DNA from: Hahella sp. KA22
Lineage (GTDB): Bacteria; Pseudomonadota; Gammaproteobacteria; Pseudomonadales; Oleiphilaceae
DNA length: 64,000 nt
Direction of reading: 5' to 3'
NCBI RefSeq assembly: GCF_004135205.1
Contig: NZ_CP035490.1
Coordinates: 3,365,501 to 3,429,500 of the forward strand
How positions within the stretch are numbered: the first letter of the stretch is position 1; the number at the start of each line of letters is the position of its first letter. Under the pieces are notes generated by a model, which saw only the letters and a list, made by a program, of their open reading frames with translations, was not told where the DNA came from and did not search any database. Shown here piece after piece: positions 1 to 64,000 of this stretch. The translations under genes were made by a program, and so were the position numbers.

Positions 1-1
1 G

Positions 2-3000
2 GCTGGCGCAGTGACCGCATTTGAACTGCGCAAGGAAGGCTTTCCCTCCTTGCCGCCGGATGAAGTCACCGTCAGCGTCAGCTACTCCAGCGGCTCCGCC
101 AAAGCGGCGGAAGAGGGCGTCGCCATCAAGATCGAAGAAGCCCTGCAAAGCGTGCAGGGCATCAAGCAGATTACCAGTCAGTCCTCCACCTCGTCGGTGA
201 CAGTGACCATTGAGAAAGAGAGCGATTACGATCTTGATAAGCTTAATCAGGACGTCAAGATCCGCGTGGACGCCATCAAGAACCTGCCGGAAGCGGCGGA
301 AAAGCCCGTCATCAGTCAGGCTGAGCATGTGGATCACGCCATCTGGGCGCAGATCTATGGCGACGCTGACCAGGATGTGCTGCAGGATCTGGCGGACCAG
401 TTAAGGGACGAACTGCTCGCGGATTCTGAAATCAAACGGGTGACCACCTATGGCGACCGCACGCCGGAAATTACGGTGGAGATCAGTGAAAGCCGTCTGC
501 AATCATACGGTTTGACGTTGGCGGAGGTTTCCAATGCGATCAACGGCTCATCGCTGATTCGCAGCGGCGGCGAACTGCGCAGTGCGGATGGTTATCTTGT
601 CATCAAGGCGGACGATCAGAAATACCGTCGTCGCGACTTCGAAAGCATCGTGGTGAAAGAACAGACCAACGGCGCGCGTATTACTTTGGGAGACATCGCC
701 GAGGTCAATGACGCCTATGACGACACGCCAGTGCTGTCTCGCTTCAACGGAGAACCTTCTATCGCGCTGAAAGTGGAGATGGTCGGCGACTCCGATATCA
801 TGAAGGTCTCGGAACGAGCTGCGCAGATTACTGAAGCGTTTCGTGAAAACCTGCCGCAGGGCGTTTCCAGCGCGACCTGGTATGACAAAAGCAGCGCCAT
901 CGTGGATCGCTTGAATCTGATGTACAAAAACAGCTTCCAGGGAATTCTGCTGGTGCTGGTTCTACTGGCGTTGTTTTTGAACTTCCGTGTGGCCCTGTGG
1001 GTCGCCGCTGGCATTCCGATCTCAATTGCCGGCGCCGTATTTTTGATGGGGGATGGTTTGTCCGCCATGACTATCAATTCGCTCACGACCTTTGGTTTCA
1101 TTATGGCGCTGGGTATCGTGGTGGATGATGCGGTGGTGATCGGTGAAAGCATTCATACCGAGCAAAGCCAGCGCGGCGCTAATGTGGCCAGCACCATCCG
1201 TGGCGTACAGCGCGTGTTGGTTCCCGCCACCTTTGGCGTGTTGACTACGATCGTGGCGTTCGCCGGCCTGCAATTGGTGGAAGGCAAGATGGGACAGTTA
1301 TTCGCCCAGTTCGGCATCGTGGTGATTTTCTGTCTTGTGTTTTCCCTGATCGAGTCCAAGCTGATTTTGCCGGCTCACTTGGCCCATGTGCGGGAAAAGA
1401 AACAGCAGGGACGCAAGCACTTCGCCGCGCGCTGGCTGGAAGCGGTGCAGGAGAAAGTGCGTCTGGGGTTGGAGCATTTCACCCATCGCTACTATCGCCG
1501 CGCTTTGCATGTGCTTTTGGAATACCGTTACGCCACGCTGGCGGCGATGCTGGCGTTGTTCATCGTCGTCGCGGGGCTGATACCCTCGGGCGCGGTGCGC
1601 TTTGTGTTCTTCCCTAATGTGCCGGGGGATGTCATCAACGTGCAACTGACCATGCAGGACGATGTCGGATATGGCCTGACCCAGCGCGAGGCGCTGCGTA
1701 TTGAGCAGGCGGCGCAGGATCTGAACGCTGAGTTGATCGAGTCAAAGCAAATGGCGACGCCGATCATCGCCAACCTGCAGGTGAGGGTGGCGTCGGAGAC
1801 CGACGTGTCTATCACCGCCGAATTGGCGGAGCAGAGCCAGCGCGCTCTGACTATCGACGAAGTGGCCGCCCTGTGGCAGAAAAAAGTCGGCGCAGTGGAA
1901 GGCGCGCGGGCAGTGAAGTTCATCACTGCGTTTGATGGACCGGAAGACCTGCGTGTTGAGCTGGCCTCCAACGATAACGAAACTCTGACGCTGGCCAATG
2001 ACAGACTGATCGCTGCGCTGCAAGAGTACGCCGGGGTGGAGAATATGGAGAGCACCCTCAAAGTCGGGCAGCCGCAGATTACGCTGTCACTGACTGATTC
2101 CGGGCGCGCGTTGGGATTGACTACGGCGCAGTTGTCCGCCCAAGTGCAGCAGAACTTCCAGGGATATGAAGCGCAGAGCTTTCAGCGTGGTAAAGACGAA
2201 GTGAAAGTGAAGATTCGTTATCCCTCCAGTGATCGCAGTCATGTGGACGATCTGGTCAACGCCCGCGTGCGCACTGATGACGGACGCGTGCTGCCGCTGC
2301 TGAGCGTGGCGAAACTGGAGTCGTCCTATGTCGCCAACGAGATTACCCGGGTGGATCGTAAACAGGTGGCGGTGGTGACGGCGGACGTAGACAAAAACAT
2401 CACGTCGCCTCAAGAGATTCTCACTGTGCTGCAGAACGGCGAGTTGCACAAACTGCAACTGGATTACCCGGGACTGACTGTCAATTTCGGCGGCGAAGCC
2501 ACGGAGCAGGCGGAAACCAGCGCCTCTTTCATCAAGGCGTTCGCCCTGGCGTTGTTCGGCATATATGCGCTGCTGGCGATTCCCCTGCGCTCTTATGGCC
2601 AGCCCTTGATTATCATGACCGCCATTCCGTTTGGCGTGGTGGGGGCGATTCTGGGTCACTGGATGGTGGGTATCTCCATGAGTCTGCTATCTCTGTTTGG
2701 CGTGTTGGCGTTATCCGGCGTGGTGGTGAACGACAGTTTGCTGATCGTGGCGGAATTCAATGAAGCGCGTCAGAGCGGCATGGCGGTCAAAGAGGCGGTG
2801 AAGCACGCCTGCGCCAGCCGTTTGCGCGCGATCTTGCTGACTTCCAGCACCACTTTCGTGGGACTGGCCCCATTGATATATGAAACGTCCGTGCAGGCGC
2901 AATTCCTCATCCCGGCGGCGGTGGCGCTGGGATACGGTATACTTTTCGCAACGGTCATCACTTTGGTGTTGATTCCGGTATTGCTGGCTATCAGTGAGGA

Positions 3001-3091
3001 TATGCGCAGCCTGATTGGCGGACGACGCCATCAGGCGGACGACAACAGCCTGGCCAGTGCGGTGTTGGGCGCGCCTGATGAAGCGGTTTGA
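2..3091 (+). CDS. RND-family efflux permease, 5'-truncated by window edge
   Basis: Inner-membrane proton-driven RND (HAE1-type) pump that would work with a periplasmic adaptor and an outer-membrane channel to export drugs or other amphiphiles. The reading frame is open from the first bases. The protein begins inside the first periplasmic region, so TM1 and roughly 30 residues lie upstream; the GTG at 11 is not a convincing start. Visible are a TM bundle following the first porter domain (around 905-1150), the TM4 acidic pair in a VVDDAVVIGE motif (about residues 372-373 counted from 11), a second porter half and the terminal TM bundle ending in VVVNDSLLIVAEFNEAR. The two-component pair directly downstream probably controls it. 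Substrate cannot be told from sequence. Confidence 0.93.
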   Translation, partial: AGAVTAFELRKEGFPSLPPDEVTVSVSYSSGSAKAAEEGVAIKIEEALQSVQGIKQITSQSSTSSVTVTIEKESDYDLDKLNQDVKIRVDAIKNLPEAAEKPVISQAEHVDHAIWAQIYGDADQDVLQDLADQLRDELLADSEIKRVTTYGDRTPEITVEISESRLQSYGLTLAEVSNAINGSSLIRSGGELRSADGYLVIKADDQKYRRRDFESIVVKEQTNGARITLGDIAEVNDAYDDTPVLSRFNGEPSIALKVEMVGDSDIMKVSERAAQITEAFRENLPQGVSSATWYDKSSAIVDRLNLMYKNSFQGILLVLVLLALFLNFRVALWVAAGIPISIAGAVFLMGDGLSAMTINSLTTFGFIMALGIVVDDAVVIGESIHTEQSQRGANVASTIRGVQRVLVPATFGVLTTIVAFAGLQLVEGKMGQLFAQFGIVVIFCLVFSLIESKLILPAHLAHVREKKQQGRKHFAARWLEAVQEKVRLGLEHFTHRYYRRALHVLLEYRYATLAAMLALFIVVAGLIPSGAVRFVFFPNVPGDVINVQLTMQDDVGYGLTQREALRIEQAAQDLNAELIESKQMATPIIANLQVRVASETDVSITAELAEQSQRALTIDEVAALWQKKVGAVEGARAVKFITAFDGPEDLRVELASNDNETLTLANDRLIAALQEYAGVENMESTLKVGQPQITLSLTDSGRALGLTTAQLSAQVQQNFQGYEAQSFQRGKDEVKVKIRYPSSDRSHVDDLVNARVRTDDGRVLPLLSVAKLESSYVANEITRVDRKQVAVVTADVDKNITSPQEILTVLQNGELHKLQLDYPGLTVNFGGEATEQAETSASFIKAFALALFGIYALLAIPLRSYGQPLIIMTAIPFGVVGAILGHWMVGISMSLLSLFGVLALSGVVVNDSLLIVAEFNEARQSGMAVKEAVKHACASRLRAILLTSSTTFVGLAPLIYETSVQAQFLIPAAVALGYGILFATVITLVLIPVLLAISEDMRSLIGGRRHQADDNSLASAVLGAPDEAV

Positions 3092-3107
3092 TGATGGGAA
3101 AAAGACT

Positions 3108-3809
3108 ATGAGCGGCCATTTGCGAGTGCTGCTGGTGGAGGACGATATCGATCTGGCCACCACCGTGCTGGATTATCTGGCGCTGGAGAACATGAGTTGC
3201 GATCACGCCGCCAATGGCGTGGCGGGCTTTAATCTTGCGCGGGCCAACGCTTACGATGTGATGCTGCTGGATATCAATATGCCGCGCATGAACGGGTTGG
3301 CCATGTGTCGCAAACTGAGAGAAGAGGGCGTGGATACCCCGGTGCTGATGCTCACCGCGCGGGACACCCTGGATGACAAGGTGGAAGGCTTTCGCGCCGG
3401 CGCCGATGATTATCTGGTGAAGCCGTTCGCCTTTGCGGAGTTGATTGTGCGTTTGCAGGCGTTGTCCCGCCGCCGCAGCGGCCAGGCGCGTTTGTTGACG
3501 GTGGGGCCGTTGCAGATGGATCTGGATCAGCGGCAGGTGCGGCGCGAGGGTAAAGCGTTGACGCTGACGCCGACAGGCTGGCAGTTGCTGGAAAAGCTGA
3601 TGCGACACAGCCCGGGCGTGGTGAGCAAGAGCGATCTGGAACAGTTGTTATGGCCGGATTCGCCGCCGGACAGCAATGCATTCAAAGTGCATTTGTATAA
3701 ATTACGCATGGCGGTGGACAAACCCTTCGCCAGCGCGCTGATTCATACCGTGCCGGGGCAGGGCGTCCGTTGCGGTGAGGCGGAGCGCGACGGAGAGGCA
3801 GCGCTTTGA
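3108..3809 (+). CDS. OmpR/PhoB-family response regulator
   Basis: DNA-binding response regulator of 233 aa. The receiver domain has the acidic pair D12/D13, phospho-acceptor D55 in LLDINMPRMNG, T83 and K105 in VKPF. A winged-helix effector domain follows from about residue 130. The ATG at 3108 is chosen because it sits immediately before the receiver beta-1 strand (LRVLLVEDD); an upstream in-frame ATG at 3015 would overlap the pump gene and add non-domain residues. It lies 16 bp after the RND gene, and its stop overlaps the kinase TTG start, so pump, regulator and kinase look like one transcript. The target promoter is inferred to be the pump operon itself. Confidence 0.93.
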   Translation: MSGHLRVLLVEDDIDLATTVLDYLALENMSCDHAANGVAGFNLARANAYDVMLLDINMPRMNGLAMCRKLREEGVDTPVLMLTARDTLDDKVEGFRAGADDYLVKPFAFAELIVRLQALSRRRSGQARLLTVGPLQMDLDQRQVRREGKALTLTPTGWQLLEKLMRHSPGVVSKSDLEQLLWPDSPPDSNAFKVHLYKLRMAVDKPFASALIHTVPGQGVRCGEAERDGEAAL

Positions 3810-5107
3810 AATTCGCTAAAGAGTTTGGCGTCAGACGGGTTTTTCGTTATTACCTGTTGGGAATCGCAACGCTGATTGTGATCATCTACACCCTGTTGCT
3901 GAAAGAATACTTTGGACGTGGCCTGGAGCAGGCGATGACGGTGGAGATGTACTTTCTGGCGCAGGATTACGATCAGCGTCTCGCCAATAATCCTGAGGCG
4001 GAACTGCCGTCAGGTCTGTATGTGCAGTCTTATCGGGACTGGTCCGAGGTGCCTGAGCCCTATCAATCGCGGCTAGATCAGTCCGAATTGGTTTCCGCCA
4101 ATCTGGAGGTCCTGTTTCGCAATGAAACCTCAGAGCCGAAAGCTCCGCGGGATATCTACTTCCTGTTTCCTTTTCATCTGTCGAACGACGAATGGCTCTA
4201 CATCACCCGGCATCCTACGCCGGGCGCGTTGCAGCATGACGTGCGCCATCAGATCTGGCGCATTCGCGTGAGTCAGGTCATTCTGGCGCTTGCGGTGATC
4301 CTGAGCGTTATCATCCTCACACATCTGTTTTTGCTGTATGTGGGGCGACGTGTGGACCGGTTGGCGCATTGGGCGCATAACCTGAATCTGGATACCCTGA
4401 CGGAAAAGCCGCCGCAGATGGGTTTCGCGGAATTTTCGGATATCGCTGAGAAATTGCACAGCGCTTTCGCCCGGCTACGCACCGCTCTGCAGCGGGAAAA
4501 GGACTTTTTACGGCACGCCAGCCATGAGCTACGCACGCCTATTGCGGTGGTGCGCAACAACGTCGAGCTGCTGCAACGCCGCAATCCGCCGGAAGAACTG
4601 ACCCCGTCGCTGGCGCGTATCGAGCGCGCCGCCTATGGCATGCAAAGCATGACAGAAACGCTTCTGTGGCTGGGACGGGAGCAACGGGAAGGCGCGCCTC
4701 GCCGCGATGAGGATCTGGCGGCGGCGATTCGGGAGCAGATTGATTTTCATCGCTATCTGCTGCACAGCAAACAGGTGTCTGTCACTCTGGAAGTTCCGCA
4801 AACATGTGTGACGCCGATAGCTATTACGCCCTGGACCATCATCTCCGCCAATCTGGTTCGCAATGCGTTTCAGCACACCGCAGCAGGTTCCGTCACTGTG
4901 ACGCTGAATGAGAACAGCCTGGTTGTTCTCAACGTTGACGAAGAGGTGGATGGGCACTCTGACGCAACAGAGCGGGAGGAAAGTAATCGCATTGGCCTCA
5001 AGCTTTGTCAGGAAATTGCGGAAGCCATGGCCTGGTCGCTGCAAATCGAGCGCCGACCGGATGGGATGCGAGTGGAACTCAGGTTTGAAGGGGTGCGGAT
5101 TAAATAG
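3806..5107 (+). CDS. Membrane sensor histidine kinase
   Basis: Sensor kinase of 433 aa partnered with the upstream regulator. It starts at a TTG that overlaps the regulator stop (TTGA), with GGAGAGG upstream. Two TM segments (about residues 14-33 and 150-175) flank a periplasmic sensor region of about 115 aa. A HAMP-like linker and the HisKA box HASHELRTP follow, with phospho-acceptor H240. The ATPase domain has a recognisable N box (NLVRNAFQHT). The expected DxGxG G1 box is not visible; an acidic stretch (NVDEEVDGHSDA) sits there instead, before a partial G2 region (NRIGLKLC). This resembles the compact ATPase domains of some pump-associated kinases, so activity is plausible but not assured. 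Confidence 0.88.
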   Translation: MKFAKEFGVRRVFRYYLLGIATLIVIIYTLLLKEYFGRGLEQAMTVEMYFLAQDYDQRLANNPEAELPSGLYVQSYRDWSEVPEPYQSRLDQSELVSANLEVLFRNETSEPKAPRDIYFLFPFHLSNDEWLYITRHPTPGALQHDVRHQIWRIRVSQVILALAVILSVIILTHLFLLYVGRRVDRLAHWAHNLNLDTLTEKPPQMGFAEFSDIAEKLHSAFARLRTALQREKDFLRHASHELRTPIAVVRNNVELLQRRNPPEELTPSLARIERAAYGMQSMTETLLWLGREQREGAPRRDEDLAAAIREQIDFHRYLLHSKQVSVTLEVPQTCVTPIAITPWTIISANLVRNAFQHTAAGSVTVTLNENSLVVLNVDEEVDGHSDATEREESNRIGLKLCQEIAEAMAWSLQIERRPDGMRVELRFEGVRIK

Positions 5108-5224
5108 AGTTTATTTTTCTCCGTATGTTGGAGCGCCGCCTTGCAATATGGATGTTACACAGTATAAATTGCCCAGACAGCGTGGCAGTTACTAAAGTAC
5201 ACCTAAATATTCAAACCTTTACAG

Positions 5225-5251
5225 TAGGTTATGATCAAATGGCCTAACCTA
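5225..5251. promoter_or_regulatory. Inverted repeat upstream of the EAL gene
   Basis: A perfect 7-bp inverted repeat, TAGGTTA at 5225-5231 and TAACCTA at 5245-5251 with a 13-nt spacer, lies about 45 bp before the EAL gene. It could be an operator or a 5'-UTR hairpin. No known family motif is recognised. Confidence 0.3.
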
Positions 5252-5294
5252 ATCGGCTGTACTACTGGCCTCCTTCTTTACTTTCGGAGTAAAA

Positions 5295-6542
5295 ATGGAT
5301 TCGGTTGCGAAGCGCATATCGAGTTTGCGGACAGATCCCGATGGAGTCCCAAACGAGCCCTGTGACGGGGTCCAACCTGAACGTAATCAGTACCTCCCTT
5401 TTTTTCAGCCTATCGTCGATATTAACCGGGGAATGGTGGCGGGTTATGAAGCTTTGGCGCGCATTCGACGCGATGACGGTACGGTGACGTCCGCCGGGCC
5501 CTTATTCTCCGATCCCGGCGTTGACCGACGGCGGCTTTTGAATATTGACCGCATGGTGCGCAAGCAGGCGCTAGAAACCGCTCAAACCCTCCCTCCCGAT
5601 TGTTTCCTCACTCTCAACATTTCCCCCGAATGGATGCGCAAAAATTGCGACGAAGAGCAGGTTCCCACGATCCGCATGATTCATGAAGCTGGCATTGATC
5701 CGCAGCGTGTGGTGGTGGAATTTACCGAGAACGGCGGCGACGAGGCCGCGCTGGTGGAGCAGGTGGCTGAATACCGGCGCGCGGGCATGCGAATCGCCAT
5801 TGATGATTTCGGCGCCGGCTATTCGCAATTGAACCGCATCATTTCTCTGGAGCCGGATCTTATTAAGCTGGATATGCGTCTGTTCAAGCGCGCGGCGCGG
5901 GGCGGCATTTCCGGCGAAGTTGTGCAGTCTGTCGGTTACCTGGCGGAGCGAGCGGGCAGTCAGATCATCTGCGAAGGGGTGGAGACGGAGGACGAATTCC
6001 GTTTCGCCATGGAATGCGGCGCCCGTTACATTCAGGGTTACATCTTTAACCCGGCGCTGGAGCGTTTCCTGGCGCCGGATGCGCCGCAGTCGAAAGTCGG
6101 TATGTTGTTGGAGAGCTTTATCCATCGCAAAGTGGAAGAGGAGCGCCGACACATTTACTACATCCATCAGATGGAAAAATGCGTGCTCGATATCAAGGAC
6201 TGCGTGCTGCGCCATGAGAACTTTGTAGGCGCGCTGCCGCACCCGCCGGAAGGCTTCCTGCGGTTTTATATCTGCGATCACACCGGAGTGCAAATCACGC
6301 CCAACTTTGACTGGGATAGCGATGGCGCACATTGGCTGCAGCATATGGGCAATCAAGGGGTGAACTGGGCGGCCAGACCTTATTTCTATCAGATGTTGGC
6401 GATTGAGCGTCTGTTGCAACGGCGAGTCATCAATTCGCGACCGTACCGGGACACCAACACCGGCTTTTTGTGCCAGACCATCAGTACGGTGCTGGACAGC
6501 GAGCGGACCTTGTTGGCGGATATTCGTTACCTGTGCCAATAG
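5295..6542 (+). CDS. EAL-domain protein with C-terminal YkuI_C/Cache-like domain
   Basis: Predicted cytoplasmic c-di-GMP phosphodiesterase of 415 aa with no TM segment. The EAL domain (about residues 36-260) keeps the expected metal-binding and catalytic residues: E52 in EALARI, N108, E142, the D170-D171 pair in DDFGAGYS, K191, E227/E230 in CEGVETEDE and Q247 in QGYIF. The remaining 150 residues look like the PAS/Cache-type C-terminal domain of Bacillus YkuI (helical linker with YYIHQMEK, then a region containing FYICDHTGVQITPNF and WAARPYFYQM). That resemblance is from memory of the family. A GGAG precedes the ATG. It has its own upstream region and no GGDEF partner nearby. Confidence 0.88.
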   Translation: MDSVAKRISSLRTDPDGVPNEPCDGVQPERNQYLPFFQPIVDINRGMVAGYEALARIRRDDGTVTSAGPLFSDPGVDRRRLLNIDRMVRKQALETAQTLPPDCFLTLNISPEWMRKNCDEEQVPTIRMIHEAGIDPQRVVVEFTENGGDEAALVEQVAEYRRAGMRIAIDDFGAGYSQLNRIISLEPDLIKLDMRLFKRAARGGISGEVVQSVGYLAERAGSQIICEGVETEDEFRFAMECGARYIQGYIFNPALERFLAPDAPQSKVGMLLESFIHRKVEEERRHIYYIHQMEKCVLDIKDCVLRHENFVGALPHPPEGFLRFYICDHTGVQITPNFDWDSDGAHWLQHMGNQGVNWAARPYFYQMLAIERLLQRRVINSRPYRDTNTGFLCQTISTVLDSERTLLADIRYLCQ

Positions 6543-6664
6543 AAAGGCGTTCGCGCGCCTTTACGTTAATTCATACCTTGCCAAGACTACATAAATAAAT
6601 TCGTCGGAAGAGCTTGAGAGGCTTACAATGCGCTGGTTTGCAGACAGTCAGTGTGGAGTCTTTC

Positions 6665-7846
6665 GTGGTTGAAAAAGTAGATGTGGTCATAATTGGCGCC
6701 GGCGCCGCCGGTTTGATGTGCGCGATTACCGCAGGATATCGCGGCAGGAAGGTCCTGGTGCTGGATCACGCCAATAAAGCGGGCAAGAAAATTCTTATGT
6801 CCGGGGGAGGGCGCTGCAACTTCACCCACCTGAATTCCACGCCGGCCAACTATTTATCCAATAATCCCCACTACTGCATCTCTGCGCTAAGACGCTATAC
6901 CCCTCAGCATTTTGTGGAATGGGTGGAGCGCCATGGCATTGAATATCATGAAAAAACGCCTGGGCAGTTGTTTTGCAACGAGAGCAGTAAAGATATTCTC
7001 AATATGCTGCTGACCGAATGCGACTGGGCCGGCGCGGAAATTCGTCTGCAGTGCAGCATTGATGCAGTGGAGCAGGACGGCGAAGGCTTCCGTCTGCAAA
7101 CCTCAAGCGGCGTTATTCAATGCGAGTCGTTGGTAATCGCCAGCGGCGGGCTGTCGATTCCCACGCTGGGCGCATCGCCCTTCGGTTATAAAATCGCGGA
7201 ACAGTTTGGCCTTAGGGTATTGCCGACGCGGGCGGGACTGGCGCCGTTCACGTTGCAGCCGGAAGATTTGCAGCGCTTCGCGCCTTTGTCCGGCGTCAGT
7301 TGTCCGGTCTCCGTCAGCGTTAATGACGTGACCTTCAAAGAACCGATGCTGTTCACTCATCGTGGTCTCAGCGGCCCAAGCATGCTGCAAATCTCCAGTT
7401 TCTGGAAACCCGGTCAGGATATCACAATCGATTTACTGCCGGACGACGATGTGCTGGCGGAGCTGAAAGCCTGGCGGCAGGAATCGCCCAACAAACGCCT
7501 GGAAACCTACCTCAACGCCAAGCTTCCCAAACGACTGGCGCAGATTTTCACCGAATGGAAAAACTGGAGCGAAACCTTCCAGCAATGCTCCAACCAACGA
7601 CTACAGGAAGTCGCCGACGCCCTGAAAAGCTGGAAGATCAAACCCAACGGCACCGAAGGCTACCGCACCGCTGAAGTCACATTGGGCGGCGTCGACACCG
7701 ACTGCCTCTCCTCCAAAACCATGGCCGCCAAAGACATCCCCAACCTCTACTTCATCGGCGAAGTCGTCGACGTCACCGGCCACCTGGGCGGCCACAACTT
7801 CCAGTGGGCCTGGGCGTCCGGGTTTGCGGCGGGTGGGGAGGTGTGA
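6665..7846 (+). CDS. BaiN/HI0933-family FAD-dependent flavoprotein
   Basis: NAD(P)/FAD-dependent oxidoreductase-like protein of about 393 aa. It has the N-terminal Rossmann motif VVIIGAGAAGLMCAI, the family signature GGGRCNFTHLN, an SGGLSIPTLGASPFGYK block, the EVTLGGVDT block and the C-terminal FAD contact GEVVDVTGHLGGHNFQWA. All are hallmarks of the HI0933/YhiN family, which includes the BaiN bile-acid reductase; the substrate in marine bacteria is unknown. The GTG at 6665 is preferred over an upstream TTG at 6614 because a GGAG lies about 8 bp ahead and family members begin only a few residues before the Rossmann strand. It appears monocistronic. Confidence 0.88.
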   Translation: MVEKVDVVIIGAGAAGLMCAITAGYRGRKVLVLDHANKAGKKILMSGGGRCNFTHLNSTPANYLSNNPHYCISALRRYTPQHFVEWVERHGIEYHEKTPGQLFCNESSKDILNMLLTECDWAGAEIRLQCSIDAVEQDGEGFRLQTSSGVIQCESLVIASGGLSIPTLGASPFGYKIAEQFGLRVLPTRAGLAPFTLQPEDLQRFAPLSGVSCPVSVSVNDVTFKEPMLFTHRGLSGPSMLQISSFWKPGQDITIDLLPDDDVLAELKAWRQESPNKRLETYLNAKLPKRLAQIFTEWKNWSETFQQCSNQRLQEVADALKSWKIKPNGTEGYRTAEVTLGGVDTDCLSSKTMAAKDIPNLYFIGEVVDVTGHLGGHNFQWAWASGFAAGGEV

Positions 7847-8071
7847 ATTGCGCAATGGACTATAAGTAGCGAAAGCATCAAATGACGCCTATTCTCCACC
7901 AGTTTTGTATGAATAGACGTATACGGATAGTGTAAAAAGGGCTTTAAGGAGTGTTCATTCTTCAAATAGGATTGTGTTATGCGTTGCGGCTTAGGTCATT
8001 TACGTCATGTAGATTTAAGCTCACCTCAATAATAATTAAAGCTCAAATTCTTACAGAAAAGTGTTACTAAT

Positions 8072-8707
8072 ATGGAAGTTCATTTCTATCCGGGACAACA
8101 CCTCCTCGTGGTACTAAACGGAGCCAGGGTTATTGCAAAATTCGAGGCAATGGGAGGGCCTGCGTCTATTGGGAGCGATCCTCGTATGCCTGAAGAGCCG
8201 ACTTGGGCTGGCGAATATGTAATAGATAAAGCCCATCCTTATCATACTCCTTCTTGGTTATTATCTCGGCTAAAATGGGGAACTCCTCTGAAAGACATGC
8301 CGGGAAAAAACGATGTTTGGTACCAAATGTCCAATGGAATGTGGGCATCTGTTAAGAATGATCTTGGCCTGTCAAGAAACGAAATCATTAAGCAGTATTT
8401 TGATCTTTATAGTGTAAACAAGGTTCCTGATAAGTGGGTCTTCAACGATTTTGGACCAGTGGCGATTCGTTGGTACAAAGATACGAACAAGAACAACAAG
8501 CTGGATGGGAAAGAAGTTCTATCAGGCCAGATGTTTCACACCACTCCTATTGATGAAGCAAGGACCGCACGTGGATTATCTGTTAACTTGGTTCCTTCAC
8601 ACGGCTGTATTCATCTCAAACCTGGAGATAGAGATAAACTAATGAGTTTGAGTGCATTTAAACAAGGAACACGTTTTATAGTCCATGAATACCATGAAAA
8701 ATTTTAG
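8072..8707 (+). CDS. YkuD (L,D-transpeptidase)-like protein
   Basis: Protein of 211 aa whose C-terminal half contains VPSHGCIHLKPGDRD, matching the YkuD active-site pattern SHGCxR with catalytic C179 and H177. The position normally held by arginine is histidine. L,D-transpeptidases crosslink peptidoglycan or attach lipoproteins to it in the periplasm, but no signal peptide or TM segment is visible here. Either export is unconventional, the true start is further upstream, or the protein acts in the cytoplasm. Codon use is AT-richer than in the flanking housekeeping genes. Its 3' end overlaps the lipoprotein gene by 23 bp, so the two are probably co-expressed. Confidence 0.7.
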   Translation: MEVHFYPGQHLLVVLNGARVIAKFEAMGGPASIGSDPRMPEEPTWAGEYVIDKAHPYHTPSWLLSRLKWGTPLKDMPGKNDVWYQMSNGMWASVKNDLGLSRNEIIKQYFDLYSVNKVPDKWVFNDFGPVAIRWYKDTNKNNKLDGKEVLSGQMFHTTPIDEARTARGLSVNLVPSHGCIHLKPGDRDKLMSLSAFKQGTRFIVHEYHEKF

Positions 8708-9365
8708 ATTAGCTTTTTTTACATCGACACTCTTTCTTTCTCTAACTGCTTGCGCCCAACAGTCATTCGACTGGAGGTACGATGGCTCCGTTGTAAGCAA
8801 TGGAGTCACAATCTCTACAGAGCTTCAAAATGCTTACTCTGCGTTTGAAACTCCCAATGGTATTTATTTGGCTGGTTTCAAAATTGATAAGGATAGCGTG
8901 AATTACCCGTATATTGTATTTGTCGGTAGCAGTTTGAAGGAGAAAAGAAGCTGGCCTCTCACTGCAATGGTCGAGCAGTTTTTTGAGTATGAAAGCGACT
9001 TATACATAGTAGATTCAGAGGGTAGTGCGTTTCAGCTTGACGGCAATGACTGGAAGCTAACTGACCTGACATTTAAACCCGACTCGATAATAGTCTCCAC
9101 TAGCCAAGACATTATTGCGTGTAATCCTACTCCTATGGCTAAAGTTGCCAACGGAACTGGAAGTTGTTATTCAGTATTCAAGAAATGGAGTGTGAATGCC
9201 AATTGGCGAAATACTCCCCCTAAAGTTTGTAACGGGGTATTAATCATTCAAGAGAGGAAAGCAGGAGCACTCCGATATCTTGCGATCGATACGGCCTCAG
9301 GGAAATTATTAAAATCCCTTTCCACCAAGGAAGTAGTTTCTGATTTATGCTTGGTAGGTTTCTGA
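8685..9365 (+). CDS. Small predicted lipoprotein, unknown function
   Basis: Protein of 226 aa with an N-terminal hydrophobic segment ending in a lipobox (LSLTAC, lipidated Cys at residue 23), so it is probably membrane-anchored in the periplasm. The mature part has the look of a beta-rich, propeller-like domain with repeated aromatic/Asp strands, but no family is recognised. It overlaps the YkuD-like gene, which suggests a shared envelope role. A second in-frame ATG at 8694 would give the same mature protein. AT-rich composition supports an accessory origin. Confidence 0.7.
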   Translation: MNTMKNFRLAFFTSTLFLSLTACAQQSFDWRYDGSVVSNGVTISTELQNAYSAFETPNGIYLAGFKIDKDSVNYPYIVFVGSSLKEKRSWPLTAMVEQFFEYESDLYIVDSEGSAFQLDGNDWKLTDLTFKPDSIIVSTSQDIIACNPTPMAKVANGTGSCYSVFKKWSVNANWRNTPPKVCNGVLIIQERKAGALRYLAIDTASGKLLKSLSTKEVVSDLCLVGF

Positions 9366-9666
9366 CTACCAAGCATAAACTGTTTTTACCACACTGACGC
9401 CTAAAAGCTAATCTAAAAAGCGCTTTGCTAAAAGCTGTATTGGATCGATCCGGTTGCGGCCTTCAGTTTGCGTTGATCTAGTTAGATGCCTACTTTTTTG
9501 GGCGTTGTCCTTGTTTTTAGCGACACTTAATGTCTTTACAAAAGATAGAATACTATTATCGCGAGTGCAGGGGATAATCTGAATATTATCCATTGGCGTA
9601 TGGCCGCTTTTCAGTTTTAGAAATATTCGCGCCTTAAGTTTCAATCATTTTAGAGAGGGAATATTT
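9366..9666. other. Intergenic region without a supported gene
   Basis: AT-rich stretch between the lipoprotein and the TerB/BRCT-like gene. Only short antisense reading frames without ribosome sites are present. The last 20 bp hold GAGAGGGA, the ribosome-binding site of the downstream gene. No terminator hairpin was recognised. Confidence 0.5.
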
Positions 9667-10275
9667 ATGGATATTTTCACCGAATTCAATCTGAATAAAA
9701 TTAAGGACAGGCAAATAGATACACTGATCGGTCTGAGTAAAGGCATTGTCGCCGATGGAAAGGTTGAACAGGCGGAAGCGGAGTTTCTGCAAACTTGGCT
9801 GGTGCAGAGCAGGAGCGCTTCTGACAATCCAATTATCGTTAACCTGTTAGATAGAGTTAGCATTATGTTGGAAGACGGTGTTTTGGATAGAGAAGAGTCC
9901 TCCGAGCTTCTAAGTGTTCTGAAAAGAATCTCTGGCGATGAGTCCTATCTCGGCGAGGTCGCTAAAGCAACCAGACTGCCTATTATTGAACCTATGCCGC
10001 CCATTACTTTTCAGGGACGATCGTTTCTTTTTAGCGGAACCTGTGCGCTTGGGACGCGGGAACAATGCGAGGAAGCGACTGTGGCGCGTGGAGGCAAGAT
10101 TGCCAAAAACGTTACGAAATCACTGGATTATCTGGTGATAGGAACCTATGTGAAGGATAGCTGGGTTCATGAAAATTTTGGGCGGAAAATTGAGAAGGCC
10201 ATGACGTATAGGAATAATGGCGTTCCCATTGTAATTATTACTGAACAGCACTGGGCTCAGTCAGTATGTATGTAA
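9667..10275 (+). CDS. TerB-like plus BRCT-domain protein
   Basis: Protein of 202 aa with two parts. The N-terminal helical region (residues 1-100) contains LIGLSKGIVADGKVEQAEAEF, reminiscent of TerB-type domains. The C-terminal region (about 112-200) reads as a BRCT domain: FLFSGTCALGTREQCEEATV, then GGKIAKNVTKSLDYLVIG, then the Trp-containing last helix. BRCT domains bind phosphopeptides or DNA ends and usually occur in DNA ligase or repair proteins; here the domain stands alone with no ligase. A GAGAGGGA ribosome site precedes the ATG. The role is unknown; damage or stress signalling is a guess. Confidence 0.72.
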   Translation: MDIFTEFNLNKIKDRQIDTLIGLSKGIVADGKVEQAEAEFLQTWLVQSRSASDNPIIVNLLDRVSIMLEDGVLDREESSELLSVLKRISGDESYLGEVAKATRLPIIEPMPPITFQGRSFLFSGTCALGTREQCEEATVARGGKIAKNVTKSLDYLVIGTYVKDSWVHENFGRKIEKAMTYRNNGVPIVIITEQHWAQSVCM

Positions 10276-10346
10276 TTGGATGATGGATATGTTGGGTGCA
10301 AGGTTGATGAAAGGTTAAATACGATGGACGCTTTATAAAGATTGTT

Positions 10347-11048
10347 TCATTGCACCCGATCTTCAGCTGGAAGAAGTTCTACATGTTTTGAAAAAGCCTC
10401 TACTATCTGAGGGATTTTTTCTTTGTGCTTAATATTGAGCATCATATAAGTAACGGCTTCATATAGCATGTGGTCGTTGCACTTCTTGAAATCAACATCG
10501 AATTTCCTTTTGATCTTTTTATAGTGACCATCGGTGATGGCGATACCGCTTATACGGTGAGCCATCGCCATGTTCACGTAAGACTCCAGATTGGGGGAAA
10601 AGACCATATTCCTCTTGATGTTTTCTGGAAAGTGATCGTATGCGGAGATGCCTAATAATTTTCCGACTACTAATTGGTCTATGTTCTGCGTGTCGGGGCA
10701 GTCCAATGAGGTCGGTATATACAGATAAAAGCGCTGGTGATTCAGTGGCCAAGGTATGGCCACTAAGTTGCTGTAAATCTCCGTCACCTCTTTAATCCTT
10801 ATGAAATCGCCGTCAATACTGCCCTCATTGGCGGCGCGTATGGAGCGCGCCAAAGGAAGGTTCACCCACTCGATACTCCAAGGGGTATCCCGAAAAGCGG
10901 CTTCAACGAATCTCTGATAAGGCGCATACAATTGCGCGATCTCATCGTTCGCTCCGATTCTCAGAACCTCTTGCGGTTCCGACGCCGCGCTGGCGGACGT
11001 TATTACACAGACGAGAAACCAGATTCCAGAAAGGACTTTCATAGACAT
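10347..11048 (-). CDS. Periplasmic solute-binding-protein-like protein
   Basis: Secreted protein of 233 aa with a clear signal peptide (hydrophobic core then SASAASEP). The mature region resembles the SBP_bac_3 amino-acid-binding fold: the opening beta strand EVLRIGANDEIAQLYAPYQRF, then LPLARSIRAANEGSIDGDFIRI. That type of sequence is common in stand-alone, non-transport Gammaproteobacterial proteins of the kind that lack ABC permeases, and no permease genes are nearby. It may therefore be a sensor-like or scavenging protein. It is transcribed convergently with the BRCT gene. Confidence 0.7.
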   Translation of the reverse strand: MSMKVLSGIWFLVCVITSASAASEPQEVLRIGANDEIAQLYAPYQRFVEAAFRDTPWSIEWVNLPLARSIRAANEGSIDGDFIRIKEVTEIYSNLVAIPWPLNHQRFYLYIPTSLDCPDTQNIDQLVVGKLLGISAYDHFPENIKRNMVFSPNLESYVNMAMAHRISGIAITDGHYKKIKRKFDVDFKKCNDHMLYEAVTYMMLNIKHKEKIPQIVEAFSKHVELLPAEDRVQ

Positions 11049-11362
11049 TCCTACCGAGTCGCTGCTTGGTGGAGGCGTCGCGCATATTTAGTTTAGTAAA
11101 CTACGCTGGCAATTAAAGCGCGTTAGGTGGATAGTGCTGAGGCATCTACCATGCATCACACGCATCCGATGTTTTGCTAAAGGAACGTCTGGTTATGATC
11201 GACCCGGTACGTTCCATTGGATGAACGGGGCAAGATATGGAGCCGATAAACGAGCCCGCCAGCTATACTGGGAGAAAGGTTGGTCGGAACAGATTGACGA
11301 GGTACTTCCATCACTGCCGCCGGTATATAGCTAGAACTTTAGTACGAATGTTTTTACAGCCG
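11049..11362. other. Intergenic region, possible gene remnant
   Basis: No well-supported gene. A short open frame at 11134-11334 on the plus strand ends in a plausible protein-like segment (DKRARQLYWEKGWSEQIDEV) but lacks a ribosome site and a convincing start. It could be the tail of a decayed gene. Confidence 0.35.
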
Positions 11363-11689
11363 TTAGTCAGTCTGGTCGCCAACAATATACGGAAGCTCAT
11401 TGTTTCTGAACTGTTCAAAGACCCTTTCTATTAGCTCCCATGCTACAGCCGCCTCCATATAGCCAGCCTCAGGCCATTTCCCCCACGAATCTTCTATAAG
11501 CCAGCCTGGGTAAGGGCCCACTAGCGGCAGGCACTCACAGTCAATGCTCTGATCCTCCGCGATTTCCATTGACCATGAATCGCCGCGCGCTCTGAAGTAC
11601 CATGGGTAGTTGTCAACAATACCGCAACCTAGGACTGGGCAGGAGCCGCTGATATATCCATTCCAGTTGACGCCTGATCGTTCAAACAT
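11363..11689 (-). CDS. Small hypothetical protein
   Basis: Open frame of 108 aa, rich in Trp, Tyr, Cys and acidic residues (for example CPVLGCGIVDNYPWYF and LPLVGPYPGWLIEDSWGKWP). It has no signal peptide or TM segment. The composition looks like a real soluble acidic protein and resembles the style of small immunity-type proteins, but no family is recognised. It lies alone in an AT-rich accessory stretch. Confidence 0.5.
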   Translation of the reverse strand: MFERSGVNWNGYISGSCPVLGCGIVDNYPWYFRARGDSWSMEIAEDQSIDCECLPLVGPYPGWLIEDSWGKWPEAGYMEAAVAWELIERVFEQFRNNELPYIVGDQTD

Positions 11690-12074
11690 AATAGAGCCCG
11701 TTTGTATTGTTAAACAGAAATAGGGGAAACTGTAACGCTTGGCGCTAGCCCATAGTAAGATATAACTTTATTTGATTCCGTTCTATGAGCTGAAAAATTT
11801 TCTGTTCTAGCTTTTTCTGATAACTTCCCTCGACAATTTATGCTTCCCTTCAAGTTCATTGTCTTATAGGGATTAGGGGGCAATGTCTCGCACATTGAAA
11901 CTAATAATCGTAAAGGGCGATTGTATTAAATCGCCGTCGTTGATCTTTTCCTCTTCAGTTTGGCGTACCTGGCCAGTGCGGTATTGGGATACCTGGGAAC
12001 TGGTTCCAATGCAGTATTATGAGGCCATTATCTGTGGAAAACTGAATGAGGGGGCGTGGCTGTTCAACCTGAAT
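11690..12074. other. Intergenic region without a supported gene
   Basis: Holds only short frames (a 69-codon plus-strand frame from 11883 and a 61-codon minus-strand frame) with no ribosome site, conserved motif or plausible partner. The plus-strand frame overlaps the 3' end of the next minus-strand gene. Nothing else was recognised. Confidence 0.45.
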
Positions 12075-12839
12075 CTATTCCGTATATTTTAAAACCAAAA
12101 CTGGACTGTTGGCAATAATCCGACGAAGCATTTCCTTCATTTCGTCATCAAACTCATCGCGATAGATTTGATCCAGTGTGTTGATCAGTTTTTGTATGGC
12201 GTTGTGGTCGAGCGGTTTGGTTTTCAGGAATGCGAGGTAGGAGGCGCCGAGTCCCATCAGTTGGTATCCGAAATGGTCGTCCAGGTGTTTGGCGAGCACC
12301 ACGTTTTCAAATGGATTCAGGTCACAGGTGAAGTAGCCGTTGGGAAAGGCGAAAATCGCTTCGTGGCTGGCGGTGACTGGGACTTTCAGCAAGTAGGTTT
12401 CCGCGTCGAGTATGGATAACAGGTCTGCATTGACGTCTTCGATGTCTTCGGGGGCGTCTTCATTCAGACTGACGCCTTTTTCGATGACGTTGGCAAGGGT
12501 GTGCTCTTTGAGCTTGGCTTCCATGTTGCGCCGGCGAATTGGAAACTCGTCTTTGTGGCTCAGATAGCCTTTGTGCTCACCCTCCTCGAAACATTCCGGC
12601 GGGAGTTTGGATAAATCAAAGCCATCCGTATTGTCCAGGTCATGGGACAGCTTTGAATGCATGGAGGTGTAGCAGGCTTGTCCGAGGTCATCCAGCGTCA
12701 GCAGGAAGCGGTGGTCAGGATGGCTGGCCGTCAGCTCGCGATACGTAGTGAGTAGTTCTTCAAAGCTGTTGATTTCAGTGACGCGGTAGCGTTCGCACAA
12801 GAAGTCTTCGCTAGGGCTATCGATGTATTTCAGGTTCAT
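12075..12839 (-). CDS. Hypothetical cytoplasmic protein
   Basis: Protein of 254 aa, acidic and soluble with no signal peptide. It is predicted to be mixed alpha/beta: an N-terminal helix-rich part, a central acidic linker (NEDAPEDIEDVNADLL) and a more conserved-looking C-terminal half containing FAFPNGYFTCDLNPFENVVLAKHL and GYQLMGLGASYLAFL. The family is not recognised. It is followed in the same direction, after an 83-bp gap upstream, by the acetyltransferase gene, so the two could share a transcript. Confidence 0.65.
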   Translation of the reverse strand: MNLKYIDSPSEDFLCERYRVTEINSFEELLTTYRELTASHPDHRFLLTLDDLGQACYTSMHSKLSHDLDNTDGFDLSKLPPECFEEGEHKGYLSHKDEFPIRRRNMEAKLKEHTLANVIEKGVSLNEDAPEDIEDVNADLLSILDAETYLLKVPVTASHEAIFAFPNGYFTCDLNPFENVVLAKHLDDHFGYQLMGLGASYLAFLKTKPLDHNAIQKLINTLDQIYRDEFDDEMKEMLRRIIANSPVLVLKYTE

Positions 12840-12922
12840 GACGGTCGCCTTTATATGCTGTACGCCTACACCAACGGTGTGAGCGCTGAAAGTCTCAATT
12901 GGAAGTGGAACGGTGCTATTAC

Positions 12923-13351
12923 TTACAGTCCTTCATATATTTCAGGCTTCCAAACCTGCATCAGGATGTCTGGATTCGGCACTTGGGTGAAACCAAACTG
13001 GGAATAGAGGCCGTGGGCGTCTCGCGTGGCCAGCATCATACGCCTTAATCCCTGCAGATCGGGGTGGTCCATGACCTGGGTCATCAGGAGTTTGCTCAAG
13101 CCTTTGCCGCGGTGGGCGTCGAGTATGAAAACGTCCGCCAGATAAGCAAAAGTGGCTTTGTCGGTGATCAGACGGGCGAAGCCAACCTGTTTGTTATCCG
13201 GATCAAAAACGCCAAAGCAGAGAGAATTGGCGATGGCTTTGCCCAATAGCTCTTTGGGAATGCCGCTGGCCCAATAACTGGTGGAGATAAAGCTGTGGAT
13301 GACGTCCAAATCCATCTCATCCAAATTCGTACTGATTCTGTAGCCCTGCAT
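12923..13351 (-). CDS. GNAT-family N-acetyltransferase
   Basis: Acetyl-CoA-dependent N-acetyltransferase of 142 aa. The core motif A region is visible as ADVFILDAHRGKGLSKLLM, with the RGKG pyrophosphate-binding loop. A later strand and helix (MMLATRDAHGLYSQFGF) correspond to motif B. The acceptor substrate is not predictable. Length is typical for a single GNAT domain. Confidence 0.88.
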   Translation of the reverse strand: MQGYRISTNLDEMDLDVIHSFISTSYWASGIPKELLGKAIANSLCFGVFDPDNKQVGFARLITDKATFAYLADVFILDAHRGKGLSKLLMTQVMDHPDLQGLRRMMLATRDAHGLYSQFGFTQVPNPDILMQVWKPEIYEGL

Positions 13352-13524
13352 GTGCGCTCCTTGAGCCGTGATTTGACTGACATTGACCGTTAAAAAATGG
13401 GCCAGTGAAATGTATCAGTAGAGGCGTTATTTCGGAAGAAGATAGTCGGTTGTGTTTAAACTCTTCGGAATAATTAATCTTTGTCGACGGCTTATGATTA
13501 AGAAGATGGGAGTTGAGTAATGGG

Positions 13525-13557
13525 CCCGACAGTTTACTTTGACGAAACTGTCGGGCA
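13525..13557. terminator. 12-bp perfect stem-loop downstream of the aldo/keto reductase gene
   Basis: Perfect 12-bp inverted repeat: 13525-13536 (GCCCGACAGTTT) pairs with 13546-13557 around a 9-nt loop. It starts 10 bp past the reductase stop codon on the minus strand. Position and strength suit a transcription terminator or mRNA 3'-end stabiliser, although no long U-tract follows. Confidence 0.55.
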
Positions 13558-13567
13558 TGAAGATAAG

Positions 13568-14560
13568 TTAGTACCTGGAACCCGCCGTAGAGCCCATTGG
13601 CAGTTTGGCGTTAATCAGGTCCACGTCTTCCGCATCCAGTTGCAGAGTTGCGGCGGCGAGGTTTTCCTGTAAGCGGCTCAGGCGGCTGCTGCCGGGAATG
13701 GGGATGATGTCTTCGCCCTGGCGCAGCAGCCAGGCCAGTGCGATTTGCGCGGCGGTGGCGTTATGGCGCTGGGCGATGGCGGCCAATACATCCACAAACT
13801 TCTTGTTGGCCTCAATGGCTTCGTCGCTGAAACGGGGATTGTTGCGGCGCCAGTCTTCTTCGCTCAGTGCGTTGCCTGTCGCGATTTTTCCGGTGAGGAA
13901 ACCCCGCCCGAGAGGGCTGTAGGGCACGAGCGCCACGCCTAATTCCCGGCAGGCGGGCAGAGCGTCCGCTTCCGGTTCGCGGCTCCACAATGAATACTCG
14001 TTTTGTACGGCGGCGATGGAGTGTACGGCGTGAGCGCGACGGATTTGCTCCCCGGTCGCCTCACTGATGCCCAGTTGTCGCACTTTGCCTTCTTTGACGA
14101 GTTCCGCCATGGCGCCAAGAGTGTCCTCCAGGGGCGTTTCCGGGTCGATGCGGTGATAGTAGTAAAGGTCGATGACATCTACTCCCAATCTGCGCAGGCT
14201 GTCTTCACAGCATTGGCGTACATATTCCGGACGCCCGCTAATCCCGCGAGTCTGAGTGGCTTCATCCCAGGTGATGCCGAACTTGGTGGCGATGATGGCC
14301 TGTTCACGCACCGGCTTCAACGCGCGGCCCACCAGCGATTCGTTGCGGCCCGCAGCGTAGAAGTCTGAGGTGTCGAAGAAGTTCATGCCCATTTCCAGCG
14401 CCTGGCGTAGAAAGCGTTCGGATTCCTTTTCGTCGTGCGCGCCAGCGCCGTCAAACGGCCGGTAGAAGGCGTTCAGTCCCATACATCCCAATCCCAGGCG
14501 GGAAACAAACAGGTTGCTGGAGCCTAACTGGACCTTGCCTAATCGTGATGAATCGTTCAT
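13568..14560 (-). CDS. Aldo/keto reductase
   Basis: NADP(H)-dependent aldo/keto reductase of 330 aa with a TIM-barrel fold. The family marks are GLGCMGLNAFY near the N-terminus, FFDTSDFYAAGRNESLVGRAL (Asp and Tyr of the catalytic tetrad), ATKFGITWD (catalytic Lys), YYHRIDPETPLEDT (catalytic His) and a C-terminal IIPIPGSSRLSRLQEN cofactor segment. The start at 14560 is chosen because AGGGAG lies just upstream; an upstream in-frame ATG at 14641 would add 27 non-conserved residues. It is divergent from the AraC-family gene, which probably controls it. Confidence 0.93.
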   Translation of the reverse strand: MNDSSRLGKVQLGSSNLFVSRLGLGCMGLNAFYRPFDGAGAHDEKESERFLRQALEMGMNFFDTSDFYAAGRNESLVGRALKPVREQAIIATKFGITWDEATQTRGISGRPEYVRQCCEDSLRRLGVDVIDLYYYHRIDPETPLEDTLGAMAELVKEGKVRQLGISEATGEQIRRAHAVHSIAAVQNEYSLWSREPEADALPACRELGVALVPYSPLGRGFLTGKIATGNALSEEDWRRNNPRFSDEAIEANKKFVDVLAAIAQRHNATAAQIALAWLLRQGEDIIPIPGSSRLSRLQENLAAATLQLDAEDVDLINAKLPMGSTAGSRY

Positions 14561-14791
14561 ATCTGTCTCCCTGTGCGGTTGTTCACTCATGGATGTGGCG
14601 TCGTCGCTAAAGGGCCCGTTTAGTGGGCGACGTTTATTCATGCTAGGAGATGGCAGGCGTAAACTGAATGCACGATTCTACGGCGTCCTTGCCTGATTCT
14701 GTCGTATATTGCGATCAATAGGGGCGCAGGCCGTTCGGGCCTGATAGAATTTTTATACCGAATTCAACGATGGCGCATCCCGGAGAATGAC

Positions 14792-15754
14792 ATGGGAGAG
14801 ATGGCGATGAGCGATAAAATCATATACAACCGTGAGTCGAAGCCCGGCATCGAAGCCTGTCTGGACGCCCATAACAAGAGCCTGTTCGTCGAGCTGCTGG
14901 ATCAGCATGCCACGCAGGTAGGCGTGAATCAGACGCCACTGCCGGAGGTCACCAGTTTCAGGGTCGTTAAACCGTCGCCGCGGCAGCCGGTAGTGTACGA
15001 ACCGGCCATCGTCATCGTGGGGCAGGGCGGCAAGCGCGGATATGTGGGGGAGCAGACCTACACTTACGACGCCTATAACTATCTGGTGCTGTCTGTACCG
15101 CTGCCGTTTGAGTGCGAAATCTATGACGCCTCGCCGGAGTCGCCTTTGCTGGGGCTGCGCATCCTGGTGGATGCTCTGGCGCTGAATGATCTGTTGATCG
15201 ATATGGGCGAGGCGCCCTCCCGCACCTCCGGCGACATCCCCAAAAGTATCTACTCGACGCCCCTCAACGATACCTTGATTGAAGCCTGTATCCGTCTGGT
15301 GAAAGTGCTCTCGGACCCGGCGGAAGCCAAGATCCTGGGGCCGCAGATTCTGCGTGAGATCTATTACCGTGTGTTATGCGGCGATCGCGGCGAGACGCTT
15401 CGCGCCGCGGCCAATCATAACAGTCGCGTGGCGCAGATCGCCAAAGTGCTGAATATGATCCATCAGCAATACGACCAGCCTTTGGACATTGATACGATGG
15501 CGCGGGCGGCCAATATGAGTCCCTCCACCTTGCACCATAACTTCAAAGCGGTGACGGACTGTTCGCCGTTGCAGTATCTGAAGAGCATTCGCCTGCATCA
15601 GGCCCGCAATTTGTTGGCGAGAGGCGGCATTAACGCCAGTACGGCGGCGATGAAAGTGGGCTATGTGAGCCCGTCGCAGTTCAGCAGGGAATTTAAGCGT
15701 CTATTTGGCGCGCCGCCCCGGGACAGAAATCTGGGAGCGGCGATGGAAGTCTAG
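14792..15754 (+). CDS. AraC-family transcriptional regulator
   Basis: Regulator of 320 aa. The N-terminal AraC_N cupin-like sensing domain contains VVYEPAIVIVGQGGKRGYVG and YLVLSVPLPFECE. The C-terminal double helix-turn-helix contains LDIDTMARAANMSPSTLHH and ASTAAMKVGYVSPSQFSREF. It reads away from the aldo/keto reductase gene across a 230-bp shared promoter region; by analogy with this subfamily it would activate that oxidoreductase in response to an aldehyde or quinone-like signal (inference). Confidence 0.92.
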   Translation: MGEMAMSDKIIYNRESKPGIEACLDAHNKSLFVELLDQHATQVGVNQTPLPEVTSFRVVKPSPRQPVVYEPAIVIVGQGGKRGYVGEQTYTYDAYNYLVLSVPLPFECEIYDASPESPLLGLRILVDALALNDLLIDMGEAPSRTSGDIPKSIYSTPLNDTLIEACIRLVKVLSDPAEAKILGPQILREIYYRVLCGDRGETLRAAANHNSRVAQIAKVLNMIHQQYDQPLDIDTMARAANMSPSTLHHNFKAVTDCSPLQYLKSIRLHQARNLLARGGINASTAAMKVGYVSPSQFSREFKRLFGAPPRDRNLGAAMEV

Positions 15755-15766
15755 AGTGGAGGCTAG

Positions 15767-16696
15767 CTAGATGGTGGTGCGCACTAGCGCCGCGTCAGGA
15801 AGCGTTTCCGGCGCTTGCTGATCTGGAGAGGGTAAAGCTTCCGTCTGCACGGTTTCCTGGCTCGTCTCTTCATTGTTCTCCACTGGCGGCGCGAACAACA
15901 GCATATTAATCATCTGCTCCTGTTGCAGTCGGGCGTCGGCGCGGCACGGTAGCGTCACCACAAATTTATGCTTGGCCACGTCCGTGGTGGTGAAACGAAA
16001 TTTCGGGATCACGTCCTGCAATATGAGTCGACGGCTGCGGATCAAAGGAATGAAATCCTTGTTCTCTTTCTGGAATTCGCTCCAGTATTTATCCAGCGCT
16101 TCCTTCATTCTCAGGGAGTATTCATAAGAACGTTGGAAGTCCGGCTCTGTAGTAATGCAAAAACTATGAATCACATAAGGGCGTAATACCGAGTGATTCT
16201 TGATCGCCGAACTCAGGTACAGGCTGTTCGGGATGACCACGGTCTTGCCCGTGCTGGAATAGAAATCCCGGTTCAGCTCTTTCAACGTGGTGGTGATCAG
16301 GTTTTGATCCACCACGTAGCCCAGATAATCGCCGGCTTCGATAATATCCCCCACAGCGAACTGACGGTTGCCCGCCCGCAGCAGCGTACCGCTGACGCAC
16401 AGAATCAGCTCCTTGGTGGCGATGACAATGGCCACGGCGAAGGCAGTCAGTGACAGGGCGAAGGTCTGAATCTGCGGCGCCCAGATCAGGATCAGGCCGA
16501 TGATCAGAATCAGATAAGTTGAGTTTTTGAGGATATTGGACCAGCGCAGCTTGAAGTCTTCGGACAGCGAGTTATTGCGCTTGATCTGACGGTGAATCAC
16601 CCAACGCAACAACGCTAACGCAATCAGCAGCGTTACCGTGGCGGGGACTCCTCGTGTGGACGCAATATCGATCAGACTTTTGAAACTTTCCAGCAT
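15767..16696 (-). CDS. MscS-family mechanosensitive channel
   Basis: Small-conductance mechanosensitive channel homologue of 309 aa with three TM segments (about residues 18-33, 55-72 and 76-98). The MscS beta domain follows, recognisable from NRQFAVGDIIEAGDYLGYVVD and GKTVVIPNSLYLSSAIKNHS, then an alpha/beta C-terminal domain and a Pro/Glu-rich tail. Such channels release ions under hypo-osmotic shock in the inner membrane. It is convergent with the AraC gene, only 12 bp apart. Confidence 0.9.
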   Translation of the reverse strand: MLESFKSLIDIASTRGVPATVTLLIALALLRWVIHRQIKRNNSLSEDFKLRWSNILKNSTYLILIIGLILIWAPQIQTFALSLTAFAVAIVIATKELILCVSGTLLRAGNRQFAVGDIIEAGDYLGYVVDQNLITTTLKELNRDFYSSTGKTVVIPNSLYLSSAIKNHSVLRPYVIHSFCITTEPDFQRSYEYSLRMKEALDKYWSEFQKENKDFIPLIRSRRLILQDVIPKFRFTTTDVAKHKFVVTLPCRADARLQQEQMINMLLFAPPVENNEETSQETVQTEALPSPDQQAPETLPDAALVRTTI

Positions 16697-17137
16697 TTTG
16701 CGGCTCTTTATCCTCTCTGTTTTTAACGCTGATGTTGATCTGGGTGAAAGCTCACAGCCTGCAACATTTTCTCGCGAATTAATATTAGGGTATTCATCAA
16801 TAATTCATTTTAAATACAGGGGCATAAGCGCCAACGGCGTTAATCGCCTGGGTCTTCTTTGCGACTAGACAACGCTGGAGGTCGCCGGGCGCCGCTTCAG
16901 AAACCGCTACGATACTTATAGTTTGGCCCGTTAACGTAATTTCGCCAGACGCCAATCAGACTAGGCCCGTTGCAGAAACGGAAAAAGAGGATGGAATAAG
17001 GGGATTATGAGGAAAGTTTAATGCTTGCAGGACACTAAATTTAAACTTGAGGCGAGTGGCGCTACACGAATCAGCCCGGCGAAAAACTGCCGGGCGTAGT
17101 CGCAACGGAACGAGAAAAAATGCCAAACGTTTCCGCG
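16697..17137. other. Intergenic region with one stem-loop
   Basis: No gene is supported. A perfect 7-bp stem (GCCCGGC at 17074-17080, GCCGGGC at 17089-17095, loop of 8 nt) lies about 40 bp past the stop of the minus-strand DUF2141 gene and may end that transcript, although no U-tract follows. The rest is upstream sequence of the MscS gene. Confidence 0.45.
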
Positions 17138-17611
17138 CTAATAGTCCAAATCAATGGACACTAACTTGGACGGCTCTTGCAAGGTGAACTTGCTCTTGTC
17201 GAAGCTGGGCGGTCCCATAAAGCCTTTGGCGTTATTGGAAACGCCGACGCCTTCTTTGGGGATGCCCAGAAAATTGGCGTCGCAGTCGTCATTGCTGTTG
17301 GCGTCGTGACACACCGCCACCGCATAGACGCCGTAAGGCACATTGGCGAAAGTGGCGTGAGCGCCAGTGTCGGTGGGCTTCACATACAGCTTGATGGACG
17401 CCTTGGCGGGCGTGTCGGGAAAGCCGTCGGCGTTGTTGTATAAATGCACCATCAGACCCCCCTCGTTATTCTGCAAATGTTGCAACTGCACTTCGATCGA
17501 TCCGGTGGGCGTATCCGCCGCCAGGGCTGTCGTTAGGCTCAGCCCGGCCAGACAGCCTGCTGCGACGAGTTGCGCAAAGAGTCTGACTTGCTTCCATGTT
17601 GGGGTGCGCAT
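17138..17611 (-). CDS. DUF2141 secreted protein
   Basis: Exported protein of 157 aa with a signal peptide ending near TALAADTP. The mature domain fits DUF2141: GSIEVQLQHLQNNEGGLMVHLY, then ANVPYGVYAVAVCHDANSND and NFLGIPKEGVGVSNNAKG. This is a transthyretin-like beta-sandwich family of unknown biochemical role, usually periplasmic. Two Cys in the mature part could form a disulfide. It is the first gene, at the low-coordinate end, in a run of minus-strand genes. Confidence 0.85.
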   Translation of the reverse strand: MRTPTWKQVRLFAQLVAAGCLAGLSLTTALAADTPTGSIEVQLQHLQNNEGGLMVHLYNNADGFPDTPAKASIKLYVKPTDTGAHATFANVPYGVYAVAVCHDANSNDDCDANFLGIPKEGVGVSNNAKGFMGPPSFDKSKFTLQEPSKLVSIDLDY

Positions 17612-17688
17612 GGTTTGCTCCTCCTTATTTCCTGCAGATCAATAGCGGTCTTCTATTTGTCCGCAACAACGTTAATGCAATCGCCGCA

Positions 17689-18330
17689 TTAATGGGCGGT
17701 TGCATTCTTGGGCGCAGGGGAGGTTGCTGGCTCCGATTGCGCTGATGCGCCGGCATAAAAGCCCCGCGCCATCTCCAATACATCGTCTACGGACCACTGG
17801 TCGTACGCATGGGCGCCGTATTTGCTGGCGACCACGGAGCCATCCGGCGCGATCAGGAAATCCGCCGGCAATCCCAGCGGACTCTCGCCCTTATCCGGGT
17901 TGGCGGTTTTCATCTTGCGTGCGCCGCCTTTGATCGCGGCGGCGATGGCGCGTGGGTCCATCAGGGCGCGCAAAGATTTCTCCACGCCAAACTCCTGGTA
18001 GAGCTTCTTCTCCGGGTCGGAGATGACGTCAAAAGGCGCGTCTCCCTGGAATGGCTGCATGGAGGCTTCGCTGGAGTGAAAGATGACTATTTCCCGTATG
18101 CCTGCAGCGACCAGCTCCGTATGCCTTAACGTCATAGCGCGCATATGCATGTTGCAAAAGGGGCAGCCGGCGAAGCGGCGGAACTGTAAATGAACCAGTC
18201 GTTCCGGGTCCGGCCATTGCGTGGGCTGGCCTTTGATGGTGGTTAATGTTTTGGGAGCGACGAGGTCGCCCGCCTGGATTTTGTTTTTTAATCCTGGTTT
18301 CACGGCGGTGTGTTCCTTATTGTCCGACAT
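17689..18330 (-). CDS. Peroxiredoxin-like (AhpC/TSA) protein
   Basis: Thioredoxin-fold protein of 213 aa. After a strand (LVHLQFRRFAGCPFC) comes a CPFC motif in the position of the peroxidatic or redox-active Cys, then REIVIFHSSEASMQPF and a C-terminal segment with LPADFLIAPDGSVVASKYG. This fits the peroxiredoxin-like family seen in many Proteobacteria, which reduces peroxides or acts as a thiol oxidoreductase in the cytoplasm. No signal peptide is present. It sits 9 bp downstream of the epimerase gene, so the two form an operon. Confidence 0.85.
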   Translation of the reverse strand: MSDNKEHTAVKPGLKNKIQAGDLVAPKTLTTIKGQPTQWPDPERLVHLQFRRFAGCPFCNMHMRAMTLRHTELVAAGIREIVIFHSSEASMQPFQGDAPFDVISDPEKKLYQEFGVEKSLRALMDPRAIAAAIKGGARKMKTANPDKGESPLGLPADFLIAPDGSVVASKYGAHAYDQWSVDDVLEMARGFYAGASAQSEPATSPAPKNATAH

Positions 18331-18339
18331 GCTGTGGAA

Positions 18340-19371
18340 TCAGGCGGCCTGGGACAGATGCGGCCAGGGGTAGCCTTGTTCCTTGAGTTCAGCGAGCGCT
18401 TCGCTTACTGCGACGCGCCAGTCTTTTTGTGGCGTATAGCCGATTTTTTTGTGGGCGTAATCAGTGGGGCACAGCCAGTCTTCCGCCACATGCACCAGAG
18501 AACGGGTGAGGAACGGGGAAGAGCCCGGCAGAATGGGCAACAGCGTCTCCATCAACCAGCCAAAGGCGTAGCCCGCGAAGTACGGCACGCTATAAATCGG
18601 CTTGGGCGAGTTAGTTTCCTTGCAGATAAATTCAAATACTTCCCGAGTGGTGGGGAAGTCCTTGCCGCAGATATTGAAAGACTCATAGTTGTCCAATCCC
18701 TGCGCCACGGAAGCCAGGGCGAAAGATTCGCCGAGATCCGTATCCGCCACCAGCGCCATACGACTGCGTCCGCCGGACAACCAGGGCACCATATATGTAC
18801 GCAGACGCGGCACCAGCGCAGGCACCATACCGAGGTGATTGCCCTTGCCGACGAAGTGGCCCAGACGCATATTGACCATCTGCGTGCCACGCTGGCTGTT
18901 CTCGTGCATGTAGTTATCCACGTCGATCAGTTTGTCGACGTGCGGCCAGTAGCCGGTGTAGCGGGGTTCGGAAAAATCGTCCTGGGGTTTGCCGTCCTTG
19001 CGGATGCCCGCGATAGCGACGGTGCTGGCGAGCAGAAAGCGCTTCACGCCGGCGTTGATGCATTGATCAACGATGTCCACTGCAGGTTCGAAAAAGTGGG
19101 TGCGCTCCAGAGCGGCGTGTCCCCAGAAGGCTCCCCAGGTGCCGGTGTGGCAGACCACATCGACGTCCTGCACCATGGCTTTGCGGTAAGCCGCATCCAG
19201 CAGGTCGCCGCTGCGTATCTCGCCTTTGAATTGGGGAATCAGTTTTGACGGGGTGCGACAGGCCGCGATGGGCTCAACATCCGGGCGAGCCATCAGCGCC
19301 TTGATAACGTTGCTTCCCAAAAAGCCAGTCGCGCCGGTAACCAGCACCCGCGTTTTTGGTCCTGTGTCCAT
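18340..19371 (-). CDS. NAD-dependent epimerase/dehydratase (extended SDR)
   Basis: Extended short-chain dehydrogenase of 343 aa. It shows the N-terminal NAD motif VLVTGATGFLGSNVIKAL, an STVAIAG active-site segment and NMRLGHFVGKGNHLG downstream. It resembles 3-beta-hydroxysteroid dehydrogenase-like and dihydroflavonol-reductase-like enzymes; the substrate is unknown. The start at 19371 has AAGGAG 6 bp upstream, and a longer frame to 19413 is disfavoured. It is the first gene of a two-gene operon with the peroxiredoxin-like gene. Confidence 0.88.
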   Translation of the reverse strand: MDTGPKTRVLVTGATGFLGSNVIKALMARPDVEPIAACRTPSKLIPQFKGEIRSGDLLDAAYRKAMVQDVDVVCHTGTWGAFWGHAALERTHFFEPAVDIVDQCINAGVKRFLLASTVAIAGIRKDGKPQDDFSEPRYTGYWPHVDKLIDVDNYMHENSQRGTQMVNMRLGHFVGKGNHLGMVPALVPRLRTYMVPWLSGGRSRMALVADTDLGESFALASVAQGLDNYESFNICGKDFPTTREVFEFICKETNSPKPIYSVPYFAGYAFGWLMETLLPILPGSSPFLTRSLVHVAEDWLCPTDYAHKKIGYTPQKDWRVAVSEALAELKEQGYPWPHLSQAA

Positions 19372-19581
19372 GACAGTCTCCTTGTTTGCTATGACGCCCC
19401 GCCGAATCGCCACGCGCCTCTTGTCGTCGAGGAGAGTGACTATCCGGCGGGGCTGCGTTGTTGTCCTGACCGCTCATTTCCCGAACTACAGTTCGATGAT
19501 ACGCCTCTGTCGGGACTTGGACTATGTCGTTTTTTGAGCAGGAAATGAATTACCGGCTCATTTCTATTCGTTAATCCACTG

Positions 19582-20217
19582 CTACTTAATTTTTTCTAAA
19601 GCAAAGCGTTGCAGGCACATACGCTGGAACTCGATGGAGGTTCCCGGCAAGTCGACGGTCAGCGTCTGCACGTTTTGCTTGAGGTTCAGCGACATGCTGC
19701 GGCCGCCGCGGGCGATAAATCCGTCTGCGAACACCGGTCCTGCATGAATGGTCGCCCCCTGGGCGGGTACGTCGATGACGCAGTTGAACGCCACCGAGAT
19801 ACGGTTCTGCGCTTTCAGCTCGTAAGTGCCTTCGCAGTAAGGTGAGAAGCCGTCCTGAATCGGCATGGCGCCGACGCTGAGATTGCCCTTGTTCATCTCG
19901 GAAGCGAAGCCTTGTTCGAGGGTCATGGTGCCGTCCTTACTGAACGTCATCACGCCGGTTCCGCTCATGTCGACCACTTGCGCGTCCACCAGCAACTGAC
20001 GGGTATCCGGATCAATGGAAACAGTGCCCGGCGCCTGCGGCAAACTGCGTACGCAGGTCTGGTCGGTGGTGAAGCCGAATTCCGCTTCAAAGTAACGATG
20101 ATGACGATGACGCTCGCCGTCGAAGTCAGAGTCCGCGTAAACATTGGCCGCGCCCGCGCTCAACCCGGCCAACAGCATGAAACTCATGCCTGCCTGGCGT
20201 TTCACTTTATCGAACAT
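19582..20217 (-). CDS. Secreted hypothetical protein
   Basis: Protein of 211 aa with an N-terminal signal peptide (MSFMLLAGLSAGAANVYA). A short His/Arg-rich stretch follows the cleavage site (GERHRHHRYFEAEFGF), which could bind metal. The mature domain looks beta-rich with four Cys. No family is recognised. It is separated from neighbours by more than 160 bp on both sides, so it is likely monocistronic. Confidence 0.7.
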   Translation of the reverse strand: MFDKVKRQAGMSFMLLAGLSAGAANVYADSDFDGERHRHHRYFEAEFGFTTDQTCVRSLPQAPGTVSIDPDTRQLLVDAQVVDMSGTGVMTFSKDGTMTLEQGFASEMNKGNLSVGAMPIQDGFSPYCEGTYELKAQNRISVAFNCVIDVPAQGATIHAGPVFADGFIARGGRSMSLNLKQNVQTLTVDLPGTSIEFQRMCLQRFALEKIK

Positions 20218-20684
20218 AAATACTCCTCGTATTTTAATTTCAGGTTAAGGAAACACTGGTTAACCGGGTGTTTATGCTGTCCATGCCCGGGCGACGAAGG
20301 CGTCGTTTCCGGTAGTGGCTCAACATTCTGTTTGACGTCAGATTGGTTTAAAAAATTACCGGCTCGATATGTCGAAAGCAATGTGAAAACAGGGGTTTAT
20401 TGTCCCGTATATGGGAAACAGAATCGCTCAAACAAAGCTTGGCGCGCGGGAGGCGCTAACGCTTGGGCTCGGCGCCGCGTAACGGCAAAATTAAATACCA
20501 GTAATGGTCGTTTTGTGATCTAAATGCATGCCAATAGCATAATGCGATTTTATTAGTCCTTTAGTTTTAGAGGCTTACAAAAATGAGGTAAATAGCCGAT
20601 ATTGCGCAAAATATACGCGTAATAAAATCCCTGCTCTTCCTTGAAGAAAGGACTATACCAATTGATAATAAGGGGAGCTCTAAT
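20218..20684. other. Divergent promoter region before the LPMO gene
   Basis: No gene is supported in these 467 bp. The region serves the LPMO gene on the right and the secreted hypothetical gene on the left. A TTGTGA...CATAAT arrangement around 20512-20542 could be a promoter, but the spacing is longer than the optimum. AAGGGGAG just before 20685 is the LPMO ribosome-binding site. Confidence 0.4.
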
Positions 20685-22133
20685 ATGAACCGAGCACATA
20701 CCAAGAAACTCGTTCTTGGGTGTCTGGTAACTTTGCCTTTCATCGCCCAAAACGTTCTCGCGCACGGCTACATCTCCAAGCCTGCGTCCCGTTCCTACCA
20801 ATGTAAACTGGGGGAAAACCTTAACTGCGGCGCTATTCAGTGGGAGCCGCAGAGTGTAGAAGGTCCTGACCGCTATCCGGAAGGCGGCCCTGCCGACGGC
20901 AAGATCGCCAGCGCAGGGGTGTCCCACTTTTCCGAGTTGGATGAGCAGTCCGTCAACCGCTGGAAGAAAACGCCAATCCAGGCCGGCTCCAATACCTTTA
21001 TGTGGCGCTTCACGGCCAATCACGCCACCCGCGATTGGCGTTACTACATCACCAAAGAGGGCTGGAATCCCAATGCGCCGCTGACCCGCAACTCGTTCGA
21101 AGCGCAGCCGTTCTGTAGCTACGACGGCAATAACCAGCGTCCGCCCACGGAACTGTCCCATGAGTGTAACGTACCCAGTCGCAGCGGCTATCAGGTCATC
21201 CTGGGCGTTTGGGATGTAGGGGACACCGTCAACAGTTTCTACCAAGTGATCGACGTTGATTTCGGCGGTGGCGGCGGTGATCCGTCCGAACCGCAAGAAT
21301 GGCGCGACATTGGCGACATCAACCCGTCTATCGATCTACAGACCGGGGACCAGGTGAAAACCCGCGTCTTCGATCGCAACGGCGAGAATCCTGGACTGCA
21401 GACCGTGCTGAATATCAACTCCGCGGATGAAGGCAAGAAAGACAAGTGGCCGTTCCTGTTGGCCACCGCCATCAACAAAGAGTCCGACGCGCTGCGCGCC
21501 GGTAAGATGAACGCCAAAGGCGACATCGTTCCCGCCTATGGTCGCAATGATGTATTCGGCAAGGCGGACAGCGATGTTGATCGCGTCGAGATTGAAATCG
21601 TCAAAGGCGATGATGGCCCCGTTGATCCGGCTGTTGAGCTGAGCGGCCTGCAAGGCGAGTACATGATCGAAAATGGTATGGCTACCATCGACTTTACTGT
21701 GTCCACCAACGCGGCGATGAACGTGAGCAGCTATGTGTATGCGCCTGACGGTTCCGCCGCTGGCTTCGGTGAAGCCAAGGTGGATAACGCATCGCATAAT
21801 TTCCGCATCGATATCGACAAAGCCGAAGCTGGCGCTTATTCCCTGGTTGTCAAAGGCGAGAGCGAAGACGGCAAAGTGGTGCAGAAGACGCAAGGCTTCC
21901 TGTTGAAGGAAGACGGCGGCGACACGCCTCCGAGCGGCGATTACGATTACGTATTCCCGGAAAGCCTGAGCGCTTACAAGGCGGGAACCACCGTTCTGGC
22001 CAAAGACGGCAAGATCTATCGGTGTAAGCCATTCCCGTACAGCGGCTGGTGCACCGTATACAGCGACAACGCCAATCACTACGAGCCCGGCGTGGGCGCT
22101 TATTGGAGCGACGCCTGGGAGTTGGTGAAGTAA
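20685..22133 (+). CDS. AA10 lytic polysaccharide monooxygenase with C-terminal chitin-binding module
   Basis: Secreted copper enzyme of 482 aa that oxidatively cleaves crystalline chitin or cellulose. The signal peptide ends at VLA|HGYISKPASR, which leaves H27 as the mature N-terminal histidine. The second brace His is H113 in WRFTANHATRDW. The catalytic domain runs to about residue 195 and ends before a Gly-rich linker. A GbpA-domain-2-like region follows, then an Ig-like segment, then a 60-aa C-terminal module with aromatic residues (YRCKPFPYSGWC, YWSDAWELV) resembling CBM5/12 or CBM73. This domain order resembles GbpA-type colonisation factors. It is a likely substrate of the type II secretion system encoded further along. 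Confidence 0.93.
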   Translation: MNRAHTKKLVLGCLVTLPFIAQNVLAHGYISKPASRSYQCKLGENLNCGAIQWEPQSVEGPDRYPEGGPADGKIASAGVSHFSELDEQSVNRWKKTPIQAGSNTFMWRFTANHATRDWRYYITKEGWNPNAPLTRNSFEAQPFCSYDGNNQRPPTELSHECNVPSRSGYQVILGVWDVGDTVNSFYQVIDVDFGGGGGDPSEPQEWRDIGDINPSIDLQTGDQVKTRVFDRNGENPGLQTVLNINSADEGKKDKWPFLLATAINKESDALRAGKMNAKGDIVPAYGRNDVFGKADSDVDRVEIEIVKGDDGPVDPAVELSGLQGEYMIENGMATIDFTVSTNAAMNVSSYVYAPDGSAAGFGEAKVDNASHNFRIDIDKAEAGAYSLVVKGESEDGKVVQKTQGFLLKEDGGDTPPSGDYDYVFPESLSAYKAGTTVLAKDGKIYRCKPFPYSGWCTVYSDNANHYEPGVGAYWSDAWELVK

Positions 22134-22163
22134 TCAACTAAGGAAATTCCGATTCCTGATTTC

Positions 22164-22199
22164 AAGCCCCGGTTGCTGCGTGCGCCGGGGCTTTTTTTA
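22164..22199 (+). terminator. Rho-independent terminator after the LPMO gene
   Basis: A perfect 9-bp stem (AAGCCCCGG at 22164-22172, CCGGGGCTT at 22185-22193) is followed by a T-run (CTTTTTTTAT). It lies 30 bp after the LPMO stop codon. Confidence 0.92.
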
Positions 22200-22261
22200 T
22201 CAGCGAACCGAAGGTTTATCAGAGGGAAGGGGCATGTCTGCGCCCCATAGAAAACTGGTAG

Positions 22262-22603
22262 TTAAGGCTGACCCGTGTAGTTAGACGTGACGTAATTACC
22301 GTTATCGTCAAGGAAGATGAAAAACGTCTGCTTGACCGCGTCGGCGGCGCTGGAGTTTTTATAGCTCACCCGCCAGAGATGCTCTTCTCCTTTGTCCATA
22401 TACAAAGTCTCGACTCTTTCCGCATGGGTCCAGCTTGCGTCCAGGCGCTTGGCTCCGACCATCTTCTTCATGACGAAATCTCCGCGATCCTGAGCGGTTT
22501 CCTCAGGGATTGACTGCAGCCTGTCGTGGTTGGGGTGAGCATGCGCCTGAAGGGCGGAGAAGGCCAGGGAGAGGCTTAGCAGAAACGCTTTGGTTTTGGT
22601 CAT
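22262..22603 (-). CDS. Small secreted DUF6488-like protein
   Basis: Exported protein of 113 aa with a signal peptide ending ALQAHA|HPNHD. The mature part carries VMKKMVGAKRLDASW and an LWRVSYKNSSAADAVKQ strand region. This resembles small periplasmic His-leader proteins (DUF6488 type) that often accompany metal-related genes; the family name is tentative. The start at 22603 is chosen because the signal peptide begins there; a longer frame to 22681 adds 26 residues without sense. It is divergent from the Fur-box gene. Confidence 0.65.
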   Translation of the reverse strand: MTKTKAFLLSLSLAFSALQAHAHPNHDRLQSIPEETAQDRGDFVMKKMVGAKRLDASWTHAERVETLYMDKGEEHLWRVSYKNSSAADAVKQTFFIFLDDNGNYVTSNYTGQP

Positions 22604-22798
22604 AGTGATCGCCGTGTATTGATGAATCCGGTTGTGAGTTCCATTTACCGCAAAGCCTGCGCCACTATATGGGGAGATCAATGCGAAGCGAATATTCTAG
22701 TCCGGCGGGATAGTCTGCGCTTCGGCCAAATGGTCGGTTTTAGGGGGTGTGAAAATGGACGATTTGACAGGAATCAGAACTGTGTCAATTATTGTTGC

Positions 22799-22819
22799 AA
22801 ATGATAATAATTATCATTT
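22799..22819. promoter_or_regulatory. Fur box
   Basis: Perfect 10-1-10 palindrome AAATGATAAT-A-ATTATCATTT. It matches the classical Fur consensus (repeated GATAAT-type hexamers) very closely. It lies 35 bp before the ATG at 22854 and so predicts iron repression of that gene, and possibly also of the divergent secreted-protein gene. Confidence 0.85.
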
Positions 22820-22853
22820 AGGATTTTGCAAAAAGACGGAGGCTTTCACACCC

Positions 22854-23306
22854 ATGCGTTTTCTATGTCCCACACATGAAGAATGGTATTCGCTACAACC
22901 TGAAGAGGAACTGGTGAATAACTGGATGCACTGGATGCATTTGTCCGGCTGCTATTATCAAAACTCACAATGGAACCGGGCGTTGCCCTATATCGGCAGC
23001 TCTTTCGACCTGGCCCGGTTGCTGCTGTCGCGACAGGGCGAAGAGCGCAAGACGGCGATTACATTGCTGACCTTATCCGGCATTTATCTGTCCAATGTGT
23101 TTCATCACATGGGCGATGAAGTGGAGTCCAACAAAGTGCTGAACATCGCCTGCGAATACCTGGCGCGTTTCAGCGAGCCGGCCACCAACTCCAGCGTGAT
23201 GCAGTGCATGAGCTGTCTCTCGGACACTCGCGCCCATGACATGTTCGTGGCGCATCATCTGAACATGCCGCTGGCGCGCCGCAGCAGCTCCCAGGCGACC
23301 CATTAG
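22854..23306 (+). CDS. Fur-regulated hypothetical protein
   Basis: Protein of 150 aa, soluble and helical, with TPR-like features (NNWMHWMHLSGCYYQNSQWNRALPYIGSSFDLARLL). His, Met and Cys are abundant near the C-terminus (VMQCMSCLSDTRAHDMFVAHH). A longer frame opens at 22749 but would place a Fur box inside the coding sequence. The ATG at 22854 has GACGGAGG 11 bp upstream and is preferred. No family is recognised. The context predicts expression under iron limitation. Confidence 0.7.
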   Translation: MRFLCPTHEEWYSLQPEEELVNNWMHWMHLSGCYYQNSQWNRALPYIGSSFDLARLLLSRQGEERKTAITLLTLSGIYLSNVFHHMGDEVESNKVLNIACEYLARFSEPATNSSVMQCMSCLSDTRAHDMFVAHHLNMPLARRSSSQATH

Positions 23307-23365
23307 TCGCCTGGCGCTCGCCCAGGGCGTGATGACGAGTAATGTTTAAGACGCTGTAACGCTGT

Positions 23366-23419
23366 AAGCGTTTGTAATACTTTAAGCGTTTGTAGTACTA
23401 CAAGCGTTTGTAATACTAC
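23366..23419. repeat. Three tandem copies of an 18-bp repeat
   Basis: Units at 23366-23383, 23384-23401 and 23402-23419 share AAGCGTTTGTARTACT followed by two variable bases. The last unit covers the stop codon of the host-attachment gene on the minus strand. A partial, diverged copy (acgctgtaacgctgtaag) precedes the array. It may be a slipped-strand tandem duplication. Confidence 0.85.
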
Positions 23420-23844
23420 AAATAGTCCGGCAGATGTCCCCGGATGTCCTTGACCGGGTGCACGGTGAGATTTTTATCGACCTCCGCCGCCACGCAGTGA
23501 CGCACATTGGCGTTCATCTGTCGTCTTAACACGCCCAGAAAGGTGGGTTCGGAGAGAATGTACAGCTTGTCATACTGCTTTTTGTTGAGCCCTTCATTCA
23601 GGCGCTCATTGACGCGCTTGGCGAATCTCTCCACTTCTTCATGTTTTTTACGATCCGCTTCGCCGTAGGAGTGATTGCCTGAACCGTTCATCATTCCGCC
23701 GTTGCGGTCTGAGACGATTTCCTGTTCCATCAGTCGGTTGATCGGGTGGGTGAGGGTTTCCAGTTCCTGTAGTGCGCCTTTGGGGGTGTCGCAGGAAAAC
23801 AGTCTGGCGTGGGTGGTGTCCGCCGCTAGTACCCATGTAGTCAT
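23416..23844 (-). CDS. Host-attachment-family protein
   Basis: Protein of 142 aa of the Host_attach family (first noted in Agrobacterium plant attachment; biochemical role unclear, with an eRF1-like fold). The opening TTWVLAADTTHARLFS strand, the central HSYGEADRKKHEEVERFAKRV and the end LYILSEPTFLGVLRRQM fit the family. The start at 23844 is preferred because GAGGAG precedes it; the frame extends to 23988 without conserved sequence. It is encoded alone. Confidence 0.88.
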   Translation of the reverse strand: MTTWVLAADTTHARLFSCDTPKGALQELETLTHPINRLMEQEIVSDRNGGMMNGSGNHSYGEADRKKHEEVERFAKRVNERLNEGLNKKQYDKLYILSEPTFLGVLRRQMNANVRHCVAAEVDKNLTVHPVKDIRGHLPDYL

Positions 23845-23983
23845 AAAAACTCCTCTGGTTAACGGTTTTAGTAAGCAATCGCTGGTGCGGCATTCCGCCG
23901 CAAGTACCGCCACACACTGCTTGAGTGTAACCCATACTTTGGAAAATCGCCTGAAACGGCGGCAGTGAGAAAGACATCCTGGG

Positions 23984-24011
23984 TTCACCTGTCACAATAT
24001 TCCACTATAAT
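23984..24011 (+). promoter_or_regulatory. Predicted sigma70 promoter of the HD-domain gene
   Basis: A perfect -10 box TATAAT at 24006-24011 is preceded at a 16-bp spacing by TTCACC (23984-23989; 4 of 6 match to TTGACA). Transcription would begin about 20 bp before the ATG at 24038. Confidence 0.5.
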
Positions 24012-24037
24012 GGCGCGTCGGCGCTCAACGCCGATTG

Positions 24038-24682
24038 ATGGCGGATAACAACTCAGTGCGGTTCGCTCCGCTAAAAATCAAGTATCGGACAGCCGGTTCA
24101 ACCGGAAAAATATTGGGAAACACCAAAGACGATTTCGATTTTTTGACTTCTTTCTTTTCTTCCACCTCCTCAACGACTTCACCCGAAGTCACCTTGCAAC
24201 AAGCCGCCGAGATCGCGGCGAATCCAGTGACTCAAGAATACCTGTCAGGTCTGTTATGGGACCTGGACGGCGTGCGTCAGCCAGTGCGTTATCACCCTGA
24301 AGAAGACGCGCTCTATCACTCACTGCAAGTGTTTGAACTGGCGTATGCCGAAACCGGGGACCCGGAACTTTGGGCGGCGGCGCTCTTTCACGACCTCGGT
24401 AAAAGCGTGGATCAGCGCGACCACTGCGCAGTCGGCGCCGCCATGGTGCGGGGCGTGTTGTCCAGCCGGGTGGAGTGGTTAATTGCTCATCATTTGGATC
24501 TGTTGATTTCGCCGCAACGAACCCGTCGACGCCTGGGCGATTCTGCGCGTCTGCAGGACTTAATCCGCCTGCGACGCTGGGATCTGGGTGGACGCTCGCT
24601 TACCGCAAAAGTGCGCAACCCGGAGCAGGCGCTGCAGTTGACGCTGGATGCTTTGATCGCCGCTGGCGCGCAGCAACCCTGA
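24038..24682 (+). CDS. HD-domain phosphohydrolase-like protein
   Basis: Protein of 214 aa with an HD domain: YHSLQVFELAY supplies the first His, AALFHDLGKS the HD pair, and VEWLIAHHLDLL the later His, as in the HD domains attached to tRNA nucleotidyltransferases. The N-terminal 60 residues are low-complexity (Ser/Thr-rich). HD domains cleave phosphate esters using metal ions; the substrate is unknown. The ATG at 24038 follows a TTG at 24035 and gives the more natural start. The next gene downstream, in the same direction, is a nucleotidyltransferase-like protein. Confidence 0.82.
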   Translation: MADNNSVRFAPLKIKYRTAGSTGKILGNTKDDFDFLTSFFSSTSSTTSPEVTLQQAAEIAANPVTQEYLSGLLWDLDGVRQPVRYHPEEDALYHSLQVFELAYAETGDPELWAAALFHDLGKSVDQRDHCAVGAAMVRGVLSSRVEWLIAHHLDLLISPQRTRRRLGDSARLQDLIRLRRWDLGGRSLTAKVRNPEQALQLTLDALIAAGAQQP

Positions 24683-24775
24683 TCCTGCGACGCATCGCCC
24701 TACAGACGCTTTGATGCGCCGATTTATTTAGAGATCAATCTGATTTTCACGGCGCAGATCCGCGCCGGTCCATTT

Positions 24776-25444
24776 ATGAAAAGTAAACGTAATAACCACA
24801 TTCGTCGTCTTTTGGTCATTGAAGCCGCCCGCCTGATGTATGAAGAAGGCGTGGACCAATACCTGGACGCCAAGCGTAAGGCGGCGAAGCGGCTGGTGGG
24901 CGGCTATACGCTGCATTTGCCCTCCAATGGGGAAATATCCGAGGAAATATATCGGATGGCGCGTTTTGAGGAGCCGGATGCGGTGACGCAACGCCTCTTC
25001 GATATGCGGGTCCTGACGATGGATGTGATGGAGCAACTGACGCCGTTCAATCCGCGACTAATTGGCTCAGTCAGCACCGGTCGCATTCGCGCCAGCAGCG
25101 ATATCGATCTGCATGTCTTTGTCGATATGCCGGAAACTCTGTTTCGCTATCTTGATGAGCTGGCGTGGCCCTATGAAACCAAGAGCATTTGCATACGTAA
25201 AGAGGGGCGTTTCATGGAGTTCACCCATGTCTATCTGGATATGGAATTTCCTGTGGAGCTATCGGTATACCCCGTGCAGGATTTGCGGGTCAGGGGGCGC
25301 AGCAGTACAGACGGCAAGCCTATCGATCGCCTCTCCGCGGGACGTTTGCGCACGCTGATCATGAATGAACATCCCGAGCAATGGGAGGCGTTGATATATT
25401 GCGGCGGGGATGACGAGACGCGCGTTGGGGCGTTTTCCGACTAA
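24776..25444 (+). CDS. Nucleotidyltransferase-domain protein
   Basis: Protein of 222 aa. The core LIGSVSTGRIRASSDIDLHVF is the GS-x(n)-DxD pattern of the pol-beta-type nucleotidyltransferase fold, with the Asp pair that binds metal. A third acidic position may be in the strand HVYLDMEFPVELSVYP. It could transfer NMP to a small molecule, RNA or protein. It begins 93 bp after the HD-domain gene, in the same orientation. No antitoxin-like partner is seen. Confidence 0.82.
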   Translation: MKSKRNNHIRRLLVIEAARLMYEEGVDQYLDAKRKAAKRLVGGYTLHLPSNGEISEEIYRMARFEEPDAVTQRLFDMRVLTMDVMEQLTPFNPRLIGSVSTGRIRASSDIDLHVFVDMPETLFRYLDELAWPYETKSICIRKEGRFMEFTHVYLDMEFPVELSVYPVQDLRVRGRSSTDGKPIDRLSAGRLRTLIMNEHPEQWEALIYCGGDDETRVGAFSD

Positions 25445-25792
25445 TCTTGCGGGGATAATGACGAAAGGTTAATACAGGGCGTGGCGACGACCTCCGCCCT
25501 TGTGACTGACGGTTAAAGCAAGTATGGTCAATAAACGACCGGTGTTAGTCGCCGGTTTAACATGCAAAGGCGTCGCGTGTTCGGGAGGGGCCGGTTTGGC
25601 TCTTCACCTTTATCGCCAGTGAGGTTCTCGGACGATAAATTACCGGCGCGACGCTTTATGGAAAAGGGAGGATTGCAATGGCGCGGTATCAGGCGATAAC
25701 CGTACAAAGCAACCAAACTGCAGGATGTCGGGCGTGTGAGCGCCTGCTGTGGATCGGCGCGTCAAACCCATTCTAGTGTGACTGGGGCCGCA
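25445..25792. other. Intergenic region before the TVP38 operon
   Basis: About 350 bp without a supported gene. A short inverted repeat (ACCGG at 25538-25542 with CCGGT at 25552-25556) lies within a longer imperfect AAACGACCGG/CCGGTTT arrangement and may form a 5'-UTR hairpin. A GTG at 25736 in frame with the membrane-protein gene is an unlikely alternative start. Confidence 0.4.
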
Positions 25793-26569
25793 ATGACGCG
25801 CGGATTGTCTTTAAAGACCTCGATGATTCTGGGAATTGTCGGAGTTACCGTGATCGTAGCGTTGCTGTACGCATTCGACGTACACCGCGATATCGTGCAT
25901 CTGTTGGAGTGGATGAACCGGCAGGGGCCGGCGGCGGGAGCGATCTTCGTCGCGCTGATGGCTACTGCGGTGGTGGTTTTGGCTCCTGGCGTATTTTTCA
26001 CTACCGGCGCGGGATTTGTATTCGGCGTCGTCATGGGATCCATTTACGTGATCGTGGGCACGGCGTTGGGTTCCATCGCCGCCTTTGTCATCGCCCGGCG
26101 CGGCTTCGGTGAAAAGGCGACGGCGTATGTGCGCTCCCACGCCAAAATCAGACTGATCGATGCGGAAGTCAGTCACCAGGGCTGGAAGCTGGTGATGTTG
26201 ACCCGGCTTGTGCCTCTCTTTCCTTTCAAAGTGTCCAACTATCTGTTTGGCCTCAGCCGGTTCTCCCTCAAGGACTTCGCCATCGGCAACACGATCGGAA
26301 TCCTCCCGTACTCCGTGCATAACGTGTATGTCGGCTCGTTGGCGGCGGACGCGCTCAGTGTCTCTGCTGGCGTCGCGCAGCGCAGTCCCTGGCAGTGGGC
26401 GATGTATCTGGGCGGATTCGCCGCATTGGCGGTGTTTCTCGTCTATCTGAATCGCATGGCCAAACGGATTCTGGCGACCTATGAGCTGCAGCGGCGGGAC
26501 GCGCCGCAAGTTCCGCGCGCAACGCATGTGTCGCCTGTGAATGAAGGAGAAGAACGATGCCGTGGATGA
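25793..26569 (+). CDS. TVP38/TMEM64-family membrane protein
   Basis: Inner-membrane protein of 258 aa with about six hydrophobic segments. It shows the VTT/DedA-like core: LAPGVFFTTGAGFVFGVVMGSIY, GTALGSIAAFVIARRGFGEK and VMLTRLVPLFPFKVSNYLFGLS. These proteins act as lipid scramblases or transporters. The ATG at 25793 is chosen as the start of the hydrophobic region. Its end overlaps the glycosidase-like gene by 13 bp, so the two are translationally coupled. With the glycosyltransferase downstream, it suggests a membrane glycolipid or polysaccharide job. Confidence 0.88.
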   Translation: MTRGLSLKTSMILGIVGVTVIVALLYAFDVHRDIVHLLEWMNRQGPAAGAIFVALMATAVVVLAPGVFFTTGAGFVFGVVMGSIYVIVGTALGSIAAFVIARRGFGEKATAYVRSHAKIRLIDAEVSHQGWKLVMLTRLVPLFPFKVSNYLFGLSRFSLKDFAIGNTIGILPYSVHNVYVGSLAADALSVSAGVAQRSPWQWAMYLGGFAALAVFLVYLNRMAKRILATYELQRRDAPQVPRATHVSPVNEGEERCRG

Positions 26570-28803
26570 AATGGTTGCCCTGGCGTTACATCATTAGCCG
26601 CTTCGCCCGCGCACACGGGTTTCTGGACCCGGTGGCGGTGCTGTCGCATTTACACCGGTTTTCCCAGCCCTCGGAGGTGACGGAGCCCATTGAACTGTTG
26701 CGGGCGGGCGCGGTGTTTCACGCCCGTGGATTCATTAACAGCCGGGTCATTCAGCACAACCTGGACTGGGTATGGCCGTATTGGATCACCCGTCAGTTTG
26801 ACCCGGCGGACCCGTCCTTCGTGCCCCGCGCTTTCAGTCTCACTCACGTTAATCTGACCCATCGCAACTGGACCGCGGTGGGGCTGCCGGATTTGCAGGA
26901 AACGCCGCTGGTCGATCCTCGCGGGTTGTTGACGCCGTTTTGGGACGGCTGGTCGCTGGACGCCTGGATCGTCACTGCCGATGGCGCCATTCTGACGCCG
27001 TCACGCTCGACGAACTCCCGGCAGGAATTACGCACCGGGCCTTTAAGCGTAGTGACGGAAACGGAAGCGCTGGATATGCGTTTGCGCGTCGAGGCGCAAG
27101 TGGTCATGCGCGACGGCGCGCCGGTTTGCCTGCTGGACATGACGGGGCATTCCGCTCGCGACGCCTGGCTGGTGTTGGCGTTGCGCCCATACAACCCGGA
27201 AGGCGTGCGCTTCATTCATGAAGCGACGCTGAACCCGCAGCGCAATGGTTGGACAGTGGATAATGAGCGCCAGGTGGCGTTCAGTGATCCCGTCGATCGC
27301 CATCACGTTTCCGACTATCGACAAGGGGACGTTTATATTCATCTGCGCGACGCCAGGGACCAGGAGTCCGGGGAATGCGATATCGGCATGGTCACCGCCG
27401 CCGCCATGTTTACGATCCCCGCAGGCGGCGTCCGCAAGGCGCAGGCGCGGATTCCGCTGCCGGAATCGGCAGATGAGAAGCCGGGCGACTGGCGGGAAAG
27501 TCTGAGCGAATGCTGCCGGCTGCAGACCTCGGATGAACAGGTTCAATTTCTTTACGACGCCGCGGTGCGCACCCTGACTCTGCTGTCTCCCGGGGAAGTG
27601 TACGCCGGCCCCTACACCTACAAGCGTTTCTGGTTCCGGGACGCGGCGTTCATTATTCACGGCCTGCTGAGTCTGGGGCTGACCCAGCGAGCAGAGCGGG
27701 CATTAGATCGTTTCCCCAAACTGCAGGATCTTAACGGCTATTTTCATTCCCAAGCGGGAGAGTGGGATTCCAATGGCGAGGCGATCTGGATCATGCAGCG
27801 CTTCTGCGAGCTGACGGGAACCAGACCGAAAAACGCCTGGCGCGACGCCGCCCGCGCCGGCGCGCGCTGGATACTGCGCAAACGCGAGCCCAACGACGGC
27901 GCGCCACACGCTGGACTATTGCCGGCCGGATTCAGCGCGGAACATCTGGGCCCCAATGACTATTATTACTGGGATGACTTTTGGGGCGTGGCCGGATTAC
28001 GCGCCGCAGCGCGCATGATGGATGGCTATGACAAACTGGCGGCGGAAGAATTCGAACGTGAGGCGGAAGTCTTTCAGCAGGCCATCGATGTCAGCCTGCA
28101 CCGCGCCTCGGAGCGATTGGGTCGACCCGGCATGCCGGCGTCGCCCTATCGACGCCTGGACGCGGGCGCTATTGGATCAGTGGCCGCCGGGTATCCATTG
28201 CAGCTCTGTACTGCGGACGATCCCCGCCTGCTGGATACGGTGGAGTTCCTGCTCGCCAACTGTTTTTATAAGGGCGGGTTCTTTCAGGACGTGATTCACT
28301 CCGGCGTGAATATCTACCTGACTCTGCACGTAGCGCAGGTGTTGTTGCGCGCCGGGGACCCCCGCTACGAGGCCTTGATGCAGGCGGCGGCGAACCTGGC
28401 TTCGCCCACCGGACAATGGCCGGAAGCGGTGCACCCGGCCACCGGAGGAGGTTGTATGGGGGACGGGCAGCACGCCTGGGCGGCGGTGGAATGGATTTTG
28501 TTGCTGCGCAATTGTTTCGTGCGGGAAGAAGAGGGCAGGCTGATTTTGGCGTCTGGCGTCCCTCTGCGCTGGCTGGAAGGCGATCAGCCCGTCACCTTTG
28601 GACCCACGCCGACCCGTTTTGGGCCGATCAGCGTTAAACTGATCGGCGAGGGCGTCAGCGGCGGGGGTATGGTGCGGGTCAGTTGGGAGGCGGAGTGGTT
28701 TGACGCAGCGCCGCTGATGGAAGTGAGTCTTCCGGGCGTTTCACCCATTGAAGCGCCTCAGGAACGTAATTTCGTTGATATCAATCTGGAGGATTCTCGA
28801 TGA
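26557..28803 (+). CDS. Glycogen-debranching/GH15-like (alpha/alpha)6-barrel protein
   Basis: Protein of 748 aa. An N-terminal beta-sandwich-like region contains many Trp and Arg, and a C-terminal helical barrel contains YTYKRFWFRDAAFIIHGLLSLG, GEWDSNGEAIWIMQRF and YYYWDDFWGVAGLRAAARMM. This is reminiscent of amylo-alpha-1,6-glucosidases and glucoamylase-like glycosidases. Acidic residues in the RDA and WDS motifs would serve as acid and base. The exact family is uncertain and no signal peptide is seen. Its ATG overlaps the TVP38 gene, and its TGA overlaps the start of the glycosyltransferase gene (ATGA). Confidence 0.7.
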   Translation: MPWMKWLPWRYIISRFARAHGFLDPVAVLSHLHRFSQPSEVTEPIELLRAGAVFHARGFINSRVIQHNLDWVWPYWITRQFDPADPSFVPRAFSLTHVNLTHRNWTAVGLPDLQETPLVDPRGLLTPFWDGWSLDAWIVTADGAILTPSRSTNSRQELRTGPLSVVTETEALDMRLRVEAQVVMRDGAPVCLLDMTGHSARDAWLVLALRPYNPEGVRFIHEATLNPQRNGWTVDNERQVAFSDPVDRHHVSDYRQGDVYIHLRDARDQESGECDIGMVTAAAMFTIPAGGVRKAQARIPLPESADEKPGDWRESLSECCRLQTSDEQVQFLYDAAVRTLTLLSPGEVYAGPYTYKRFWFRDAAFIIHGLLSLGLTQRAERALDRFPKLQDLNGYFHSQAGEWDSNGEAIWIMQRFCELTGTRPKNAWRDAARAGARWILRKREPNDGAPHAGLLPAGFSAEHLGPNDYYYWDDFWGVAGLRAAARMMDGYDKLAAEEFEREAEVFQQAIDVSLHRASERLGRPGMPASPYRRLDAGAIGSVAAGYPLQLCTADDPRLLDTVEFLLANCFYKGGFFQDVIHSGVNIYLTLHVAQVLLRAGDPRYEALMQAAANLASPTGQWPEAVHPATGGGCMGDGQHAWAAVEWILLLRNCFVREEEGRLILASGVPLRWLEGDQPVTFGPTPTRFGPISVKLIGEGVSGGGMVRVSWEAEWFDAAPLMEVSLPGVSPIEAPQERNFVDINLEDSR

Positions 28804-30101
28804 ATATCGTCATGGTCACCAACACGTATCTGCCTCATGTGGGCGGCGTGGCCCGGTCGGTGGAGAGCTTTACGCGGGAATATCGGAGACGCGGTCATAA
28901 GGTGTTGGTGATTGCGCCGGAGTTTCCCAATCAGCCCCAGGAGGAAGAGGGCGTCATCAGAGTTCCCGCCATTCAGAACTTCAATGGCAGCGACTTTTCC
29001 ATGGTGCTGCCCATTCCCGGCCTGCTGGGGGACGCACTGGACGCCTTTCAGCCGGATATCGTGCATTCGCACCATCCCTATCTGCTGGGGATGACCGCAC
29101 TGCGAATCGCCCGGTACAGGGAGGCGCCGCTGGTGTTCACTCATCACACGTTGTATGAGGAGTACACCCATTACGTGCCGGCGGACAGGCCCCTGTTCAA
29201 ACGTTTCGTAATTGAGCTGGCCACCATCTACGCCAATATGACTGACCGAGTGTTCGCCCCCAGCGACAGCGTCGCCAGCCTGATCCGGGAGCGCGGCGTG
29301 CGCATGCCCATCAGCATTGTTCCCACCGGCGTGAAACTGCTGGATTTTCAACGGGGCGAGGGCGGTCTGTTTCGTCATTCCGTGGGCGTCTCTCAGGAGG
29401 CGTATGTCATTGGCCATGTGGGGCGTCTGGCGCCGGAAAAGAATTTGAAGTTCCTGGCGGAAGCGGTAGCGGCCTTTATGTTGCTCGATCGTTATGCGCA
29501 CTTTCTAGTGGTTGGAGAAGGCCCCTCGGAAGTCGAAATTCGCGAGGTTTTTCAACGCTACGGTCTCGCGGACCGACTGCATTTCGCCGGTCAGCTGCAA
29601 CTGCCTGACCTGGCTGACGCCTATCACGCCATGAATGTGTTTGCGTTCAGCTCGCAAAGTGAAACCCAGGGCATGGTGCTTACTGAGGCGATGGCTGCAG
29701 GCGTTCCTGTGGTCGCCCTGGACGGCGCGGGAGTGCGAGAAGTGGTGATAGACCAGGAAAACGGCTACCTGATCAAAGAGCCGTCTATTGTCGACTTTAT
29801 CGGCGCGCTGCAGCACTTTGGCGCGCAGAGTCGGGTTGAACGCCGGCGTATGCAGGAGTGCGCGCGGCTGACGGCGGAAAGCTTTTCTCTGAGCGCTACT
29901 GCTGAGGCAGCCTTGCGGCATTACGAGAGTTTGCAGCGGCTGTCCCATATCTCCGAACCGGAGACGGAAGAACAATGGGAGCGCGTTCTTAATCTCATCA
30001 AGGCGGAGTGGAATATCGTCAAAGGCATGGCGGGCGCCGCGGGCGCAGCCATTGTCGGCGGCGGCGTAAGCTCCCAGGAGTGCGAGCAGGACAGGGGCTG
30101 A
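28800..30101 (+). CDS. Family 4 glycosyltransferase (GT-B)
   Basis: Retaining glycosyltransferase of 433 aa, with GT4 features: an N-terminal GT-B Rossmann domain beginning MVTNTYLPHVGGVARSVESF, and the donor-binding domain with GHVGRLAPEKNLKFLAEAV and the E-x7-E motif region SETQGMVLTEAMAAGVPVVA. It resembles diglycosyl-diacylglycerol and phosphatidylinositol mannosyltransferase-like enzymes that act at the cytoplasmic face of the membrane. The C-terminal Ala/Gly-rich tail is unusual. Translational coupling to the two genes before it suggests one pathway. Confidence 0.9.
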   Translation: MNIVMVTNTYLPHVGGVARSVESFTREYRRRGHKVLVIAPEFPNQPQEEEGVIRVPAIQNFNGSDFSMVLPIPGLLGDALDAFQPDIVHSHHPYLLGMTALRIARYREAPLVFTHHTLYEEYTHYVPADRPLFKRFVIELATIYANMTDRVFAPSDSVASLIRERGVRMPISIVPTGVKLLDFQRGEGGLFRHSVGVSQEAYVIGHVGRLAPEKNLKFLAEAVAAFMLLDRYAHFLVVGEGPSEVEIREVFQRYGLADRLHFAGQLQLPDLADAYHAMNVFAFSSQSETQGMVLTEAMAAGVPVVALDGAGVREVVIDQENGYLIKEPSIVDFIGALQHFGAQSRVERRRMQECARLTAESFSLSATAEAALRHYESLQRLSHISEPETEEQWERVLNLIKAEWNIVKGMAGAAGAAIVGGGVSSQECEQDRG

Positions 30102-30410
30102 GCCTGTCTTGAAGCCCTGTCGGCGACCTCATTCGCCCTGTTAATAACAGGGCGCAACCCTCTGTCGCCAAAGGATAAAAAACGTCTAAACTTTTCGTTT
30201 CGCTATGTTATTCTTAGTCCCTTTCATTCTCCGCTCCTAAGCGCCTGCGGCTGAAATTTCCGTTCATCGCGTGTGGATCATGGCGATGTCCGGGTAACTC
30301 TCGAAAGCGAGATGGGACACTCGTTTTGATCAGCGCAAGGCTTCGCCAGTGAGGGCCGCAATACTAATTCGGAGCGACGCATCCCGTTATCCCGTAAGGA
30401 TAAAGCCGAT
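30102..30410. other. Intergenic region before the retron operon
   Basis: About 309 bp with no supported gene. The glycosyltransferase 3' end has alternative short stems (GACAGG at 30090-30095 with CCTGTC at 30103-30108, or with AGCCCTGTC at 30113-30121). A 21-bp palindrome follows, listed separately. The retron operon promoter should lie between about 30160 and 30400, but no strong -35/-10 pair stands out. Confidence 0.5.
30134..30154. promoter_or_regulatory. 21-bp palindrome upstream of the retron operon
   Basis: Perfect palindrome: CGCCCTGTTA at 30134-30143, one central A, and TAACAGGGCG at 30145-30154. It has no T-run, so it may be the 3'-end hairpin of the glycosyltransferase transcript or an operator for the downstream operon. 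No known regulator motif is recognised. Confidence 0.5.
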
Positions 30411-33400
30411 ATGAAGCTGATAAAAAAGGCCAGCCTGCATTTTCAGGAAGGAAACTCCAACAAAGTTTACGAGGTTGAGCTGAGTGAAGTAGCAAGTCGC
30501 AAGGACGACCGCTTCCTCGTCAATTTCCGCTATGGCCGTCAAGGCGGCGCGCTGCGCGAAGGCACAAAAACGCCTGCGCCGGTGACGCTGGAAGAGGCGG
30601 AAAGGCTGTTCGACAGCGTCGTCGTTTCCAAAACCAACAAAGGCTATTACGACGTCAATAGCGGCGGTCCAGCAGTCTCAGTGAGCAGCGCGGTGGCGAA
30701 GCCCGCCATGCCTGAGGGACCGACCAGTCTGTTGGTGAAGTTGCTGGAAAAGCTGCGTCAGGAGTGGGATAGCGGCAAGCGTGCCCGTCTGATATGGCGT
30801 TTGGGAGAATTGGGGCGCCCTGAAGCCGGGCAAGAATTGGCGGCGTGCGTCGGCAAAGGCGATTGGCTACAGGACTTCGCGGTGGCCTGGGCGCTGGGAC
30901 GCACTCGCGCGACAGATTACATGGAAGATCTGCATCGTTTGCAGAACTCGAAAAACAGCACCGTCAGCGCCATGGCCTTGGAGTCGATCCTGGCCCTGAC
31001 CGATCCCTCGCAAAGGATGACGCTGTTGCAAACGCAATGGAATCAGATGCCGTCGCCATTACAACAGGCGCTGACCTCCGGCGACGACGTGGGCGTGCGA
31101 CTGCAACTGGAAAACGGTCTGAACGCTGCACCCGCAGGCGCTAATGATCTATTGAAGAACGCTTATCTGCTGGCGTTGCATTATCCCTCTCTTTACGAGG
31201 CGTTATACGGCTGGCTTAGTCAGTGCAAACTGGCGCCTGGCGTGTTCAGCGGCGTGCGCTATATCTATAAAGCCGCCGAGTTCCGTCTGGACGCCCGTAT
31301 GTTCGCCCTGTTGGCGCGGCGTTTTGAAACCAGTCGTGAATTCTTCCAATACCAGTGGGACTGGGCCTGGTTGCCGGGAGTGGGCAGTTTCAAGCCAAAA
31401 AGCGAGCTGAAAAAGCCCGAACCCAAAGTCGCCTACTCGAATAAGACCCGCAATTACCTGCGTCGTCGTAGCTGGCGCAGTATCAAGCGCATCGGGCAGG
31501 TGGGCGATTTACGCTATGTCGACATGGCCACGGAAATGCTGCTTACCGTTTCGGATGCGGACGCGGGAGAAACCCGCAAAGCGGATATCTATCGCTGGGA
31601 GCGTAATGGCCGGCGTTATGAGCACAAGCTGGTCGCGCGTAATTTCTATGATCATTACGCGGGCCTGATTGCGTTCAATCACATTCTACGAGGCGATAGC
31701 GCGCATTATAAATTGGCCCCCAGCGGGCGAGCCTGGTTGAAAGTCTCCGACGAGCGCGCGGCGGACGCCCGCGAGGAAGCCTTCTCTCATTTATGGGACC
31801 AACGCCCCGACTGCGCGCTGCGCTTAATGTTGGAGAGCCAGTGTGAGCCGGTGCATGAGTTCGCCAGCAAGGTATTGGCTGCGAACACGTCTTTTTGCGC
31901 GGACATTGCTGTCTCTGATATTGAGCGTCTACTGCGCAGCCGCTATGAAGCGACGCAGCGATTTGCCTTGCAGTTGGCGCGGACCCGCCTGGACGGCAAT
32001 ATCGAACACGGTTTATTGCTGGCGCTGCTGAACAGCGGTCTGGATGAAGCGCGGGCGTTAGGGATGGAAATTCTTGCGCAAATGCCGCAGACGACCCTGG
32101 TCGAAGCGCCCTTACTGGCGGCGTTGTTGCTGGCGCAGTACGAAGAAGTGCGCCGGTTTGCGGCGGACAAGACCGCGCAATATCCCTGGACGGCGGCGGA
32201 TCAGGCGCAATGCCTGCACACTCTGATTGAGCAAGCGTTGCAAGCGGCCCCTAAATTGCCGCCGGCTCTGGCGCAGGAATCCCATGCAGTATGGCTGGCG
32301 GACTTCTGTATCGCCCGCTTCGCCGACGCCTGCCGGGAGTTGTCTCTGCACTTGATCGACCGCCTGCTGGCGGAGCGCAACACGGCGTTGCAACTATTCG
32401 GCGCGCGTTTGCTGGTGGCGCATGGCGTCGGTTTTGGCGATATTCCTGAGCGCCTGCTGCAGCACATTATGCAGTCGGAGTCGTCTGCGGTGCGCGCGTG
32501 CCAGACTTTGCTGTTAGGCAAACAGCCGGACGCCGAACTGATCAAGCAGGCGGGCGTGCTCGCCCTGCAGTTCTTTGAAGGCGAAGCGGATGATCGCAAT
32601 GCCGCCGCCGCTATTCTGAAGCGTCTGGCGCTGGCGCAACGGGAATGGGCGGAGGCGATTCTGCATCACTTATTGCCGTATACATTCCGCAGCGAAAAGC
32701 AGGACGGTCAGCGGGAAGAGTGGCTGGCGTTTTTCAAAGATGCGCTCAGCGCCGCGTTCGACGCCGTGGACGATAATACTTGCTGGCGCCTGTTGCAGGC
32801 GCAATCCACCGGCGCGCAGCAGATAGGCGCGCTGTTGTTGCAGGCGCGCAGTCCATTGCAGTTTAGCGTTCGTCAGTGGGCGCAGTTGGCGAAGCATCCC
32901 GATGTAGTGGTGCGTCAGTACGCCTATGACGCCTATGAAGCCAACCCGGATCGTATTCTGGCGGAGATTCGCGACGGATTGCGCATTCTGGACTCTGACT
33001 GGGATGACTGCCGCGAGTTCGGCTTCGTCTTCTTCCGCAGCCATTATGAGGAAGCAGGCGAAACCCTGTGGACGCCTGAGCTGGTGGTCTACCTGTGCGA
33101 CAGCGTGCGGCCGGACGTACAGCGTTATGGTATGGAGCTGCTGCAGCGCTTCTTCCAGGAACAGAATGGCGTTGAGTATCTGTTGAAGCTCAGTCAGCAT
33201 CCTTCGGCCAATGTGCAGTTTTTCGTCAGCAACTTCCTCAACGAATACGCCGCCGGACATCCAGAGCGCATTCTCAGTCTGCAAGGTTACTTCACCACGG
33301 TGCTGTCGCAGGTGAATCGCAGTCGCGTCTGTAAGGATCGCATTCTGGCGTTTTTGTCCGAACAATCGCTGCTCAATGAACAGGTGGCCAATATGGCGGC

Positions 33401-33542
33401 GGACTTGTTCACCCGCATTTCCCTGACCGTCGTGCACAAAGACAAGGCCTCCCTCATCAAGGCCTTGCTGGATCTGCGTCGTCACTATCCGCAACTGGGA
33501 ACGCCGCTCAGCGTCAAGCCCGCCGAAGTAAGAGAATATTAA
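30411..33542 (+). CDS. Retron-associated WGR plus HEAT/ARM-repeat protein
   Basis: Large protein of 1043 aa. The first 85 residues fit a WGR domain (KKASLHFQEGNSNKVYEV, then FRYGRQGG with Y41-G42-R43 in the place of the Trp-Gly-Arg signature). WGR is a nucleic-acid-end sensing module known from PARP-type and other proteins. From about residue 100 onward the protein is a long alpha-solenoid of HEAT/ARM-type helical repeats (for example IWRLGELGRPEAGQELAACVG and VVVRQYAYDAYEANPDRI). It is the first gene of the operon and ends 10 bp before the SWIM gene. I recall this as the ARM component of type XIII retrons; by analogy it would be an effector or sensor controlled by msDNA. No catalytic motif is seen. 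Confidence 0.85.
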   Translation: MKLIKKASLHFQEGNSNKVYEVELSEVASRKDDRFLVNFRYGRQGGALREGTKTPAPVTLEEAERLFDSVVVSKTNKGYYDVNSGGPAVSVSSAVAKPAMPEGPTSLLVKLLEKLRQEWDSGKRARLIWRLGELGRPEAGQELAACVGKGDWLQDFAVAWALGRTRATDYMEDLHRLQNSKNSTVSAMALESILALTDPSQRMTLLQTQWNQMPSPLQQALTSGDDVGVRLQLENGLNAAPAGANDLLKNAYLLALHYPSLYEALYGWLSQCKLAPGVFSGVRYIYKAAEFRLDARMFALLARRFETSREFFQYQWDWAWLPGVGSFKPKSELKKPEPKVAYSNKTRNYLRRRSWRSIKRIGQVGDLRYVDMATEMLLTVSDADAGETRKADIYRWERNGRRYEHKLVARNFYDHYAGLIAFNHILRGDSAHYKLAPSGRAWLKVSDERAADAREEAFSHLWDQRPDCALRLMLESQCEPVHEFASKVLAANTSFCADIAVSDIERLLRSRYEATQRFALQLARTRLDGNIEHGLLLALLNSGLDEARALGMEILAQMPQTTLVEAPLLAALLLAQYEEVRRFAADKTAQYPWTAADQAQCLHTLIEQALQAAPKLPPALAQESHAVWLADFCIARFADACRELSLHLIDRLLAERNTALQLFGARLLVAHGVGFGDIPERLLQHIMQSESSAVRACQTLLLGKQPDAELIKQAGVLALQFFEGEADDRNAAAAILKRLALAQREWAEAILHHLLPYTFRSEKQDGQREEWLAFFKDALSAAFDAVDDNTCWRLLQAQSTGAQQIGALLLQARSPLQFSVRQWAQLAKHPDVVVRQYAYDAYEANPDRILAEIRDGLRILDSDWDDCREFGFVFFRSHYEEAGETLWTPELVVYLCDSVRPDVQRYGMELLQRFFQEQNGVEYLLKLSQHPSANVQFFVSNFLNEYAAGHPERILSLQGYFTTVLSQVNRSRVCKDRILAFLSEQSLLNEQVANMAADLFTRISLTVVHKDKASLIKALLDLRRHYPQLGTPLSVKPAEVREY

Positions 33543-33552
33543 GGAGCCGTTG

Positions 33553-35226
33553 ATGGAGTTTCGTTACCGTTATCACGGACACAGCCGCGTGGACAGCAAT
33601 GCGGGCAAGACGGATCTGTCCTTCGCCCCGGACAGCCTGCGGCCGCCGACCCACTTCGTCGGCAAACTGAGAAAACATATCGCCTTTCGCGAAGCGATTT
33701 CCGCGCTGCATAACGTGGTCATTTCCGACATGCGTTTTCAGCCTAAAGACAAAGAAGAATACAAACGCTGGCTGGCTCAGGAAGAGCAGAACATGCTTGC
33801 GGAATTCATGTCCCGCAAAGAATCGCTGCAGACGGAGATTCGCTCTCTGCGCAGCGAGCTGGACGATCTGAACAAGCAGAGCGACAAAGTACTCAAGCCG
33901 TATTACGACGCTCAACGCAATTACTTTAACTATCTATACAAGCATGACCTGGACGCCTGGTATGTGCTGGACCCGGTGATCACGGTGCATCCGGACCAGG
34001 TATTCTTCGAATGCTTTTCCGAAGATGAATCCAGTTACGGCAAATTGAGCTGCGGTTACGAGGTGTTTGAAACCATCAGCGATACCGCCTGCGGCACCAC
34101 GAACATCGATTACTCCCAGGGTCTGTATAACGAGTTCCAGAAAATCCGCGATTATCGGGAAACGCTGTTGCAGGTAGACCCTGGCGGCTTTAGCGTGCAG
34201 ACTGGCGATGACGACCAGTTCGATGAGAAGAAAATCGACTTGCCGGAAAGCTGGGTGCGCGGATTTCTGCAGGTCAGTTCGGCGATGACGTTGCCGATGG
34301 TGAAGGTCGAATTGCAGCCCATGGACGTGCATAACCTGTGTTATGTGCTGCGTCGCAAGAAAGAGCGGGTCGGACCGCGGGCGATGCGTTACGAGCTGGA
34401 GCCCGGTAAGCCGGTGCGGGTGATATTCGAACCCTGGGGCGAAGAGGTGGTGTGCAGCCGTTCTATCTACCAGGGCCATGAGGCGCGCAGTATTCGTGTG
34501 TGGGGGCGTCGTCGCCTGCATATTCTGGAGCGCTTGATTCCTGTTGCGGACAGGTTCGTCGTGCATCTCATGGGTGATGGCCTGCCCAGTTTCTATGTGG
34601 CGGAAATGGGAGACCTGACCTTTACCTTGGGTCTGTCCGGCTGGAGCGCCAACGACTGGTCGCGTATGGGTAACTTTGACCTGATGGCGCCGCGAGCGGA
34701 AGTGGACGAGATCACGCTGCGCCGCGTCTATCAGGGGCTGCAGGAAAACTGGCTGGAAAGCCCCGGTAGTCTGGCTGTCCGATTGGGTCTTGACGAGACC
34801 GTGGTGCAGTCCGCGCTGTCCATTTATAGCCAGCAGGGACAGGTTCTGTTCGATCTGGCGGAAGGGGTTTACCGTATCCGCGAATTGAGTCGCGAGCCGT
34901 TGCCGATGACGCAGTTGCGATACGCCAATGAGCGCGAGGAGATGGCGGAGAATTTCAACAAAGCCAATCTAGTGAAACTGAGCGCCGTGGACGTCAACGA
35001 CGGCGTGCTGTCATTGCAGGGAGAAGTGACCGACAACGCCGTCGCTTACCGACCCAAAGTGTCGATAGACGCCGATCAACGACTGCGTCAGGGTGAATGC
35101 CAGTGCCACTTCTATGTGCACAATCGTCTGCGCAAAGGCCCCTGTGAACACATGCTGGCGCTGCGTAAGCAACATCAGATACAGCATCCTTATGTGCTCG
35201 CTGGCGCAGAGGAGGCAGGGCGATGA
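33553..35226 (+). CDS. Retron-associated winged-helix SWIM zinc-finger protein
   Basis: Protein of 557 aa. The C-terminal SWIM finger reads C516-x-C518-x12-C531-x-H533 (CQC...GPCEHMLAL), a zinc site found in DNA- or protein-binding modules. Just before it, roughly residues 390-450 (LRRVYQGLQENWLES, then LAVRLGLDETVVQSALSIYSQQ) look like a winged helix. A charged helical region with a coiled-coil tendency (about residues 60-115, KEEYKRWLAQEEQNML) precedes the central domain. The ATG at 33553 is preceded by AAGGAG; a TTG at 33550 is weaker. The WGR gene ends 10 bp upstream. This matches the WH-SWIM component recalled for type XIII retrons. Confidence 0.85.
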   Translation: MEFRYRYHGHSRVDSNAGKTDLSFAPDSLRPPTHFVGKLRKHIAFREAISALHNVVISDMRFQPKDKEEYKRWLAQEEQNMLAEFMSRKESLQTEIRSLRSELDDLNKQSDKVLKPYYDAQRNYFNYLYKHDLDAWYVLDPVITVHPDQVFFECFSEDESSYGKLSCGYEVFETISDTACGTTNIDYSQGLYNEFQKIRDYRETLLQVDPGGFSVQTGDDDQFDEKKIDLPESWVRGFLQVSSAMTLPMVKVELQPMDVHNLCYVLRRKKERVGPRAMRYELEPGKPVRVIFEPWGEEVVCSRSIYQGHEARSIRVWGRRRLHILERLIPVADRFVVHLMGDGLPSFYVAEMGDLTFTLGLSGWSANDWSRMGNFDLMAPRAEVDEITLRRVYQGLQENWLESPGSLAVRLGLDETVVQSALSIYSQQGQVLFDLAEGVYRIRELSREPLPMTQLRYANEREEMAENFNKANLVKLSAVDVNDGVLSLQGEVTDNAVAYRPKVSIDADQRLRQGECQCHFYVHNRLRKGPCEHMLALRKQHQIQHPYVLAGAEEAGR

Positions 35227-35294
35227 ACGCAATTTTTCCTGTTAAATCAACGGCGGGGTTTGCTTGCTCCGCCCAGGTTGTTATACTGCCCGAC

Positions 35295-35524
35295 GGCGGT
35301 AGCGCGACAAAACTACCTTGCAATCCGAGCGGTGGATCGCCGTTCTTGCTATTAGACTTATCACGCTTCACTGGCCAGATCTTTACTGGGCCGTACTGCA
35401 CCACCTATCGCTATTGCGGTTTGGTTTCTACGAAACCAATGAGCGATAGGTGGTGCGTACGGCGTCGAGTTGATCAGTCCAGTTCTGAGAATTCTACGAA
35501 GGGAAACCATGTCGCGCTACCGCC
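35295..35524 (+). ncRNA. Predicted retron msr-msd RNA (a1 to a2)
   Basis: A perfect 15-bp long-range inverted repeat, GGCGGTAGCGCGACA at 35295-35309 and TGTCGCGCTACCGCC at 35510-35524, brackets the region between the SWIM gene and the RT gene. This is exactly the arrangement of the a1/a2 stem that closes retron msr-msd RNAs. Inside, the msr portion has a small hairpin (CCAG 35375-35378 with CTGG 35386-35389). The msd portion is a 72-nt imperfect hairpin at 35391-35462, listed separately. A further stem at 35252-35273 lies just 5' of a1. The RT starts 155 bp after a2. The branching guanosine and exact ends cannot be fixed by eye. Confidence 0.8.
35391..35462 (+). repeat. msd-like extended hairpin inside the retron RNA
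   Basis: Long stem: 35391-35396 (CCGTAC) pairs with 35457-35462, then, after a bulged T at 35397, 35398-35412 pairs with 35442-35456 over 15 perfect base pairs. The apical hairpin is TTGGTTTC (35421-35428), loop TAC, GAAACCAA (35432-35439). The internal loop is asymmetric (35413-35420 against 35440-35441). Such a hairpin is the typical template for msDNA in retrons. Confidence 0.85.
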
Positions 35525-35679
35525 TTCTTTTTGCGCCGTTCCGGCGCGCTCCTTTGCGTCCTCGTTATCATTCCCCGCTTCTCGCTCATTATCCGTCATT
35601 GTCGGCAATCGATCCGTTTCCGCGCGCGTCGGTCATTGCAGTACGCGGTTGTCATTGGCATTGAGAGGAGGGCGTTGAG

Positions 35680-37443
35680 ATGAGCGAAGAGAAAAAACTG
35701 ACCCGTCAGGAAATCTACCAACGCATCCGCGAAACCAGCAAGGACGAATATATTCTTTCCGAAATGGTGCGCCTTGGCTTCTGGCCGGATAACTCGGAAA
35801 AGCCTTCTTTGTCTGAAGCGTTTATCAAAAAACGCACCGAATTACAGGCGGCGTTGCGGGAGTTGGGACAGCAGCAAATGCTGTACTCCGATCCAGAGAA
35901 AGCGCTGAAGGAAATGCATAAGCAGCGCAAGCAGGCGGCGTTGGCGAAGCGGGAAGAGACGCGCCGCAAGCGCAACGAGGAACGCTTCCAGCGGGCGCAG
36001 CATTGGCGCGACGTGCAGGCGCATCAGATCACCTATCTCGGTGAGGGCGTGTCAGGGGGGCTGGAGGACGCGACTGCGGACGAAGCGCGTCTGCGCAGCC
36101 AGAATCTGCCGGTCATTAACGCCGCAGAAGAGCTGGCTGCCGCGATGGGCGTGACGCTCAACGAATTGCGTTTCCTCGCCTACAACAAAGAGGTGTCCAA
36201 GCTCAGCCACTATCAACAGTTCGCCATCGCCAAGAAGACCGGCGGCGTGCGCGAAATTTCCGCTCCCATGCCGCGCATGAAGAGGGCGCAGTACTGGATT
36301 CTGGATAATATTCTGGCGCCGCTGTCTCTGCATGAGGCCGCTCATGGTTTTGTCGTCGAGCGCTCCATAGTGTCTAACGCGCAGCCTCATGTAGGTAAAG
36401 GCGTGGTCATCAACCTGGACTTGAAAGACTTTTTCCCAACCGTTTCCTATGCGCGCATTAAGGGCGCGTTTCGCCATCTCGGCTACAGCGAACAAGTCGC
36501 CACGATACTGGGGCTGCTGTGTTCGCAGCAGAAAGTGCAGGAAGTGGAAATGGACGGCCAGAAATGGTTTGTCAGCGAAGGTGAACGTTTCTTGCCTCAG
36601 GGCGCGCCTACCAGTCCGGCGATCAGTAATGTGATCTGCCGGAAACTCGATCGCCGTCTGCAAAGCATGGCTGCCAAACTTGGATTCACCTATACCCGTT
36701 ACGCGGACGACGTGACCTTCTCCGCTGACGGCAAATCCGACGATGACGTCAAGCGTCTGTTGTGGCGCTGCCGTAGCATCATCAAGGATGAAGGTTTTGT
36801 GGTGCACCCGGACAAAACCCGGATCATGCGCAAGCATCGCAGACAGGAAGTCACCGGCGTCGTGGTGAATGACAAGGCTTCGGTGGAAAGAAAACAACTG
36901 AAGCGGTTTCGCGCACTGTTGTTTCAAATCGATAGAGACGGTCCCGCTGGAAAATCCTGGGGGCGGGGAGAGCTGTTCGCCGCCATCGATGGATTCGCTA
37001 ACTATGTGGCGATGGTGAATCCTGAAAAAGGTGTGCCGTTGCAGCAAAAAGTGGCGCAGTTGAAGTTGAAATACGGCGTGAAGGTGAAGCCGTCCCGGGT
37101 GTTGGCGTTGAATAAAAAACGCATGCGTCTGAAGGCGGCGAAAGGCGAAGCGCCTCGTGAAGACTGGTGGCAGGCGCAAGCAGTCGCCGCGCCGGAACTG
37201 GAGAAGACGGCGGAGCAGGTGAAGGAGGAGCGCAAGGCGGAGAAAGCGGCGCAGCAGGCGCAGGCGACCCCTGTTGCATCTTCTGTAGAGGTCGAACCTA
37301 CGCAAGCGCCCGCGCCGATAAGCCCGCAACAGCAAGCGCAGCCATCCGCGCCTGGGCCTGAAGGCGAGTCACACGCCAAAACAGGCTGGATCATGCTGGC
37401 TCTCGGCATACTCATCTATCTTGCGATGAAGATGCTGGCGTAA
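35680..37443 (+). CDS. Retron-type reverse transcriptase with C-terminal membrane anchor
   Basis: Reverse transcriptase of 587 aa. Retron hallmarks are visible: N233-AQPH (NAxxH motif), D247 in LDLKDFF (motif A), PQGAPTSPAISN (motif B), YADD at residues 341-344 (catalytic Asp pair) and VTG at 391-393. The first 160 residues are an extra N-terminal helical, charged region. After the RT and thumb (to about 480) come a charged helix, a Pro/Gln-rich linker and a hydrophobic tail (W570-A587, IMLALGILIYLAM) predicted to insert in the membrane. GAGAGGAGG precedes the ATG. It should copy the msd of the RNA encoded just upstream into msDNA. Confidence 0.92.
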   Translation: MSEEKKLTRQEIYQRIRETSKDEYILSEMVRLGFWPDNSEKPSLSEAFIKKRTELQAALRELGQQQMLYSDPEKALKEMHKQRKQAALAKREETRRKRNEERFQRAQHWRDVQAHQITYLGEGVSGGLEDATADEARLRSQNLPVINAAEELAAAMGVTLNELRFLAYNKEVSKLSHYQQFAIAKKTGGVREISAPMPRMKRAQYWILDNILAPLSLHEAAHGFVVERSIVSNAQPHVGKGVVINLDLKDFFPTVSYARIKGAFRHLGYSEQVATILGLLCSQQKVQEVEMDGQKWFVSEGERFLPQGAPTSPAISNVICRKLDRRLQSMAAKLGFTYTRYADDVTFSADGKSDDDVKRLLWRCRSIIKDEGFVVHPDKTRIMRKHRRQEVTGVVVNDKASVERKQLKRFRALLFQIDRDGPAGKSWGRGELFAAIDGFANYVAMVNPEKGVPLQQKVAQLKLKYGVKVKPSRVLALNKKRMRLKAAKGEAPREDWWQAQAVAAPELEKTAEQVKEERKAEKAAQQAQATPVASSVEVEPTQAPAPISPQQQAQPSAPGPEGESHAKTGWIMLALGILIYLAMKMLA

Positions 37444-37517
37444 GGAAAGAACAGGCGCTTTGGGGCGTGGCGCATGTCCCGAGGCGCCGACTGCAGCAAG
37501 CAAAGGGGTAGGTAAAG

Positions 37518-38210
37518 ATGTCCCGACATATAGGCATCGTTGCATGTAGCGCTGAGGGCGCTGCGCTCTGTTATCGCACTATTTGCGCTGAAGCGCCCGC
37601 GTTGATGGGAGAGCATCGGCATCCGGAAGTATCGCTACATACGCATCCCGTGGCGGATTACATGCCTTATCTGAATGAGGGCGATTGGCGCGGAGTGGCG
37701 GATTTGATGCTGTCGTCCGCCCGCAAGTTGGCGATGATAGGCGCAGACTTCGCCATCTGCCCGGATAACACTATCCATCAGGCGTTTCAGATGGTGCAGG
37801 CCGAGTCGCCCATTCCCTGGCTGCATATCGCGGAAACCGTGGCGCAGGCGGCGCAAACGCGAGGCTATCGCAAGCTGGGAATCACCGGTACGCGCTTTCT
37901 GATGACCGGGCCGGTCTATCCGCAAGCTTTGAGCAAGTTCAATATCGACAGTCTGATTCCGGATGAGGCGGATCGCGAACTCATTGATCAGGTGATTTTC
38001 AATGAGCTGGTGAATGGGGTGTTTAAGGAAGAATCCAGGTTACGTTTCAATGCGGCGATCCAGCGACTGCAAGAGCGCGGTTGCGATGCGGTGGTGCTGG
38101 GTTGCACTGAAATTCCTCTGCTGATCGATCCTGATGATTGTCCGTTGCCGACGCTGGACTCCACTCGCTTGCTGGCTCGGGCCGCCCTGATGGAAGCGCT
38201 GCGAGCGTGA
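37518..38210 (+). CDS. Aspartate/glutamate racemase-family protein
   Basis: Amino-acid racemase-like protein of 230 aa with the two family cysteines, one in FAICPDNTIHQ (normally CNT) and one in VVLGCTEIPLL. It would interconvert L- and D-aspartate or glutamate, or act on related acids, with a two-base cysteine mechanism and no cofactor. It begins 74 bp after the retron RT with its own ribosome site (AGGGGTAGG). It is probably not part of the retron. Confidence 0.9.
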   Translation: MSRHIGIVACSAEGAALCYRTICAEAPALMGEHRHPEVSLHTHPVADYMPYLNEGDWRGVADLMLSSARKLAMIGADFAICPDNTIHQAFQMVQAESPIPWLHIAETVAQAAQTRGYRKLGITGTRFLMTGPVYPQALSKFNIDSLIPDEADRELIDQVIFNELVNGVFKEESRLRFNAAIQRLQERGCDAVVLGCTEIPLLIDPDDCPLPTLDSTRLLARAALMEALRA

Positions 38211-38322
38211 CGCTCCGACGTCAATGATCCTCCAAGATGTGATCTCTCCACATTTCTAATTTAATCGCTCCCTGATAGCATGCGATGACGTCCACCTCAT
38301 TTTCAGGAAGTCGTCCACCCTT

Positions 38323-39381
38323 ATGAAAAATAAGAAAATAGTCGCAGCCTTTCCTTTACTGTTCTGTTGCCTGACGCTGGCGGGCGTCACGTTCCTGAGC
38401 GCCTGCTCTGACTCTTCTCCCGACGCGGGATCTCCGAGTGATGGTGGTGTAGATGCGCAGCCGGACTATAGCGTAGAGAGTGGTGAGGATATCCAGGATG
38501 ACGCCCTCGACTGGAATCCCGCCGATGATGGCTGGCGCAAAGGGCGATTGTTCGTGGAGCTGAAAATCGAGCAGGAGGCTTCCAGAGTCGAGCACAAAGT
38601 GCATCAAGGTTTGAGCGGCCCGGAAACCACGCAAATCGATTGGACATACAGCCTGGTCGCCAACGGCGATCAGGCGGTTTGGATTCGGCCGGATCTGGAT
38701 AAGCTGATCCCGGACATGGACCCTGAATACGGTCGCGGCAGCTGGGAATCAGAACCCTATATGCCGTTGAATGACGACAGCGAACTGGTCGTGCAGGGCG
38801 ACGTGAAGGTCAGTCTGTACTTCGACTCGCAAACGCCTGATGCGTCGGATTATGTGCGCACCAGGCGCGAAGTATCTGCATCGGGGAAGGTCACCGGTTT
38901 GACCATCAAAACCCTGCAACCCTCGCTGTACGGGCAAGGCTATGAACTCTCCGCGGAATGGGAGCCTTCTTTGAATGTCAGGGATATTACCACGCTTACT
39001 GATCGTAAGGGCGCTGATCAGGTGCTGGATGAAAGCGGCTCCAGCAATGAGCCTATCAAGCTGCGCTTATATCCCACACTTAATGCGGACGGCATCAATG
39101 ACTATCCCCTGGCGAGCAGAGATGATCCGGCAGAAATCAAAGAAGGGATGAAGAAGTTTGAGCAGGAAGTCTGGCAGTCGCTACAGCAACTGGGCGACGC
39201 TCCTATGTTGGGTGAGGCGCGCACCGGCCTCATTACCGAACAAAGCAAAGACAGCCTGACCCTGACCTACGAATACAGCGGCGACAAACAAATGCCATAC
39301 TGGCCCAGCCTGGAAGCCCTGGCCGCCAGACCCGATAAGAAAAACACCATGAGGGTCAGAGTACGGTTGCAGGTGGACTGA
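38323..39381 (+). CDS. Predicted lipoprotein, unknown function
   Basis: Lipoprotein of 352 aa with lipobox FLSAC (lipidated Cys near residue 28) followed by a disordered Ser/Asp/Gly-rich linker (SDSSPDAGSPSDGGVD). The globular part has beta-rich character and Asp-rich loops. No family is recognised. It is encoded alone, with a strong terminator after it. Function is unknown; an envelope location is the only firm inference. Confidence 0.7.
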   Translation: MKNKKIVAAFPLLFCCLTLAGVTFLSACSDSSPDAGSPSDGGVDAQPDYSVESGEDIQDDALDWNPADDGWRKGRLFVELKIEQEASRVEHKVHQGLSGPETTQIDWTYSLVANGDQAVWIRPDLDKLIPDMDPEYGRGSWESEPYMPLNDDSELVVQGDVKVSLYFDSQTPDASDYVRTRREVSASGKVTGLTIKTLQPSLYGQGYELSAEWEPSLNVRDITTLTDRKGADQVLDESGSSNEPIKLRLYPTLNADGINDYPLASRDDPAEIKEGMKKFEQEVWQSLQQLGDAPMLGEARTGLITEQSKDSLTLTYEYSGDKQMPYWPSLEALAARPDKKNTMRVRVRLQVD

Positions 39382-39426
39382 CCGCTTGAGTATCAGGCTG
39401 GATTATTTGCGGTAAGCAGCAGACAT

Positions 39427-39456
39427 AAAAAAGCCGGCGTGAGCCGGCTTTGTTTT
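39427..39456. terminator. Bidirectional terminator between convergent genes
   Basis: An 8-bp stem AAGCCGGC (39431-39438) and GCCGGCTT (39443-39450) with a GTGA loop is flanked by an A-run on the left and TTTGTTTT on the right. It can end both the lipoprotein transcript and the ETF-QO transcript. Confidence 0.9.
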
Positions 39457-39458
39457 CA

Positions 39459-41117
39459 CTACATGTTCGGATAGTTAGGACCGCCGCCGCCTTCCGGGGT
39501 GACCCAGATGATGTTCTGGGTGGGGTCTTTGATATCGCAGGTTTTGCAGTGTACGCAGTTTTGCGCGTTGATCTGGAAGCGTTTGCCGCCGTCGTCATTC
39601 TCCACCACTTCGTAAACGCCGGCAGGGCAGTAGCGCTGCGCGGGCTCGTCGTACTTGGGCAGGTTGTAGTTGATCGGCACGTCTTTGTCCTTGAGGGTCA
39701 AATGACAGGGCTGATCTTCTTCATGGTTGGTGTTCGACAGGAACACCGAAGTCAGACGGTCGAATGTCAGCTTGTTGTCCGGCTTCGGATAGCTGATTTT
39801 CGGACACTCGCTTGCGGGCTTCAGTGTCTCGTGATCTTTCTTCAGATCACGCAGTGTGATCGGCAGGCTTCTGCGCAGAATGTTCTGTTCGAAGAACGCC
39901 AGCGCGCCGCCCAGGATGTTGCCGAACTTGTGCATGCCCGGACCGAAGTTTCTCTCTTCGTACAGCTCTTTGTAGAGCCATGACGTTTTGAACTTATCCG
40001 TAAAGGCGGTGAGGTCTTCTTTGCCTTCAGATCCTTTCTGGAGCGCTTCAAACACTGCTTCGGCGCCCAGTATTCCGGACTTCATTGCGGTGTGTGAGCC
40101 TTTGATCTTGGAGAAGTTCAAGGTGCCTGCGTCGCAACCCAGCAGCAAGCCGCCAGGGAAAGTTTGCTTGGGCAGGGAATTGAAACCACCTTTGGTGATG
40201 GCGCGGGCGCCGTAGGATACGCGCTTGCCGCCTTCCAGATATTTGCTGATTTCAGGATGTAGCTTCAGGCGCTGAAATTCTTCGAACGGAGAAACGTGCG
40301 GGTTGCTGTAACCCAGGTCGGTGATCAGACCGACGTAAACCTGATTGTTCTCCAGGTGGTACAGGAAAGAGCCGCCGGTAGAACTGCTTTCAGCCAATGG
40401 CCAACCAGTCGTGTGGACGACAAGGCCGGGTTCATGTTTGGCGGGATCGATGTCCCACAGCTCTTTGATGCCGATACCGTAATGCTGCGGGTCTTTACCT
40501 TCATCCAGCTTGAATTTTTCGATCAGCTGTTTGCCCAGATGACCACGGCAGCCTTCGCAAAACAGAGTGTACTTGGCGTGCAACTCCATACCGGGGGTGT
40601 AGGAATCTTTGTGCTCGCCATTGTGGCCGACGCCCATGTCGCCAGTAACAATGCCTTTTACGCTACCGTCTTCATGATACAGAATCTCGGCGGCGGGGAA
40701 GCCGGGATAGATTTCCGCGCCAAGGCCTTCCGCCTGTTCCGCCAGCCAGCGGCACAGATTGCCCAGGCTGATAATGAAGTTGCCTTCGTTGTGCATATTG
40801 CGGGGCACGAACGCATTGGGCACCTTAATGGCGTTTTCCTGGCTGCGTAATACGAATATGTCGTCTCGGACGACGGGAGTATTGAGGGGAGCGCCTTCTT
40901 CTTTCCAGTTAGGGAAGAGCTCGTTCAGAGCGGTGGGCTCGAAAACGGTGCCGGCGAGAATATGCGCGCCGACTTCCGATCCTTTCTCCACGACGCATAC
41001 GGTCAGTTCCTGCCCTTTATCCTTGGCCAACTGGAGAATTTTGCAGGCGGCTGATAAGCCCGCCGGTCCTGCGCCCACGATTAGTACGTCAAACTCCATC
41101 GATTCGCGTTCCACCAT
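39459..41117 (-). CDS. etfD: Electron transfer flavoprotein-ubiquinone oxidoreductase
   Basis: Membrane-associated FAD and [4Fe-4S] enzyme of 552 aa that passes electrons from reduced ETF to ubiquinone. The N-terminal FAD motif is DVLIVGAGPAGLSAACKI. The C-terminal ferredoxin-like cluster has CPAGVYEVV and NCVHCKTCDIKDPTQNI, the four Cys being in these segments. AAGGAG precedes the ATG. It is divergent from etfBA and shares the PsrA-like box with it. In this window it would drain electrons from isovaleryl-CoA dehydrogenase as well as fatty acyl-CoA dehydrogenases. Confidence 0.96.
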   Translation of the reverse strand: MVERESMEFDVLIVGAGPAGLSAACKILQLAKDKGQELTVCVVEKGSEVGAHILAGTVFEPTALNELFPNWKEEGAPLNTPVVRDDIFVLRSQENAIKVPNAFVPRNMHNEGNFIISLGNLCRWLAEQAEGLGAEIYPGFPAAEILYHEDGSVKGIVTGDMGVGHNGEHKDSYTPGMELHAKYTLFCEGCRGHLGKQLIEKFKLDEGKDPQHYGIGIKELWDIDPAKHEPGLVVHTTGWPLAESSSTGGSFLYHLENNQVYVGLITDLGYSNPHVSPFEEFQRLKLHPEISKYLEGGKRVSYGARAITKGGFNSLPKQTFPGGLLLGCDAGTLNFSKIKGSHTAMKSGILGAEAVFEALQKGSEGKEDLTAFTDKFKTSWLYKELYEERNFGPGMHKFGNILGGALAFFEQNILRRSLPITLRDLKKDHETLKPASECPKISYPKPDNKLTFDRLTSVFLSNTNHEEDQPCHLTLKDKDVPINYNLPKYDEPAQRYCPAGVYEVVENDDGGKRFQINAQNCVHCKTCDIKDPTQNIIWVTPEGGGGPNYPNM

Positions 41118-41747
41118 TGATCTCCTTTTAGCTTCACAACTCTCAGTCTAAAAAGTTTATAGGCAACACGGCTTTTGGGGGTCGCGAAAAGCTGCGACGA
41201 TGCTGTTCCGCGGATGCGGTCGAGCTGCGTCCCTGACTGATTTTATCCTGTCTTATTTTTCCGACTACGCTGTGCTGCAGTTATTAAAAATCGTCAGAAG
41301 TATAATGGATTAAGTCCAGGTAGCATATATCATTCGCCCACTCAAACAAACGTTTGTTTGAATTTTCCCGGAAAATCGCCTTTAATAAGCGGCACGCAGT
41401 TAAGACGAGCGTTTCCGGCGTTTAGCGTCGGGGCCTCAGGCGACGCCTGCGAGGCCGCTTCCTGAATTCCGGGACGGAGTGAACCCGAATATTTTTCGGC
41501 GTTAACAATAAATCGATCGTCCTTTGATCGCAGGTCCTTTTCGGACGCGTCAGGCGCGCCCCTGAATATTGACCTGAGTGGGATAAGCGTTCAGTATTAG
41601 CCTGCTTTGTTTGGACCATATCCTGGCGTTTCGGCTGAAGTTTTTGGCCGAGAACCCGGTTTTCGACAGGGTGGTTATCGGGATAAAAATCCAGAGCCGC
41701 GAGGATATGCTTCGTTAATTACACATCACAACACAAACGAGGAATCT
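41118..41747. other. 630-bp divergent regulatory region between etfD and etfBA
   Basis: No gene is supported. It holds the PsrA-like palindrome (41342-41361) and a hairpin with GGCCTC at 41432-41437 paired to GAGGCC at 41451-41456 and inner AGGCG/CGCCT. An open frame runs in phase with etfB from 41607 but carries no ribosome site; the coding start is at 41748. Confidence 0.6.
41342..41361. promoter_or_regulatory. PsrA-like operator
   Basis: Perfect 20-bp palindrome built on CAAACAAACGTTTGTTTG. It contains the CAAAC/GTTTG half-sites known for PsrA, the TetR-family repressor that controls fatty acid oxidation and ETF genes in Pseudomonas and relatives. Placement between etfD and etfBA fits control of both by acyl-CoA or fatty acid availability. 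Confidence 0.7.
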
Positions 41748-42497
41748 ATGAAGGTTCTGGTCGCTGTAAAACGAGTAATTGATTACAACGTTAAAGTACG
41801 AGTAAAGCCGGATAATACCGGTGTAGACCTGACAAACGTAAAAATGGCGATGAATCCATTCTGCGAAATCGCAGTGGAAGAAGCCGTACGCCTGAAAGAG
41901 AAAGGCGTCGCTACTGAAGTCGTCGTTGTTTCCATCGGCCCTAAAGCCGCTCAGGAACAAATCCGCACATCTCTGGCGCTGGGCGCTGACCGCGGCATCC
42001 ACGTGGAGACCGACGAAGAGATTCAATCTCTGGCGGCCGCCAAACTGCTGAAGGCGGTTGTCGAAAAAGAACAACCCAAGCTGGTGATTCTGGGCAAACA
42101 GTCCATTGACACCGACAACAACCAGACTGGCCAGATGCTGGCGGCGCTGTGCGGTTACGCGCAGGGCACCTTCGCATCCGAAGTGGTTGTTGAGGGCGAT
42201 AAAGTCAACGTGACTCGCGAAATCGACGGCGGTCTGTTGACTGTGGCGCTGAATCTGCCGGCCATCGTAACCACCGACCTGCGTTTGAACGAACCCCGTT
42301 ACGCTTCTCTTCCCAACATTATGAAAGCCAAGAAGAAGCCGCTGGACACTGTCACTCCTGCGGATCTTGGCGCGGAAATCGCTCCCAGACTGACCACCTT
42401 GAAAGTGGAAGCCCCTGCGCAACGTCAGGCGGGCATTAAAGTGGGCAGCGTAGCTGAGCTGGTGGACAAGCTGAAGAACGAAGCGAAGGTGATTTAA
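41748..42497 (+). CDS. etfB: Electron transfer flavoprotein beta subunit
   Basis: ETF small subunit of 249 aa, an AMP-binding partner of EtfA in the FAD heterodimer. The family markers are [18 protein letters not shown] at the start, [18 protein letters not shown], and [20 protein letters not shown] in the middle. The ATG at 41748 has ACGAGGA 4 to 10 bp ahead and matches the family N-terminus; the upstream open frame is not used. It lies one base before etfA. Confidence 0.96.
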
Positions 42498-42498
42498 G

Positions 42499-43440
42499 AT
42501 GAGCATTCTGGTAATTGCAGATCACGATAACAAGGTTCTGAAACCCGCTACGTTGAACGTTGTCGCAGCCGCTCAGAAAATCGGCGGAGACGTTCACGTT
42601 CTGGTCGCCGGCGCTGATTGCGGCGCTGTCGCTGAAGCGGCTTCCAAAGTGGCTGGCGTAGCGAAAGTGTTGCACGCCGACAACGCCGCCTACGGCCACT
42701 TCCTGGCTGAAAACCTGGGCCTGTTGGTGGCTGAGCTGGGCAAAGACTACAGCCATGTCCTGACTTCCGCCGGCACCACTGGTAAGGACTTCATGCCTCG
42801 CGTTGCAGCGCTGCTGGACGTGGCTCAGATTTCCGACATCATCCGCGTTGATTCCGCTGACACCTTCGTGCGTCCTATCTACGCGGGCAACGCGATCGCC
42901 ACTGTGCAATCCTCCGATGCGATCAAAGTCATCACCGTACGTCCTACCGGTTTCGACCCGGTGGCGGCGGAAGGCGGTTCTGCTGCGGTTGAATCCGTGG
43001 GTGCGGCACACGACGCAGGCATTTCTTCTTTCGTGAAAGAAGAGCTGGCCAAGTCCGACCGTCCTGAACTGACCAGCGCAAACATCGTGGTTTCCGGCGG
43101 TCGCGGTATGCAGAACGGCGACAACTTCGAAATGCTGTACAAAGTGGCTGACAAGTTAGGCGCAGCGGTTGGCGCATCTCGCGCGGCGGTTGACGCAGGC
43201 TTCGTTCCCAACGATATGCAGGTCGGTCAGACTGGTAAGATCGTGGCTCCGCAACTGTACATCGCCGTTGGTATCTCCGGCGCGATTCAGCATTTAGCGG
43301 GTATGTCCGACAGTAAAGTCATCGTTGCGATCAACAAAGACGAAGAAGCTCCGATCTTCCAGGTGGCCGACTACGGTCTGGTGGCGGACTTGTTCGAAGC
43401 GGTTCCGCAACTGGAAGCTGAGCTGGATAAAGTTCTCTAA
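42499..43440 (+). CDS. etfA: Electron transfer flavoprotein alpha subunit
   Basis: ETF large subunit of 313 aa that binds FAD and accepts electrons from acyl-CoA dehydrogenases. The C-terminal FAD domain contains [54 protein letters not shown] and [22 protein letters not shown], the standard EtfA signature. It follows etfB with a 1-bp gap. Soluble cytoplasmic protein. Confidence 0.97.
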
Positions 43441-43455
43441 GCCAGTTTTGAATAT

Positions 43456-43478
43456 TCCCTCCCCAGTCCGGGGAGGGA
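43456..43478. terminator. Stem-loop between convergent etfA and acetoacetyl-CoA synthetase genes
   Basis: A perfect 9-bp GC-rich stem (TCCCTCCCC at 43456-43464, GGGGAGGGA at 43470-43478) lies 15 bp after etfA and 19 bp past the stop of the opposing gene. The U-tract is weak (ATCTCTTCT), so termination efficiency is uncertain. Confidence 0.6.
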
Positions 43479-43496
43479 TCTCTTCTCCAGGCTGTT

Positions 43497-45485
<1,989 letters not shown>

Positions 45486-45504
45486 AAAGACTCCAATATT
45501 ATCC

Positions 45505-46446
45505 TTATTGTGAAGATTGCGCCTGCGACAACGCCAGACCGGCTTTGGAGCCGTTGTTGCGCGCCAGCAGGGTGGAAATCTCATTACCTACCATGGCGAG
45601 GCGATTCAAATCAATGTTTGTTTTCAAGCCGTTGCCGTGCAGCATGTACACTACGTCTTCCGTTGCGACGTTGCCGGAGGCGCCTTTTGCGTAAGGGCAG
45701 CCGCCCAGGCCGGCGACGGAGGCGTCGACGGTGCGAACACCGAGGTTAAGGGCTGTGTCGATGTTGGCCAAAGCCTGACCGTAGGTATCGTGAAAATGCA
45801 CCGCCAGTCGGTCGCTCTGAATTTCCGACAGCAGGGCCTTCAGCAGGTTCGCCACCTGATGGGTGGAGCCGACGCCGATGGTGTCTCCCAGAGATACTTC
45901 GTAACAGCCTGCGTCCAGCAACAGTCGAGTGGTTTTCAGAACCTGGGATATCTCAATGCGCCCCTCGTAAGGACAGCCCAGTACGCAGCTGACATAGCCG
46001 CGAACAGGGATGTTGCGCTCCTGCGCCAATGCGAATACCGGTTGAAAGCGTTCAATGCTTTCTTGGATGGAGCAGTTGATATTGCGCTGGTTAAACGCCT
46101 CGGAAGCGGCGGTAAATACCGCCACTTCGTTGGCCTGAGTCTGTAGCGCGGCTTCCATGCCTTTCAGGTTGGGCGTGAGGGCGGCGTAGACCACGTCTTT
46201 GCGTTCCGGCAACTGCTGGATCACTTCAGCGGAGCTGGCCATTTGCGGCACCCATTTCGGGGAAACGAAACTACCCGCCTCGATATAACTGACGCCCGCG
46301 TCGATCAGCCCTTTGATGAGGTGGACTTTCTGTTCAACGCTCAGCAGCTTGCTTTCGTTCTGCAAGCCGTCGCGAGGGCCCACCTCCACGATGCGGACAA
46401 AATCCGGATCGCCGGTGATATGCGTGGCGTTCACTTCAGAGGACAT
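45505..46446 (-). CDS. liuE: Hydroxymethylglutaryl-CoA lyase
   Basis: Enzyme of 313 aa that splits HMG-CoA into acetoacetate and acetyl-CoA, the last step of leucine degradation. TIM-barrel motifs: EVGPRDGLQNE near the start, and the signature loop GLGGCPYAKGASGN with the catalytic Cys. Metal-binding His residues are in AVHFHDTYGQALAN. AAGGAG precedes the ATG at 46446; a longer frame to 46473 overlaps liuD and is disfavoured. It ends 19 bp before the acetoacetyl-CoA synthetase gene. Confidence 0.96.
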   Translation of the reverse strand: MSSEVNATHITGDPDFVRIVEVGPRDGLQNESKLLSVEQKVHLIKGLIDAGVSYIEAGSFVSPKWVPQMASSAEVIQQLPERKDVVYAALTPNLKGMEAALQTQANEVAVFTAASEAFNQRNINCSIQESIERFQPVFALAQERNIPVRGYVSCVLGCPYEGRIEISQVLKTTRLLLDAGCYEVSLGDTIGVGSTHQVANLLKALLSEIQSDRLAVHFHDTYGQALANIDTALNLGVRTVDASVAGLGGCPYAKGASGNVATEDVVYMLHGNGLKTNIDLNRLAMVGNEISTLLARNNGSKAGLALSQAQSSQ

Positions 46447-46447
46447 A

Positions 46448-48442
46448 TCAGGCTCCTTCGCCGCTGGCTTCAAACGCCACCAGAATCTGGTTGGCGGTGA
46501 CCACTTCGCCTTCTTTGCACAACACTTCCGTGACAGTGCCGGCGCCGGGGGCGCGGATGCTGTGCTCCATTTTCATGGCTTCCATCACCACCAGAATGTC
46601 GCCTTTGGCCACATCCTGACCCGCTTGCACGGCGGTTTTGACGATAGTGCCGCCCATGGGCGCGTTAAGGGAGCCGCCATCCTGCACATGGTGCTCGGTC
46701 AGCGTATTGTCATCCGGAGTCTCGAAGCGCCAATGCGCGCCGTCTTTAAACAGGTCGATGCAGCTCTCGGAAATAGCGAAACGGAAGCAGCTTTTTACGC
46801 CATCCACCCACAGATCCACATGGGAATGGTTGCGGTTGAAGCTGACATCCGCCCAGTGCTGGCCGTCGCCAATTTTTAGCTTGTCATGGTGCTGTTCAAG
46901 CAGCAGGGAGAATGATTCGCCCTTGAGCCAGAATTCATATTCCGACGCTTCCACCAGATTCAGGCGCCAGTTGTTGATCTGCGCCCAGGGTGAAAATGGG
47001 TCCTGATTTGCTGCGTTGGGCGCGCCCTTGAGATTGGACCAATACAGCGCCGCGAGTGCGCATTTGGCGTTAAAAGGGATTTCCCGGTCTGCTTGCTCTA
47101 ACCCTGGGTTGGCCTCCAGAAAGCCGGTCGTCAAACGCGCCTGCACGAAGTCATCGCTGTTGATGATGCGGCATAGATAGCCGGTGTTGGTGGTGACGCC
47201 GGTCACCAGGAAATCCGCCAGCGCGTCTTTCAGGCGTCGCCGCGCCATTTCTCGGGAGGGCCCCCAGCCGATGACTTTGGCGATCATCGGGTCGTAGAAG
47301 GGCGAAATCTCGCAGCCCGCCGCGACGCCGCAGTCAATACGGGTATGCTCGCTGCTCGCAGGCGCGGAGAGAAAATGTAACGCGCCAGCGCTGGGCAGAA
47401 AACCGTTCTCCGGGTCTTCCGCATAGATGCGCGCTTCAATGGCGCAGCCATTGCTGCGAATGCGATCCTGGGTCGCCGGTAAAGGTTCGCCGCCGGCGAC
47501 TTTGATCTGCCATTCCACCAAGTCGAGGCCCGTGATCATTTCTGTCACCGGATGCTCGACCTGCAGGCGGGTATTCATTTCCATGAAGTAGAAGTTTTCA
47601 TTCTTGTCGACCAGGAACTCAACCGTGCCGGCGCCGACATAACCGATTGCTTTTCCACACGCGACCGCCGTTTCACCCATTTTGCGGCGAGTCTCCTCCG
47701 CCAGGTGGGGAGCGGGCGCTTCTTCGATGATCTTTTGATGACGGCGCTGAATGGAGCAGTCCCGATCAAACAGATAGACGCCTTCGCCGTGAGCGTCGAA
47801 GAAGATTTGCACTTCGACGTGACGGGGCTGTTCGATCAGCTTTTCAATCAGCATGGTTTGATCGCCGAAGGCGTTTTTCGCCTCACGCTGCGCGGACGCC
47901 AGCTGTTCATCAAATTCAGAGGGCGCGCGCACGGCGCGCATGCCTTTGCCGCCGCCGCCCGCGCTAGCTTTAAGCAGGACCGGGTAGCCGACAACCTCGG
48001 CCTGGGCGCGCAGAACGTCAACGCTTTGGTCTTCGCCGTGATAGCCGGGGATCAGAGGCACATTGGCCTGTTCCATCAGGTGCTTGGCGCGGGCTTTATC
48101 TCCCATTGCGTCAATGGCTTTGGCGGGAGGGCCAATGAATATCAAAGACTCCTTTGCGCACAGCGCGGCGAAACTTGCGTTCTCCGACAGGAAGCCATAG
48201 CCGGGATGGATAGCGTCGGCGCGGCACTTTTTCGCTACCGCGATGATTTTATCCTGATTCAGGTAAGTCTCCGTGGCGGTCACCCCGCGCAGGGGATAAG
48301 CCTCGTCGGCTTCCTGCACGAACGGCATGTTACGGTCCACATCCGCATATACGGCGATCGTACGCACACCCATGCGACTGGCGGTGCGGATAATGCGGCT
48401 GGCGATCTCGCCGCGATTGGCGATCAATAGCGTCTCAATCAT
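46448..48442 (-). CDS. liuD: 3-methylcrotonyl-CoA carboxylase, biotin-containing alpha subunit
   Basis: Biotin carboxylase and biotin carboxyl carrier subunit, 664 aa. The N-terminal ATP-grasp biotin carboxylase starts at IETLLIANRGEIASRI, with the Gly-rich ATP loop KASAGGGGKGMRAV and the NTRLQVEHPVTEMITG signature. The biotin-attachment lysine is in VVMEAMKMEHSI near the C-terminus. It carboxylates biotin, which LiuB uses to form 3-methylglutaconyl-CoA. The start at 48442 is chosen from the family N-terminus. It overlaps the liuC end by 8 bp. Confidence 0.96.
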   Translation of the reverse strand: MIETLLIANRGEIASRIIRTASRMGVRTIAVYADVDRNMPFVQEADEAYPLRGVTATETYLNQDKIIAVAKKCRADAIHPGYGFLSENASFAALCAKESLIFIGPPAKAIDAMGDKARAKHLMEQANVPLIPGYHGEDQSVDVLRAQAEVVGYPVLLKASAGGGGKGMRAVRAPSEFDEQLASAQREAKNAFGDQTMLIEKLIEQPRHVEVQIFFDAHGEGVYLFDRDCSIQRRHQKIIEEAPAPHLAEETRRKMGETAVACGKAIGYVGAGTVEFLVDKNENFYFMEMNTRLQVEHPVTEMITGLDLVEWQIKVAGGEPLPATQDRIRSNGCAIEARIYAEDPENGFLPSAGALHFLSAPASSEHTRIDCGVAAGCEISPFYDPMIAKVIGWGPSREMARRRLKDALADFLVTGVTTNTGYLCRIINSDDFVQARLTTGFLEANPGLEQADREIPFNAKCALAALYWSNLKGAPNAANQDPFSPWAQINNWRLNLVEASEYEFWLKGESFSLLLEQHHDKLKIGDGQHWADVSFNRNHSHVDLWVDGVKSCFRFAISESCIDLFKDGAHWRFETPDDNTLTEHHVQDGGSLNAPMGGTIVKTAVQAGQDVAKGDILVVMEAMKMEHSIRAPGAGTVTEVLCKEGEVVTANQILVAFEASGEGA

Positions 48443-49241
48443 GCTCGGCGGCTCCATCGACAAGGGTCCAGGCGGCGGGTCGTTTCTCCAAAAACGCGCT
48501 GAGCCCTTCCTGACCTTCAGAAGAAATGCGCACGTCGGCGATGGCGTGAGTGGTGTAGTCGACCAGTGCATCGTCAATGGGGCTTGCTTCGACCCGGCGC
48601 AGCAACTCTTTGGCGCGGGACAGGGCGTTGGGGCCGTTCTGTTTGAACAGGCGGGTGAAAAGCTCCACTTCCGCGTCCAGATTGGTTTCTTCGATGATCT
48701 CGTGGATCAGCCCAAGACGAAGCGCTTCTTTGGCGTCGAACAGCTCGGCGGTCAGGGTATAGCGCTGCATGGCTCTGGGGCCTATGGCGCGTAGTACATA
48801 GGGGCTGATGACGGCGGGTAGAATGCCCAGTTTCACTTCGCTGAGACAGAATTTGCTGCGCGCGCTGGCGATAGCAATATCGCAGCAGCTGATCAGGCCC
48901 AGGGCTCCGCCGAAGGCGCTGCCTTGCACTCGGGCGATGGTTGGTTTGGGTAGCTCAAAGAGGCCGCGCATGAGCCTGGCCAGTTCGGCGGCGTCATCCA
49001 GATTGGCTTGATGATCCGCATTGGCGTTGGCGCGCATCCATTCCAGGTCGGCGCCAGCGGAGAAATGCTTGCCTTCGCTGCGCAGGACGACGATGCGTAC
49101 GGCGCTGTCGTTAGCGGTTTCTTCAATCATTTCGTTCAGGGACTGAATAACGTCGGCGTTAAAGGCGTTATGCTTTTCGGGCCGGTTTAAAACTATTTCC
49201 GCAACGCCCTGATTTACGCGATATAAAACGGGTTCTGACAC
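48435..49241 (-). CDS. liuC: Methylglutaconyl-CoA hydratase (enoyl-CoA hydratase family)
   Basis: Crotonase-fold enzyme of 268 aa that hydrates 3-methylglutaconyl-CoA to HMG-CoA. Motifs: AEIVLNRPEKHNAFNADV, FSAGADLEWM (oxyanion hole), VQGSAFGGALGLISCCDIAIA and the catalytic acidic region SEVKLGILPAVISPYV. The start is a GTG at 49241 with AGAGAGG upstream; the frame runs to 49511 but the extra residues are not family-like. It sits between liuB and liuD. Confidence 0.94.
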   Translation of the reverse strand: MSEPVLYRVNQGVAEIVLNRPEKHNAFNADVIQSLNEMIEETANDSAVRIVVLRSEGKHFSAGADLEWMRANANADHQANLDDAAELARLMRGLFELPKPTIARVQGSAFGGALGLISCCDIAIASARSKFCLSEVKLGILPAVISPYVLRAIGPRAMQRYTLTAELFDAKEALRLGLIHEIIEETNLDAEVELFTRLFKQNGPNALSRAKELLRRVEASPIDDALVDYTTHAIADVRISSEGQEGLSAFLEKRPAAWTLVDGAAEHD

Positions 49242-49306
49242 GGCGTAACCTCTCTTGTTGGTCTGGTGGTCGGCTGAGTTGGCGTCATGTGAAGTCCTTG
49301 TCGCGC

Positions 49307-50914
<1,608 letters not shown>

Positions 50915-50975
50915 AGCTTCGTCCTGTCTTGCTGGGTGGTTGTTTGGATTCCTTTAGAGAACCGGCAGCCGAGGG

Positions 50976-52145
50976 CTACCGGGACTCCTCGAACAGTTCG
51001 CGGCCGATCAGCATTCTGCGGATCTCAGAGGTGCCGGCGCCGATCTCATATAGCTTAGCGTCTCGCAGCAGTCTGCCAGTGGAGAATTCGTTGATATAGC
51101 CGTTGCCTCCCAGAATCTGAATGGCGTCAAGGGCCATCTGGGTGGCTTTTTCTGCGCAGTATAGAATCACGCCAGCGGCGTCCTTACGTGTGGTTTCGCC
51201 ACGATCACAAGCGGCGGCGACAGCATAAAGATAGGCGCGGCAGGCGTTCAGGGTGGTGTACATATCCGCCACTTTGCCCTGAATCAGCTGGAATTGCCCA
51301 ATAGGCTGGCCAAACTGCTCGCGTTCATGGATGTAAGGTACGACTGCGTCCATGCAGGCCTGCATGATGCCGATAGGGCCGGCGGCCAGTACGACGCGCT
51401 CGTAGTCCAGGCCGCTCATCAGGACTTTCACGCCCTGGTTGAGGCCGCCGAGGATATTTTCTTCTGGAACTTCACAGTTATCGAACACCAGCTCACAGGT
51501 GTTGGAGCCGCGCATACCCAGTTTGTCGAGTTTGGGGGAGCGGGAGAAGCCAGGATAATCGCGTTCGACGATGAACGCGGTGATCCCTCTGGGGCCGGCC
51601 TGAACGTCAGTCTTGGCGTAGATGACGTAAGTGTGCGCGTCTGGGCCGTTGGTGATCCACATTTTGGCGCCGTTAAGCACATACTTGTCGCCTTTTTTCA
51701 CCGCCTGTAATTTCATACTGACCACGTCGCTGCCGGCATTGGGTTCGCTCATGGCGAGGGCGCCGATATGTTCGCCGGAGATCAACTTAGGCAGATACTT
51801 TTGTCTTTGTTCCGGCGTGCCGTTACGGTAAATCTGGTTAACGCAGAGATTAGAGTGGGCGCCGTAGCTGAGTGCGACGGATGCTGAAGCGCGGCTGATC
51901 TCTTCCATGACGAGGACATGAGCCAGATATCCCAGTTCAGCGCCGCCGAACTCTTCGCTGACGGTGACGCCCAGCAGGCCCATTTCGCCCAGGCGCGGCC
52001 ATAGCTGGTTAGGAAATGCGTTGTCCTTGTCCACTTGGGCGGCGATAGGGGCGATCTCTTTTTGCGCGAAGCCTGCGACCTGTTCACGCAGCATATCCAG
52101 GGTTTCGCCCAGTCCGAAGTTCAGGGAGTGATAGTGATTGGCCAT
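50976..52145 (-). CDS. liuA: Isovaleryl-CoA dehydrogenase
   Basis: Flavoprotein of 389 aa that oxidises isovaleryl-CoA to 3-methylcrotonyl-CoA and passes electrons to ETF. FAD and acyl-CoA motifs: [37 protein letters not shown] and [32 protein letters not shown] in two parts. The catalytic Glu lies in [14 protein letters not shown], the position typical of isovaleryl-CoA dehydrogenases and different from other acyl-CoA dehydrogenases. It is the first structural gene after liuR. Confidence 0.96.
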
Positions 52146-52238
52146 AATGGTTCCTTTGTTATTTTTAACGTTGAATCAATCTCATCAGAAGAAGGCCTGC
52201 TGCGATTTATTGCGCACGCTCGCCGCGCATATGCTTCG

Positions 52239-52622
52239 TCAGCCTTTTTCAAAGTCCGCCAGCGCCTGACGGCAGCGCTCTTCCGCTTCATCCAATTCCT
52301 CCTGCATGAGGCGGATATCAGAAAGCTGCTGCTTCAGAATGTCTCTTTTTTCCGCAATTTTGTTCAGCATCAGTTGTAGCTGCACCCGGTTGCCGCTGTC
52401 CGGGTCGTACATGCAGATAATTTGTTTGGATTCCGCCAGGGAGAAGCCGAGTCGTTTGCCTCGTAAAATAAGCTTGAGGTAGACGCGGTCTTTTTCGGAG
52501 TAGATGCGGGTCTGTCCCTGCCGTTCCGGGCTGAGCAGCCCTTCCGCTTCGTAAAACCTGATTGTCCTTGTGGTAACGTCGAACTCCTTCGCCAGGTCAC
52601 TGATGCTGTAGTTTTTTGTCAT
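52239..52622 (-). CDS. liuR: MerR-family regulator LiuR
   Basis: Transcription factor of 127 aa with the MerR winged helix SISDLAKEFDVTTRTIRFYEAEGLL and an RGQTRIYSE-like wing, followed by a long dimerisation helix (KIAEKRDILKQQLSDIRLMQEELDEAEER). As first gene of the liu cluster it matches LiuR, the repressor/activator of branched-chain amino acid degradation in Proteobacteria. No metal-binding Cys pair is seen, consistent with a metabolite ligand. A palindromic operator lies 45 bp upstream. Confidence 0.92.
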   Translation of the reverse strand: MTKNYSISDLAKEFDVTTRTIRFYEAEGLLSPERQGQTRIYSEKDRVYLKLILRGKRLGFSLAESKQIICMYDPDSGNRVQLQLMLNKIAEKRDILKQQLSDIRLMQEELDEAEERCRQALADFEKG

Positions 52623-52649
52623 GGGCGTTCTCTGTCTGAATTGAGCAAA

Positions 52650-52679
52650 ATTATTGCAGCAAGTTTACGTTTACGTCAA
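52650..52679 (-). promoter_or_regulatory. Predicted liu operon promoter
   Basis: On the minus strand, TTGACG (complement of 52674-52679) is followed after 18 bp by AATAAT (complement of 52650-52655). The -35 box overlaps the LiuR-like palindrome, as expected for a MerR-type autoregulated promoter. The start of liuR lies about 28 bp downstream of the -10 box. Confidence 0.55.
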
Positions 52680-52682
52680 CGT
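52667..52682. promoter_or_regulatory. LiuR-like operator
   Basis: Near-palindrome ACGTTTACGTCAACGT, whose two halves match at 14 of 16 positions. It overlaps the -35 region of the liu promoter. ACGT-rich palindromes of this kind are recalled as LiuR sites in gammaproteobacteria. Confidence 0.65.
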
Positions 52683-52880
52683 TATAATGCGCTGTCATGA
52701 CTGGTCGAGAAGTAAGTGATGTCTGAGGAGATGAGTGTAAAGAAAGCCGGTCAGCGACCAGAGGGTGCGCTGAAGCAAATTGGAAATGCTGCCGCGGGCA
52801 GGTATTTGATTGGAAAAGAAAATACAGTGAAGTCAGGAATCAGGCGCGGCTGATCGCGCCGGCTGCAACGGGGTATGAGA

Positions 52881-53546
52881 TCAGAGGCGGGTCTGCAATT
52901 GTTGCAGCATGCGCGTGTTTAAATCGTTCCACTGATCCAGTCGATTGGCCTGGCCTACGCGTTTGCCCAGCCCCCGTTGTTTAGACAGCCATAATCCATC
53001 GCCATTGAAGCTGTAGATGGGGTAGAGGTCATCGCGTTCGGAGCCTGAGCGGATTTCCTGAATCAGATTGTCCAGAATCAGTGGCTCTTTGTCCTGGTCT
53101 GGATAGTACGCGAGCACCATGTGCGCCTGATTGAGTTTCAGCGCCTTAACGTAGGTGATGCGTAATTTGTCGTCCGGCACGCCCATTTCGCGCAAGGCGA
53201 AATACTTGGCGATGGAGTAGTCTTCACAGTCGCCGCCATTGGTGACCAGTAGCTCAACGGGCGTCGCCCAGTAATCCTCCTGGCCCCAGTGCTTAATGTC
53301 CGGAACGAACTGAGTTTCGTTAAAGAAGGCGTTGACCATCATTAACTTACGTTCGTCGGGAATGTCTTTGGGGGTGTTAAGCAGTTTTTGCCAGCGCTCC
53401 AGGCGCTCGCGGGCGGAGCCGCCGTATTCGCGCTCCACATGAGTCAGAATTTGCTGGCTGATTTCGAAAGCCGCAGACGCAACAAGAGCCCAGCATGAAA
53501 ACAGGGTAATGGCTGTTTTGACACGCAATTTTCTTGTCCACTGCAT
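52881..53546 (-). CDS. lapG: LapG-type transglutaminase-like cysteine protease
   Basis: Periplasmic cysteine protease of 221 aa. The signal peptide ends near ALVASAAFEI. The catalytic triad C107 (GGDCEDYSIAKYF), H142 (QAHMVLAYY) and D159 (LILDN) has the same order and nearly the same spacing as Pseudomonas LapG, which cleaves surface adhesins when the c-di-GMP receptor LapD releases it. No LapD or large adhesin is in this window, so the partner would be elsewhere. Alternative: another BTLCP-family protease. Confidence 0.85.
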   Translation of the reverse strand: MQWTRKLRVKTAITLFSCWALVASAAFEISQQILTHVEREYGGSARERLERWQKLLNTPKDIPDERKLMMVNAFFNETQFVPDIKHWGQEDYWATPVELLVTNGGDCEDYSIAKYFALREMGVPDDKLRITYVKALKLNQAHMVLAYYPDQDKEPLILDNLIQEIRSGSERDDLYPIYSFNGDGLWLSKQRGLGKRVGQANRLDQWNDLNTRMLQQLQTRL

Positions 53547-53854
53547 AGGTGGGGCGTCCCGTCGTCGATGTCGTTGGTATGGTTAATGCCGGCGGATAGA
53601 CCGGAGTCGTAGTTATGTTTATGAGTTTAAGTATAGGAATTAATCGGAAATATGACTGGATGAGTTTTGTAAAACTGTGTAAGGAAAGGTGAATCTTAAG
53701 ACTAGCCCTAAGTGGCTTAAATACAAGGAAAATAAAGCGAATGGCGCTGTGATGGCCAGGGTTTGAAAAAGTGAGGATAAGAAATCGTTAATTTAGGTGG
53801 GGGATGGGGACGCCGGAACGATATTGACGTTTCGGCGCTTAAAATCGGGTGCGA
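53547..53854. other. Intergenic region with a hairpin downstream of gspC
   Basis: No gene is supported. A 10-bp stem with one G-U-type pair (CGCCGGAACG at 53811-53820 against CGTTTCGGCG at 53828-53837) follows the gspC stop by 18 bp and may end that transcript. The rest is AT-rich upstream sequence of the lapG-type gene. Confidence 0.45.
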
Positions 53855-54730
53855 CTAACCGTTGTTCTTTTGGCGGATTTGTTCGCGCAATTTTTGCAGT
53901 CGATCACGAATTTCCTGACGACGTTGTTCGTCCATTTCGCTCAGCTCCGAACTGTTGTCGTTGGATGGCTCGGAAAGCTCTTCCGGCGGCTGATCGATAG
54001 CGTAAGTCGGCTCTTCCTGATAAGCGGGTTCTGAAATCGCCTGCTGAGAACCGTCATCATGAGGCGCGTCTACGACGGGAACCGGCTCGCCGCCGCTGTC
54101 AGGCTGCTCATACTTGGGTTCTTCGTACTGAGGCTCTGGATATTCGGGCTCTTGATACTGCGGCTCTTCATAAACGGGCTCTTCGTATGCGGGCTCAGTA
54201 TAGTCGGGGGCGTCGTCACGGGAGACGCTGGCGTAGGTTTCTATGCTGGCGCCGGAGCTGGATTCTTCAGGGAAGAACAGGTTTTCAAGGCTGCCCCGAC
54301 GGTCAATGACTACGCGGTTGGCGTAGACGGAATGTAGCGTTGCGTTGCCGGGCATGTTTTCGCCGACGCGGAAGAAGTCGGTATTGCGATCGGGTCCTTC
54401 GATCAATGCGCCGCCGGACTCGCCTTTTTCAAGGTTCGTGGCGGCCACGCCCCGCAAAGTCAGGCGCAGGTTGGTGGATGGTAGGTCTTCCGTTTCTTTC
54501 TTCTGGGCGACGGGTTCATTTTTGCCGAACAGATTGAGGGGCGCCAACTGTTGTACGGTGCGTTCCTGTTTGACCTGGGTTGCTGGCGCCGCTTTAACTA
54601 CAACTTCCTTCTTGGTGTTGTAGTCGAGCCAGAACTGATAACCGCGCCAACCAACAGTCGCAGTAGCGGCGATCAATAGTAGCGACGCCGTAATGGAGGG
54701 GGCGGAATTGAGTAGTTTGTCTTTGTTCAC
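53855..54730 (-). CDS. gspC: GspC-like type II secretion protein without evident PDZ domain
   Basis: Bitopic inner-membrane protein of 291 aa. An N-terminal TM segment (about residues 13-33) is followed by a linker and an HR-type domain (LNLFGKNEPVAQKKE, then LRLTLRGVAATNLEKGESGGALIEG and ANRVVIDRRGSLENLFF), which in GspC contacts the secretin GspD. No PDZ domain is recognised after it. The C-terminal third is acidic, with repeats of the form EPxYEEP or PEY/PQY (residues 179-210), ending in a charged coiled coil (EMDEQRRQEIRDRLQKLRE). It lies divergent from gspE-M rather than at the head of that operon. Confidence 0.82.
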   Translation of the reverse strand: MNKDKLLNSAPSITASLLLIAATATVGWRGYQFWLDYNTKKEVVVKAAPATQVKQERTVQQLAPLNLFGKNEPVAQKKETEDLPSTNLRLTLRGVAATNLEKGESGGALIEGPDRNTDFFRVGENMPGNATLHSVYANRVVIDRRGSLENLFFPEESSSGASIETYASVSRDDAPDYTEPAYEEPVYEEPQYQEPEYPEPQYEEPKYEQPDSGGEPVPVVDAPHDDGSQQAISEPAYQEEPTYAIDQPPEELSEPSNDNSSELSEMDEQRRQEIRDRLQKLREQIRQKNNG

Positions 54731-55037
54731 GATGAATCTGTCTCGGTGTTCTAATGGCTCGCTTTTTATTATGTGCGACCATTGTCCCGGTTAAGTAATT
54801 CTGTGCCCGGTATTTTTGCTGTAGCAGCTCTAAAAGAAAAGTCCGGAATTCTCAAAAATATACTAAAAACGGGTATTTAATGGCCTTTATTACATATAAT
54901 TAACTATAAATGAAATGAGACCAGGTAGTCTGGAATCTCTTGAAAAGATAAAGTAGATTCTCAAACCTTCCCGGCTTCCATGTATGGCCTGAGCGTAAGC
55001 CGGAATGACAATGTTTACAATAGACTAAAGGTTAGAT
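54731..55037. other. Divergent promoter region between gspC and gspE
   Basis: About 307 bp, AT-rich, without a gene. A TATAAT-type box occurs at 54895-54900 and a TACAAT near 55016-55021, but no well-spaced -35 box accompanies either. AAAGGTTAG just before 55038 is a weak ribosome site for gspE. Confidence 0.4.
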
Positions 55038-56594
55038 ATGGACGAGCGCCAACTCGAAGCAACTGAAGACGCGATTCCAGTATTGACGGACGATTCCGAA
55101 GATCAGGAGGATCAGCCGCGGTCCTATTACCGCCTGCCGTTTTCATTCGCCAAGCGTCATGGCGTGTTCGTCGGCCAGCCGGATCAGGATCATGGCCAGG
55201 TTGTTTTTTATAAAGAGTCGCTGAAGCCGCAAATATTTGCGGAAGTAAATCGATATGTCGAAGGTAAATGCCGCTTTGAAGTGATAGAAGATGGCGTTTT
55301 CGAAGATGGTCTGGCGAAGGCCTATCAGAATGACTCCACCGAGGCTATGCAAATGGTGGAGGGGCTGGGTGACGATATGGACCTGGCCAGTCTGGCGGAT
55401 TCCGTTCCAGAAACGGAAGACCTGCTGGAGCAGGAGGACGACGCGCCTATCATTCGTCTGATCAACGCCATCCTGACGGAAGCGGTAAAAACCAACGCTT
55501 CAGATATTCACATAGAAACCTTTGAAAAAGATCTCGTCGTGCGCTTCCGCGTGGACGGCGTGTTACGGGAAATGGTCAAACCCAAGCGGGCTTTGGCGCC
55601 GCTGTTGGTGTCTCGTATCAAGGTTATGTCCAGGCTGGACATCGCGGAAAAAAGAATTCCACAGGACGGCCGGATTTCCCTGCGCGTTGCAGGTAAAGAA
55701 GTGGATATCCGGGTGTCCACCATGCCTTCCGCCAACGGCGAACGTATCGTACTGCGTTTGTTGGATAAACAGGCGGGCAGGTTGAAGCTTGAAAAGCTTG
55801 GTATGGCCGATCGCGACTTCAATCTGATCAAGAAACTGATTCATCGTCCCCACGGCATTATTTTGGTGACGGGGCCTACGGGTTCCGGTAAAACCACCAG
55901 CTTGTATGCGGGACTGTCTGAAATTAATGACCGCAGCCGCAACATCCTGACGGTTGAGGATCCTATCGAGTACAACCTGCCGGGCATCGGCCAGACTCAG
56001 GTTAACACCAAAGTCGATATGACCTTCGCCCGCGGTCTGCGCGCTATCCTGCGTCAGGACCCGGACGTGGTGATGATTGGTGAGATCCGGGACTTGGAAA
56101 CAGCCGAAATCGCAGTACAGGCGAGTTTGACCGGACACTTGGTGTTGTCCACCCTTCACACCAACAGTGCGGTGGGGGCAGTAACCCGTTTGATGGATAT
56201 GGGCGTGGAGCCATTTTTGATATCTTCCAGTTTGATAGGCGTCATAGCCCAGCGTCTGGTGCGCGTATTGTGCGAGCACTGCAAAGAGGCGTACACGCCG
56301 GACGACGAAGTTTGCGAGTTCCTCGGCATTGATCCGCAAAATCCTCAGCATATCTACCACGCGAAAGGCTGCGCTGAATGTAACCACCTCGGCTATCGCG
56401 GACGTTTGGGGATCTATGAGGTGATTGAGGTCGATGAGGAATTGCGTCACCTGGTGCATAAACAAGCCGGCGAAATGGAGCTGGAAGCCTGCGCGCGCAA
56501 GCGTGGCCCCAGCATTCATGCGGACGGCATCGCCAAGGTGTTGAAGGGCCTGACCTCTGTGGAAGAGGTGGTGCGGGTAACTCACCGGGAGTAA
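55038..56594 (+). CDS. gspE: Type II secretion ATPase GspE
   Basis: Cytoplasmic assembly ATPase of 518 aa that powers the pseudopilus. Walker A is GPTGSGKTTS (residues 279 on), Walker B region RQDPDVVMIGEIRDLETA, His box LTGHLVLSTLHTNSAVGAV. The tetracysteine zinc module has CEHCKEAY and, 30 residues later, CAECNHLGYRG, typical of GspE. The N-terminal domain (residues 1-130) binds GspL. The gene opens the operon gspE-F-G-H-I-J-K-L-M. Confidence 0.97.
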   Translation: MDERQLEATEDAIPVLTDDSEDQEDQPRSYYRLPFSFAKRHGVFVGQPDQDHGQVVFYKESLKPQIFAEVNRYVEGKCRFEVIEDGVFEDGLAKAYQNDSTEAMQMVEGLGDDMDLASLADSVPETEDLLEQEDDAPIIRLINAILTEAVKTNASDIHIETFEKDLVVRFRVDGVLREMVKPKRALAPLLVSRIKVMSRLDIAEKRIPQDGRISLRVAGKEVDIRVSTMPSANGERIVLRLLDKQAGRLKLEKLGMADRDFNLIKKLIHRPHGIILVTGPTGSGKTTSLYAGLSEINDRSRNILTVEDPIEYNLPGIGQTQVNTKVDMTFARGLRAILRQDPDVVMIGEIRDLETAEIAVQASLTGHLVLSTLHTNSAVGAVTRLMDMGVEPFLISSSLIGVIAQRLVRVLCEHCKEAYTPDDEVCEFLGIDPQNPQHIYHAKGCAECNHLGYRGRLGIYEVIEVDEELRHLVHKQAGEMELEACARKRGPSIHADGIAKVLKGLTSVEEVVRVTHRE

Positions 56595-56678
56595 AGCGCA
56601 AAGGGCGATTATTGAAGAAGGTTCGACGGCGGGCGCTTACTTCAGAACGGCAGTCTAAATTTCATAGTATTACCGCAT

Positions 56679-57902
56679 ATGGCAGCATTTGATTTTAAAG
56701 CCCTGGACCAAAAGGGGCGTCCGCAAAAAGGCGTTCTTGAAGCGGATAGCGCCCGTCAGGTCAGGCAGCAGATTCGAGATAAAGGCTGGACGCCGCTGGA
56801 AGTCACCCAGGCGTCTGACAAGCAGAGCAACAAAAATGGCGGAGGCGGCTTTCGTCCTCGCGGCAGTCGGCTTAGCGCCTCTGATTTGGCGCTGCTGACT
56901 CGTCAGATCGCCACACTGATTCAGTCCGGCATTCCAGTAGAGGAAACGCTGAGCGCAGTGGCTTCGCAAAGCGAAAAAGCCAAGGTCAGAAGTATGATGC
57001 TGGCGGTGCGCGCGAAGGTGCTGGAGGGGTATTCCCTGGCGGACAGCCTCAACGAATTCCCCAGCGCATTTCCGGAGCTTTACCGTTCAACGGTAGCGGC
57101 GGGCGAGCACGCAGGTCATTTGGATCTGGTGTTGAATCGTCTGGCGGACTACACCGAGCAGCGGCAGATGAGTCGGCAGAAAATTCAGCTGGCCGCCATC
57201 TACCCTGTGATTCTTACATTCGTGGCGTTTGGTATCGTCGGCTTTTTGCTGGGTTACGTCGTACCCGACATCATCAAGGTGTTTGTCAGTAAAGGGCAGG
57301 AGCTGCCTGCGTTGACTCAGGTGATTCTGGCGTTGAGCGATTTCGTCGCCAGCTATGCGCTGCTTATTGTGGCCGCTTTGATCATCGCCTTCTTTTCCTT
57401 CACCTATGCGATGAAAAAAGAAGGCTTCCGACTTCAGGTGCACCGGCAATTGCTGCACCTTCCCTTCACCGCGAAGATGTCGCGGGGAGTCAATACCGCC
57501 CGTTTCGCCAGTACTCTCAGCATACTCAACAGCAGCGGCGTGCCGCTGGTGGACGCCATGCGCATCGCTGGAGAGGTGTTGAGCAATCAATGGCTGAAAC
57601 TACGGGTCGCCGAAGCGGCGCAGAAAGTGCGGGAAGGCGGCAGTCTGTACAAGTGCCTGGAGCAGACCGGTTATTTTCCGCCGATGATGATTCATATGAT
57701 CGCCAGCGGCGAGGCCAGTGGCGAGTTGGGGGAAATGCTGGAAAGGACCGCCAGCAGCCAGGAAAACGATCTGCAAAGCCGCATCGCAACGATGGTCGGA
57801 CTGTTCGAGCCCTTGATGCTTTTGGTCATGGGCGGCGTCGTATTGATCATCGTTATGGCGATCATGTTGCCGATTTTGAGCATGAGCGATCTGGTTGGTT
57901 AA
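56679..57902 (+). CDS. gspF: Type II secretion inner-membrane protein GspF
   Basis: Polytopic platform protein of 407 aa. It has two T2SSF helical domains (residues 70-190 and 275-395), each followed by hydrophobic TM segments (about 172-190, 222-245 and the C-terminal IVMAIMLPILSM). Conserved segments: LTRQIATLIQSGIPVEETLSAV, ELYRSTVAAGEHAGHLDLVL and the second-domain LPLVDAMRIAGEVLSN-type region (VPLVDAMRIAG). It sits 84 bp after gspE and 41 bp before gspG. Confidence 0.96.
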   Translation: MAAFDFKALDQKGRPQKGVLEADSARQVRQQIRDKGWTPLEVTQASDKQSNKNGGGGFRPRGSRLSASDLALLTRQIATLIQSGIPVEETLSAVASQSEKAKVRSMMLAVRAKVLEGYSLADSLNEFPSAFPELYRSTVAAGEHAGHLDLVLNRLADYTEQRQMSRQKIQLAAIYPVILTFVAFGIVGFLLGYVVPDIIKVFVSKGQELPALTQVILALSDFVASYALLIVAALIIAFFSFTYAMKKEGFRLQVHRQLLHLPFTAKMSRGVNTARFASTLSILNSSGVPLVDAMRIAGEVLSNQWLKLRVAEAAQKVREGGSLYKCLEQTGYFPPMMIHMIASGEASGELGEMLERTASSQENDLQSRIATMVGLFEPLMLLVMGGVVLIIVMAIMLPILSMSDLVG

Positions 57903-57943
57903 AATACACATCAATAAAAGAAGTAATGTTACAGAGGGAAAAA

Positions 57944-58393
57944 ATGAAACCTAAAGCGTCATTCAAAACCAGGAAATCCGTACAGGGCTTCACCCTGATC
58001 GAAATCATGGTTGTATTGGTTATCCTTGGATTGCTGGTGGCTGCTGTAGCGCCCAAAATTTTGGGACGCGCTGACCAGGCGAAAGTGACGACCACGCAAA
58101 CCAACATCAAAACCATCAGCAATGCTCTGAATATGTACAAGCTGGATAACTATAATTTTCCCAGCAGTGAGCAGGGCGTTGAAGCGCTGGTGAGCAAACC
58201 GTCCGGTTTCCCGGAAGCGAAAAACTGGAACCCGGAAGGCTATATCGACAAGCTGCCTGTTGACGGTTGGCAGAGAGAATTCGTTTATATTTCTCCCGGC
58301 ACTCATGGCCCGTTTGATCTGTATTCATTGGGCGCTGACGGTAAAGAAGGCGGCGAAGGTTACGACGCCGACATCACCAACTGGGATAAATAA
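57944..58393 (+). CDS. gspG: Major pseudopilin GspG
   Basis: Major pseudopilin of 149 aa. The prepilin leader is cleaved after G15 (VQG|FTLIEIMVVLV, with Glu at +5), followed by the long hydrophobic helix. The C-terminal globular domain has the conserved NWNPEGYIDKLPVDGW and calcium-loop-like SLGADGKEGGEGYDADI segments. The start at 57944 has AGAGGGA upstream; the open frame extends back into gspF and is not used. Confidence 0.97.
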   Translation: MKPKASFKTRKSVQGFTLIEIMVVLVILGLLVAAVAPKILGRADQAKVTTTQTNIKTISNALNMYKLDNYNFPSSEQGVEALVSKPSGFPEAKNWNPEGYIDKLPVDGWQREFVYISPGTHGPFDLYSLGADGKEGGEGYDADITNWDK

Positions 58394-58440
58394 CCGATGC
58401 GCCGTCTCTGCGTCAGGGGCGGCGATTGGATAGAGACACT

Positions 58441-58995
58441 ATGAAGCGCGCTCACAAAGGTTTTACGCTGATTGAAATACTGGTCGTGCTGGTCATTATC
58501 TCGGTAATGGTCGGCATGGTCACGTTGGTGGTCAGTGGTAATCGTGAGCGCAGAGAGCTGGAAAATGAGGCCAGAAAACTGCTGGCCATCATGCAGATGA
58601 CCTCCGACGAAGCCATCTTCCAGAACGTGGACATTGGGTTGCGACTTGATGACCACGGCTATGCGTTCATGGGATTTGACGATACGGCGCTTGCCTGGAT
58701 TGAATTGCCGCAGGATTTTTTGAAAGAAAGGGACCTGCCTGAGTGGGTGGTTTTGGACTTTGACAAAAAGAACAAAGAAATTGAGCTGAAAAACAAGGAC
58801 GAAGGCAAGAAAGACAAGAAGGACGACAAAGACAAGAAATTCCTCCCTCAAATTCTGTTTTTGTCCAGCGGGGAAAATACCCCGGTCAACATTGAGTTGA
58901 AGCTGAAAAGTAATGAAGAAATTAAGTTCATCATCAAGTCCGATGGGTTGAACGGATTTGAGTTGAAAGGGCCGGCGGATGATGAAGATGCTTAA
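58441..58995 (+). CDS. gspH: Minor pseudopilin GspH
   Basis: Minor pseudopilin of 184 aa with leader MKRAHKG|FTLIEILVV (Glu at +5). The globular part starts with the conserved ENEARKLLAIMQMTSDEAIF helix, then beta-rich sequence. Residues 109-133 form a Lys/Asp/Glu-rich stretch (KKNKEIELKNKDEGKK, then DKKDDKDKKF) between beta strands that I do not associate with typical GspH. Start at 58441 by the leader; a TTG 15 bp earlier would add five residues. It overlaps gspI by 17 bp. Confidence 0.9.
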   Translation: MKRAHKGFTLIEILVVLVIISVMVGMVTLVVSGNRERRELENEARKLLAIMQMTSDEAIFQNVDIGLRLDDHGYAFMGFDDTALAWIELPQDFLKERDLPEWVVLDFDKKNKEIELKNKDEGKKDKKDDKDKKFLPQILFLSSGENTPVNIELKLKSNEEIKFIIKSDGLNGFELKGPADDEDA

Positions 58996-59392
58996 ACCGT
59001 TGCGGCGTTCGCCGCGAAGCCGTGCAAAAGGTTTTACGCTACTGGAAGTGCTGGTGGCGTTGCTTATTTTTTCGATCAGCGTCGCTGCCTTGGTGCGCGG
59101 CATGACTCAAATTGTGAAGCAGACGGAGCAGTTGGAGCTAAAAACCTTCGCCGCCTGGATTGCAGACAATGAATACACAGAGCTCGCCATCGCGGAAAAC
59201 TTTCCCGCCGTTGGCGAGAAGAAGAAAACGATAGAGTACGCCAGCCGTACCTGGCGCGTTGTTGAAAAAGTCATCGCGACGCCGAACCCCCAGATGAGAA
59301 AAGTGGAAATTCAGGTCCTGATCGCCGATACGGCGAATCTGTCGGAAAGGCAGATTATCTCGGTCACCTCGTTTATAGGTAATAACTCCTGA
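58979..59392 (+). CDS. gspI: Minor pseudopilin GspI
   Basis: Minor pseudopilin of 137 aa, part of the tip complex with GspJ and GspK. Cleavage is after G18 in RAKG|FTLLEVLVALLIFSISV, with Glu at +5. The globular part contains AWIADNEYTELAIAENFP and ASRTWRVVEKVIATPNPQM, as in GspI. It overlaps the end of gspH and its stop touches gspJ (TGATG). Confidence 0.95.
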   Translation: MMKMLKPLRRSPRSRAKGFTLLEVLVALLIFSISVAALVRGMTQIVKQTEQLELKTFAAWIADNEYTELAIAENFPAVGEKKKTIEYASRTWRVVEKVIATPNPQMRKVEIQVLIADTANLSERQIISVTSFIGNNS

Positions 59393-60216
59393 TGTCTCCC
59401 GCAGTCATGTCGTCACAACCCGCCGCAGTAAAAACCCGCTCCCGGGAACGGGGCTTTACCTTGCTGGAGGTGCTGATCGCCGTCACCATCACGGCGATTA
59501 TCGGCACGGCCGCGTTTCAGTTTTTGGGGCAGGGGATACGCAACAAAAAGAATCTGGAGACCAAGAGCGAGTCTTTGGAAGAAATTCAAAAGGCGCAGCG
59601 GGTGCTGGAAGGGGACCTCGGTCAAATTGTCGCCCGTAGCGTACGCGGGGAATATGGCGATGAATTTTATTCCGTCACTAATCTGAATGCGCTGAAGCTG
59701 ATTGAGTTTTCCCGCACGGGTTGGCGCGATACTAACGATCTGCTGGAGCTGATTACGGAAGATGAAGAGGAAATCAGTCGCCGCAGTAATCTGCAGCGGG
59801 TTTCCTATGAGCTGGAAGAGAATACGCTGTATCGGGAGTACTGGGAGGTCATGGACCGGGCGCAGGACTCTCAGCCGCTGAAGCAGCGTCTGCTGACGCA
59901 TGTCAAATCCGTGAAATTCAGATTTATGGACAAAGACAACCAGTGGCATAACGAATGGCCGACGGAAGACATGTTGACCAATCAGAACGAGCCCGCCTAT
60001 TTGAAAGTGCCTAAAGCGCTGGAAATTACCCTGGATCATGAAAAGTTCGGCAGCATCCGGCGCATATATCAAGTGGCGGGTTGGGCTGAGATTAAGGATA
60101 CCGCCAATGGCGGTGGTAATGGCGGCACTTCTGGAGGCGGCAGCGGCGGTAATAACTCCGGTGGCGATAAACCCGATCCCAATCATGGCGGCGGCTCAGG
60201 TAGCGGTCGTGGTTAG
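59392..60216 (+). CDS. gspJ: Minor pseudopilin GspJ with Gly-rich tail
   Basis: Minor pseudopilin of 274 aa with leader ending RERG|FTLLEVLIAVTITAIIG (Glu at +5). Its globular part contains LEEIQKAQRVLEGDLGQIVARSVRG and ends near EITLDHEKFGSIRRIYQ. The last 37 residues are Gly/Ser/Asn-rich (NGGGNGGTSGGGSGG, then DKPDPNHGGGSGSGRG), beyond the normal GspJ length. The start overlaps the gspI stop codon. Its end overlaps the gspK start by about 30 bp. Confidence 0.93.
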   Translation: MSPAVMSSQPAAVKTRSRERGFTLLEVLIAVTITAIIGTAAFQFLGQGIRNKKNLETKSESLEEIQKAQRVLEGDLGQIVARSVRGEYGDEFYSVTNLNALKLIEFSRTGWRDTNDLLELITEDEEEISRRSNLQRVSYELEENTLYREYWEVMDRAQDSQPLKQRLLTHVKSVKFRFMDKDNQWHNEWPTEDMLTNQNEPAYLKVPKALEITLDHEKFGSIRRIYQVAGWAEIKDTANGGGNGGTSGGGSGGNNSGGDKPDPNHGGGSGSGRG

Positions 60217-61246
60217 TGGCGGAAATCGCGGGCTGCGCAAGCAGTCCGGCATAGCGGCGCTTATCGTTATCTTCATCGTCGCGCTTGTGATGGTGCTGGT
60301 GGCCGGCCTCTTTAACATTCATTACCTGGATATCCGGCGCACCTCCAATATTCTGGAGCAAGACCAGGCGAAGATGTACGCCCTGGCGGCGGAAACCTAC
60401 GCCAGAACCATTCTGCGTGAGGACTTCGCTCAGGATAAGAAAGCCAACAAAATGGTGGACCACGAGGTCGATAACACCGATGAGCCTTGGGGGCAGTACG
60501 CGATTCAAATTCCCATCGACACCAATGTCGGTATTCAGGGGCAAATCGACGATCTCATGGGACGCTTCAATATTAATAGTCTGGTCACCAATAAAAACGG
60601 CGCCAGCGCAGTCAACAAAGAAGCGGTGCAGCAGTTTGAGCGTTTGTTAAGTTCATTAAAAGACATCAATCCAGATGTGACGGCGGAGAAATTCGTAGAT
60701 TGGATTGACGCGGATGATCAGATCTATCAGCTCAAAGGCGCGGAAGAAGAAACTTACCTGCTCAAAAAGCCGCCATATCGCGCCGCAAACTCGTATTTCA
60801 ATGATATATCGGAATTTTGGCTGATCGACGGCATGGACGCGGCGACTTATAAAGAGCTTAAAAAGTTTGTGGCGATTCTGCCCAACAGCTCTGGCATGCT
60901 AAATGTGAACACCGCGCCGGCGGAAGTGTTGATGGCGTATATTCCCGGGCTGGATAAACAGACTGCGGATAAGATCGTCGACATTCGCAAAGAGGAAGGG
61001 CATTTCGCTGATGTGAATCAGTTTCTTTCTCTGGCTGAACTAGCGGGCAAGAAGGATATACCCAAGAAATTGTTCAGAGTAAATAGTGAGTATTTTCAAG
61101 CGACGTTGCGCGCTATTTTTAATGAACGGACAACGCGGTTAATATCTATAATTCATCGTGACGCTGAAGAAGGTAACACCAGCGTTTTGCGACGGGATTT
61201 TGGTAAAAAAGAAGACATTACCAAGGAAGTGTATGTTCCCAAATAA
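60185..61246 (+). CDS. gspK: Minor pseudopilin GspK
   Basis: Large minor pseudopilin of 353 aa that caps the pseudopilus tip. The leader ends near KQSG|IAALIVIFIVALVMVLVAG and lacks Glu at +5, as usual for GspK. The globular domain has the N-terminal conserved QAKMYALAAETYARTILRED, then FVDWIDADDQIYQL and a comEA-like ADKIVDIRKEEGHFADVNQF helix-hairpin segment. The ATG at 60185 overlaps gspJ by 32 bp; a GTG at 60209 next to the gspJ stop is an alternative start. Confidence 0.92.
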   Translation: MAAAQVAVVVSGGNRGLRKQSGIAALIVIFIVALVMVLVAGLFNIHYLDIRRTSNILEQDQAKMYALAAETYARTILREDFAQDKKANKMVDHEVDNTDEPWGQYAIQIPIDTNVGIQGQIDDLMGRFNINSLVTNKNGASAVNKEAVQQFERLLSSLKDINPDVTAEKFVDWIDADDQIYQLKGAEEETYLLKKPPYRAANSYFNDISEFWLIDGMDAATYKELKKFVAILPNSSGMLNVNTAPAEVLMAYIPGLDKQTADKIVDIRKEEGHFADVNQFLSLAELAGKKDIPKKLFRVNSEYFQATLRAIFNERTTRLISIIHRDAEEGNTSVLRRDFGKKEDITKEVYVPK

Positions 61247-61313
61247 GGACAGGATCAGTTTCTGGCTTTCCGTCGCGGGACTGTTCGGAAGAAAATAATT
61301 AAATGTGTGAATT

Positions 61314-62603
61314 ATGACCATCAAGTTATTTGTTAGACCGATTCCGGTCACCCAAGCCGCCGCCACAGCGCTGGAATGGGCGTTGTATAGTTATACGGGC
61401 GAGCGGATCGGTTCCGGAAGGGCTGACGACGCCGAAGAGCTGATGCAGTTGGTGGCTCAGCACGATCTGCAGGATGTCTGGGTGCAGTATGTTTTGCCCG
61501 CCTCTCATTTTACCTTCACGGTCGCCCATGTCGCCGCCAAGCAGGCGCGCTATGTACAGCAGGCGTTGCCCTTCGCCATAGAAGAAGCCATTGCGGAAGA
61601 CGTTGAGTCCATGCATTTGGTGACCGGCGAGCGTATCGGCAAGGAAGAGTATCCGGTGCTGGTCATTCGTCGGGAACGGATGGACCGTTGGTTTGAGGCC
61701 GCCAGTGCGCTGGAGTTTCCGCTGCACGGTATGTATGTGGACGCGCAAATGTGCCCAGGCGAAGAGGGCGCGTTAACGGTGCTGTTTGACGGCGATGAAG
61801 TGTTGCTGTTTCAGCCCGGACTGGTGTGTATGCGCACCCATCATGAAAACCTGTTGCCCTACCTGGAAATTTGTGCGCGCAGCCGCGCTTCTTCTGAGGA
61901 TGCTGAAGCGCCGGCGTGGAATATCCGTGTGCTGACGCCGGAAGATCAAAAAGAAAAGCTGGGCGTTTTGCTGGCGCAAATCGAGCACGTTGACGGCGCG
62001 ATCGTACAAATGGAGACTTTCTCCGTACCGTCCTTCGACTTGCTGTGCGAATCCTTTTTCAACACCAGCCATGCCGCCAACCTATGCCAGGGCCCCTATG
62101 CGATCAAAGAAAGCAGCGGTTCGTCCGGCATCGGCAAGTGGTGGCCTGTTGCGGCGGTCGCGGCGGGATGGTTCGCCATTCAGGTCGGTCTGGACCTGAC
62201 CCAAGGGTTTATGTACCAGAAGCAGGCGGACGAATACGACCAGCAAATGGTCAAACTGTACCGCTCGCTATATCCCAATGAGAAAAACGTGAGTAGCCCG
62301 AAGCGACAAATGGAAGGCAAACTGCGTAACGCCAGCAACACGGGCGGCGGAGGCTTTTTACAATTGCTGGGAGAGGCTGGCTATCAACTGTCCGTGCAGC
62401 CCGGCAAGCAGAATATGGGCTTCAACAACCTCCAGTTCAGCAACCAGCGCGGCGAGCTCGCGGTGGAAGTGAAAGCCCCCTCTTTGGACCAGCTGGATCG
62501 CTACAAGCAGGCGCTGGTGCAGTCGGGTTATCAGGTGGACATCGGCTCTGCGATCAAAGAGCCCAGTGGCGTCCGCGGCAAGATTACCATTAAGGGGAGC
62601 TAA
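61314..62603 (+). CDS. gspL: Type II secretion protein GspL
   Basis: Bitopic inner-membrane protein of 429 aa that anchors GspE. The cytoplasmic actin-like domain (residues 1-270) contains WVQYVLPASHFTFTVAHVAAK and ALPFAIEEAIAEDVESMHLV. One TM segment follows (about 280-298, WWPVAAVAAGWFAIQVGLDL), then a periplasmic ferredoxin-like domain ending in VQSGYQVDIGSAIKEPSGVRG. It is 3 bp upstream of gspM. Confidence 0.94.
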   Translation: MTIKLFVRPIPVTQAAATALEWALYSYTGERIGSGRADDAEELMQLVAQHDLQDVWVQYVLPASHFTFTVAHVAAKQARYVQQALPFAIEEAIAEDVESMHLVTGERIGKEEYPVLVIRRERMDRWFEAASALEFPLHGMYVDAQMCPGEEGALTVLFDGDEVLLFQPGLVCMRTHHENLLPYLEICARSRASSEDAEAPAWNIRVLTPEDQKEKLGVLLAQIEHVDGAIVQMETFSVPSFDLLCESFFNTSHAANLCQGPYAIKESSGSSGIGKWWPVAAVAAGWFAIQVGLDLTQGFMYQKQADEYDQQMVKLYRSLYPNEKNVSSPKRQMEGKLRNASNTGGGGFLQLLGEAGYQLSVQPGKQNMGFNNLQFSNQRGELAVEVKAPSLDQLDRYKQALVQSGYQVDIGSAIKEPSGVRGKITIKGS

Positions 62604-62606
62604 GCA

Positions 62607-63131
62607 ATGGGAAGCATGCAGCAACTTAAAAAGATCCCCGCCGTGGGCAAGGGCCTGAGCTGGTTTTACGGCCTGTCGCAGCGTGATCAGACTGCTCTGA
62701 AGTGGATGGTTCTGGTCGTAGCGGCGTTCAGTGTTTACATGTTTGTATGGGCTCCGGTGCAGGACTTTGTCGAGAGTTCAAAGAACAGCGCGGAAGCGTC
62801 GCACGAGTCTTTGACCTGGATGAAAGAAAACGAGGCCCGCGCGCGCGCCTCTTCGCGCCAAGGCGGCTCTGGAAAAGGTTCTATTTCCGGAGGTCAGTCG
62901 TTGTTGTCCACCGTCGGCAGCAGTGCGCGCAAGTTTGGGCTGGAGTTACAGCGCTTCGAGCCGCGCGGCGAAGACAAGGTCAATGTGTGGCTGGATAAAG
63001 TTTCGTTCAACCAACTGATGTTGTGGCTGGGCGAGCTTGAAAAGAACTATGGCGTCGCGGTTGAACAGATCACCGTAGATAAAGCCGATGCGCCCGGAGT
63101 TGTCAGCTCCAGGCTTTCCTTAAGCATTTAA
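62607..63131 (+). CDS. gspM: Type II secretion protein GspM
   Basis: Small inner-membrane protein of 174 aa. One N-terminal TM segment (about residues 34-50, MVLVVAAFSVYMFVWAPV) is followed by a coiled stretch and a ferredoxin-like periplasmic domain ending LEKNYGVAVEQITVDKADAPG. It pairs with GspL. A Ser/Gly-rich link (SSRQGGSGKGSISGGQS) lies between helix and domain. It is the last gene of the operon; no gspN is present. Confidence 0.92.
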   Translation: MGSMQQLKKIPAVGKGLSWFYGLSQRDQTALKWMVLVVAAFSVYMFVWAPVQDFVESSKNSAEASHESLTWMKENEARARASSRQGGSGKGSISGGQSLLSTVGSSARKFGLELQRFEPRGEDKVNVWLDKVSFNQLMLWLGELEKNYGVAVEQITVDKADAPGVVSSRLSLSI

Positions 63132-63508
63132 TCTCTTTATTATCAGTGGATGCGGCTGTTTTCATCGGCCGCTGACGCTATCCGGAAAATTCGTCAGAAT
63201 TCAGATAACGAACCCATTTTATTGACTGGCGCAAGGACGCGTCAGCGGGTTGTATAACCCGAAGCCCAGGGGCGGGAACATTCCTCTTTGGGCATGCGTT
63301 AAAACGATTAGGGAAGTGGTTTTTAATGCTGGAGCAGTAAAAGGAACGACAGCAGTAATACAGTCGGCAAGCGCCTGGAGAGACCCCTGCGGGTAACGGT
63401 GCGTCTGGCCGGTATTAACCGGCTTGGGCCTGTAGAACGCCTGTTCAGCGCGCTTGGAAGTACAAATATAAAAATAATGATACTTTCTAGCTCTCAGGAG
63501 ACCATAAA
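63132..63508. other. Intergenic region after the gsp operon
   Basis: About 377 bp with no supported gene. Three short stems are present: GCGGC/GCCGC (63152-63156, 63168-63172), CGGGTT/AACCCG (63246-63251, 63256-63261) and GCCGGT/ACCGGC (63408-63413, 63418-63423). None has a clear U-tract. CAGGAG at 63495-63500 is the ribosome site of the next gene. Confidence 0.5.
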
Positions 63509-64000
63509 ATGACTGGGGACCTCGTCGCTGACACTGCTTTGGTGCGCTTGGACAGAAGCGCGTTGTCTGAAGCAAAGTCCATTCTGTTTCATGCATACCG
63601 CCATGAACCTACCTTTCAGTATTTATTTGATTCTTCCCGCCCCGGTTATGACCAAAGAGTTCGCGCCACCATCCGTGAAGGGTTGGAGCTGCACTTTGCG
63701 CACAATCAGGATGCGCTTGGGCTGGTGGATGAGGATACGCTGGTTGCGGTCGCATTTATTGGCAGCCCGGAAGCCAGGTTCAGTCTCGCCGATCAACTGA
63801 ACTGGCGCATCAGAATGATGCTGACCGCGGGTTTGTCCTCCACCAAACGTTATATCGACTATCACGAGCAGGTGCACGCCTGTTTGCCGAAAGACACCCA
63901 TCACCACTTGCCTTTTATTGGTGTGCACCCCAAATACCAGAGTAAGGGATACGGACGTATGTTGATGCAGGTGATTGAAGGCATCTGCCGGGAAAGTCCT
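63509..64000 (+). CDS. GNAT-family N-acetyltransferase, 3'-truncated by window edge
   Basis: Open frame of 164 codons to the end of the window without a stop. The ATG at 63509 has CAGGAG 8 bp upstream. Near the end, LPFIGVHPKYQSKGYGRMLM is the GNAT motif A with the QSKGYG acetyl-CoA pyrophosphate loop. An N-terminal AYRHEPTFQYLFD segment is typical for longer single-domain acetyltransferases. The C-terminal part (motif B) lies outside the window. Acceptor unknown. Confidence 0.88.
   Translation, partial: MTGDLVADTALVRLDRSALSEAKSILFHAYRHEPTFQYLFDSSRPGYDQRVRATIREGLELHFAHNQDALGLVDEDTLVAVAFIGSPEARFSLADQLNWRIRMMLTAGLSSTKRYIDYHEQVHACLPKDTHHHLPFIGVHPKYQSKGYGRMLMQVIEGICRESP

Follow-up and report, generated by a model that had tools for sequence, protein, structure and literature searches.

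A probable noncoding RNA of a type XIII retron in Hahella sp. KA22 and its recurrence across phyla

We find that 35295-35524 of the window, by which we mean the whole 64-kb stretch of DNA analysed (3365501-3429500 of the 6.96-Mb single-contig genome of Hahella sp. KA22), is very likely the noncoding RNA of a type XIII retron, and that this RNA recurs in four phyla. The Hahella locus is a member of the known retron type XIII, with the WGR/HEAT gene, the SWIM gene, the RNA and the reverse transcriptase (RT) gene following one another in this order on the + strand. Judging from sequence, the neighbouring RT most likely makes a small branched RNA-DNA molecule from the RNA for phage defence. The RNA, its fold, the operon and the co-occurrence of its parts can be read from the sequences directly, and what is new to us is the fold and range of the RNA, the clamp-like prediction for the SWIM partner and a motif in the RT tail.

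The type XIII operon

All three genes match PADLOC retron type XIII models together (RT_XIII, SWIM_XIII and WGR_XIII); the classification of retrons into types reportedly goes back to Mestre et al. 2020.

30411..33542, + strand: protein with WGR and a HEAT/ARM solenoid, 1043 aa, PADLOC WGR_XIII (PADLOC E = 0; Pfam HEAT_2 and WGR above cut-off; AF2 mean pLDDT 85.6)
33553..35226, + strand: SWIM protein, 557 aa, PADLOC SWIM_XIII (PADLOC E = 2e-238; Pfam SWIM; AF2 mean pLDDT 69.7)
35680..37443, + strand: retron reverse transcriptase, 587 aa, PADLOC RT_XIII (PADLOC E = 4e-196; Pfam RVT_1; NAQPH, YADD and VTG motifs; WW motif; C-terminal membrane helix)

The operon is flanked by a glycosyltransferase gene upstream and an Asp/Glu racemase gene downstream (Pfam), and a comparison of operons indicates that the WGR/HEAT and SWIM partner genes are kept alongside the RT in relatives. 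As in the type XIII relatives examined, the RNA is flanked by SWIM and RT, with 155 nt separating the a2 arm from the start of the RT gene. Neither the SWIM nor the WGR/HEAT protein has a nuclease or other catalytic domain in PADLOC and Pfam family searches, and the 50 Foldseek matches listed for the WGR/HEAT model are HEAT-type solenoids with a low TM-score. The same genome contains two further reverse transcriptases (C1:259850-260857 and C1:2956946-2957605), one of which is retron-like (RT_XIII match, E 7e-91).

Among solved proteins, the closest to the RT by sequence is the Ec86 RT (PDB, E 1e-67), that of retron Eco1. Retron Eco1 (Ec86) has an msr/msd with a1/a2 architecture, as here, but other partner proteins and another RNA sequence; the Hahella RNA has no Rfam match at gathering score. 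The motifs YADD, NAXXH and VTG are given for retron RTs in PMC12405507, and the type XIII retron occurs in the literature as a PADLOC label in Variovorax.

Structure of the RNA element

The earlier note had proposed a retron RNA on the basis of a perfect 15-bp inverted repeat with arms about 200 nt apart, enclosing a hairpin at 35391-35462 with stems of 6, 15 and 8 bp. We observe that 35295-35309 and 35510-35524 are indeed perfect reverse complements over 15 nt, the repeat extending to 18 nt at 94% with 200 nt separating the arms, and that the three stems are found at their proposed places, with CCGTAC (35391-35396) pairing with GTACGG (35457-35462) at the base, then one bulged T, a 15-bp stem of 35398-35412 with 35442-35456, and an 8-bp apical stem within 35421-35439. 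This architecture had been called unlikely by chance; apart from these two repeats, the 64-kb window has no perfect 15-mer inverted repeat at a spacing of 20-400 nt, and none of 20 first-order Markov shuffles of the window contains any. Upon folding 35240-35540, a check that had been suggested, we obtained -134 kcal/mol (z -7.6), an energy reached by none of 100 dinucleotide shuffles. Both features by which the element had been defined are thus exact, but the RNA is larger than the two suggest: its conserved part spans 35316-35502, and the a1/a2 pairing runs inward past a loop to CCTT (35316-35319) and AAGG (35499-35502). Rfam returned nothing at gathering score anywhere in the window; at a relaxed threshold there were six matches (four microRNA families on the hairpin, RsmY and snoRNA sR41), all far below gathering score, which we rejected. 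The parts of the RNA are as follows.

35259..35287, + strand: candidate promoter, TTTGCT, 17-nt spacer, TATACT (script scan; the start would be near 35294-35295)
35295..35309, + strand: a1 distal arm (inverted repeat; pairing tests)
35316..35320, + strand: CCTTG, comprising the a1 proximal arm CCTT (duplex prediction with AAGG) and the probable 2'-5' branch G at 35320 (by analogy)
35327..35345, + strand: msr hairpin, 8 bp with a 3-nt loop (RNAalifold; 5 of 8 pairs double-changed; 99.7% of cells paired)
35370..35374, + strand: 5' arm of helix 2, pairing with 35479-35483 (RNAalifold; 98.6% of cells paired)
35377..35387, + strand: 5' arm of helix 3, pairing with 35467-35476 (RNAalifold; 91.7% of cells paired)
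35390..35463, + strand: msd hairpin, stem of ~27 nt per arm and apical hairpin (RNAalifold; 30 of 31 pairs of helices 4 and 5 double-changed)
35467..35476, + strand: 3' arm of helix 3 (RNAalifold, covariation)
35479..35483, + strand: 3' arm of helix 2, CCAGT (RNAalifold, covariation)
35499..35502, + strand: a2 proximal arm AAGG (duplex predictions; putative start of reverse transcription opposite 35498)
35510..35524, + strand: a2 distal arm (inverted repeat)

Among 11 sequences TTGC does not vary; the first bases of CCTTG do. When scanning 25 loci for promoters, we found the promoter-like site in all four Hahella copies and a similar one in L081 and L082, a good alternative candidate in L104, a weak one in L102 and none in the rest. 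Upon examining the msd, we find a 5' arm of 27 or 28 nt in 41 of 44 rows and, likewise in 41 of 44, an apical part of 19-21 nt, and mean column identity is 0.59 in the msd stem versus 0.79 and 0.81 in the flanking conserved parts, many of these rows being related myxobacteria in an alignment fitted to the model. As read from these aligned sequences, the msd stem conserves its length, not its sequence.

Covariation and pairing of the a1 and a2 arms

Covariation among relatives, the feature on which the earlier note had made its reading depend, is strong. With no structure imposed, RNAalifold on a MAFFT alignment of 11 sequences yielded 53 pairs, 39 of them with at least one change on both sides, and with 15 sequences 41 of 53 pairs were changed on both sides. 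Across 44 covariance-model matches (42 distinct), 96.1% of cells are paired and 46 of 53 pairs are double-changed, with a covariation score of 0.700 in the 42 distinct sequences compared with 0.182 when shuffled and 0.072-0.139 when slid; the 42-sequence alignment leans towards the model because it was fitted to it, unlike the 11-sequence RNAalifold result. Further pair types showed no excess (118 versus 113.1 in shuffles, with 76 of 500 shuffles as high). The set of 44 rows comprises matches at E <= 1e-11 after 6 of 50 rows had been dropped, namely L134 and L135 as short partial sequences, two L136 rows as repeats of L131, and L098 and L113 as reverse-strand partial sequences.

Next, we investigated the pairing of the outer arms. 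The a1/a2 arms vary between species yet on average pair better with their own partner than when swapped, the mean duplex energy of own a1 with own a2 being -47.7 kcal/mol versus -26.5 for swapped arms (44 loci, single-base shuffles for z). The a1/a2 z-score was <= -2.0 in 37 of 44 loci and weaker in seven (L099, L103, L106, L125, L127, L132 and L133). The own a2 ranked first in 19 of 44 loci and among the top three in 32 of 44; that it is often not the best partner is partly because myxobacterial arms are nearly alike. With wide flanks, z was <= -2.6 in 14 of 15 loci (the exception, L018, having -0.6), and the own a1 x a2 was the best combination in 9 of 12 rows. Additionally, the CCTT/AAGG pairing or its counterpart stands beside the conserved TTGC in most loci. 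The proposal of a retron RNA therefore gains support from the adjacent retron RT, the PADLOC type XIII models, the compensatory changes and the a1/a2 pairing.

An open reading frame across the RNA

35223..35678, + strand: 151-codon frame over the RNA, probably no gene (pN/pS; frame status in relatives)

This frame was earlier dismissed as probably spurious, conserved translation being the finding that would have favoured it, and we observe little coding constraint outside the RNA. A real small gene between SWIM and RT, with the fold incidental or secondary, would fit the following features of the frame: it occupies the interval from the SWIM stop codon to just ahead of the RT start, its start and stop are identical in the four Hahella copies, and 12 of 25 relatives, those four included, keep it open over the RNA. 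The frame continues past the RNA as well in L081 and L082, where its ends are hydrophobic; this is probably chance. However, pN/pS in the frame outside the RNA is 0.59-0.60, compared with 0.04 for SWIM and 0.055 for RT (1200-nt parts), the frame is closed in 13 of 25 relatives, and no family matches it at E <= 0.001 (PADLOC, Pfam, NCBIfam). Among the four Hahella copies, nucleotide difference is 0.2% within the RNA, 8-9% in the 1200-nt parts of SWIM and RT, and 16% 3' of the RNA (35525-35678); the three differences in total over six pairwise comparisons within the RNA are as expected of a structured RNA. Overall, we consider a small gene very improbable, and the 151-codon frame is probably not a gene.

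Distribution of the RNA and the operon

Within the genus, a full RT_XIII is found in 4 of 7 Hahella genomes, and the RT of Hahella sp. HN01 (L001) is 95% identical to that of the window. Scanning genome contigs gave 18 loci with an RT relative, 10 of which have WGR, SWIM and RT matches (L010 being truncated) and 8 RT alone in the stretch examined, and a search of 293 genomes of the order added two further long-tailed RTs (L081 and L082). A covariance model of the RNA, R1 (186 positions), finds the divergent L003, which was outside its training set, at 93.8 bits, and gives nothing in L083-L089 or L010-L017.

Scanning three phyla, we find R1 matches in 4 of 398 genomes of the window's own phylum, in 14 of 195 of Myxococcota, to which L004 (Archangium) belongs, and in 15 of 386 of the phylum that includes L006 (Phormidium), with 16 matches in the latter. 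Each of the 34 R1 matches from the three scans has a relative of the window's SWIM or RT close by (E <= 1e-5), the neighbours being judged by tblastn rather than PADLOC, with wider stretches needed for L129 and L136 and short partial RNAs in L134 and L135. The genomes of four of these matches (G000, G666, G668 and G670) had served in building R1, which leaves 30 new ones. In Myxococcota, 78 of 195 genomes have an RT_XIII match at E <= 1e-60, and the RNA is present in precisely the 14 with a best RT_XIII match at E <= 4e-167, with adjoining coordinates.

In some cyanobacterial copies, the RT is kilobases away from the RNA or was not found within the stretch examined. This bears on whether the hairpin, which sits between two genes of one operon, is merely a terminator, attenuator or processing site of the SWIM-RT messenger RNA and no msDNA template. 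Such a role is scarcely credible in our view: the 186 model positions include the msr hairpin, conserved single-stranded boxes and a private a1/a2 helix, the RNA also occurs at these distances from the RT, and no T run follows the msd stem in the window. A retron RNA is the reading that we retain.

Several loci depart from the common arrangement. L138, from the Phormidium phylum scan, has two tandem RNA copies (6280-6511 and 7606-7791) beside SWIM and WGR, with no RT within 14 kb, and in L139 and L140 some 2 to 2.5 kb separate the RNA from an RT further downstream. The locus of [Flexibacter] sp. ATCC 35208 (L010, 959-2389) is a deleted copy: an in-frame fusion joins the start of SWIM to an RT without its first 68 residues, most of SWIM is gone, and the genome has no R1 match. 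Upon searching mobile elements, viral contigs yielded no RT relative, phage records gave five RTs at E <= 1e-30 with 31-36% identity over 43-54% of the protein, and plasmids contained one RT relative (E <= 1e-60) and one full-length SWIM among five (E <= 1e-10), both from Methylobacterium bullatum.

A second set of loci within PADLOC type XIII, L083-L089 and L173-L188, was grouped by lower identity. In the search of the 293 genomes of the order, L083-L089 have RTs of 38-43% and SWIM proteins of 30-36% identity and no WGR match. They resemble the window type in that L084 matches RT_XIII and SWIM_XIII and L088 matches SWIM_XIII, but differ in the HEAT-ARM_XIII gene of L084 and L088, whose extended SWIM protein ends in WGR as read by eye, and in that the RNA model has no match in L083-L089. 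In 15 of 16 of L173-L188 the SWIM-RT gap is about 300-730 nt, and the myxobacterial L178-L188 except L180 differ from the window type in having their own conserved stretch in a gap of about 375-412 nt. None of the 16 RTs (L173-L188, last 60 residues) has the WW or hydrophobic tail, a further difference. The label "Mx162-like", tried as a contrast for the weaker myxobacterial RT matches, did not hold up as such, all 16 examined having a SWIM relative nearby.

Predicted clamp fold of the SWIM protein and the RT tail

Allowing E up to 0.5, we detected Pfam SWIM in all 20 homologs, the window protein scoring below the curated cut-off. Its AlphaFold model is of moderate confidence (mean pLDDT 69.7, pTM 0.66), and in Foldseek against the PDB the best 50 of 481 matches (E <= 0.001) are all clamps, the best at E 5e-9 with a probability of 1.00; among the matches listed, TM by target is 0.63-0.71 for most PCNA rows. 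Furthermore, in a viral structure library 28 of the best 50 matches bear a clamp or processivity-factor name, the first and others being uncharacterised, unnamed or otherwise named. From the order of strands and helices, we read residues ~34-361 as two predicted clamp domains with a coiled-coil insert, and the C-terminal part is predicted to form a winged-helix-like region followed by the SWIM zinc finger. The likeness to DNA sliding clamps (PCNA, DnaN) is thus one of predicted fold, in one model of moderate confidence; the SWIM protein differs from them in having no detected sequence similarity, Pfam and PDB sequence profiles giving no clamp signal, and in the added coiled-coil insert, winged helix and zinc finger. 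On account of this predicted fold, we favour a reading in which the partners would grip DNA or the msDNA stem rather than cut it.

At the other end of the operon, 37140-37443 of the window encodes the RT C-terminus with the WW motif and a membrane helix. The RT_XIII match stops at residue 528 of 587, and the Hahella RT differs from PADLOC type XIII in carrying this helix beyond the model-matched part. Among 32 distinct complete RTs (19 including that of the window, 12 from L159-L172, and L146), 16 end in the WW motif (10 of them exactly in KKKWWKLF), 10 have a strongly hydrophobic tail (those of the window, L078-L082, L097-L099 and L171) and 6 have neither; the RT of L009, complete and outside this set, also has neither tail. 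WW precedes the hydrophobic tail in 9 of 10 such RTs, L171 lying outside the check, and in Hahella the last 26 residues of the RT are constrained (pN/pS 0.08), more so than the linker (0.30, three sequences). The WW tail may resemble clamp-binding peptides.

A proposed mechanism

PMC12405507 describes a guanosine of Eco2 that is joined through a 2'-5' link to the first base of the DNA, and by analogy the branch here is probably at G35320, with 35498 as the probable first template base. We infer the ends of the DNA and the promoter. A promoter just upstream would start the RNA near a1, the pairing of a1 with a2 would place G35320 beside the end of the template, and the RT would prime on the 2'-OH of G35320 opposite 35498 and, proceeding backwards along the msd, copy the long hairpin as far as about 35385-35390, giving an msDNA of roughly 110 nt with a DNA stem of about 27 bp. 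More speculatively, the RT and msDNA may form a complex that keeps the SWIM and WGR/HEAT proteins silent, and phage interference with the msDNA or with DNA metabolism may free these partners, upon which growth would stop.

Our searches, whose coverage excludes most subscription and non-commercial-licence papers, returned neither a mechanism of retron type XIII nor a phage challenge of it. The msDNA might accordingly serve a task other than phage defence, for instance housekeeping DNA metabolism, and the predicted clamp-like and WGR partners, which recall DNA maintenance, and the full RT_XIII in 4 of 7 Hahella genomes point that way. We nevertheless regard such a task as unlikely, as the patchy presence in the three phylum scans (4/398, 14/195 and 15/386 genomes) fits an accessory defence system and other retron types defend against phages according to PMC12548924. 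For phage defence, the reading that we prefer, a more specific proposal is that type XIII retrons work through a clamp, which we put forward tentatively as a possibility suggested by the structure model. The SWIM protein would form a clamp-like ring on the 27-bp stem of the msDNA, whose length is fixed, with the WW tail of the RT docking to the ring in the manner of clamp-binding peptides. Phage infection would cause the ring to move to DNA of the chromosome or the phage, the WGR/HEAT protein serving as loader or as binder of DNA ends, and to block replication without cutting. Judged by title and abstract, a search mostly without subscription and non-commercial-licence papers found no literature linking a retron to a sliding clamp, SWIM or WGR in this sense.

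Overall, the type XIII RNA can now be read and searched for across phyla, and since the covariance model finds it across phyla beside the right genes, type XIII msDNA becomes predictable and measurable. Should the clamp fold prove right, one retron type would employ a relative of the replication clamp as partner protein. Such a mode of action would be new for retrons and would tie msDNA to the replication machinery.
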